Below, in pieces: positions 1-36,369 of a stretch of 36,369 bases of DNA. The DNA comes from Actinomycetota bacterium (GTDB lineage: Bacteria > Actinomycetota > Acidimicrobiia > Acidimicrobiales > Ilumatobacteraceae): contig WLIV01000036.1 of the NCBI GenBank assembly GCA_009702045.1, forward strand, positions 1 through 36,369, written 5' to 3'. Under the pieces are notes generated by a model, which saw nothing but the letters and a program-made list of their open reading frames with translations, made no database searches and was not told the DNA's origin. Within the stretch, counting starts at the first letter, position 1. Each line of letters begins with the position of its first letter. Both the position numbers and the translations under genes were made by a program.

Positions 1-923
1 ACGCCGTCGGCCGCCGGCCAGATCAGCTTGTTGACTTCATTCATCTGCCAGGTCTGGTGGGTGAGGCCGAGGGCCGAACCCTGGTCGGTGACGAGCTTGG
101 CGCACGCATCGACGTTGTCACGGCAGTAGGCCCAGCCCTGGAGCGACGCAGCGACGAACTTCACTGCGGTGTCCTTGTAGGTGGCATCAGACAGACGAGC
201 ACCGTCGGCCCAGATGGCGTCCTGCAACATGCCGACACCCTGCTCTTCGTACGAGATGACGTTGAGGTCGTCGGCGGTGTAGAGCTTGCCGGTCTTCGGG
301 TTCTTCGCCTCGAGCACCTGTGCGTACTCGTTGTAGGTCATCGCCTCGGCGGCATCGATGTCGCCCTCGAGCAGACCGACCATGTCGAACTGCTGTGCCA
401 CGTTGTCGACCGTCGCCGGGTCGATACCGGCCTTGGTCATCGCGGCGAAGACTTCGAACTCGTTGCCGTAGCCCCAGTTACCGATCTTCTTGCCTGCGTA
501 GTCCTTGGCGGACGTGATGTTCTTGTCCTTGAAGCTCACGGCCAGGGTTCCCGAACGCTGGAAGACCTGGGCGATGTCGACGATGTTCGCGCCGGCTTCA
601 CGACTGGCGAGGGCCTTGGTGACCCACGAGACAGCGAAGTCCGCGTCGCCGTTGGCGAGCACGGTCTGGGGCGTGATGTCGACAGCGCCCTCGAGGATCG
701 TGACGTCGAGGCACTGTGCCTTGTAGAAGCCCTGGTCGAGCGCGGCGTAGTAGCCGGCGAACTGGGCCTGGGTGACCCACTGCAGCTGCAGCTTGACGGG
801 TGTAGTGGTTGCGCAGGCGACCGGTGCCGTGGTGCTGGTGGTCTTCTTGTCGTCGCTGCACGCAGCGATGAGCGACAAGGCCAGCACGGCGGCGGCGAAG
901 CCCTTGATCCGTTGGTTCCTCAT
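1..923 (-). CDS. ABC transporter substrate-binding lipoprotein, NMT1/THI5-like (3' end cut by window)
   Basis: This is the extracytoplasmic binding protein of the importer encoded just upstream. The reading frame is open from ATG at 923 to the window edge (307 codons), so the C-terminus is missing. The protein begins with a basic, hydrophobic leader ending in the lipobox LIAAC (Cys22), so it is predicted to be a lipid-anchored surface protein. The mature part (KLQLQWVTQAQFAGYY near residue 43, then GFYKAQCLDVTI) has the layout of NMT1/THI5-like binding proteins, a family that includes carriers of pyrimidine precursors and of sulfonates. The start is supported by a GGGGGAGGA ribosome-binding site. 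The gene lies 58 nt after the preceding permease, and that gap contains two strong palindromes. A pyrimidine or dihydropyrimidine ligand is inferred from the operon context only. Confidence 0.85.
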   Translation of the reverse strand, partial: MRNQRIKGFAAAVLALSLIAACSDDKKTTSTTAPVACATTTPVKLQLQWVTQAQFAGYYAALDQGFYKAQCLDVTILEGAVDITPQTVLANGDADFAVSWVTKALASREAGANIVDIAQVFQRSGTLAVSFKDKNITSAKDYAGKKIGNWGYGNEFEVFAAMTKAGIDPATVDNVAQQFDMVGLLEGDIDAAEAMTYNEYAQVLEAKNPKTGKLYTADDLNVISYEEQGVGMLQDAIWADGARLSDATYKDTAVKFVAASLQGWAYCRDNVDACAKLVTDQGSALGLTHQTWQMNEVNKLIWPAADG

Positions 924-942
924 AGTGTGTTTTCCTCCCCCT

Positions 943-958
943 TCGGACACGTGTCCGA
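943..958 (-). promoter_or_regulatory. 16-bp perfect palindrome before the binding-protein gene
   Basis: TCGGACACGTGTCCGA is self-complementary and would form a 6-bp stem with a 4-nt loop in the transcript. It lies 19 nt before the binding-protein start codon and contains the G-box core CACGTG. It could be an RNA hairpin or a protein-binding site; the sequence alone does not decide. Confidence 0.5.
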
Positions 959-972
959 CAGGCTGTGTGTAG

Positions 973-996
973 CGGGACGACTCATGAGTCGTCCCG
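973..996 (-). promoter_or_regulatory. 24-bp perfect palindrome spanning the permease stop codon
   Basis: The bases from 973 to 996 form a perfect palindrome (arms CGGGACGACT and AGTCGTCCCG around CATG). As RNA this is a 10-bp stem with a 4-nt loop that includes the TGA of the upstream permease. No T-run follows, so it is a poor intrinsic terminator. An intercistronic hairpin of this kind often protects or separates mRNA segments, which would suit a binding protein needed in excess over its permease. That role is inference. Confidence 0.55.
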
Positions 997-1773
997 ATTG
1001 CGTTGTCCGGCACCACCGGGGGTGGCAACCGCCTCCATCGCGATGGAGATCACATAGAACCCCAGGCCAAGCAGGCAGGCACCTGCCACATAGGCCCATC
1101 CGACGGCGTTCTTCGAATTAGAAATGTTGCTGCTGATGCGGTTTCCGAGGCCATTCTGCGCCCCGCCGAAGTACTCCGACACGTAGGCGTAGATGACCGA
1201 CAGCGGAGCCGAGATGCGCAGCGCAGTGAAGAAGTAGGGGATGGCGTTCGGCACGCGTACTTTGCGCATGATCTCCCAACCGCTGGCCGCATAACTCCTC
1301 ATCAGCTCAGAGTGCACTGGCTGCACCTGGCGCAAACCCTTCGACACGTTCACCAATACGACGAAGAACACCACGAGCGTCACCATCAACCGGCGCGGCA
1401 CCTCACTGGTGCTGGAAAACATGTTGTTGAACACTGACACCAGCACGAAGGCTGGGATCGCGTTGATCGCGATCGACATCGGCATCACCAGCTCGTCGAG
1501 GATGCGGAAGCGGCTGAGCACGAACGCGACGAGGACGCCAAGGATGGCCCCGAACAGCAGGCCGAACGCTGCATTCGTGCCGGACACGCGCATCGCTTCC
1601 CAGATGTTGCTCCGGTTGTCGAGGAACTTGTGCAGGATGTCGCTGGGAGCGACCAGGAAGTAGGGCTTCAGGTCGAACCCGCGCACGATCAGCTGCCACA
1701 GGACGAGCATCGCTGCGCCGAACACAGCCGGCGGCCAGATCGACCGCAGAGTGCCGGAGAGTCGGGCGATCAC
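982..1773 (-). CDS. ABC transporter permease (SsuC/TauC-like), second of the pair
   Basis: This is an inner-membrane permease subunit of 263 aa with about six hydrophobic segments. The binding-protein-dependent transport signature lies around residues 145-185 (ELMRSYAASGWEIMRKVRVPNA), with the conserved EAA-type loop that contacts the ATPase. The start is GTG at 1773, which overlaps the TGA of the ATPase gene (GTGA, 4 nt), so translation is probably coupled. The importer has two different permeases, one on each side of the ATPase gene, so the membrane part is likely a heterodimer. It belongs to the same family as nitrate, sulfonate, taurine and pyrimidine-precursor importers. The substrate is inferred from the operon. 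Confidence 0.9.
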   Translation of the reverse strand: MIARLSGTLRSIWPPAVFGAAMLVLWQLIVRGFDLKPYFLVAPSDILHKFLDNRSNIWEAMRVSGTNAAFGLLFGAILGVLVAFVLSRFRILDELVMPMSIAINAIPAFVLVSVFNNMFSSTSEVPRRLMVTLVVFFVVLVNVSKGLRQVQPVHSELMRSYAASGWEIMRKVRVPNAIPYFFTALRISAPLSVIYAYVSEYFGGAQNGLGNRISSNISNSKNAVGWAYVAGACLLGLGFYVISIAMEAVATPGGAGQRNRDDS

Positions 1774-2570
1774 CGGTCCTCAATCCCCCGAGCACCGGCC
1801 GAATACTCGGCGCCGCGCAGGGCCTCACGCACTTCGGTGATCTTGGAGAAGAAGTCGCCGGTCTCGCGCGTGTCGTCGTTACGGCTGGAGCCAAACGGCA
1901 CCTCGATCACGTCGGTGATGCGACCCGGCCGCGGCGACATGACCACCACTCTGGTAGAGAGGTACACCGCCTCGGGGATCGAGTGAGTGACGAACACCAC
2001 CGTGGAGTTCGTCTCCTTGCAGATGCGCAGCAGTTCGGCCTGCATGTGCTCGCGGGTCATCTCGTCGAGTGCGCCGAACGGCTCGTCCATCAGCAACAAC
2101 GGAGGATGAGCGGCGAGTGCCCGGGCGATCGCGATGCGCTGCTGCATACCGCCGGACAACTGCCACGGCATGTACTGCGCGAACTCGGGCAACTTCACGA
2201 GATCGAGCATTTCGAGGGCGCGTGCGCGACGCTTGGCGCGATCCCAGCCCTTCAGCTCGAGCGACAGTTCGATGTTCTTGGCGACTGTGCGCCACTCGAA
2301 CAGGCCCGCTTGCTGAAACGCCATGCCGTAGTCCTGGTCGAGGCGCGCCTGCTTCGACGGTTTGCCGTTCACCGTGATGGAACCCGCTGTGGGCTCGGTG
2401 AGGTTGGCGATCAGACGCAGCAGCGTGCTCTTACCGCAGCCCGACGGGCCAATCAGCGAGATGAACTCACCGGGTTCGATGGCGAGGTCGATACCCGACA
2501 GGGCATCGACCTGCGCCGACTTGCCAGCGTTGAACACCTTGCTCACGCCGTTGACGACAACTGCACTCAC
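1770..2570 (-). CDS. ABC transporter ATP-binding protein (SsuB/TauB-like)
   Basis: This is the cytoplasmic ATPase of the importer, 266 aa. All motifs are intact: Walker A GPSGCGKS at 41-48, Q-loop near 86, signature LSGGMQ at 138-143, Walker B LLLMDEP at 158-164 and H-loop His196. It starts with GTG at 2570, overlapping the TGA of the upstream permease by four bases, and its own stop overlaps the next permease in the same way. The three genes therefore form a tightly coupled block. The protein is closest in layout to the ATPases of nitrate/sulfonate/taurine-type importers, which work with NMT1-like binding proteins such as the one encoded downstream. Confidence 0.95.
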   Translation of the reverse strand: MSAVVVNGVSKVFNAGKSAQVDALSGIDLAIEPGEFISLIGPSGCGKSTLLRLIANLTEPTAGSITVNGKPSKQARLDQDYGMAFQQAGLFEWRTVAKNIELSLELKGWDRAKRRARALEMLDLVKLPEFAQYMPWQLSGGMQQRIAIARALAAHPPLLLMDEPFGALDEMTREHMQAELLRICKETNSTVVFVTHSIPEAVYLSTRVVVMSPRPGRITDVIEVPFGSSRNDDTRETGDFFSKITEVREALRGAEYSAGARGIEDR

Positions 2571-3496
2571 GCCTCAACCTCTTTCGGCCGATTTCTCATG
2601 AACACCGCGTCGACAATCGCCACGAGTCCGGCCATCACCAGGCCGAGGAACGCAGCGCCGAGCACGGCGGTGTAGACGATGGCGGGGTCGCCGGTCGTCT
2701 TCTGACTGAACTCGATCACCAGGCGGCCGATCCCCCCACGCAGACCGGTGGAAATCTCCGATACGACGACACCGATCACTGCTCCAGCGGCACCGAGCTT
2801 CAACGCGGGCACGAGGTACGGCACCGCCGCGGGGAACCGCAGAGTGATCAGCGTGCGCCTCCACGGCGCCGCCAGGCTGTCCATCAACTCGAGCGAGGCC
2901 GCCGTGGGCGACTGCAGCCCACGCAGCGCACCAACTGCGATGGGGAAGAACGTGAGGAACGCGCCCAGCACAGCCGACGACATCCAGCGCGGCCACTCGG
3001 TGCCGAACAGGTGGACCTTGCCACCCCAGCTGGCTACCAGTGGGGCAAGCGCGATCAGCGGCACCGTCTGCGAGATGACGAGATAGGGCAGCACTGCCCG
3101 CTCAGCGAAACGGAAGCGGGTCATGACGACGGCGAGCAGCAGTCCGGCGATCAGCCCCATGCCGAACCCGGCAAGCACCAGACGGAAGGAGAACCAGACA
3201 CCCTTGAGCACGACCGACAACACGGTCTCGCTGGAGGCCCGGTTCAGCGGGTCGGTGAACCTTCCGAGGATGGCGCTGATGTGTGGCATCACTCGATCTT
3301 TGGCGCGTGGCAGGATCTTCCAGCCGAACACCTCGCCACCGTTCTGCGGGCCGAAGTTCTTGTAGATCTCCCAGCCAGCAGCGACCAATGCCATCGCCAG
3401 CACGAACATCACCGATCGCCGAGCGCGGCGCCACAACGTGCGCTTGGCCGCAACTACAACAAGCGCTGCGGGATCAGAGGCGAGATCATCAGTCAT
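2567..3496 (-). CDS. ABC transporter permease (SsuC/TauC-like), first of the pair
   Basis: This is a 309-aa inner-membrane permease. After a basic cytoplasmic N-terminus there is one membrane segment (about 28-44), an extracytoplasmic stretch and then the transport domain with about five more segments. The ATPase-contact loop is near residues 200-225 (ASLELMDSLAAPWRRTLITLRFP). ATG at 3496 has no clear ribosome-binding site. The 64-nt gap to the upstream oxidoreductase gene holds small inverted repeats, so transporter genes may be separable from enzyme genes at the RNA level. It pairs with the other permease of this operon. Confidence 0.9.
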   Translation of the reverse strand: MTDDLASDPAALVVVAAKRTLWRRARRSVMFVLAMALVAAGWEIYKNFGPQNGGEVFGWKILPRAKDRVMPHISAILGRFTDPLNRASSETVLSVVLKGVWFSFRLVLAGFGMGLIAGLLLAVVMTRFRFAERAVLPYLVISQTVPLIALAPLVASWGGKVHLFGTEWPRWMSSAVLGAFLTFFPIAVGALRGLQSPTAASLELMDSLAAPWRRTLITLRFPAAVPYLVPALKLGAAGAVIGVVVSEISTGLRGGIGRLVIEFSQKTTGDPAIVYTAVLGAAFLGLVMAGLVAIVDAVFMRNRPKEVEA

Positions 3497-3516
3497 ATCG
3501 GTCGGAGCGACCCTAG

Positions 3517-3559
3517 AGGTTCTGAACCTTCGTTGGGAACGCTGGCGCGTGAATGCGCC
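3517..3559 (-). promoter_or_regulatory. Inverted repeats between enzyme and transporter genes
   Basis: Two small inverted repeats sit in the gap after the oxidoreductase stop codon: GGCGC/GCGCC with a 6-nt loop (3544-3559) and AGGTTC-T-GAACCT (3517-3529). They may attenuate or process the mRNA before the transporter genes, or bind a regulator. Neither has a T-run. Confidence 0.3.
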
Positions 3560-3560
3560 G

Positions 3561-4589
3561 TCACGACGTTGCTCTCACGTGTTCGGCAATCGCGGGCATC
3601 ACCAACTCGCCGTAGGCCTGAAGGGTGTGGTCCTTGTCGTCGTGCTGCAGGTAGATCGCGAACTGGTCGACACCGAGGGCTTTCAGTTGCTGCATCCGCT
3701 CGATGTGCGCCTCGATCGGGCCGACCACACAGAAGCGGTCGACGATCTCATCGGGCACGAACGTGGTGTGGCTGTTGCCGGCCTGACCGTGTTCGTTGTA
3801 GTCGTAGCCCTGGCGGTTCTTGATGTAATCGGTGAGCGCCTTGGGCACCGGAGCATCGTCTCCGTAGCGAGCGACGATGTCGGCCACGTGGTTACCCACC
3901 ATGCCGCCGAACCAGCGGCACTGCTCGCGGCCGTGAGCGAGACCCGCCTCCGTACCATCCGTGACATACGCCGGGGCAGCAACGCAGATCGTGATGTCGT
4001 CGGGGTTGCGACCAGCCTTCTCTGCGGCATCGCGCACTGATTTGATCGTCCATTCGGCGATGGAGAGATCCGCGAGTTGCAGGATGAACCCATCGGCCAC
4101 CTCTCCCGTCAGCGCCAGCGCCTTGGGTCCGTAGGCCGCGATCCACATCTCCAGACGACTCTTCCCCGCCCAGGGCAAACGCAAGTCGCTGCCCTTGTAG
4201 TCCACAGCCCGGCCGTTCGCGAGCTCACGGATGACATGGACGCTGTCGCGCAACGTCGCCAAATTGGTGGGCGCACCGTTGGTGACTCGTACCGCCGAGT
4301 CGCCTCGGCCGATACCGCACACCGTGCGGTTGCCGTACATCTCGTTCAACGTGGCGTACGTACTGGCGGTGACTGTCCAGTCGCGTGTGGCCGGGTTGGT
4401 GACCATCGGCCCGACCTTGATGTTGCGCGTCTCGGCCAGGATCTGGCTGAAGATCACGTACGGCTCTTGCCACAAAATGTGGCTGTCGAACGTCCAGACG
4501 TAGTCGAAGCCGTACGACTCCGCGCGCTTCGCCAGATCGATGACCCGCCGTGACGGCGGGGTCGTCTGCAGTACGACGCCAAGTTCCAT
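3561..4589 (-). CDS. Luciferase-like (LLM) F420/flavin-dependent oxidoreductase
   Basis: A 342-aa protein of the bacterial luciferase-like fold (TIM barrel), related to methylenetetrahydromethanopterin reductase. Visible family features are the N-terminal MELGVVLQTTPPSRRVIDLAKRAE, GFDYVWTFDSH near residues 27-37, GPMVTNPATRDWTV, and the GIGRGDSA cofactor-binding turn near 92. From memory it resembles the uncharacterised TIGR03842 (CPS_4043) group, whose cofactor has not been settled. ATG at 4589 is preferred because GGGGGA lies just before it; the frame is open 12 nt further to a TTG that has no such site. A TATTTT box also lies 10 nt upstream. It sits between the semialdehyde dehydrogenase and the importer, so it probably acts on a pyrimidine-pathway compound. 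Reduction of uracil or thymine is one possible reaction, but that is inference. Confidence 0.85.
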   Translation of the reverse strand: MELGVVLQTTPPSRRVIDLAKRAESYGFDYVWTFDSHILWQEPYVIFSQILAETRNIKVGPMVTNPATRDWTVTASTYATLNEMYGNRTVCGIGRGDSAVRVTNGAPTNLATLRDSVHVIRELANGRAVDYKGSDLRLPWAGKSRLEMWIAAYGPKALALTGEVADGFILQLADLSIAEWTIKSVRDAAEKAGRNPDDITICVAAPAYVTDGTEAGLAHGREQCRWFGGMVGNHVADIVARYGDDAPVPKALTDYIKNRQGYDYNEHGQAGNSHTTFVPDEIVDRFCVVGPIEAHIERMQQLKALGVDQFAIYLQHDDKDHTLQAYGELVMPAIAEHVRATS

Positions 4590-4640
4590 GTTGTCCCCCA
4601 AAATATGTCGTCAGAATGCTTCTGTATCAGCGATGCGGTA

Positions 4641-6125
<1,485 letters not shown>

Positions 6126-6181
6126 GTTGTTCCTTCTAACTTCGAATTCAGGCTTGCTTCGGATTCAGAGAGAGTGACGGC

Positions 6182-7624
6182 TCAGACCAGGTACTGGCTG
6201 AGACCGCGCTTGATGTACTTGCCATGGCCCTTGCGGCCGATGTACTGATCGTTCTCCACCACCACGGTGCCGCGGGAGATGACCGTGTCGACCTTGCCGT
6301 CGATCACGTAGCCCTCCCACGCGCTGTGGTCCATGTTCATGTGGTGCTTGTCGTTGATGCCGATCTTGGTCTTGGTGTTCGGATCCCACACCACCACGTC
6401 GGCGTCGGCCCCCGGGGCGATCACACCCTTGCGCGGGTACATACCGAACATGCGCGCTGGCGTCGTGCAGCAGGTCTCGACCCATCGCTCGAGCGTGATC
6501 TCACCGGCGACGACACCCTGGTAGAGCAGTTCCATGCGGTGCTCGACGCTGCCGATGCCGTTGGGGATGGCAGCGAAGTTGCCGAGGCCAAGTTCCTTCT
6601 GATCCTTCATACAGAACGGGCAGTGGTCGGTGGAGACGATGGCCAGTTCGTTCATGCGCAGGCCCTTCCACAGGTCGCCCTGGTGGCCATGACCCATCTG
6701 ACCGACGAAGTGCGGGTCGTGATCGCGGCTGCGCACCGGGGTACTGCAGACCCACTTGGCACCTTCGAAGCCGGGCCTGGCCAACGTCTCCTCCACCGTG
6801 AGGTAGAGGTACTGCGGGCAGGTCTCGGCGAACACGTTGCGGCCGTTGTGACGAGCAGCGGCGACCTCGTTCAGCGCGTCGCCGGCCGACATGTGCACGA
6901 TGTACAGCGGCACGTTGCCGGCGATCTGGCTGAGGATGATCGCGCGATGCGTCGCCTCCGCTTCCAGTGGCGACGGGCGCGTGTAGCTGTGGAACTTCGG
7001 GTCGGTCTCGCCGCGGGCGAGTGCCTGCTGCACCAACACATCGATGGCCATACCGTTCTCGGCGTGCATCATGATCATCGCGCCACAGTCGGCGGCGGTC
7101 TGCATGGCCTTCAGGATCTGACCGTCATCGCTGTAGAACACGCCCGGGTAGGCCATGAACAGCTTGAAGCTGCTGATGCCCTCGTTGTCCACGAGGTACT
7201 TCATCGACTTCAGCGACTCATCGTCGACACCACCGATGATCTGGTGGAACGCGTAGTCGATGGCGCACTCGCCGTCGGCCTTCTTGTGCCATGCGGCCAG
7301 ACCCTCGTGCACGTTCTCGCCAGTGCGTTGCACGGCCATGTCAATGATGGTGGTGGTGCCGCCCCATGCGGCCGCTCGCGAGCCGGTTTCGAAGGTGTCG
7401 CTGGCGAACGTGCCGCCGAACGGCAGCTCCATGTGCGTGTGCACATCGATACCGCCGGGGATGACGTACTTGCCGGCAGCGTCGATGACGCGGTCGATGC
7501 CCTCTTCGGTGAAGTACCCGGGCGCGCCGAGCGCGCGGATGGTCTCACCGTCGAGCAGCACGTCCTGGGCGATGACGCCCGTGGTGCTGATGACCTTGCC
7601 GTTCTTAATCAGGGTGGTGGGCAT
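6182..7624 (-). CDS. hydA: Dihydropyrimidinase / D-hydantoinase
   Basis: A 480-aa cyclic amidohydrolase that opens the dihydrouracil or dihydrothymine ring to an N-carbamoyl-beta-amino acid; relatives also act on 5-substituted hydantoins. The binuclear zinc site is complete: His62 and His64 in DVHTHME, the Lys that becomes carbamylated at 154 in SSFKLFMAYPG, His187 (MMHAENG), His244 (VHMSAG) and Asp333 (STDHCPF). Length fits the family. The true start is ATG at 7624, preceded by AGGAG at a good distance; the open frame runs further upstream only as a shadow of the neighbouring gene. It lies 17 nt after the amidase gene of the next pathway step. This pairing favours a pyrimidine role over a purely hydantoin one. 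Confidence 0.93.
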   Translation of the reverse strand: MPTTLIKNGKVISTTGVIAQDVLLDGETIRALGAPGYFTEEGIDRVIDAAGKYVIPGGIDVHTHMELPFGGTFASDTFETGSRAAAWGGTTTIIDMAVQRTGENVHEGLAAWHKKADGECAIDYAFHQIIGGVDDESLKSMKYLVDNEGISSFKLFMAYPGVFYSDDGQILKAMQTAADCGAMIMMHAENGMAIDVLVQQALARGETDPKFHSYTRPSPLEAEATHRAIILSQIAGNVPLYIVHMSAGDALNEVAAARHNGRNVFAETCPQYLYLTVEETLARPGFEGAKWVCSTPVRSRDHDPHFVGQMGHGHQGDLWKGLRMNELAIVSTDHCPFCMKDQKELGLGNFAAIPNGIGSVEHRMELLYQGVVAGEITLERWVETCCTTPARMFGMYPRKGVIAPGADADVVVWDPNTKTKIGINDKHHMNMDHSAWEGYVIDGKVDTVISRGTVVVENDQYIGRKGHGKYIKRGLSQYLV

Positions 7625-7641
7625 GTGTCGGTGCTCCTTGC

Positions 7642-8484
7642 TCAGCGGCGGGTGAGTTCGTCGTAGGCGTCGGGACGGCGGTCGCGGTAGAACGCCCAGC
7701 GATCGCGCACGGTGCGGATCATGCCGAGGTCGAGATCGCGCACGATCAGTTCCGGTTTGAACGGATCGCCGACATCGCCGACCATCTTGCCTTCGGGGTT
7801 CACGAAGTAGCTCTGCCCGTAGAAGTCGTTGTCGCCGAGTTCCTCGATGCCCACGCGGTTGATCGCGCCGACGTAATAGATGTTGGCAACGGCCGACGCC
7901 GGCTGCTCGAGGCGCCACAGGTACTCGCTGAGGCCGCGACTGGTGGCCGACGGGTTGAACACGATCTCGGCGCCGTTGAGACCCAGCGCGCGCCAGCCCT
8001 CGGGGAAGTGGCGGTCGTAGCAGATGTACACGCCGACCTTGCCGACTGCAGTCTCGAACACCGGGTACCCACCCGTGCCGGGAGTGAAGTAGTACTTCTC
8101 CCAGAAGCCCTTCGTCTGCGGGATGTGCTGCTTGCGGTACTTGCCGAGGTAGGTGCCGTCGGCGTCGATCACCGCTGCGGTGTTGTAGTACAGCCCGGCT
8201 TGCACGATCTCGTACATCGGCAGCACCAGCACCATGCCGGTCTCCTTGGCGAGCGCCTGGAACCGCTTGGTGGTGGGACCGTTGGGGATCTCTTCGGTGT
8301 ACTGGTAGTACTCCGGGTCCTGCACCTGACAGAAGTAGGGGCCGTAGAACAGCTCCTGAAAGCACATCACCTGTGCGCCCTGCGCCTTGGCCTCGTGGAC
8401 GGCCTGCTCGTGTTTGTCGAGCATCGCCTCCTTCGTGCCGGGCCAATTCGTCTGCAGCAATGCGGCTCTCACAATGTTGGACAT
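7642..8484 (-). CDS. Beta-ureidopropionase / N-carbamoyl amino acid amidohydrolase (nitrilase superfamily)
   Basis: A 280-aa nitrilase-superfamily amidase that hydrolyses N-carbamoyl-beta-alanine to beta-alanine, CO2 and ammonia, the step after dihydropyrimidinase. The catalytic triad is visible as Glu44 (CFQELFYG), Lys118 (KYRKQHIP) and Cys155 (YICYDRHFPE). The HIPQTKGFWEKYYFTPG segment is typical of the beta-ureidopropionase/N-carbamoylputrescine amidase branch. The start is taken as ATG at 8484 (MSNIVRAALLQ); an in-frame GTG-type extension to 8520 has no homology-like sequence. There is no ribosome-binding site, but TAGAGT ends 7 nt before the ATG, so a leaderless mRNA is likely. It is the first gene of the catabolic operon and diverges from the MocR regulator. 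Confidence 0.9.
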   Translation of the reverse strand: MSNIVRAALLQTNWPGTKEAMLDKHEQAVHEAKAQGAQVMCFQELFYGPYFCQVQDPEYYQYTEEIPNGPTTKRFQALAKETGMVLVLPMYEIVQAGLYYNTAAVIDADGTYLGKYRKQHIPQTKGFWEKYYFTPGTGGYPVFETAVGKVGVYICYDRHFPEGWRALGLNGAEIVFNPSATSRGLSEYLWRLEQPASAVANIYYVGAINRVGIEELGDNDFYGQSYFVNPEGKMVGDVGDPFKPELIVRDLDLGMIRTVRDRWAFYRDRRPDAYDELTRR

Positions 8485-8491
8485 GAGTGCG

Positions 8492-8497
8492 ACTCTA
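8492..8497 (-). promoter_or_regulatory. Putative -10 box of the catabolic operon (leaderless)
   Basis: TAGAGT lies 7 nt before the ATG of the first enzyme gene, which would place the transcription start at or next to the start codon. Confidence 0.45.
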
Positions 8498-8510
8498 ATG
8501 TCACACCACC

Positions 8511-8544
8511 TACCGCACAATGGATGTATTGTTACCGCACAATG
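8511..8544. promoter_or_regulatory. 12-bp direct repeat, likely MocR operator
   Basis: TACCGCACAATG occurs at 8511-8522 and again at 8533-8544, exactly 22 bp apart, about two DNA turns. The second copy contains the proposed start codon of the regulator. Between them lies the inverted pair ACAAT...ATTGT. MocR-family regulators such as GabR and PdxR are known to bind paired direct repeats between themselves and their targets. The position between divergent regulator and catabolic genes fits an operator that controls both. Confidence 0.6.
8527..8532 (+). promoter_or_regulatory. Putative -10 box of the MocR gene (leaderless)
   Basis: TATTGT lies between the two direct repeats and ends 9 nt before ATG 8542. 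A regulator bound to the repeats would cover this promoter, suggesting autorepression. Confidence 0.45.
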
Positions 8545-9894
8545 AACAGCATCGCCGCAGAGATCGCCGGTACCGGGTCCGGTGACCGCAGTGCGCGCGG
8601 GATCGCCGCGGCGGTCGGGAGAATGATCTCCTCCGGACAGTTGGCCGTCGGCACGCGGCTACCGACCGTACGCGAACTGTCCAAGCTGTTGGGCGTGTCG
8701 CCCACCACCGTCAGCGAGGCGTGGCAGAGCCTCGCCGCCGTCGGCGCGATCGACGCCCGCGGCCGTCAGGGAACGTTCGTGCGCCAACCGACCGGGCCGG
8801 TCACCCCCCGCCGATACCGGCGCATCACAGAGGGTCCGGGGCGCTTCGCACTCGACCTCAGCACCGGTACCCCCGATCCGGCACTGCTGCCCGACCTCGG
8901 GCCCGTCATCGCGCGGGTCAGTCGCCAGTCGCTCACCAGCAGCTACCTCGACCACCCGGTGCTGCCTGGCCTCGGTGAGCATCTGCGCGCCAGTTGGCCC
9001 TTCGTCCCGGACGACCTCACCGTGGTCGATGGAGCAATGGACGCGCTCGACCGCGTGGCTTCGGCCGTCGTCCGCCTCGGTGATCGAGTCGTGGTCGAGC
9101 ACCCGACGTTCCCTCCTCTGCTCGACCTACTCGAACTCCTCGGGGCCGAGGTCATCGGTGTCAACCTCGACGACGAAGGTATGCGGCCCGACGGTCTCGC
9201 GGCGGCGCTCGTCGGCGGTGTGAGGGCCGTCTTCCTGCAGCCACGTGCGCACAATCCCACGGGCATCACGCTCACCTCCCGACGGAGCAAGCAACTGGCT
9301 GCGGTGCTCGCCGACAGCGACGCGATCATCGTCGAGGACGATCACTCCGGCGATATCGCCAGCGGCACACTCGCCAGCCTCGGCGTCCACCTACCCGGAC
9401 GCACCGTGCACATCCGCAGCTATTCCAAGAGCCACGGTCCCGACCTGCGCCTCGCTGCCGTCGGTGGCGCCGGTGAAGTCATCGGAGCAATTGCCAACCG
9501 CCGCTTACTCGGCCCCGGGTGGAGCAGTCGCCTGCTGCAGGCGGTGCTGTTGGAGATGCTCGAACACCAACCCACGATCGACGCCGTGGCAGCCGCCCGG
9601 CTGGAATACGCCCGCCGACGCAAGGCCGTCAGCGCCGTGCTTGCACATGGCGGCGTCGCCTTCACGGGGACGGACGGCATCAACCTCTGGATGCGTGTCG
9701 CCGACGAACGCTCCGCACTCCTCACGCTGGCAGCCCAGGGAATCGGCGCCGCACCCGGCGAACCGTTCATGGCTCGCGACGATGAACCATCGATGCGCGT
9801 CACGGTCGGCCTGATCGACCGCGATCTGGACGAGATCGCGCACCGTCTCGCCGACGCTGCAGGCAACGTCCCCGCCCGGGGTGGCCAGCGTTAG
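8542..9894 (+). CDS. MocR-type transcriptional regulator (GntR helix-turn-helix + aminotransferase-like domain)
   Basis: A 450-aa fusion regulator. Residues about 12-83 form a GntR-type winged helix-turn-helix (LPTVRELSKLLGVSPTTVSEA, then GRQGTFVRQ). The rest is a class I aminotransferase fold with the PLP-binding Lys296 in SYSKSHGPDLRLA and the conserved HNPTG near 235. Members sense amines or PLP adducts and control adjacent catabolic genes. ATG 8542 is chosen because the upstream 12-bp repeat and TATTGT box sit just before it; ATG 8524 is the alternative, six codons longer. It diverges from the pyrimidine-type operon. An inducer such as beta-alanine or a related amine is a reasonable inference, since such molecules can react with bound PLP. 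Confidence 0.9.
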   Translation: MNSIAAEIAGTGSGDRSARGIAAAVGRMISSGQLAVGTRLPTVRELSKLLGVSPTTVSEAWQSLAAVGAIDARGRQGTFVRQPTGPVTPRRYRRITEGPGRFALDLSTGTPDPALLPDLGPVIARVSRQSLTSSYLDHPVLPGLGEHLRASWPFVPDDLTVVDGAMDALDRVASAVVRLGDRVVVEHPTFPPLLDLLELLGAEVIGVNLDDEGMRPDGLAAALVGGVRAVFLQPRAHNPTGITLTSRRSKQLAAVLADSDAIIVEDDHSGDIASGTLASLGVHLPGRTVHIRSYSKSHGPDLRLAAVGGAGEVIGAIANRRLLGPGWSSRLLQAVLLEMLEHQPTIDAVAAARLEYARRRKAVSAVLAHGGVAFTGTDGINLWMRVADERSALLTLAAQGIGAAPGEPFMARDDEPSMRVTVGLIDRDLDEIAHRLADAAGNVPARGGQR

Positions 9895-9907
9895 CAGGGC
9901 ACTCCGC

Positions 9908-10711
9908 TCAGTTCGGTGAGGTGGTCAGCAACTCGGGCGCCATCGGACACTCCGCAGCGAAGCTCGCGTCGGCTGCAGGCTGCAATCCGAATGGGTCGGC
10001 CACCTGAGTGCACAGTCCAAGCGGAAGGATCTCGGCCTCCGCGTACCAGGGGGCGTCCGCGTCGGTGATGCGATCGACGATGGTGGCAAAGGTGCGTTCC
10101 GGTATCCGCCGTCCACGACCGACCACGGCAACCACGGGCACTCCGCTGCAATACGCCACGGACGCCGCCGCTCTGCTGCCCAGCGGCGCCAACAACTCCT
10201 CGCCGGACGCGGCGAACGCCTCGATCAGCACCGGATCCGACACGAGCACCGCTGCGGAGAGGGCAGCCGCCGGGATCAGTTCGCCCGACACGCCAGCACG
10301 TCCCAGGCGGCGGGCGAAGGCGTCAGCATCGCGGGTGGTGTCGAGCGCCAACACGGCGACGTCACCGCGGCGGATGATGGCTTCACCGGCGATATCGGGC
10401 CAGCCCACCGTGCACACACACGAATCAGCCGGCAGTGCCTCGAGCACCCACCGGATCGTGGGGTCGGCCTCGAACTCGTCGGCCAGACGATTCGCCACTT
10501 TGTAGGGTTCGGCGGCGGTGACGACATGCGAGCAGAGCCACCAGAGCGGCCCGCTGGTGACATGACGTTCAACGATGCGGCGGCAGGCGACCACCAGACC
10601 GGCAGGATCGTTCCCCATGCCACGTAAGGCTGAGGCGGTTTCGCGGACGAGCACCAGCGGGTCGGCACCCTCGGAGCGGGCAAGGTGGCGAAGCCGTTCC
10701 ATGGGGTGCAC
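9908..10711 (-). CDS. Hypothetical protein with weak eIF2B-like (Rossmann) features
   Basis: A 267-aa soluble protein I do not recognise with certainty. The second half has alternating hydrophobic strands and Gly/Ala turns. The stretch VLVSDPVLIEAFAASGEELLAPLGSRAAASVAYCSGVPVV (quoted in part: LGSRAAASVAYCSGVPVV) recalls the nucleotide-sugar-binding part of eIF2B-alpha/methylthioribose-isomerase-like proteins, where a GT-x-ALAAKAHGVP pattern is conserved; the similarity is weak. The start is uncertain: GTG 10711 has a TATGTT box ending 6 nt upstream, ATG 10702 lies three codons inside, and GTG 10729 extends it by six codons. It is divergent from the thioredoxin-fold gene. Confidence 0.6.
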   Translation of the reverse strand: MHPMERLRHLARSEGADPLVLVRETASALRGMGNDPAGLVVACRRIVERHVTSGPLWWLCSHVVTAAEPYKVANRLADEFEADPTIRWVLEALPADSCVCTVGWPDIAGEAIIRRGDVAVLALDTTRDADAFARRLGRAGVSGELIPAAALSAAVLVSDPVLIEAFAASGEELLAPLGSRAAASVAYCSGVPVVAVVGRGRRIPERTFATIVDRITDADAPWYAEAEILPLGLCTQVADPFGLQPAADASFAAECPMAPELLTTSPN

Positions 10712-10717
10712 GAGTGC

Positions 10718-10723
10718 AACATA
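10718..10723 (-). promoter_or_regulatory. Putative -10 box (leaderless)
   Basis: TATGTT ends 6 nt before GTG 10711 of the eIF2B-like gene and is the main reason for choosing that start. Confidence 0.35.
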
Positions 10724-10757
10724 TGCCACCGGATGGGCCGCGGCAGGTGTTGCGCGC

Positions 10758-10763
10758 TACCGT
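10758..10763 (+). promoter_or_regulatory. Putative -10 box (leaderless)
   Basis: TACCGT ends 8 nt before GTG 10772 of the thioredoxin-fold gene. It would also drive hrpB, which starts three bases after that gene. Confidence 0.4.
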
Positions 10764-10771
10764 TACCACTC

Positions 10772-11260
10772 GTGGCTAGCAACGTTGCCCTCGACATCAC
10801 GCTCACGACTCTCGGCGGTGAGACCCGTCCACTCAGCGAGTGGGTCACGACGTTCCATCTCGCCAGCGTGGTCCTCGACCCGTTCACCAACGAGAGCTCG
10901 TGGGTGCTCGACGCAGCGACTCGCGTGCTCGAGGGATTCCGCGATTCTGCAGTGCGCGTGAACCTCGTCCTCACCTGCACCAGCGACGAAGCCAAACAGT
11001 TCCTCGGACCGATTGCCGACCGCTTCCTGGTGTTCTGCGATCCCGAGCGCACGTTCGTGCGCAGCCTCGGCCTTGGCACGCTGCCGGCGTTCGTGTTCCT
11101 GCGAGCAGACGGCGAGGTCGTTGCCACCGCAGAAGGCTGGAACCCCAGCGAATGGCGCGCCGTCGCCAAGTCGATCGCCGCCACGACGGCGTGGAACGTG
11201 CCCAGCATCCCCGGTGCCGGCGACCCCTCGCCATTCCACGGCACACCCGCCCTCGGCTGA
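10772..11260 (+). CDS. Thioredoxin-fold protein without CxxC
   Basis: A 162-aa predicted cytoplasmic protein. The second half shows a thioredoxin-like order of elements: FLVFCDPERTFVRSLGLGTLPAFVFLRADGEVV near residues 88-118 has the cis-Pro (TLP) and following beta-hairpin typical of thioredoxin/AhpC-TSA proteins. The usual CxxC motif is absent; the region where it would lie reads LDPFTNESS, so a redox role is doubtful. GTG at 10772 is chosen because a TACCGT box lies 8 nt upstream and the frame further upstream overlaps the divergent gene. Its stop is three bases before the hrpB start, so the two are probably translated together. Confidence 0.7.
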   Translation: MASNVALDITLTTLGGETRPLSEWVTTFHLASVVLDPFTNESSWVLDAATRVLEGFRDSAVRVNLVLTCTSDEAKQFLGPIADRFLVFCDPERTFVRSLGLGTLPAFVFLRADGEVVATAEGWNPSEWRAVAKSIAATTAWNVPSIPGAGDPSPFHGTPALG

Positions 11261-11263
11261 CAC

Positions 11264-13744
11264 TTGTCCTTCGAGCTACCCGATCTCCCGGTCCTCGAAG
11301 CCCTTCCTACCGTCGTCGCCGCCCTCGCTGGCCCAGGCCAGGCGATCCTCGTCGCTCCGCCGGGCGCCGGCAAGACGACGCTGACGCCGCTCGTGCTGTT
11401 GGATGCAACGTGGCTGAACGGGCAGCGCATCGTGATGCTTGAACCGCGCCGCCTGGCGACCCGCGCCGCAGCTCGGCGGATGGCATCCCTGCTCGGTGAA
11501 TCCGTCGGGCACACCGTCGGCTATCAGACTCGAGACGAACGGGTGATGAGCGCGACCACGCGCATCGAGGTCGTCACCGAAGGAATCCTCACCCGCCGCT
11601 TGCAGCACGACCCGACGCTCGAAGGGTACGGGCTGGTCATCTTCGACGAGGTGCACGAGCGCAACCTGCCCACCGACCTCGGCCTGGCGCTGATGCTCGA
11701 TGCACGCGACACACTGCGGCCCGATCTGCGCGTGCTGGCGATGTCGGCCACACCCGACACCAAGGGCTTGCTGCGAGTGCTGGGCGCCGACACACCGGTC
11801 GCCCACAGCGACGGACGCACACATCCGATCGACATCATCTACGCACCGATGGGCAAGAACGACCGCGTGGCCGAGGCCACCGCCGCGCTGGTGCAGCGGG
11901 CATTGCGCGAGCAGACCGGCGACCTGCTCGTGTTCCTTCCCGGGTTGCCCGAGATCCGCCGGGTACTCGGAATGCTGGAGGGCACCGTGCCCCCGATGGT
12001 CGACGTGTACCCGTTGGCCGGAGCGCTCTCCCCCGCCGAACAGGATCTCGCGCTCGCCCCGTCACCTGCCGGCCGCCGACGAGTCGTGCTCGCCACCGAC
12101 ATCGCCGAGTCGTCGCTCACCGTCGATGGTGTGCGCGTGGTGGTCGACAGCGGACAGGCCAAAGTGCCAAGGGTCGACCAGCGCACGGGTATGACGAGGC
12201 TGACCACGGTCGCCATCAGCCGCGCCTCGGCCGACCAGCGCGCCGGGCGAGCCGGACGTGTTGAGCCCGGTGCCGCGTATCGGCTCTGGAGCAAGCTGGA
12301 GCAGGGCACGCGACGAGCGCACCTCGAGCCGGAGATCACCCAGGTCGATCTCGCGGGGCTGGCCTTGGAGTTGGCCGCCTGGGGCACACCGGTGGACGAA
12401 CTGCGTTGGGCCGACCCGCCCCCAGCGCGCAGCCTGCAGCAGGCCGGCGAGCTCCTGAGCCGGTTGGGTGCAGTCGACACCGATGGTCGCATCACCGACA
12501 GCGGGCGACGAATGTTGGCCCTGCCGCTGCACCCGCGACTCGCGCACATGGTCGGCGAGGCGAGCGAATCTGATCGACCGCTGGCATGCATCATCGCCGC
12601 ACTGCTCGACGAACGCGACGTGCTGCGCGGTCGCCCCGACGAACTGCCCGCCGACCTCGGTCTGCGTGTCGAGATCGTGTGCGGCACGCGCGACGATCGC
12701 GCCAACTGGCGCGATGTCGACCGTATGCGCGAGCGGGCTGTCGACATCGCCCGACGTGCGGGTGTGCGGATCGACTTTGACCGTGTCCGCGCCGATCACA
12801 GCGGTGTGGTGCTGGCCCTCGCCTACCCCGACCGCATTGCGGTGCGGCGCAGTCAGCCGGGTCAGTTCCAGATGCGCAGCGGGTCGTCCGCGTGGGTGGC
12901 GCCATCCGACTCACTGGCCGCCGAACAGTTCGTCGTCGCCGCCGACCTCGACGGCAAACGCGATACTGCCCGCATCCGGATCGGCGCCGCGATCGACGTT
13001 GCACAGGTGATCGACGTGATGGCCGCGCAGATCGAACGACGCGAGCAACTCGTGTGGGACAAGAGCCGCGACGAACTCGTACTGCGGATCGAGACCCGTC
13101 TGGGAGGCATGCTGCTCGACGAGCAGGTGCGTGCCGCCCCGGCTGGCGAGGCGACAACCGCTGCGCTGGTCGAGCGGGTGCGCACCACACGGTTGGCTGC
13201 GCTCGGCCGCACCGAAGGGTCGACGCTACGCGCACGCGTGGCGTTCCTACGGCGCACGATGGGAGCCGACGAATGGCCCGACTGGAGCGACGCGACGCTG
13301 CTGGCCACGCTCGACAAGTGGTTGGCCCCGTACCTCGTCGGCGCCACCGGAGCAGCCGACCTCGCCCGCCTCGACACCGACATGCTGCTGTCGTCGCAAC
13401 TCGGATGGGATCTGTCGGTGCGCCTCGCCGAGCTGGCACCGACGCATCTGGAGACGCCAGCCGGCCGCACGGCGGAGATCGACTACACACGCGAGGTGAT
13501 CACTGCGTCGGTCCGTGTGCAAGACCTGTTCGGGCTGCGCGAACACCCGTGCGTGGCCGACGGTCGGGTGCCGATCGCGCTGGAGCTGCTGTCTCCAGCC
13601 GACCGGCCGATCCAAATCACGAGCGACCTCCCCGGCTTCTGGGCCGGCACCTGGGCCGACGTCCGCAAGGACATGGCCGGCCGCTATCCCAAGCACCAGT
13701 GGCCGATCGACCCTGCCATCGCCACCCCCAAGCGCCTCAAATAG
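11264..13744 (+). CDS. hrpB: ATP-dependent helicase HrpB
   Basis: An 826-aa DEAH/RHA-type helicase of usual HrpB length. Motifs in order: Walker A APPGAGKTT (31-39, Lys37), motif Ia EPRRLATR (60-67), DEVH box (128-131) in IFDEVHERN, motif III SAT (161-163), motif VI DQRAGRAGR (near 325), then the helicase-associated domain and the HrpB-specific C-terminus (PKHQWPID near the end). In the family the role is RNA or ribonucleoprotein remodelling, poorly defined in vivo. The start is TTG at 11264, three bases after the stop of the thioredoxin-fold gene; no ATG or GTG is better placed before the Walker A motif, so translational coupling is likely. Confidence 0.95.
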   Translation: MSFELPDLPVLEALPTVVAALAGPGQAILVAPPGAGKTTLTPLVLLDATWLNGQRIVMLEPRRLATRAAARRMASLLGESVGHTVGYQTRDERVMSATTRIEVVTEGILTRRLQHDPTLEGYGLVIFDEVHERNLPTDLGLALMLDARDTLRPDLRVLAMSATPDTKGLLRVLGADTPVAHSDGRTHPIDIIYAPMGKNDRVAEATAALVQRALREQTGDLLVFLPGLPEIRRVLGMLEGTVPPMVDVYPLAGALSPAEQDLALAPSPAGRRRVVLATDIAESSLTVDGVRVVVDSGQAKVPRVDQRTGMTRLTTVAISRASADQRAGRAGRVEPGAAYRLWSKLEQGTRRAHLEPEITQVDLAGLALELAAWGTPVDELRWADPPPARSLQQAGELLSRLGAVDTDGRITDSGRRMLALPLHPRLAHMVGEASESDRPLACIIAALLDERDVLRGRPDELPADLGLRVEIVCGTRDDRANWRDVDRMRERAVDIARRAGVRIDFDRVRADHSGVVLALAYPDRIAVRRSQPGQFQMRSGSSAWVAPSDSLAAEQFVVAADLDGKRDTARIRIGAAIDVAQVIDVMAAQIERREQLVWDKSRDELVLRIETRLGGMLLDEQVRAAPAGEATTAALVERVRTTRLAALGRTEGSTLRARVAFLRRTMGADEWPDWSDATLLATLDKWLAPYLVGATGAADLARLDTDMLLSSQLGWDLSVRLAELAPTHLETPAGRTAEIDYTREVITASVRVQDLFGLREHPCVADGRVPIALELLSPADRPIQITSDLPGFWAGTWADVRKDMAGRYPKHQWPIDPAIATPKRLK

Positions 13745-13759
13745 CGGGGCGCGTCGAGG

Positions 13760-14530
13760 TCAGGCCGCAGCCTCCAACGCTGCGATCACGTCGTCCAACA
13801 TGCCACGGAGCGCGTGCTCCGTGGCTGCTGCTGACGTGTTCTCGACGCGCAGGTTGACGATCACCACCAGCCCGTCCGAATCCCACCACGACAGGCATTC
13901 GGGCAGCGCGTCGCCGGCCGCTGGCAGGCACCCGCTGCGCACCGTGCCGCCGCGCCACGACGACTTGCCCTCGTTGCTGAGTTGGACGTCGGCCCGACTG
14001 GTTTCCTGCAGGCGAATGACATCCTTGTTGCTGCCGCCGAACGCTGTGACGCCGAGGTCGGTGCCGGAGTTGCCTGACTGATCACCTGTGGAGCAACCGA
14101 CAATGCCCGTGATGTTGTCGAACTCGGCGAGTATGAAGTTGGCATCGGTGCTGTCCTGGAAGCGATCGAGCGAGGTCTTCTCCGACAGCAGCGTGACGAG
14201 CTTTGGGAAGTCACCGAGCGGGCAGTCGTCGACCGATGTCGGCTCAGTGTTTCCCTCGGTGACGCTCGCGAGCCCAGCCAGCGCCTGGGTTGTGTCGATC
14301 GCTGCACCTCCGCCGTTGGCGTCCGAGCCCGAATCGCGGCCGGCGACCAGCCATACCACGACGCCAGCGACCAGCAATACGACGAGGACGATCGCCGGCA
14401 CACCCTTGCGGCCGCGCGATTTCGGTGCGAGCACGGCCGGCGCGTACTGCGGTGCCGGGGGCGGCGGGGGCACCGGGGCACCCGGGAACGGCTGGGGCTG
14501 GGGTGGCGGCGGCGGCGGCAAGGTCGACAT
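13760..14530 (-). CDS. Pro-rich membrane-anchored hypothetical protein
   Basis: A 256-aa protein with a cytoplasmic N-terminus rich in proline (residues 5-36, runs of Pro with Gln and Ala), a basic patch KSRGRKG, one membrane segment (about 44-66) and an extracytoplasmic domain with four or five Cys. This build is common among actinobacterial proteins of unknown function with a DUF4190/DUF4333-like arrangement, but I cannot assign a family. ATG at 14530 is chosen because TATTGT ends 7 nt upstream; the frame is open further but the extra sequence is a repeat-derived stretch. It is convergent with hrpB, 15 nt apart. Confidence 0.75.
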   Translation of the reverse strand: MSTLPPPPPPQPQPFPGAPVPPPPPAPQYAPAVLAPKSRGRKGVPAIVLVVLLVAGVVVWLVAGRDSGSDANGGGAAIDTTQALAGLASVTEGNTEPTSVDDCPLGDFPKLVTLLSEKTSLDRFQDSTDANFILAEFDNITGIVGCSTGDQSGNSGTDLGVTAFGGSNKDVIRLQETSRADVQLSNEGKSSWRGGTVRSGCLPAAGDALPECLSWWDSDGLVVIVNLRVENTSAAATEHALRGMLDDVIAALEAAA

Positions 14531-14537
14531 GGTCGCC

Positions 14538-14543
14538 ACAATA
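14538..14543 (-). promoter_or_regulatory. Putative -10 box (leaderless)
   Basis: TATTGT ends 7 nt before ATG 14530 and there is no ribosome-binding site. Confidence 0.5.
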
Positions 14544-14577
14544 CGCCGCACCATCCACCCGGCCGTTCCAAGCCATC

Positions 14578-14627
14578 CCCTCGAACCCACCCACCCTCTC
14601 GAACCCACCCAACCACCCACCCTCTCG
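14578..14627. repeat. Imperfect tandem repeat, CCCACCCTCTCGAAC-type units
   Basis: Three imperfect units containing CCTCTCGAACCCACCC or CCCCTCGAACCCACCC follow one another in the gap between the Pro-rich protein and the DUF559 gene. They lie directly next to the palindromic repeat that follows. No function can be assigned. Confidence 0.6.
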
Positions 14628-14628
14628 C

Positions 14629-14680
14629 CTCTGTGTCGCGGGCGCCACCTCCATCGACGGCGGTCGCCGCCGCGACAGAG
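14629..14680. repeat. Palindromic repeat family, left copy
   Basis: The 13-mer TCTGTGTCGCGGG (14630-14642) is followed by the inverted partner CCGCGACAGAG (14670-14680), forming an 11-bp stem with a 2-nt bulge. The same 13-mer occurs beyond the other end of the neighbouring DUF559 gene. An adjacent GCCACCTCCA is also shared in inverted form with the right-hand copies. Confidence 0.65.
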
Positions 14681-14726
14681 ACGGGGGCCTTGCCAGAATT
14701 CGGGTCGCGCCGTACCCAGTGATGGC

Positions 14727-15629
14727 GTGGAAACCCATCGGAGATTGATCGAACTTGCCGCAGCGAACCAACGGATCCTCACCGAGCGAACAGCACTGAC
14801 GGTGCTCAGCCCGGCAGCATGGCAACGTCACCAGGCGGCCGGGTTGTGGATGCAGATCGCACCGGGGTACTTCCATCACTCTGCGACGCTGCTCACGTTC
14901 GAGATGCAGGTGCGGGCATGCAGCGGATGGGTTGGCATACGTGGTGCCCTGTACGGGTCGACGGCGCTGCGCTGGTTGGGCATCGACGTCCCGGAACCTC
15001 ATCATCCCGAGTTCCTCGTGCCACGTGACCGGCGGGCCATCCCAAACTGGGTGACCGTGCACACCACGGTGAAATGGGACAACGGCGACATCATCCGCCA
15101 CCGCGGGGTTCGCACGACCACTGCGACCAGAGCGGTCATCGACTACGCGGCACAGGGTGTCTCCGCTGGCGACCTCGAACATGCCATCGACGAAGCCATC
15201 CGCCTACGTCGCACCGCGCTCGTCCGATTGAAACGACGCCTCGCCGGCCTGAGCGGCAAGGGGCGCCACGGTTGCGCCCTGCTGCGTGAACTCCTGCTGG
15301 ACTCGGGCGGCGAGTCACATCTCGAGCGACGATTCCTCAGGCTGTTGCGAGAGCAGGGTCTGCCGCGTCCAGAGTGCCAGGTCGTGTTCAAGCGTGACGG
15401 CGAAACCGTGGCCCGGGTCGATTTCGTGTTCCCGAACGAGAGGTTCATCGTTGAGGTGTCCGGCCGTATCGGCCATACCTCCGATCGAGACCGGCAGCGT
15501 GACGCTCGCCGACGCAACCATCTCCAAAGTCTCGGCAACGAGGTGATCGAGTTCACCACCGCCGATGTCATCGACGACCCGGGCTATGTCCTCGCCACCC
15601 TCCGAGCGTCCCTCCATGTCCGCCCGTGA
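14727..15629 (+). CDS. AbiEi-like / DUF559 (Vsr-like nuclease fold) protein
   Basis: A 300-aa protein. The N-terminal part (ERTALTVLSPAAWQRHQAAGLW, then PGYFHHSATLLTF) resembles the winged-helix domain of AbiEi-type proteins, and the middle (GALYGSTALRWLGI, RTTTATRAVIDYA) matches the AbiEi core. The C-terminus (ESHLERRFLRLLREQGLPRPECQ, ARVDFVFPNERFIVEVSG, EVIEFTTADVIDDP) is the DUF559 domain, a PD-(D/E)xK fold related to Vsr endonuclease, with the Asp of VDFVFP and Glu of VEVSG as candidate metal ligands. Such proteins are common and multicopy in actinobacteria; no AbiEii-like toxin gene is adjacent. GTG 14727 is the likely start. The gene is bracketed by copies of one palindromic repeat family. 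Confidence 0.8.
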   Translation: METHRRLIELAAANQRILTERTALTVLSPAAWQRHQAAGLWMQIAPGYFHHSATLLTFEMQVRACSGWVGIRGALYGSTALRWLGIDVPEPHHPEFLVPRDRRAIPNWVTVHTTVKWDNGDIIRHRGVRTTTATRAVIDYAAQGVSAGDLEHAIDEAIRLRRTALVRLKRRLAGLSGKGRHGCALLRELLLDSGGESHLERRFLRLLREQGLPRPECQVVFKRDGETVARVDFVFPNERFIVEVSGRIGHTSDRDRQRDARRRNHLQSLGNEVIEFTTADVIDDPGYVLATLRASLHVRP

Positions 15630-15654
15630 CGTCCAGCCATGGAGGTCACGGGCG
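15621..15654 (+). terminator. Hairpin over the DUF559 stop codon
   Basis: CGCCCGTGAC (15621-15630) and GTCACGGGCG (15645-15654) are perfectly complementary, a 10-bp stem with a 14-nt loop that includes the TGA. There is no T-run, so it may act in mRNA stability rather than intrinsic termination. Confidence 0.4.
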
Positions 15655-15739
15655 CGACACAGAGACGGGCGGATCGCGCGACCCCCGTCTGTGTCGCGGG
15701 ATGGAGCACCAGAGTTGGAGGTCAGGCCCGCGACACAGA
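15654..15739. repeat. Palindromic repeat family, right copies
   Basis: Three related segments alternate in orientation. GCGACACAGAGACGGG (15654-15669) pairs with CCCGTCTGTGTCGC (15684-15697) with a 2-nt bulge. TCTGTGTCGCGGG (15688-15700) pairs perfectly over 13 bp with CCCGCGACACAGA (15727-15739). The middle arm can thus pair to either side. The same 13-mer is present at 14630-14642. Confidence 0.7.
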
Positions 15740-15781
15740 AGTCGAAGGGGAGGGGGTTTCGGGGTGGACAGGGGACGGACG

Positions 15782-15787
15782 TAGCCT
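15782..15787 (+). promoter_or_regulatory. Putative -10 box of fumarase (leaderless)
   Basis: TAGCCT ends 6 nt before the fumarase ATG and no ribosome-binding site is present. Confidence 0.45.
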
Positions 15788-15793
15788 GAGCAC

Positions 15794-17445
<1,652 letters not shown>

Positions 17446-17452
<7 letters not shown>

Positions 17453-17480
17453 CGGCTCGGCACCGCCGATTGCTCAGCGC
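17446..17480. terminator. Possible bidirectional terminator between convergent genes
   Basis: GCGCTGA (17446-17452) and TCAGCGC (17474-17480) are complementary and contain the stop codons of fumarase and of the oxidoreductase. The 21-nt loop can form an inner CGGC/GCCG stem. There is no T-run on either side, so the call is weak. Confidence 0.3.
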
Positions 17481-18379
17481 GCTTCGTGCATCACGGACAC
17501 GGTTCGCTGCCACTCCTCGGCGTCGACGGCCACGATCGCAGCGTTGAAATCGTCGACGCCAATCGCCTTCAGCTCGAGCAGACGCTCGCGCACCTCCGTC
17601 TCGTCGCCGATGATGGCCAGGTCGGCAGGACCAGCCACACCCTCTTTGTCCATCATCTTGCGATAGCTGGGCAACGTGTTGTACATCGCGAACGTCTCGG
17701 CGGCACGGCGGCGAGTGCCGTCGACATCATCGGTAACGCATACCGGCAACGAGGCCACGATGCGCGGCGCCGCACGACCTGCGTCGGCAGCGGCCTGGCG
17801 GATGGTGGGGACGGTGAAGTCGCGCAAGGTCTCCGGACCCACGCACCATGTGGTGGTTCCATCGGCAAGCGCGCCGGCGACACGGAGCATCTGCGCCCCG
17901 AGCGCAGCCACGATCACCGGAGGACGCTCAGCGCCGGGAACACTGATCGAGCCGCGCACAGTAAACGCCTCACCCTCGAAGCGCACGTTGTCCTGGTCGA
18001 GCAACGGCATCATCGCCGAGAGGTACTCACGCAGGTGCCGCACCGGCTTGTCGAACGAAATGCCCCACATCCCCTCGACCACGACTTGGTGCGAGAGACC
18101 AATACCCAGGCACAGTCGATTACCGATGGCGGCCTGCACCGTGAGCGCCTGCTGCGCCAACATCATCGGGTGCCGCGGATAGGTGGGCACCACGGAGGTA
18201 CCCAGTTCGATCTCGGGCACTTCGCGGCCGATGATCGCCATCGCGGTGAGCGTGTCGAGACCGAAGGTCTGCGCCGCCCAGAACGTGTTGATGCCAGCAT
18301 CGTGCGCCGCACGAGCCTGATCGACGAGTTGATCGAGTGTTCCGGCGTTGTCCACCGCTGCCATGATTCCGAGACGCAT
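17474..18379 (-). CDS. LLM-class F420-dependent oxidoreductase
   Basis: A 301-aa luciferase-like protein. Typical parts are MRLGIMAAVDNAGTLDQLVD, FWAAQTFGLDTLTAMAIIG, GTSVVPTYPRHPMMLAQQA and LCLGIGLSHQVVVEG, then AALGAQMLRVAGALADG. From memory it resembles the actinobacterial MSMEG_4879-type F420 family (TIGR03564). Members use coenzyme F420 for hydride transfer to mostly unknown substrates. ATG 18379 is preferred because TACCGT ends 6 nt upstream; the frame stays open farther but that part overlaps the ABC-F gene. Substrate unknown. Confidence 0.85.
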   Translation of the reverse strand: MRLGIMAAVDNAGTLDQLVDQARAAHDAGINTFWAAQTFGLDTLTAMAIIGREVPEIELGTSVVPTYPRHPMMLAQQALTVQAAIGNRLCLGIGLSHQVVVEGMWGISFDKPVRHLREYLSAMMPLLDQDNVRFEGEAFTVRGSISVPGAERPPVIVAALGAQMLRVAGALADGTTTWCVGPETLRDFTVPTIRQAAADAGRAAPRIVASLPVCVTDDVDGTRRRAAETFAMYNTLPSYRKMMDKEGVAGPADLAIIGDETEVRERLLELKAIGVDDFNAAIVAVDAEEWQRTVSVMHEAR

Positions 18380-18385
18380 GCGCGC

Positions 18386-18391
18386 ACGGTA
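18386..18391 (-). promoter_or_regulatory. Putative -10 box (leaderless)
   Basis: TACCGT ends 6 nt before ATG 18379. It lies in the 20-nt gap after the ABC-F gene, so the oxidoreductase may be transcribed both alone and by read-through. Confidence 0.4.
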
Positions 18392-18399
18392 CACGCGGC

Positions 18400-20016
<1,617 letters not shown>

Positions 20017-20077
20017 GACTTGTCCAGGGTGGCGGGCGAACACGTCGCGCGCAACCGACGTGACCAGAACGACGGCC

Positions 20078-20083
20078 TACCAT
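20078..20083 (+). promoter_or_regulatory. Putative -10 box (leaderless)
   Basis: TACCAT ends 6 nt before GTG 20090. A nearer ATG at 20082 is in a frame that stops after three codons. Confidence 0.45.
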
Positions 20084-20089
20084 GACCAC

Positions 20090-20497
20090 GTGATCCTGCG
20101 ACGTGTCGCTCCTCTGGCCACCGGCGCAGCGCTTGCGGGCGCTGCCGTGCTGGTCGCGGCGAACGACCCGTTGGCGGCGGGCAGCCACTTCCCATCCTGC
20201 ATCTTCCGCTCTACCACGGGCCTGTGGTGCCCGGGCTGCGGCCTCACCAGAGGTATGCACCAGCTGTTCACCGGGCATCCGCTGGCAGCGCTCGGCGAGA
20301 ACCTGTTCGTGCCGGCGCTGGTGGTTGCAGTGAGCTGGGCCTGGTGGTCGTGGGTGCGCACCAGCTTCGACCGACGCGCCGTGCGCGTGCCGTCGTGGGC
20401 TCCGCAACTGTCTGCCGTGGTGCTCCCCACGGTGTTGGTGCTCTACGGCGTGCTGCGCAACATCCCACACGCGCCGTTCACCGCGCTGGCGCCATGA
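20090..20497 (+). CDS. DUF2752 membrane protein
   Basis: A 135-aa membrane protein of the DUF2752 family, recognised by the motif CPGCGLTRG (near residues 50-58) after the first hydrophobic segment and by its small size with about three membrane spans. The Cys pair and following His (MHQLFTGHP) are conserved in the family. The function of the family is unknown. The GTG start is supported by the upstream TACCAT box. It diverges from the ABC-F gene and is convergent with the SGNH hydrolase gene, 8 nt apart. Confidence 0.8.
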   Translation: MILRRVAPLATGAALAGAAVLVAANDPLAAGSHFPSCIFRSTTGLWCPGCGLTRGMHQLFTGHPLAALGENLFVPALVVAVSWAWWSWVRTSFDRRAVRVPSWAPQLSAVVLPTVLVLYGVLRNIPHAPFTALAP

Positions 20498-20505
20498 CCT
20501 ACTGA

Positions 20506-21411
20506 TCAGGCGGAGGACGAAGCGGTCGTTGTCGACTCTGTTGTCGAGGTAGCAACGCTCGATGATGGCGCCGTGGTGTCGCTGACCGACGAACTGGTAT
20601 GTCCGGCGCTCACCGTGGTGGTGGTGCCGGTGACGGGACCACGCGAGTCGTCGGTGAACTTCGACTTCAGGCACTCACCAGATGTGGTGGGCGCTTTCCC
20701 GAGCGCCTTCGCCACCTCGGCGGCGAGCCGCGCGCGCCCCTTGTTCGTGAGGTGCAGACGGTCGGCGCCGGTGAGGCTGCTGTCAGCGCCGGTGACGGCG
20801 GCCCAGTCGACGGTGATCACGTTCGAGTGGGCCGTCGCCATCTCGTCGATCACTGCGTTCACATCTCGCCGGTTGGGAGTGAACTCGGTGACGCGCAGCA
20901 GCACCACAATCGCCGGAGTGAGGCGCGTGATCATCCGCTCCAGTTCGAAGCGGTACTTGCTCTGCTCACCCAGGTAGTTGTTTCCCAGCAGGATGACTGC
21001 GACGTCCCACTTCGCCGAGAGACGAGCGTCGAGCACATCCTGCCCCCAGGGCACGAACTGACCGGTCTCGGCATCGACTTCCGTCTGCCACCCAAGTGGC
21101 ACGAGCGCCTTGCACATCTCGCCGCCGTAGCGGGTTGCCGTGCTGGCCATCACCGAATCACCGATGAGGATGACCTTGTTGCCGCGCACCCGCGCCCCCG
21201 CCTGTGTTCCAGCAGCGAGTGAGGCCGTGGTGACACCGGAGCCGTCGCCGGCCGCGACAGCCGTGGCCACCGTCGCCGGCAACTCGCCAATCGCGAGGGT
21301 GTCGCCCGTGGCCGAGCCGTTGGTGGACGACGAACCGCACGCCGCGGCGACGGCGATCAAACCGGTGAGGGCGATCAGACCGGTGAGGGGGACTGGACGT
21401 CGGGCGCGCAT
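20506..21411 (-). CDS. SGNH/GDSL-like hydrolase lipoprotein
   Basis: A 301-aa predicted surface lipoprotein: signal MRARRPVPL..., lipobox AAAC near residue 25. The SGNH fold is seen as block I ILIGDSVM (near 83-90), a block III-like LLGNNYLG, and block V DRLHLTNKG with the catalytic Asp/His pair. Relatives remove acyl groups from cell-wall or surface polymers; here the substrate is unknown. The C-terminal ~45 residues are almost only Ser/Thr/Val (TTTTVSAGHTSSS...), a low-complexity tail that may be glycosylated or span the wall. ATG 21411 is chosen by the lipoprotein signal and a TATATT box 9 nt upstream. It follows mscL by 44 nt on the same strand. Confidence 0.8.
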   Translation of the reverse strand: MRARRPVPLTGLIALTGLIAVAAACGSSSTNGSATGDTLAIGELPATVATAVAAGDGSGVTTASLAAGTQAGARVRGNKVILIGDSVMASTATRYGGEMCKALVPLGWQTEVDAETGQFVPWGQDVLDARLSAKWDVAVILLGNNYLGEQSKYRFELERMITRLTPAIVVLLRVTEFTPNRRDVNAVIDEMATAHSNVITVDWAAVTGADSSLTGADRLHLTNKGRARLAAEVAKALGKAPTTSGECLKSKFTDDSRGPVTGTTTTVSAGHTSSSVSDTTAPSSSVATSTTESTTTASSSA

Positions 21412-21420
21412 GGGCACGCC

Positions 21421-21426
21421 AATATA
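21421..21426 (-). promoter_or_regulatory. Putative -10 box (leaderless)
   Basis: TATATT ends 9 nt before ATG 21411, giving the SGNH gene a promoter separate from mscL. Confidence 0.5.
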
Positions 21427-21455
21427 CGTGCGGCGTCGGGCCGCCGAGCGGCAGG

Positions 21456-21839
21456 TCAGCTGCGGGACTTGAGCGCGTCGCGAATCTCGGCGAGCAACTC
21501 GATCTCCGTCGGACCCGCCGGTGCTTCCGGAACAGCATCGGGAGTGCTCTTCATCCGGTTGTACGCCTTGATGATCACGAACAGTACGAAGCCGACGATG
21601 ACCAGATTGAGCAGTTGCGTGATCACGCTGCCGTAGCCGATCTGCGCCTTGTTCAACGTGAAGACCAGCTTGGAGAAGTCTCGCTTTCCACCTACTGCGG
21701 CAACGAACTGCATCACGATGTCCTTGGTGAAGGAGTCGATGACCGCCTTCACCGCAGTACCGAGAATGACGGCGATCGCCAACTCGAGCATGTTTCCGGT
21801 CGCGATGAACTGCTTGAACTCTTTGAAGAACCCCTTCAT
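21456..21839 (-). CDS. mscL: Large-conductance mechanosensitive channel MscL
   Basis: A 127-aa channel subunit that opens under membrane tension and releases solutes after osmotic downshock. The N-terminal amphipathic part and first helix read FKEFKQFIATGNMLELAIAV, the pore-lining helix carries AVILGTAVKAVIDSFTKDIV, and the second helix is near 75-95 (ITQLLNLVIVGFVLFVIIKA). The C-terminal helix TEIELLAEIRDALKSR is typical of the cytoplasmic bundle. ATG 21839 follows an AGGGATGGGG ribosome-binding site. It diverges from an unknown membrane protein gene. Confidence 0.95.
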   Translation of the reverse strand: MKGFFKEFKQFIATGNMLELAIAVILGTAVKAVIDSFTKDIVMQFVAAVGGKRDFSKLVFTLNKAQIGYGSVITQLLNLVIVGFVLFVIIKAYNRMKSTPDAVPEAPAGPTEIELLAEIRDALKSRS

Positions 21840-21887
21840 GACCCCATCCCTTGGTACATGCCCCGCGGTGCCGCGGGCGCGTCGGAC

Positions 21888-21893
21888 TATTCT
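21888..21893 (+). promoter_or_regulatory. Putative -10 box (leaderless)
   Basis: TATTCT ends 8 nt before ATG 21902. Confidence 0.45.
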
Positions 21894-21901
21894 GCGACAC
21901 G

Positions 21902-22813
21902 ATGAGCAATCCGACAGAACCGAGCGCCACACACCATGTGTTCGATGGCGCTGTGGACGCCGTGGAAGACCTCGGCAATGTGGTGGAGGGCATCGTCGAC
22001 GACCTGGTACTCGACCGAATCGACGCGCTGAAGGTGTTGCGTGCCGGTACGAAGGAACAGAAGAGCGCTGTCCTTGAGCAGATCGCCGGCCGCGGCAAAC
22101 CCGAACAGGACATCGTCAGCGAACTCTCCAAGCTGAAACCGCTGTGGCGACCCGACAGATTCGAGGAAGCGCACCGGATGGCGATGCATTCGCTCGAAGT
22201 GCTCGACCGAAACGGCGCACGAGCGGCACAACTCCCGCCCCTCGGACCGTTGAAGCCCATCGCCCAATACGTCGTCCAGCAGATGACGCGCTGGATCGTG
22301 AAGGGTCATCAGAACACGCTCGTCACTCGCATCCGCAAGCTGTACGAACGACGTGAGGCGAACTCGGAATGGGGCTCACCTGAACACCACATGCTGCGCC
22401 GGGCGCGTATCGACGCAGCCCGAGTCGAGCCGGGGTACAAGGGCAACCCACTCGGCCTGCCGACCTTCCTGGTCGGCGGAGCGATCCTGTCCAGCGTGAT
22501 CAGCGGCCTGCGCGCGTTCATCGACTGGGCGTTCAACGGCGGGCTGGTACAAGGTGTCGTCCTGGCGTCTGTCGGCGGCCTGGTGTTCGGCTTCCTCGCG
22601 TGGGCAGCGTTGTATTCGGCTGGCGTGGCCCGGCACCGCATCAAGTTGTGTACCGACCAACCTGTGAAGGCGCTGTGGGAAACCGTTGGCGCGTGCGGCC
22701 ACCCACCCAAGGACGGCAGCTACGACTTCGCGGTCTACGCAATCATCCTGCTGGCGCTGGCCTGGGTGTTGGTGCCGCTCGCGATCTGGTTGGTCGTCGC
22801 CAAACTGAACTGA
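21902..22813 (+). CDS. Hypothetical membrane protein
   Basis: A 303-aa protein of no family I recognise. Residues 1-170 are soluble and largely helical (AVLEQIAGRGKPEQDIVSEL, EEAHRMAMHSLEVLDRNGAR, a basic RIRKLYERREAN), followed by three hydrophobic segments near 180-200, 212-235 and 278-300. In the middle of the soluble part is a hydrophobic-basic stretch (YVVQQMTRWIVKGH) that may lie on the membrane. The stop codon is the first three bases of a 16-bp tandem repeat. A TATTCT box lies just before the ATG. It diverges from mscL. Confidence 0.75.
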   Translation: MSNPTEPSATHHVFDGAVDAVEDLGNVVEGIVDDLVLDRIDALKVLRAGTKEQKSAVLEQIAGRGKPEQDIVSELSKLKPLWRPDRFEEAHRMAMHSLEVLDRNGARAAQLPPLGPLKPIAQYVVQQMTRWIVKGHQNTLVTRIRKLYERREANSEWGSPEHHMLRRARIDAARVEPGYKGNPLGLPTFLVGGAILSSVISGLRAFIDWAFNGGLVQGVVLASVGGLVFGFLAWAALYSAGVARHRIKLCTDQPVKALWETVGACGHPPKDGSYDFAVYAIILLALAWVLVPLAIWLVVAKLN

Positions 22814-22878
22814 CCGCGTCTCCTAGTGACCACGTCTCCTAGTGACCGCGTCTCCTAGTGACCGCGTCTCCTAGTGAC
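22811..22878. repeat. 16-bp tandem repeat between convergent genes
   Basis: Four units of TGACCGCGTCTCCTAG (22811-22826, 22827-22842, 22843-22858, 22859-22874; the second has A for G at its sixth base) are followed by the partial unit TGACCG-type sequence. The first TGA is the stop of the plus-strand gene and the CTA of the last unit is the stop (TAG) of the minus-strand MFS gene. It is a candidate variable-number tandem repeat. Confidence 0.9.
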
Positions 22879-24139
22879 CGAGATCCTCGAACTGGTCGAC
22901 GTCGCGAAGCGACGGGAAACCCCACCACCACACACCCACGATCACGATCGTGGCGATACCGCCGCCGATCACCGTGGCTGGGGTGCCGATCGACTGGGCG
23001 ACGATTCCGCTCTCGAACGCGCCGAGTTCATTGCTGGCGCCGATGAACACGTTCTCGACCGCCATGACGCGTCCGCGCTTCTCATCGGGTGTCACCAACG
23101 GCACCAACGAGCCGCGGATGTAGACGCTCACCATGTCCGCTCCGGCCAGAATCATCAGCGCGACGAACGCAACCAGGTACGAGTGAGTGAGGCCCAACAG
23201 CACGGTTGCCAGGCCAAACACGAACACCGCGAGGAGCAGCCCGCGACCGATGTGACGACGCAGCGGTTTGAACGCGAGGAACACAGCCATCGCTGCAGCT
23301 CCGACACCGGGCGCAGCCCGCAGGAAGCCGTAGGCCACCTTGCCCACACCCAAACGGTCTTCGGCGATCGCCGGCAGCAGTGCCACGGCGCCACCGAACA
23401 ACACGGCGAACAGATCGAGACCGATTGCGGCCAACAGGATGGGCGTTCGCCGCACGAACACCAGACCCTCCATCGCGCTACGGAACGTGGGCCGGTCACC
23501 CTGCGCCGGGCGGTCCGGTCGGCGCACGAAATGCAGACCGGCAATCAGGACGCCGGCAACAACGATCAACACAGTGGATGCCCCGTACGCGATGGCCGGG
23601 TGCCACGCGTACAGCAGACCCGACAGCGCCGGGCCGAGGATCGTGGCACCCGTCCATGTCGCTGAATACATCGCGATCACACGCGGGATACCACCCTCGG
23701 GCGCCACCATCGCCGGCATCGGGCGCGTGGCCGGCGCAAGGAACGCGCGAGCGACTCCATAGAAGAAGGCAATCACGAACAGCGGCCACACCTTTGTGGG
23801 CGAGGACGTCGCATAGATCAGTAAGGCGATGGCGCACAGGACCTCGCCAGCGATGGCCACGAGCGCGATCTTCTTACGATCGAAGCGGTCAGCCACGGTG
23901 CCCGTGACGAGCACCAACAGCGCCGCTGGCAGGAACTCGCACAGACCGATCCAGCCGAGATCGGCCTCGCGGTGTGTGATGGAGTAGGCCTGCAGACCAA
24001 GCGCCGCCGCTTGCAGTGCAACACCGGTGAACAGCACGCCGTTGGCAATCATGAGCGCGCGCACCCCGCCGAACTGCAGCACCTCACGGGTGGTCATCGT
24101 CGGCGGTTCGGGAGTGACGTCAGTGGTGTCGGTTGGCAC
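22871..24139 (-). CDS. MFS transporter
   Basis: A 422-aa integral membrane protein with about twelve hydrophobic segments and the major-facilitator loop signature GTVADRFDRKKIALVA after the second segment. The layout (ALRAFLAPATRPMPAMV-like linker with RAFLAPATRPMPAMVAP, then FVRRPDRPAQGDRP in the central cytoplasmic loop) resembles MFS_3/enterobactin-exporter-type drug or siderophore efflux proteins. The substrate is unknown. GTG at 24139 has a TAGTGT box ending 9 nt upstream; an internal ATG at 24097 is possible. It diverges from the amidase gene and its stop codon lies in the tandem repeat. Confidence 0.88.
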   Translation of the reverse strand: MPTDTTDVTPEPPTMTTREVLQFGGVRALMIANGVLFTGVALQAAALGLQAYSITHREADLGWIGLCEFLPAALLVLVTGTVADRFDRKKIALVAIAGEVLCAIALLIYATSSPTKVWPLFVIAFFYGVARAFLAPATRPMPAMVAPEGGIPRVIAMYSATWTGATILGPALSGLLYAWHPAIAYGASTVLIVVAGVLIAGLHFVRRPDRPAQGDRPTFRSAMEGLVFVRRTPILLAAIGLDLFAVLFGGAVALLPAIAEDRLGVGKVAYGFLRAAPGVGAAAMAVFLAFKPLRRHIGRGLLLAVFVFGLATVLLGLTHSYLVAFVALMILAGADMVSVYIRGSLVPLVTPDEKRGRVMAVENVFIGASNELGAFESGIVAQSIGTPATVIGGGIATIVIVGVWWWGFPSLRDVDQFEDLGH

Positions 24140-24148
24140 GAGCCGATG

Positions 24149-24154
24149 ACACTA
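24149..24154 (-). promoter_or_regulatory. Putative -10 box (leaderless)
   Basis: TAGTGT ends 9 nt before GTG 24139. In the same 39-nt gap the divergent amidase has a poorer TACACA box (24167-24172) 6 nt before its ATG. Confidence 0.4.
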
Positions 24155-24178
24155 CAAGGGAAGTGCTACACAGAGCCG

Positions 24179-25615
24179 ATGAGTTCACTCGCGGATGACA
24201 CTCGCTGGCTTGACGCCACCGCCCAGGCCGACCTTGTGCGCACCGGGCAGGTGTCCCCGCCCGAGTTGCTCGACGCCGCCATCGAGCGCATCGAGCGCAT
24301 CGACCCAGAACTGAACGCGGTCGTCATCCGCTGGTTCGACCACGCCCGAGAAGTGGCGAGCGGTCCGCTCCCCGATGGTCCGTTCCGTGGTGTGCCCACC
24401 TTGTTGAAAGACCTGTGGGCGCATTACGCCGGCCAGACGCTCAGCAACGGCTGCCAAGTCGTGAAGGACGCCGCACCCGTGTCCGCCACGGACACCACGC
24501 TCGTGTCGCGTTTCCGCGCCGCCGGATTCGTGATCGCCGGACGGACCAACAGCCCCGAGTTCGGCAGCCTGCCCACCACCGAACCCACCGCATGGGGACC
24601 CACCCGCAACCCGTGGGACACCGGACGTTCGCCCGGTGGCTCCAGCGGCGGTTCGGCGGCAGCGGTCGCGTCGGGGATGGTGCCATTGGCCCACGCCAGC
24701 GACGGTGGGGGCAGTATTCGTATTCCAGCCTCTGCGTGCGGACTGGTCGGGCTGAAGCCGTCGCAGGGTCGCATCACGCTCGGGCCATACCGCGACGAGA
24801 GCAACTTAGGGGTGGAGCTGTGCGTCAGCCGCTCGTTGCGCGACACCGCGGCGTTGCTGGATGCCGTGCGCGGCCCCGGCGTTGGCGACACGATGATCGC
24901 GCCTGCCCCAACACGTCCATACGTGCAGGAACTCGGTGCCGATCCTGGCCGTTTGCGCATCGGCCTGCTCGACCACCATCCCTTCGGTGGGCCGGTGCAC
25001 GACCAGTGCGCACTTGCGGCGCGAGAGACTGCGGCGCTGCTCGAATCACTCGGCCACCATGTGGAGCCGGAGTACCCAGCGGCCATGCGGAATACCGAGT
25101 TTGCGCGCCGGTTTGGCGCACTCTGGAGCACGAACATGGGCGCCTCCTTCGCCCGCATCGCCGAGCAGATGGGCCGCGATCTGGTGCCCGGCGACGTGGA
25201 ACTGGTGAACTGGGTGCAGGCAGAGTTCGCCCGTGGCGTGAACGGTGTCGAGTACGCGCTCGGCCTCTCCGCCAATGTGGAGTTCCGGCGCGCTGTGCAG
25301 CAGTGGTGGCACGACGGCTGGGACCTGTTGCTCACACCGACGATGGCCGAGCCCCCAGTGCCGATCGGCTCATTCAGGAACGACCCCGAGAACCCGATGG
25401 CACCAATGTTTCGGGCCGGGCAGCTGTGCGCGTTCACCCCGGCGTTCAACTCCAGCGGTCAACCAGCAATCAGCCTGCCGATGCATTGGACCCCAGATGG
25501 TCTGCCCGTCGGTATTCAACTGGTGGCCGCATATGGACGTGAGGATGTGTTGTTCCGGGTTGCGGCGCAACTGGAAGCCGCACAGCCCTGGGAACACCGA
25601 CGCCCGTCGATCTGA
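24179..25615 (+). CDS. Amidase (amidase signature family)
   Basis: A 478-aa hydrolase of the amidase signature family with the complete Ser-cisSer-Lys triad: Lys77 in TLLKDLW, Ser155 in GGSSGGSA and the nucleophile Ser179 in DGGGSIRIPAS. The C-terminal GIQLVAAYGREDVLFRVAAQLE is typical of the family. It is not GatA: no gatB or gatC lies nearby, and the overall sequence fits catabolic or 6-aminohexanoate-type amidases. The substrate is unknown. ATG 24179 is chosen since the upstream frame overlaps the divergent MFS gene. Confidence 0.9.
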   Translation: MSSLADDTRWLDATAQADLVRTGQVSPPELLDAAIERIERIDPELNAVVIRWFDHAREVASGPLPDGPFRGVPTLLKDLWAHYAGQTLSNGCQVVKDAAPVSATDTTLVSRFRAAGFVIAGRTNSPEFGSLPTTEPTAWGPTRNPWDTGRSPGGSSGGSAAAVASGMVPLAHASDGGGSIRIPASACGLVGLKPSQGRITLGPYRDESNLGVELCVSRSLRDTAALLDAVRGPGVGDTMIAPAPTRPYVQELGADPGRLRIGLLDHHPFGGPVHDQCALAARETAALLESLGHHVEPEYPAAMRNTEFARRFGALWSTNMGASFARIAEQMGRDLVPGDVELVNWVQAEFARGVNGVEYALGLSANVEFRRAVQQWWHDGWDLLLTPTMAEPPVPIGSFRNDPENPMAPMFRAGQLCAFTPAFNSSGQPAISLPMHWTPDGLPVGIQLVAAYGREDVLFRVAAQLEAAQPWEHRRPSI

Positions 25616-25634
25616 GAGCAACGCGAGCCGTTGT

Positions 25635-26417
25635 CTACTTCCTGAGGTCGAGGTCGTCCACGTGAGCCGGAACGTCCATACCCCAGCGCCGCATTCCTTC
25701 TTCGACACGCGCAATCACTGTCTCGAGCACCGCAATACGTGCGTAGCGCTTCTGCTCGGCGCCGATGACGTCCCACGGTGAAAGCTCGTGCGATGTGCGC
25801 TCGAACATCTCCTCCGCCGCCTCTTCGTAAATGCGGTTCTTGTCGCGGTTGCGCCAGTCCTCGTCGGTGAGCTTCCAGCGTTTCAACGGATCGGCTGAAC
25901 GGCTCTCGAAGCGGCGGAGTTGCTCATCATCGCTGACGTGCATCCAGAACTTCACGAGGATGATGCTCTCCGAGCAGAGCGACTCCTCGAAGTCGACGAT
26001 CGATTTGTAGCCGCGCTTCCACTCCGCTTTGGTAGCAAAGCCCTCCACCCGTTCGACGAGCACGCGGCCGTACCAGCTGCGATCGAACACCGCCATCTCA
26101 CCCAGCCCGGGAAGCTCGCGATAGAAGCGCCACAGGAAGTGGTGGTGCTTCTCCTGTGGCGTCGGCTTGGCGTAGGACACGACCTTGTAGTGACGCGGGT
26201 CGAGGTGGCCGACCAGCGCCTTGATCGCGCCGCCCTTGCCGGAGGCGTCTGGGCCCTCCAACACGACGAGCAGGCCCGGGCCCAAGGTGCTGGGGCCCAT
26301 CAGCCCGCCCAGGTGCAGTCGGAGCTGGAACAGCCGTCGCTGCCCTTCTGCCAATCGCCGCTCGTACTCGCCTCGGTCGAGACGGTTCGACATGTCGAGC
26401 CTGTCGATGATGCCCAT
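25635..26417 (-). CDS. ppk2: Polyphosphate kinase 2 family protein
   Basis: A 260-aa PPK2 enzyme that transfers phosphate between polyphosphate and nucleotides. The P-loop is GPDASGKGG (55-63, Lys61), the Walker B-like FDRSWYGR is at 111-118 with Asp112, and the lid region has KLTDEDWRNRDKN. The single domain and length fit class I PPK2 or related one-domain enzymes; whether it prefers ADP, GDP or AMP cannot be read with certainty. ATG 26417 has TAGGGT ending 8 nt upstream and no ribosome-binding site. It is convergent with the amidase gene. Confidence 0.92.
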   Translation of the reverse strand: MGIIDRLDMSNRLDRGEYERRLAEGQRRLFQLRLHLGGLMGPSTLGPGLLVVLEGPDASGKGGAIKALVGHLDPRHYKVVSYAKPTPQEKHHHFLWRFYRELPGLGEMAVFDRSWYGRVLVERVEGFATKAEWKRGYKSIVDFEESLCSESIILVKFWMHVSDDEQLRRFESRSADPLKRWKLTDEDWRNRDKNRIYEEAAEEMFERTSHELSPWDVIGAEQKRYARIAVLETVIARVEEGMRRWGMDVPAHVDDLDLRK

Positions 26418-26425
26418 GATTCCGA

Positions 26426-26431
26426 ACCCTA
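26426..26431 (-). promoter_or_regulatory. Putative -10 box of ppk2 (leaderless)
   Basis: TAGGGT ends 8 nt before ATG 26417, within the 24-nt gap after the SDR gene. Confidence 0.4.
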
Positions 26432-26441
26432 CCGCGGCTCG

Positions 26442-27230
26442 TCAGCGTGCCGTCCAGCCACCGTCGACAATGAGGCTCTGTCCCGTGCAGAACGTGCTGC
26501 CGCTGCCGGCGAGGAACAGCAGTGCCGCGTCCAACTCGTGCGCGTGACCGAGCCGAGGGATGGGCGTGTTCGTGGTGATGAACTTCTGGCTACTCGGGTC
26601 GGTGTCCATCCCAGCGGTCATCTCACTGAGGAAGAACCCAGGGCACAGCGCGTTCACGCGCACACCCTTGCGCGCCCACTGCACGGCCAGTTCGCGCGTG
26701 AGGTTCACAACCGCGCCCTTCGACGCGCAGTAGTGCGACTCCTTCAACGGAGCAGAGGCGACATGTCCCATGATGCTGGCGATGTTGATGATGCTGCCGC
26801 CACCCTTGGTAATCATCGCCGGAGCGAACAGCTTGCTGAGGTGCCACACCGCCGTCGTGTTGAGTTCCATCGATGCCCGGAACTGTTCCAGCGTCTCGTC
26901 CTCGATCGCCACGCGTCCGCCGATACCGGCGTTGTTCACGAGAACGTCGACCACACCGAAGCGTGCCAGGGACTCAGCCACCAACCGCTCACGATCATCG
27001 GCCTGTGAGAGATCGGCAGCGACCACAAACGACCCGGGCAGGTCGGCCGCCAGCGCCGCCAGTCGGTCGGCGCGCCGAGCCGCGATCACGACGTTCGCGC
27101 CGACCGCGTGCACCAAGCGGGCGAACCGTTCACCCAACCCCGATGACGCGCCGGTGACCACCACGGTGAGCCCGTCGAGCCGGAAGTAGTCGGTCGGAGA
27201 TGCGAGGAAGTCTGACGATTGCGTGTCCAT
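26442..27230 (-). CDS. Short-chain dehydrogenase/reductase (SDR)
   Basis: A 262-aa classical SDR. The cofactor-binding motif is TGASSGLG (26-33), with AARRADR after the second strand, which favours NADP. NNAG is at 99-102. The catalytic residues are Ser152, Tyr167 and Lys171 (YCASK). The C-terminus (FCTGQSLIVDGGWTAR) is canonical. The substrate is unknown. ATG 27230 gives the full fold. It is in the same direction as ppk2, 24 nt apart, and divergent from a luciferase-like gene 154 nt away. Confidence 0.92.
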   Translation of the reverse strand: MDTQSSDFLASPTDYFRLDGLTVVVTGASSGLGERFARLVHAVGANVVIAARRADRLAALAADLPGSFVVAADLSQADDRERLVAESLARFGVVDVLVNNAGIGGRVAIEDETLEQFRASMELNTTAVWHLSKLFAPAMITKGGGSIINIASIMGHVASAPLKESHYCASKGAVVNLTRELAVQWARKGVRVNALCPGFFLSEMTAGMDTDPSSQKFITTNTPIPRLGHAHELDAALLFLAGSGSTFCTGQSLIVDGGWTAR

Positions 27231-27384
27231 GGTGGAGATTCTGTGACATCTCCTCGTGTTCAGCGAATTCCTTCCGAAGAAGTGATCGACTCGTCACGAC
27301 GGGAACTCAGGACAACCATGAACGCAGCACACACAACTCAGCACCACGTACGCCGCAGCTGATTGCCTGTGACACGATGCGGCC

Positions 27385-28311
27385 ATGAAGGTGCGCATCG
27401 GAATCGGGTTCGGCATTCGCACGAAACTCAACGACAGTGGCTTCGGCGTCGTGGTCGATGCACTCGAGGAGCTCGGCTTCGACAGCCTGTGGCTCAGCGA
27501 GCGCATCGGTAGTGAGGCACCCGACCCGTTGGTCGCGATGTCGTTCGCTGCTGGCCGCACTCGGCGACTGAAATTCGGCATGAGCGTGATGGTGTTGCCC
27601 GGCCGCAACCCGGCGCTGCTGGCAAAGGAACTCGCCACCCTCGACCGACTGTCCAGCGGACGCCTGCTGCCAGCCTTCGGCCTCGGGGCGGTCGATCCGC
27701 ACGAACAACAGGCCTTCGGCGTCGACCGGAAGGCTCGGGCGGCGATCTTCGACGAGGCCCTGCAGGTACTGCGCGGTTGCTGGGCTCCCGAGCCACTCAC
27801 TCACCACGGCACCTATTACCAGTACGACGAGCTGCAGGTGCTGCCCAAGCCGGCGCAGGCGCACCTCGATGTCTGGCTCGGCGGACTGGCGCCATCGGAA
27901 CTGCGGCGGGTCGGCCGCCTGGCCGATGGCTGGATGCCCAGCTTCCTCGCTCCCGACGACGCAGCACGCGGCCGCGAGGTGATCGAAGCGACCTGCGCCG
28001 AGCACGGCCGCACGATCGACCCGGAACACTTCGGCGCACTCATCCCCTATTCCGTCGGCCCGCCACCCGCGGCGGTGCTCGCCGCACTGGCCGCCCGCCG
28101 GCCCGATCTGGCCGACCCGAGCGTGCTCGTCCCGAACGGCTGGGACCAGTTGATGGCGACCATCGATCGCTTCGTCGCGGTCGGCACGTCGAAGTTCGTC
28201 ATCCTGCCGATGAACGAACCGGCGGGACCGGACGAATGGGTGCGACACCTGGAAGAGGCCGCTCCGATCGTGCTCGAACGACAAAATTCCGTCCAACACC
28301 ACGAACAGTGA
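27385..28311 (+). CDS. LLM-class F420-dependent oxidoreductase
   Basis: A 308-aa luciferase-like protein: MKVRIGIGFGIRTKLND, then LEELGFDSLWLSERIG (near 28-43), GMSVMVLPGRNPALLAKELATLDRLS and the GRLLPAFGLGAVDPHE cofactor-side loop. From memory it resembles the MSMEG_3544-type family (TIGR03854). The substrate is unknown. ATG 27385 starts at the natural beginning of the first beta strand. It is divergent from the SDR gene; the 154-nt gap between them shows no convincing operator or RNA. Confidence 0.85.
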   Translation: MKVRIGIGFGIRTKLNDSGFGVVVDALEELGFDSLWLSERIGSEAPDPLVAMSFAAGRTRRLKFGMSVMVLPGRNPALLAKELATLDRLSSGRLLPAFGLGAVDPHEQQAFGVDRKARAAIFDEALQVLRGCWAPEPLTHHGTYYQYDELQVLPKPAQAHLDVWLGGLAPSELRRVGRLADGWMPSFLAPDDAARGREVIEATCAEHGRTIDPEHFGALIPYSVGPPPAAVLAALAARRPDLADPSVLVPNGWDQLMATIDRFVAVGTSKFVILPMNEPAGPDEWVRHLEEAAPIVLERQNSVQHHEQ

Positions 28312-28321
28312 GTTCTTGAGG

Positions 28322-28425
28322 CAAGTTTGCCGAACAAGTTCCAGATTCGCGTTCAAGTTCGAGCCGCGAAGGGCCGAAGCATCCTCCGAGACCTATGTGA
28401 GTGCATCCGTGTAGGCGGATGACAC
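28322..28425 (+). promoter_or_regulatory. CAAGTT repeats and leader hairpin upstream of the subtilase
   Basis: CAAGTT occurs at 28322-28327, 28335-28340 and 28354-28359, within small inverted repeats (GGCAAGTTTGCC, GAACAAGTTC). Further on, GTGCATCCG (28401-28409) and CGGATG-A-CAC (28416-28425) form a 9-bp stem with one bulge and a 6-nt loop. This looks like a regulated promoter with a structured leader. I could not match it to a known riboswitch. Confidence 0.4.
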
Positions 28426-28453
28426 GAGCAGAGCAGCGAAGGGAGATGCCGGG

Positions 28454-30016
28454 ATGAACACACCACGGTTCACACGACACAACTGGTTGGGAGCCTTGGG
28501 GGCAGTACTGCTGACCGCCATTGGCTTCAGCGCCGCTCCCGCTCAGCAGGCACACGCCGACAGGGCCAGCACCAGGCTGCCGCTCGGCTCGATGTACAAC
28601 GTCGTCGACCAGATCGGCGCACGCGATCTCTGGAACGAGGGCTATACCGGCGAAGGCATCAACGTTGCTGTCATCGACACCGGTATCGCCCCCGTTCCGG
28701 CTCTTTCTGACGACACCAAGGTGATTGCCCTGGTCGACCTCTCCGCCGAAGCCGGTGTCCCCGAGGCCACCTACTACGACAACTTCGGCCACGGCACGCA
28801 CATCGCCGGCATCATCGCCGGACACACTCCGGGCACGAACCCGAAGCTCGCCAAGCAGCACCCGGAGTGGTTCGAAGGTGTTGCTCCTGGCGCAGGCATC
28901 GTGTCGGTCAAGGTTGGCGACAACACTGGCGCCGCCGATATCACGCAGGTCATCGCTGGCGTCGACTGGGTCGTCGAGCACGCCGCCGATCTGAAGATCC
29001 GGGTGCTCAACCTCTCCTACAGCAGTGGCTCGCCTCTGCCGTACACCTCCGATCCGCTGACCTACTCGCTCGAGCGGGCGTGGCAGGCCGGCATCGTGGT
29101 GGTTGTCGCCGCCGGCAACGACGGCAACGACTCGGGCAGCCTCTCCAGCCCGGCCGTGGATCCCTACGTGATCGCTGTCGGCGCTGTTGAGGCCACCAGT
29201 AACGAGAAGTTCACGGTTCCTTCGTGGGCATCCAGCGGTGACGGCACCCGCAACCCGGACGTCGTCGCCCCCGGCGCACACATCGACAGCCTGCGAGTTC
29301 CGTACAGCCGCATCGACATGGAACACCCAGAGGGCTACGTCAGCAGCACGCTGTTCCGTGGCAGCGGTTCGTCGCAGGCCACCGCAGTCGTGTCCGGCGC
29401 TGCTGCGCTGCTGCTCGACGCCCGCCCGAACCTCACCAACGATCAAGTCAAGGCGCTGCTGCAGAAGCACACCCAGAGGGCAACTCCGAACAGTTCACTG
29501 CTCTCGGGAGCCGGTGTCATCCAGCTCGATGAGATCGTGGATACCCGGGCGACAAGGACCGCACAGACCTGGCCAGCCGCGCTCGGTGACGGCTCGCTCG
29601 AAGCCGCCCGCGGTGGCGCACACATCGTCCTCAACGGTGTCGAGCTGACCGGTGAGACCACCGTGCTCGGCACCCCCTGGGTCGGCACCCGCTGGACCGG
29701 CACCCGCTGGACCGATGGCACGTGGGACGGCACCCGCTGGACCGGTGGCACCTGGATGGGTACCCGCTGGACAGACGCTTCCTGGACCGGCACCCGCTGG
29801 ACCGGCACCCGCTGGACCGGCACCCGCTGGACCGACAGTGTGTGGGACGGCACCCGCTGGACCGGCACTCGCTGGACCGGCACCCGCTGGACGCTCGATT
29901 CGTGGACCGGCACCCGCTGGACCGGCACCCGCTGGACCGGCACCCGCTGGACCGATGGGACATGGGACGGCACTCGCTGGACCAGCATCGCTTGGGCCGG
30001 GACGGTCTGGGAGTGA
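28454..30016 (+). CDS. Secreted S8 subtilisin-like peptidase with C-terminal Trp-pentad repeats
   Basis: A 520-aa secreted peptidase. Signal peptide about 1-35 (ending AQQAHA). The catalytic triad is Asp75 (AVIDTGI), His113 (FGHGTHIAG) and Ser307 (GSGSSQAT in place of GTSMAT), with oxyanion Asn222 (AAGND). The start follows GAAGGGAG. There is no clear propeptide domain. Residues 409-519 are a repeat in which Trp occurs at every fifth position, 23 times without a break, with consensus WTGTR. At DNA level this is a 15-bp repeat with many identical units. Similar Trp-rich tails occur in some other bacterial S8 peptidases; their role is unknown, perhaps wall or polymer binding. The stop overlaps the start of the next gene (GTGA). 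Confidence 0.92.
   Translation: MNTPRFTRHNWLGALGAVLLTAIGFSAAPAQQAHADRASTRLPLGSMYNVVDQIGARDLWNEGYTGEGINVAVIDTGIAPVPALSDDTKVIALVDLSAEAGVPEATYYDNFGHGTHIAGIIAGHTPGTNPKLAKQHPEWFEGVAPGAGIVSVKVGDNTGAADITQVIAGVDWVVEHAADLKIRVLNLSYSSGSPLPYTSDPLTYSLERAWQAGIVVVVAAGNDGNDSGSLSSPAVDPYVIAVGAVEATSNEKFTVPSWASSGDGTRNPDVVAPGAHIDSLRVPYSRIDMEHPEGYVSSTLFRGSGSSQATAVVSGAAALLLDARPNLTNDQVKALLQKHTQRATPNSSLLSGAGVIQLDEIVDTRATRTAQTWPAALGDGSLEAARGGAHIVLNGVELTGETTVLGTPWVGTRWTGTRWTDGTWDGTRWTGGTWMGTRWTDASWTGTRWTGTRWTGTRWTDSVWDGTRWTGTRWTGTRWTLDSWTGTRWTGTRWTGTRWTDGTWDGTRWTSIAWAGTVWE
29674..30013 (+). repeat. 15-bp coding tandem repeat (WTGTR units)
   Basis: The unit TGGACCGGCACCCGC is repeated through the 3' end of the subtilase gene, with single-base and unit-level variants (TGGGACGGCACCCGC, TGGACCGATGGCACG). 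Long runs of identical units make unit gain or loss by slippage or recombination likely. The other two reading frames and the opposite strand stay open here only because of the repeat. Confidence 0.9.
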
Positions 30017-32487
30017 ACGAGCAGACCCGTATCGTCGCTCGTATCTGCTCCTTGGCAGGCGTGCTGGCGGTCGGGTCGCTGGTCACTACGCTGGCGCTGC
30101 CCCATCCTGGTGAGAGCGCCATCGCCTCTCACTGGTGGGTGCTGCCGCTCCTGACCATCGCCTTCGCCGCAGCAGAACGAAGCGTGTTCCACGTTGAGTT
30201 CCGCCGCGAAGCACTGTCGTTCTCGCTCTCGGAGGTACCCACGGCCTTCGCGCTGTTGTACCTCGCACCTGGCCCCGCCATCGCCGCCCGCATCGTGGGC
30301 AGCCTGGCGGTCATCGTCTTTGAGTGGCGCAGCAAGTGGTTCAAGCTGCTGTTCAACTCGGCGCTGTTCGCCCTGGAGACAGCGCTCGCCTACCACGTGG
30401 TGCAGTTTGCGGTCGAGCACTGGCACGGCTCGCGGGTGGTCACCCTGCTCGCCATCGTGCCGGCCACCAGCATCGCCACGATCATCGGCTCGATCATGGT
30501 GTCGGCTGCGATCTCCTTTGTCGAGGGCGGGTTCCGCCACCGCTTGATCAGCGAGTTGCGCTTGTCGACCTGGGTTGCTCCGTTGAACGCGACCGTCGCC
30601 GCGCTCGTGGTGGCGCCCACCCTGATCGACCCATGGCTGGTCGCGCTCTCCCTGGTACCGCTCGCTGCGTTCTGGGGTGTCATGCGCAGTCACGGGCAAC
30701 TCGAACAGCGCTTCCGCGATCTCGACGACCTCCACGGGTTCGTCGGTCGCGTCGGCCATTCATTGAACGTGCAGGAGATCGTCCAGGCGGCGGCGACCGA
30801 GGTCGCTGCCCTGCTCCGCGTGCGCCGAGTCGGCATCGTCGTGTTCGGCACCGAGGACGGGCTCCGCCGCAACGATGTGGGCAAGCCGCTGCCGAACCTC
30901 CCCACGTCGGCTGACGACCCGGCATGGGCGAACGTGTTCGCCGCCACCACCGCCGTCGAACCCCCCGGGCTCGGCGCCGCGCTTGCGGTGGCCGTGCGTG
31001 ACGGCGAAGGCGTAGTGGGCCTGATCGTGGTTGCCGAGCGCGAAGGCGCTCAGGACCACTTCCGCATCACCGACCGGGTGCGCCTCGCCACCCTCGCCGA
31101 GCAGTTCACGCCGAACGTGCGCAAGGCTGCGCTCCACGAACAGATCGACCACGAAGCCCGCCACGACTCGCTCACCGGCCTCCCCAACCGAGCCCAGTTC
31201 GAGCGTCAGGTCAATGCCGCACTGAAGCTCCCTGCCTCCGGGGGCAGCGGGCAGCAGGTCGTGATGTTGATGGACCTCGACCGGTTCAAGGAAGTCAACG
31301 ACACGCTCGGCCACCACGCCGGTGACGCGGTGCTGATCGACTTCGCCCGCCGCCTCCTCGGCCGCCTGCAGCCCGGCGACCTGTTGTCTCGCTTGGCCGG
31401 CGACGAGTTCGCACTGCTGTGCAAGCGCGACTCCGATGGCATCAAGGAACTCGCTGATCAACTCGTGGAAGAGGCGCGCAAGCCGTTCTCCATCGACGGC
31501 CTCGAGGTCGTCGTCACGATGAGCATCGGTGTCGCCCCGACAACGGCCATCGACCTCGACGCCGCCTCGCTGCTGCGCAAGGCCGACATCGCGATGTACG
31601 CCGCCAAGCACAACCACACCGGCTTCGAGATGTACCGCGACGACATCGACCGCCGCACGCCGGCTCGCCTCGCAATGCTCGGCGACCTGCGCAATGCGCT
31701 CGAGATCAACGGCCTCCAAGTATTCCTGCAGCCCAAGCTCGACATCGCCACTGGCATCGTCACCGGCCTGGAGGCCCTGGCCCGCTGGGAGCACCCGGCG
31801 CGCGGCTGGGTGTCACCCGAGGACTTCATTCCCGTCGCCGAGGAGACCGGCCTGATCAAGCAGGTCACCGACCAAGTGCTCGGCACGGCCGTCGCTCACC
31901 TGCACAAACTGCAGACGATGGGCCACCACCTCAGCCTGGCCGTCAACCTGTCGACACACGACTTGCTCGACGACCAGTTGCCCGAGCGTGTGATGCGTCA
32001 GCTCAACCGCCACGACGTCGACCCGGCGCTGATCACGCTGGAGATCACCGAGTCGTCGTTGCTCATCGACGCCCCGCGTGCACGAGCCACAATCGAGCGC
32101 CTCAACGAGCACGGCATCCGCCTGTCGGTCGACGACTTCGGCACCGGCTACTCGTCGCTGAGCTACCTGCGCCATCTGCCGGTCAGCGAGTTGAAGATCG
32201 ACCGCAGCTTCGTCTCGCAGTTGTTGTTCGACGAGCAGGACGAAGTGATCGTGCGCTCGATCATCGAACTCGGCCACAACCTGGGCATGCAGGTTGTCGC
32301 CGAAGGTGTGGAGACCGACGAAGTGCTGAACCGCCTGCGTGGCTTCTCCTGCGACATCGCCCAAGGTTTCGGCATCTGCCGCCCCGTCCCGGTCGAGCGC
32401 TTGGTTGCCTGGCTCAACACCACTCATCACCCGAGTCGCCGCGCTGATCCGCTCAATGTGGATCAGTGGTCCGTCCGCGGTAACTGA
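30013..32487 (+). CDS. Membrane GAF-GGDEF-EAL protein (c-di-GMP turnover), AGDEF variant
   Basis: An 824-aa membrane signalling protein. Residues 1-230 contain seven or eight hydrophobic segments (a MASE-like sensor), about 245-375 a GAF-like domain (VGHSLNVQEIVQAAATEVAALL...), 380-545 a diguanylate cyclase domain (HDSLTGLPNR from 384) and 565-810 an EAL phosphodiesterase domain. The cyclase signature is AGDEF (462-466) rather than GGDEF. The EAL site looks complete: E587-A-L, LEITES, DDFGTGYSSL, LKIDRSF, VAEGVE. GTG 30013 overlaps the TGA of the subtilase gene by four bases; farther upstream the open frame only reads the repeat. It probably makes or breaks c-di-GMP in response to a membrane or cell-wall signal. 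Confidence 0.9.
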   Translation: MNEQTRIVARICSLAGVLAVGSLVTTLALPHPGESAIASHWWVLPLLTIAFAAAERSVFHVEFRREALSFSLSEVPTAFALLYLAPGPAIAARIVGSLAVIVFEWRSKWFKLLFNSALFALETALAYHVVQFAVEHWHGSRVVTLLAIVPATSIATIIGSIMVSAAISFVEGGFRHRLISELRLSTWVAPLNATVAALVVAPTLIDPWLVALSLVPLAAFWGVMRSHGQLEQRFRDLDDLHGFVGRVGHSLNVQEIVQAAATEVAALLRVRRVGIVVFGTEDGLRRNDVGKPLPNLPTSADDPAWANVFAATTAVEPPGLGAALAVAVRDGEGVVGLIVVAEREGAQDHFRITDRVRLATLAEQFTPNVRKAALHEQIDHEARHDSLTGLPNRAQFERQVNAALKLPASGGSGQQVVMLMDLDRFKEVNDTLGHHAGDAVLIDFARRLLGRLQPGDLLSRLAGDEFALLCKRDSDGIKELADQLVEEARKPFSIDGLEVVVTMSIGVAPTTAIDLDAASLLRKADIAMYAAKHNHTGFEMYRDDIDRRTPARLAMLGDLRNALEINGLQVFLQPKLDIATGIVTGLEALARWEHPARGWVSPEDFIPVAEETGLIKQVTDQVLGTAVAHLHKLQTMGHHLSLAVNLSTHDLLDDQLPERVMRQLNRHDVDPALITLEITESSLLIDAPRARATIERLNEHGIRLSVDDFGTGYSSLSYLRHLPVSELKIDRSFVSQLLFDEQDEVIVRSIIELGHNLGMQVVAEGVETDEVLNRLRGFSCDIAQGFGICRPVPVERLVAWLNTTHHPSRRADPLNVDQWSVRGN

Positions 32488-32567
32488 ATACCCCCTCGAC
32501 GAGTGGATCAACAGAGGTGATTACACCCACCGCCGGGTCGTAGTAGCGGTTGTTGAGGTAAGTGAGG
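32453..32567 (-). pseudogene. Rhs tip stub (third copy)
   Basis: The reading frame gives LTYLNNRYYDPAVGVITSVD then PLVEGVFSYRGRTTDPH and a stop at 32453-32455. The first 24 residues match the other two Rhs tips in this window; the rest has lost similarity. Its first 33 bases (32535-32567) are identical to the beginnings of the other two copies. There is no start codon at the boundary and no toxin domain. The stub runs into the 3' end of the GGDEF-EAL gene on the other strand and marks the left border of the array. Confidence 0.8.
32535..32567 (-). repeat. 33-bp identical Rhs-tip boundary, copy 3
   Basis: Identical over 33 bases to 34612-34644 and 36221-36253. It encodes TYLNNRYYDP with preceding Leu. 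Similarity stops sharply at its upstream end (minus strand). Confidence 0.9.
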
Positions 32568-32590
32568 CAACGGTCGATCCAGCGCCGTGG

Positions 32591-32866
32591 TCAGGCGACC
32601 TCCAGATACCGGCGCAACGCTTCGCGAATGACCTCGCTCGTCGTCGTGTCGTCAGCGGTAGCTCGCGCGTCGATCGCTGCCTTCAACTCCGGGTCGATCC
32701 GCACCGGCACCACCTCGGCCGGTGCAGAACCAAGCAACGGTCGGCCGCCACGACGTCGCAACGCCTTCATCGGATACCCGCGCTCGGCCTCATCAGCAAG
32801 CGCCTCGATGTCGGCATCCGACAACGGCACACCATTCGACACCCCGACCACAGCTCGCTTGGCCAT
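32591..32866 (-). CDS. Ribbon-helix-helix antitoxin-like protein
   Basis: About 91 aa. The C-terminus (VVPVRIDPELKAAIDARA, then TTTSEVIREALRRYLE) is a ribbon-helix-helix DNA-binding domain as in CopG-type antitoxins; the N-terminus (GVPLSDADIEALADEAERGY) is a helical extension that could hold the toxin. Three ATGs lie in a row (32872, 32869, 32866). AAGGAGG at 32880-32874 is 1 nt from the first and 7 nt from the third, so the third is the likely start. The first ATG overlaps the toxin stop (ATGA). The toxin gene precedes the antitoxin gene, the reverse of the most common order. Confidence 0.8.
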   Translation of the reverse strand: MAKRAVVGVSNGVPLSDADIEALADEAERGYPMKALRRRGGRPLLGSAPAEVVPVRIDPELKAAIDARATADDTTTSEVIREALRRYLEVA

Positions 32867-32868
32867 CA

Positions 32869-33126
32869 TCATGCCTCCTTGGGCAACAACGCCCGATACT
32901 TCGCACGCATCACCATCGCGTGGATCACCATCTGACGGCCGTCGTCGAACACGAGCACGACCAACTCCAACATGTTCCCCGCCCGATCCGGGCCGAGTAC
33001 CAGCAACCGGCGTGGCGAGTCACCGTCACCGTCACCGATCTCGCACTCGACAGCGACACGGCCAAGCGCGTGCACGATGTCGGCATCACGAACCCCATGA
33101 CGTCTCGCCGAACGATGGATCTCCAC
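32869..33126 (-). CDS. Small toxin-like protein paired with the ribbon-helix-helix gene
   Basis: About 85 aa: MEIHRSARRHGVRDADIVHA, LVLGPDRAGNMLELVVLVFD, VIHAMVMRAKYRALLP. The order of helix, helix and beta strands and the position next to an antitoxin suggest a RelE/BrnT-like toxin fold, but I do not recognise the family with certainty. GTG 33126 is preferred over TTG 33135 (both open); a TAATAC/TACGTT box lies just upstream. Its stop overlaps the antitoxin start. The module sits between the second Rhs cassette and the third tip stub and may stabilise the array; that is inference. Confidence 0.65.
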   Translation of the reverse strand: MEIHRSARRHGVRDADIVHALGRVAVECEIGDGDGDSPRRLLVLGPDRAGNMLELVVLVFDDGRQMVIHAMVMRAKYRALLPKEA

Positions 33127-33207
33127 ACAGAGCAAACGTATTACACTTGCAGCGACGAGTCAACCGAACCAGGGGCAGTCCCAAACGCTGCAGCGCTCCC
33201 AACACGA

Positions 33208-33750
33208 TCACGAATCCACAACCCGGCACGGACGTGCCGCCATGTCGGCAGGGACCTCGCCCCTCAGCTGACTTCCATAGATCACCGTGTCGATGTCTGC
33301 AGTTTGCAGCCATCTCTGGACATTGGCAATCGACCAGGTGAACTCGAATCGGTTCCGTCTCGACGTCAGCACCTCATAGCCGGAGAAGCTGAGTCCCTCA
33401 TCGTCGTTGGCAGCCAGGATAGCCGACTTCAAATCCTGCACATCTTGACCACTGATCACGAATGCGCCAGCGTCATCGAGTCGTCCGTCCAACTCGTAGC
33501 GCCCGCTTGTACTGAACAGCGGTTCAGTCCGCGGTCTGATCACGATCGACACCTCACGACCTACTGGGCGAGTCTCGCTACACCCCACCCGGAAGATCCT
33601 GATGCTCGACTCATCGCGGGCTATCACTGTGCGTTCCGATGGGGCGGGATCGCTTGGCAGAATGCACCCAGTCAGGACCGCTAGGGCGGCAGAACTCGCA
33701 ACCGCTCGAATCCAGCCACGGCGTGCGGATGAGACCCCAGCCTTCAACAC
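33208..33750 (-). CDS. Lipoprotein, putative immunity protein for the second Rhs tip
   Basis: A 180-aa predicted lipoprotein with a signal peptide and lipobox VLTGC (Cys29). The mature domain (RTVIARDESSIRIFRVGCSE..., ISGQDVQDLKSAILAAN) has no family I recognise. GTG 33750 lies inside the end of the preceding Rhs-tip gene (7-nt overlap), so the two are translationally coupled, as is usual for a toxin and its immunity gene. A membrane-anchored extracellular protein is a sensible place to block an incoming peptidase at the cell surface. The immunity role is inferred from position and coupling. Confidence 0.65.
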   Translation of the reverse strand: MLKAGVSSARRGWIRAVASSAALAVLTGCILPSDPAPSERTVIARDESSIRIFRVGCSETRPVGREVSIVIRPRTEPLFSTSGRYELDGRLDDAGAFVISGQDVQDLKSAILAANDDEGLSFSGYEVLTSRRNRFEFTWSIANVQRWLQTADIDTVIYGSQLRGEVPADMAARPCRVVDS

Positions 33751-34652
33751 TCCTTGTACCTTCCTTCGCAGAGGCCGGCTTGTTGCTCAAGCAGGTTCTC
33801 GATCCCACTCGTCCCCGCAAGCGTGTAGAGCGCTGCGTAGGTAGCGACCCCGTAGCTCCGCTGGGATGCGGCGGCCCACTGCCACGAGTGGATCGACTCA
33901 TGCCAGAGCAGATCGTCATCCAAGGTCACGTCGGAGCTCACGAAGGAGTAGTCGCCGATGGTGGTACCGCCACGTAGGTGCGGCTCGTGGACGAGCGGCA
34001 GGTCGAGGTCTCCACCGACGCACACCGTCATCCCGAAAGAACCGCCCGAGCAGCTAATTTCGTCCGTGTGTCGGATTAGTCCCCGCGCAAATGAGTTGGC
34101 GTCGGCGTTCAACTGGTGCCGCTTCTGGATGTCGTGCTCTGCATAGAGATCCGCCGCTCCCTGAAGAAGCTGCCCGATGCAGCCCTCGATGTGAGTAGCG
34201 CACCACGTCCCGATGAGCTTCGTGTAGTAGTCCGAGATCTCCACAGGACTTCCCTCCGGCGCCGGCTCCTGAGTCGCACCATTCCCGTTCGTCCCACCGC
34301 GTCCTGAGAAGCAATTCACATCCGCCGCTGCTCCAGAGTGTTGACACGCTGCCGACTCCCCACCCGTGGGATGCCATTTCGTCTCCCTCTTGGGCACATC
34401 AATGGTGCCGGGATACCCATCGGGCTCGCTGTCGCCGGCGCACGGCCCCTTGCCGTCGTCGTAGGACCCACCATGTTGGCCGTCAGCTGCTCCAAAGGTC
34501 GCGCAGAGTCCGCTGGGGTCGCTCAACGTTGTCGGGTTGCCCGCGGCATAGAGGTATGGCGTACCCGTCTTGCCGACGAGCGGGTCGACGGAGGTGAACA
34601 CGCCCACGGTGGGGTCGTAGTAGCGGTTGTTGAGGTAAGTGAGGCCGGTCAC
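33744..34652 (-). CDS. Displaced Rhs C-terminal tip with putative HExxH metallopeptidase domain
   Basis: A 302-aa protein that begins directly with the Rhs tip: TGLTYLNNRYYDPTVGVFTS, VDPLVGKTGTPYLYAAGNP, ending at SDPSGL (residue 49). No YD repeats precede it. A Gly/Pro-rich spacer follows, then a C-terminal domain with LLWHESIHSWQW (His251, Glu252, His255) and ENLLEQQAG (Asn286, Glu289), matching the HExxH ... NxxExxA pattern of gluzincin-like peptidase domains such as those seen in other Rhs or eCIS-associated proteins. GTG 34652 overlaps the TGA of the preceding gene (GTGA), so it can be translated as an independent orphan. It is followed by an overlapping lipoprotein gene. Function as a secreted toxin is inference. 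Confidence 0.75.
   Translation of the reverse strand: MTGLTYLNNRYYDPTVGVFTSVDPLVGKTGTPYLYAAGNPTTLSDPSGLCATFGAADGQHGGSYDDGKGPCAGDSEPDGYPGTIDVPKRETKWHPTGGESAACQHSGAAADVNCFSGRGGTNGNGATQEPAPEGSPVEISDYYTKLIGTWCATHIEGCIGQLLQGAADLYAEHDIQKRHQLNADANSFARGLIRHTDEISCSGGSFGMTVCVGGDLDLPLVHEPHLRGGTTIGDYSFVSSDVTLDDDLLWHESIHSWQWAAASQRSYGVATYAALYTLAGTSGIENLLEQQAGLCEGRYKEC
34612..34644 (-). repeat. 33-bp identical Rhs-tip boundary, copy 2
   Basis: Identical to the copies at 32535-32567 and 36221-36253. A second block of 26 identical bases (34552-34577 and 36161-36186) is shared only with the first tip, with intervening similarity. Identity includes third codon positions. Confidence 0.9.
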
Positions 34653-35344
34653 GCGCTGGACTTCGCCACCAGCTGGTCCAAGGCCGCCAGAACCGCTTCA
34701 GGTTTGGCCATCGCTGAAAGTGCGAGCACTGAGGATGACGGCACCTCATTGAGTTCGGAAGGGCGAACGGCCTTCTCGTCCACGATCCAGTGCGTACCGT
34801 CCGCGTGCCCCGACCCATATCCACAAAGCGAAACGCCATTATCGCTAATGCCCAGTAAGAGCCTGAGGATGAACGTCGCGTCAGCGCTCGGCTTGCGGCA
34901 TTCCTTCACATCGCGAGAGAGCGCGGCGAGCGCTCGGCTAGGCGTCAATGCACCCATGTGGGCGTCGACCAGCGACAGCGGCATCTGCACCCATTTGTCC
35001 CCGCCACCCACGCCGACCTCCGTCGCTAACACCAGAAGGGAGCCGCCCGAGATGACCAACTCGGACAAGCCGTTCTGCCCTCCGGACACCGTGACAACGC
35101 CGGCTTCGTCATCGACCCCGACGACCAGCCGGTTGTCTTGGCCTTCAACCGACACCTCGAATCGCGTCGCTGTGAGTGTCGGCACCACAACCGTTTTGTA
35201 ATACACGGTTCCGGCGACCACCAACAGCACAACCCCGATGAGCAGCACACGCACCCATCGTCGACCGATGAGAGCAAACAGCCACGCACTTGGCTGCTTC
35301 TCATCGAACGGACGCGCGTTGAGAACTCTCCCGTTCGCCATCAT
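34649..35344 (-). CDS. Membrane-anchored putative immunity protein for the first Rhs tip
   Basis: A 231-aa protein with a short cytoplasmic N-terminus (MMANGRVLNARPFDEK), one membrane segment (about 30-53) and an extracytoplasmic domain of roughly 175 residues with two Cys (KECRKP, SLCGYG) that may form a disulfide. ATG 35344 shares its first base with the TGA of the preceding Rhs-tip gene (TGATG); a second ATG follows at once. Its own stop overlaps the start of the next Rhs tip. Position and coupling suggest immunity to the product of the first tip; no family was recognised. Confidence 0.65.
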   Translation of the reverse strand: MMANGRVLNARPFDEKQPSAWLFALIGRRWVRVLLIGVVLLVVAGTVYYKTVVVPTLTATRFEVSVEGQDNRLVVGVDDEAGVVTVSGGQNGLSELVISGGSLLVLATEVGVGGGDKWVQMPLSLVDAHMGALTPSRALAALSRDVKECRKPSADATFILRLLLGISDNGVSLCGYGSGHADGTHWIVDEKAVRPSELNEVPSSSVLALSAMAKPEAVLAALDQLVAKSSA

Positions 35345-36261
35345 CAAGCCCACGGCCAGCTGATCCAACGGTCCACCCACGTGTACGTGTACGAGTACCC
35401 GACGCTTCCCGATGGTGTGGTCACACTCACTCCGGCGTAGAAGCTCCAGGCACCCGAGTAACTCCACTCAGTGGTGACGTCGTTGTAGTAGATGCTTCCG
35501 CAGAGCGCGCCAGAGCCTCCTACACCGGCTCCACCGGCGGCATTTCCGCACATCGCCCAGTGTGATATTCCTTCGGCGTCAGAGTTACTGACCGCGACTC
35601 CGACCGAGCCCGAAAGACCGGGGGTTCCGACCGATGGCCCGGCACCCACCGTGGTCAACCCGGCAAGACCCTTGGTGTCGGCCATGGCACACTCGGTCGC
35701 CGACGCAGTACCGATTCCCACGCTGCCCTCGATACTGCCGCATGCCATCGCTCCGCCGCCATCTGCGCCCTTGCCGAACCCTGTCAGAATGTCCGTCCAC
35801 AGCCTTGGCGCATCCTTGGGTCCAGGCAGGCGTGCAGGAGGAGCCGGGGCCGACCCATGGGCCGGGGCGTCGATCCGAAGGATGTCCATAAGAAGTCCGA
35901 GCCAGCTGAAGGGCCCTGGATTGCTCCAGTCACAGCCTGACTTCGAGAACATGCCTTCGGAACCGCACGACCACGTGTAACCCTTGCCGGGCGACGGCGG
36001 CTTGGACGCAGCCGCAGCCGCTGCGGCAGCCGCGTCAGCGGCATCAGCAGCAGCCTGGATGCAGCTCTGGTAGCCGGAAGTGGTCACCGTGGCATCCGAG
36101 TCCCCACACGCATCCAACCCGAAGGGATCGCTGATAGTGACCGGGCTCCCGTTGGCGTAAAGGTATGGCGTACCCGTCTTGCCGACCAGCGGGTCGACGC
36201 TGACGAAGACCCCGGTCGCCGGGTCGTAGTAGCGGTTGTTGAGGTAAGTGAGGCGACGCAC
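35344..36261 (-). CDS. Displaced Rhs C-terminal tip with Gly-rich unknown domain
   Basis: About 305 aa. The Rhs tip LTYLNNRYYDPATGVFVSVD, then PLVGKTGTPYLYANGSP, ends at SDPFGL. An Ala-rich run (AADAADAAAAAAAAAS) and a Pro-rich spacer follow. The C-terminal ~140 residues are rich in Gly, Ser and aromatic residues (VGIGTASAT, GAGPSVGTPGLSGSVGVAVS, AGGAGVGGSGALCGSIYY, SGAWSFYAGVSVTTPSG) with alternating patterns suggestive of beta strands; a membrane-acting toxin is possible but unproven. GTG 36261 is a possible start without a ribosome-binding site; the frame stays open to the window edge, but the sequence before LTYL (..RVRPRCDVRR) is not Rhs-like. It overlaps the next gene by one base. Confidence 0.7.
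   Translation of the reverse strand: MRRLTYLNNRYYDPATGVFVSVDPLVGKTGTPYLYANGSPVTISDPFGLDACGDSDATVTTSGYQSCIQAAADAADAAAAAAAAASKPPSPGKGYTWSCGSEGMFSKSGCDWSNPGPFSWLGLLMDILRIDAPAHGSAPAPPARLPGPKDAPRLWTDILTGFGKGADGGGAMACGSIEGSVGIGTASATECAMADTKGLAGLTTVGAGPSVGTPGLSGSVGVAVSNSDAEGISHWAMCGNAAGGAGVGGSGALCGSIYYNDVTTEWSYSGAWSFYAGVSVTTPSGSVGYSYTYTWVDRWISWPWA
36221..36253 (-). repeat. 33-bp identical Rhs-tip boundary, copy 1
   Basis: Identical to 34612-34644 and 32535-32567. The bases just upstream on the minus strand (36254 onward) are unrelated to those of the other two copies. Confidence 0.9.
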
Positions 36262-36369
36262 GTCACAGCGCGGACGTACCCGGCCCTCGGCCCGACCCCC
36301 TCGAGTCCGGCGACGGGACCTGCCGGCGATCAGCTGTCGACCTTCCGCTCGAAACGCTGCCGGGCACCC
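36262..36369. other. Right-edge segment, nothing assigned
   Basis: 108 bases of GC-rich sequence. On the minus strand one frame joins the Rhs tip without a stop but gives an Arg-rich sequence unlike an Rhs core; another ends in ARQRFERKVDS and a stop, and could be the tail of an upstream gene. I see no supported feature. Confidence 0.3.

Follow-up and report, generated by a model that had tools for sequence, protein, structure and literature searches.

The window analysed here, a stretch of 36,369 nucleotides from a member of the Ilumatobacteraceae (contig WLIV01000036.1, positions 1 to 36,369), carries a DUF559 gene with palindromes on both sides (Table 1). Judged from the sequence, translation most likely starts at the GTG at 14727; the translation used in the searches, and with it the residue numbering, begins at 14706. 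The 13-mer TCTGTGTCGCGGG is present exactly at 14630-14642 (+), 15688-15700 (+) and 15727-15739 (-), and relatives with two mismatches lie at 14669-14681 (-) and 15651-15663 (-), in agreement with the copies and shorter relatives listed by the initial annotation. The 13-mer arms pair to form palindromes of about 52 bp, one upstream of the gene and two in tandem downstream. In the left palindrome, the exact arm at 14630-14642 is paired with the two-mismatch arm at 14669-14681. The first right palindrome has a strong stem at 15618-15658 and overlaps the stop codon (15627-15629), and the second, in tandem with it, has perfect 13-bp arms. The initial annotation had placed the motif only at the ends of the gene, which is correct for the exact copies within the window but not for the genome, where the element occupies 33 places.

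The palindromes had also been described as hairpins. As single-stranded DNA, the right palindromes folded much better than their shuffles, with z -8.6 for the region 15615-15745 and z -6.9 and -5.8 for 15684-15743 and 15618-15670, respectively; the left palindrome (14625-14690) did not (z -0.66). Loose counting with up to 3 mismatches to TCTGTGTCGCGGG gave no excess (30 matches vs 28.5 expected), and the signal therefore comes from copies that match exactly or nearly so, and from the way they pair into palindromes. A known RNA family was rejected as the identity of the palindromes, the best match being a sub-threshold mir-616 (E 0.078).

Table 1. Coordinates of the DUF559 gene, its predicted protein parts and the flanking palindromes in the window.
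Feature	Position	Strand	Evidence
Left palindrome, 5' of the DUF559 gene	14630..14681	.	model match 14624-14687, 66.6 bits
DUF559 gene	14727..15629	+	Pfam DUF559, PADLOC AbiEi; likeliest start, from sequence
N-terminal AbiEi-like part (predicted), residues 9-201	14730..15308	+	Foldseek, structure alignment, PADLOC
C-terminal Vsr/EDxHD-like nuclease domain (predicted), residues 200-306	15303..15623	+	Pfam, structure alignment, residues
First right palindrome	15618..15663	.	model match 15607-15669, 57.6 bits
Second right palindrome	15688..15739	.	model match 15682-15745, 67.4 bits

The window protein matches DUF559 in Pfam (2.8e-7) and AbiEi in PADLOC (7.6e-17), and the NCBIfam search returned no family. 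Its AlphaFold2 model (mean pLDDT 88, pTM 0.71) resembles AbiEi 6y8q_A over residues 9-201 (Foldseek E 4.1e-7; structure alignment Z 12.8, rmsd 5.7, 184 aligned). Residues ~200-306 resemble NGO0050 (3hrl; Z 12.4, rmsd 2.7, 90 aligned), I-Bth0305I (3r3p_A; Z 12.2, rmsd 2.8, 94 aligned) and Vsr (1cw0_A; Z 10.2, rmsd 2.7, 98 aligned), and structure prediction thus bears out the Vsr-like C-terminal fold that had been noticed in the sequence. The nuclease domain contains E207 (codon at 15324), D239 (15420), E250 (15453) and H257 (15474), which are conserved in 125, 124, 123 and 120 of 129 proteins, respectively, the remainder including gaps. E207, D239 and E250 occur together in 65 of the 68 genes with common flanks (score >=18 in the flank test described below) and in 57 of the 61 others. 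The model accordingly predicts a fusion protein, in which an N-terminal AbiEi-like DNA-binding part, the putative palindrome-binding part, precedes a nuclease resembling Vsr and I-Bth0305I.

The AbiEii toxin (DUF1814) is absent from the seven neighbouring proteins (window 9911-20043; Pfam, E<=0.01). The AAA_21 model, whose Pfam description reads putative AbiEii toxin AAA domain but which is distinct from DUF1814, matches the ABC-type ATPase at 18403-20043, as do 13 other, mostly ATPase, Pfam models. The DUF559 family profile is matched in 60 of the 149 Actinomycetota genomes searched, and several of them have ten or more matches.

Copies in the own genome and in relatives

TCTGTGTCGCGGG occurs at 11 exact places in the own genome, and at 35 places when one mismatch is allowed, vs 5 for the reversed pattern. 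A whole-element model built from 20 own-genome copies detected 33 distinct places at E<0.01 (the 20 copies used for building and 13 further ones, counted by hand from 75 both-strand rows) and 40 at E<=1. Twelve sites were examined with rough gene calls. Ten were outside called reading frames, four of them between divergent genes, six between tandem genes and none between convergent genes; these ten include L004, whose element is overlapped by the start called for the following frame. The other two were inside frames. Terminators were rejected as the main role because, of the 12 copies, four have divergent and none has convergent neighbours. Copies inside called frames, again under rough gene calls, are those of L010 (G000:C55:115162-115224) and L025 (G000:C35:18168-18231). 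Partial palindrome copies beside C runs at the first bases of contigs C10 and C19 (L019 and L020) are probably assembly ends.

The arms of the own-genome copies are alike throughout, with values of 0.89 between loci and 0.91 within tandem pairs, but their centres are locus-specific (0.50 between loci, 0.81 within 7 tandem pairs). The arms show no covariation beyond shuffles within the genome. A conserved hairpin was rejected on this ground, and a folded-hairpin substrate is not supported. A RAYT in the own genome was also rejected as the partner, since PF01797 (Y1/HUH transposase, RAYT) had no match there at E<=0.001.

Two further DUF559 genes of the same genome were observed. The gene at G000:C54:121912-122481 (L220) has the element GGGCGCGATTCG on both sides, which differs from the element of the window gene. 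The closest paralogue, G000:C1:205542-206444 (L131; 61% identity), has no common flank element (score 10).

In eight of the 14 same-genus relatives (G002, G004, G006, G008, G009, G010, G013 and G014), the fumarase gene is preceded, at no more than about 200 bp, by the best match of the window protein; in G011 the distance is 819 bp, and in the remaining five the best match lies elsewhere. The presence of the DUF559 gene near fumarase in most of these relatives indicates that it is old and largely vertically inherited at that place. The three dispersed sites checked in the nearest relative, G009, were all occupied. The comparisons were few and revealed neither an empty site nor a target duplication; nor did they yield an empty allele paired with an occupied one, as would be expected where a homing endonuclease gene invades a cognate site lacking it. 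The small mobile unit that the initial annotation had considered, with a clean empty site in relatives lacking the gene, thus gains nothing from these loci. When the neighbours of 15 sites in relatives, the best-scoring ones, were compared with 13 own-genome loci, homologous neighbours were found for L055 (G009) and L056 (G014); the neighbours of L079 gave one weak match (26% identity), and those of the other 12 had no homologue at the 13 loci.

Three variants of the element, V0, V1 and V2, were counted as exact patterns in 15 genomes of the genus. V0 was present in G000 (11 copies), G009 (18) and G014 (1), V1 in G006 (6) and G013 (10), and V2 in G004 (13); all other counts were zero, as were those of the reversed control patterns in all 15 genomes. 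In G000, G009, G006, G013 and G004, the flanks of the gene upstream of fumarase bear the genome's own variant, exactly or with a mismatch, and in G014 a near-V0 form is on one flank. Each variant is therefore restricted to genomes whose orthologue bears the same or a near form.

At E<=0.1, the element model matched 13 of the 14 same-genus relatives and one of the 10 other genomes of the family (G018). The window protein was without a match at E<=1e-5 in seven of these 10 genomes, six of which also had no palindrome match. The model (R1) had no match in G021, G022 and G024, the three family members from other genera in which DUF559 relatives are present, as would be expected if the elements there differ. 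Elsewhere in the order, eight of 16 genomes gave weak R1 matches, with best E values from 0.0135 to 0.095, which are taken as chance.

Flanking elements of DUF559 genes in other genomes

The flank test scores the sequence common to the 400 bp left and the 400 bp right of a gene. The first set was drawn from genomes of the order and consisted of 100 DUF559 loci, all with a profile match, of which 95 were usable after five at contig edges had been dropped; other genes in the same loci (n=353) and random intervals (n=652) were the controls. A score >=20 was reached by 35 of the 95 DUF559 genes, vs no control gene and one random interval, and a score >=16 by 49, vs four and eight. Of 54 loci on named contigs, 23 were new after removal of 28 duplicates, one contig-edge duplicate and two without a reading frame, and 16 of them scored >=20 (12 of 17 without the six loci from genomes already sampled, by accession and position). 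In the pooled non-redundant set of 129 genes, which includes small loci around window-protein matches and counts orthologues of close species separately, 58 scored >=20, 68 >=18 and 76 >=16, while 46 scored under 14. The statistic is conservative, since the window gene (score 16) and its G006 orthologue (13) score low, yet both have palindromes on each side.

Of the common elements of the 68 genes scoring >=18, 46 score as palindromic, with a median span of 47 bp (IQR 43.5-51), and 22 are not clearly so; 43 exceed the 95th percentile of random segments for palindrome score. Tandem copies, at a median spacing of 62.5 bp, are present on the left of 14 genes and on the right of 15, and the right element begins a median of 10.5 bp past the stop codon. 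The left and right elements are inverted in 21 genes, match both ways in 35 and are direct in 12.

These elements are specific to their genes. With an element match defined as a score >=16 among the same 68 genes, no match was found in 2,229 gene pairs whose proteins were <60% identical, and four were found in the 49 pairs with proteins >=60% identical. Protein similarity and element similarity gave a Spearman coefficient of 0.12 and a Mantel r of 0.30, a value reached in 0 of 2000 permutations. The link of DUF559 genes to gene-specific flanking palindromes across the order is strong. The initial annotation had asked for a genome-wide count of the 13-mer and for its enrichment next to DUF559 genes, and had named a motif scattered without such a link as evidence against its reading. 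The motif is indeed scattered (35 near-exact places), but the link to DUF559 genes is present in the flanks. The near-exact copy counts and the controls of the flank test together rule out a chance origin of the repeats.

Dispersal of the other elements was examined by BLAST for 51 genes, with loci fetched through a model match left out. Away from the gene, 28 copies were found in the gene's own genome, a density of 3.3/Mb, compared with 0.10/Mb in other genomes. The latter had 11 copies, of which at least six are flanks of homologous DUF559 genes. An own-genome copy was found for 10 of the 51 genes in the DNA covered. Twenty-two of the 28 own-genome copies came from G026, a single-contig genome that was the source of most of the DNA covered (1.2 Mb). 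These 1.2 Mb contain six DUF559 genes, each with a private element family on both sides. Profiles of elements A, B, E and F found 6, 6, 2 and 6 copies elsewhere, several in tandem, and had no match in the reversed sequence. Iterative profiles of elements C and D recovered themselves alone, and BLAST found 3 and 5 further copies of these elements. An exact-word search of the 1.2 Mb for palindrome families gave none at the threshold used.

The window protein had no tblastn match in the plasmid and phage collections and no confirmed match in viral contigs. A more distant family member matched four plasmid records, one of Tsukamurella, nearly full-length, and three of Thermus, which span the first 151 residues of the query alone. 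In the former (T. tyrosinosolvens NZ_LR134454.1, L344:2856-3891), the DUF559 gene has a private 41-bp palindrome at each end, with 93% complementarity over 42 nt. In a search of 72,556 plasmid records at E<=0.01, this palindrome matched three records, all of T. tyrosinosolvens: NZ_LR134454.1, with three palindrome places, and two others. Tsukamurella belongs to another class, and its locus fits the flanking pattern; as the lone nearly full-length plasmid match, it is a single example. Together with the order-wide flank test, this locus upholds the comparison with REP-type palindromes and an associated nuclease-like gene made at the outset.

Explanations for the gene and its palindromes

We consider it somewhat probable that the gene and its palindromes form a REP-like partnership, with an AbiEi-Vsr enzyme in the place of RAYT and copying by cut-and-repair. 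The end palindromes of ~47-52 bp would be the protein's own two-half-site target, like the paired AbiEi repeats, and the same target would be dispersed in the genome as single or tandem copies. The protein would bind the conserved arms, the upstream copy regulating its own gene, and the nuclease would nick or cut at or near the target sites. Subsequent repair may copy palindromes to new or existing sites. Such copying would keep the arms alike genome-wide, and the protein and arms would change together between species. The analysis shows the palindromes, their presence at both ends of the gene, their gene specificity and dispersal, the conserved nuclease residues and the predicted fold; binding and cutting, and copying as the cause of the dispersal, we infer. 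Against this reading stand the modest copy numbers, the occupied sites in G009, the constant place of the gene upstream of fumarase in eight of 14 relatives, the missing covariation of the arms, the low flank scores (46 of 129 genes under 14, and 16 for the window gene) and the 22 of 68 elements that are not clearly palindromic. We take the palindromes to be sites that the gene's own product would bind as duplex DNA, because in length and in their two half-sites they agree with AbiEi operators and hairpin covariation is absent. Beyond this partnership, we suggest more tentatively, at rather less than even confidence, that the loci represent an undescribed selfish palindrome system of Actinomycetota. 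In such a system, an antitoxin-derived domain and a Vsr/homing-type nuclease would spread or homogenise gene-private duplex targets of ~50 bp by cutting and repair, with several independent pairs per genome.

The chief alternative, which we regard as rather unlikely, is a network with no function other than regulation. The palindromes would then be only operators through which the AbiEi-like part represses its own gene, the dispersed copies would be regulon or chromosome-organising sites under selection, and the nuclease would serve repair or defence with no copying. AbiEi and Rv2827c bind inverted repeats upstream of their operons (PMC7319586), and the similar arms (0.89), dissimilar centres (0.50) and lack of covariation are as in duplex sites. 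The gene orientation around the 12 sites (divergent at four, tandem at six) and the retention of all three dispersed sites in G009 also agree with operators. On the other hand, operators do not readily explain the copies just past the stop codon (median 10.5 bp), the tandem copies with matching centres (0.81 vs 0.50) or the six gene-element families in 1.2 Mb of G026.

It is improbable that the palindromes are terminal inverted repeats of an unrelated transposase, with the DUF559 gene as a passenger of a composite element. The ends match inverted or both ways in most genes, like transposon ends, but the DUF559 gene alone lies between the window palindromes, the elements are gene-specific and match between close DUF559 relatives only, and the own genome has no match to Y1, the transposase family searched for. 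That ordinary interspersed hairpins (terminators or REPs) lie beside the gene by accident is very hard to credit: the motif does occur at 33 places, with ten of 12 examined sites outside called frames, but none of the 353 control genes in the same loci reached a score of 20, divergent genes surround four of the 12 copies and convergent genes none, and flanks match within a gene but not from one gene to another.

If the partnership is real, it would be a second route to REP-like repeats, via a nuclease of a different class. It would also give a role to DUF559/AbiEi-like genes, which are now named by domain alone, and provide many natural protein-DNA pairs for the study of the evolution of DNA specificity.

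Comparison with known systems

In RAYT/REP systems (PMC2817692, PMC8266576), the gene lies between two palindromes, the palindromes are dispersed genome-wide and in clusters, and protein and palindrome co-evolve. As in these systems (REPtron), the DUF559 gene is flanked on both sides, its palindromes are dispersed mainly between genes, and protein and palindrome vary together. However, the flanked protein is DUF559/AbiEi-like and not an HUH Y1 transposase (PF01797), and the palindromes are ~47-52 bp long and have no hairpin covariation within the genome. The CGTC-tagged REPs, as they are described in PMC3733652, are likewise short dispersed palindromes without a known RAYT, no dedicated transposase having been found, and their spread without one is described there as an open question. 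These REPs differ from the present elements in their 8-9-bp stems and unpaired CGTC end.

The type IV antitoxins AbiEi and Rv2827c resemble the window protein in the predicted N-terminal fold, an AbiEi winged-helix plus C-terminal domain. According to PMC7319586, the AbiEi site upstream of its operon consists of a pair of inverted repeats, each of 23 bp, with a 3-bp gap, and Rv2827c binds two pairs of such repeats in the same position. The antitoxin genes and the present genes alike have paired inverted-repeat sites of ~50 bp, sometimes tandem, near the gene start, and the median span of the palindromic elements, 47 bp, fits the 49-bp AbiEi operator (23+3+23 bp). The present genes differ in the extra nuclease domain, in the lack of AbiEii among the seven neighbours, and in having sites downstream of the gene and dispersed.

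The C-terminal domain shares its predicted fold, acidic residues and His with Vsr and with I-Bth0305I (EDxHD), which forms a dimer on its target, a site of nearly 60 bp (PMC3943268). Unlike these enzymes, the window protein is encoded by a free-standing gene upstream of fumarase and has an AbiEi-like part, and its nuclease activity is predicted. A DUF559/Vsr-like nuclease domain is also found in Caulobacter VsrA, for which PMC12907096 proposes a role in mismatch repair. A literature search, mainly of titles and abstracts with few subscription papers and no bioRxiv, found DUF559 or AbiEi-Vsr genes nowhere tied to palindromes. The arrangement itself is known from other palindrome systems; in the present genes an unrelated enzyme stands at its centre, a combination absent from the papers searched.
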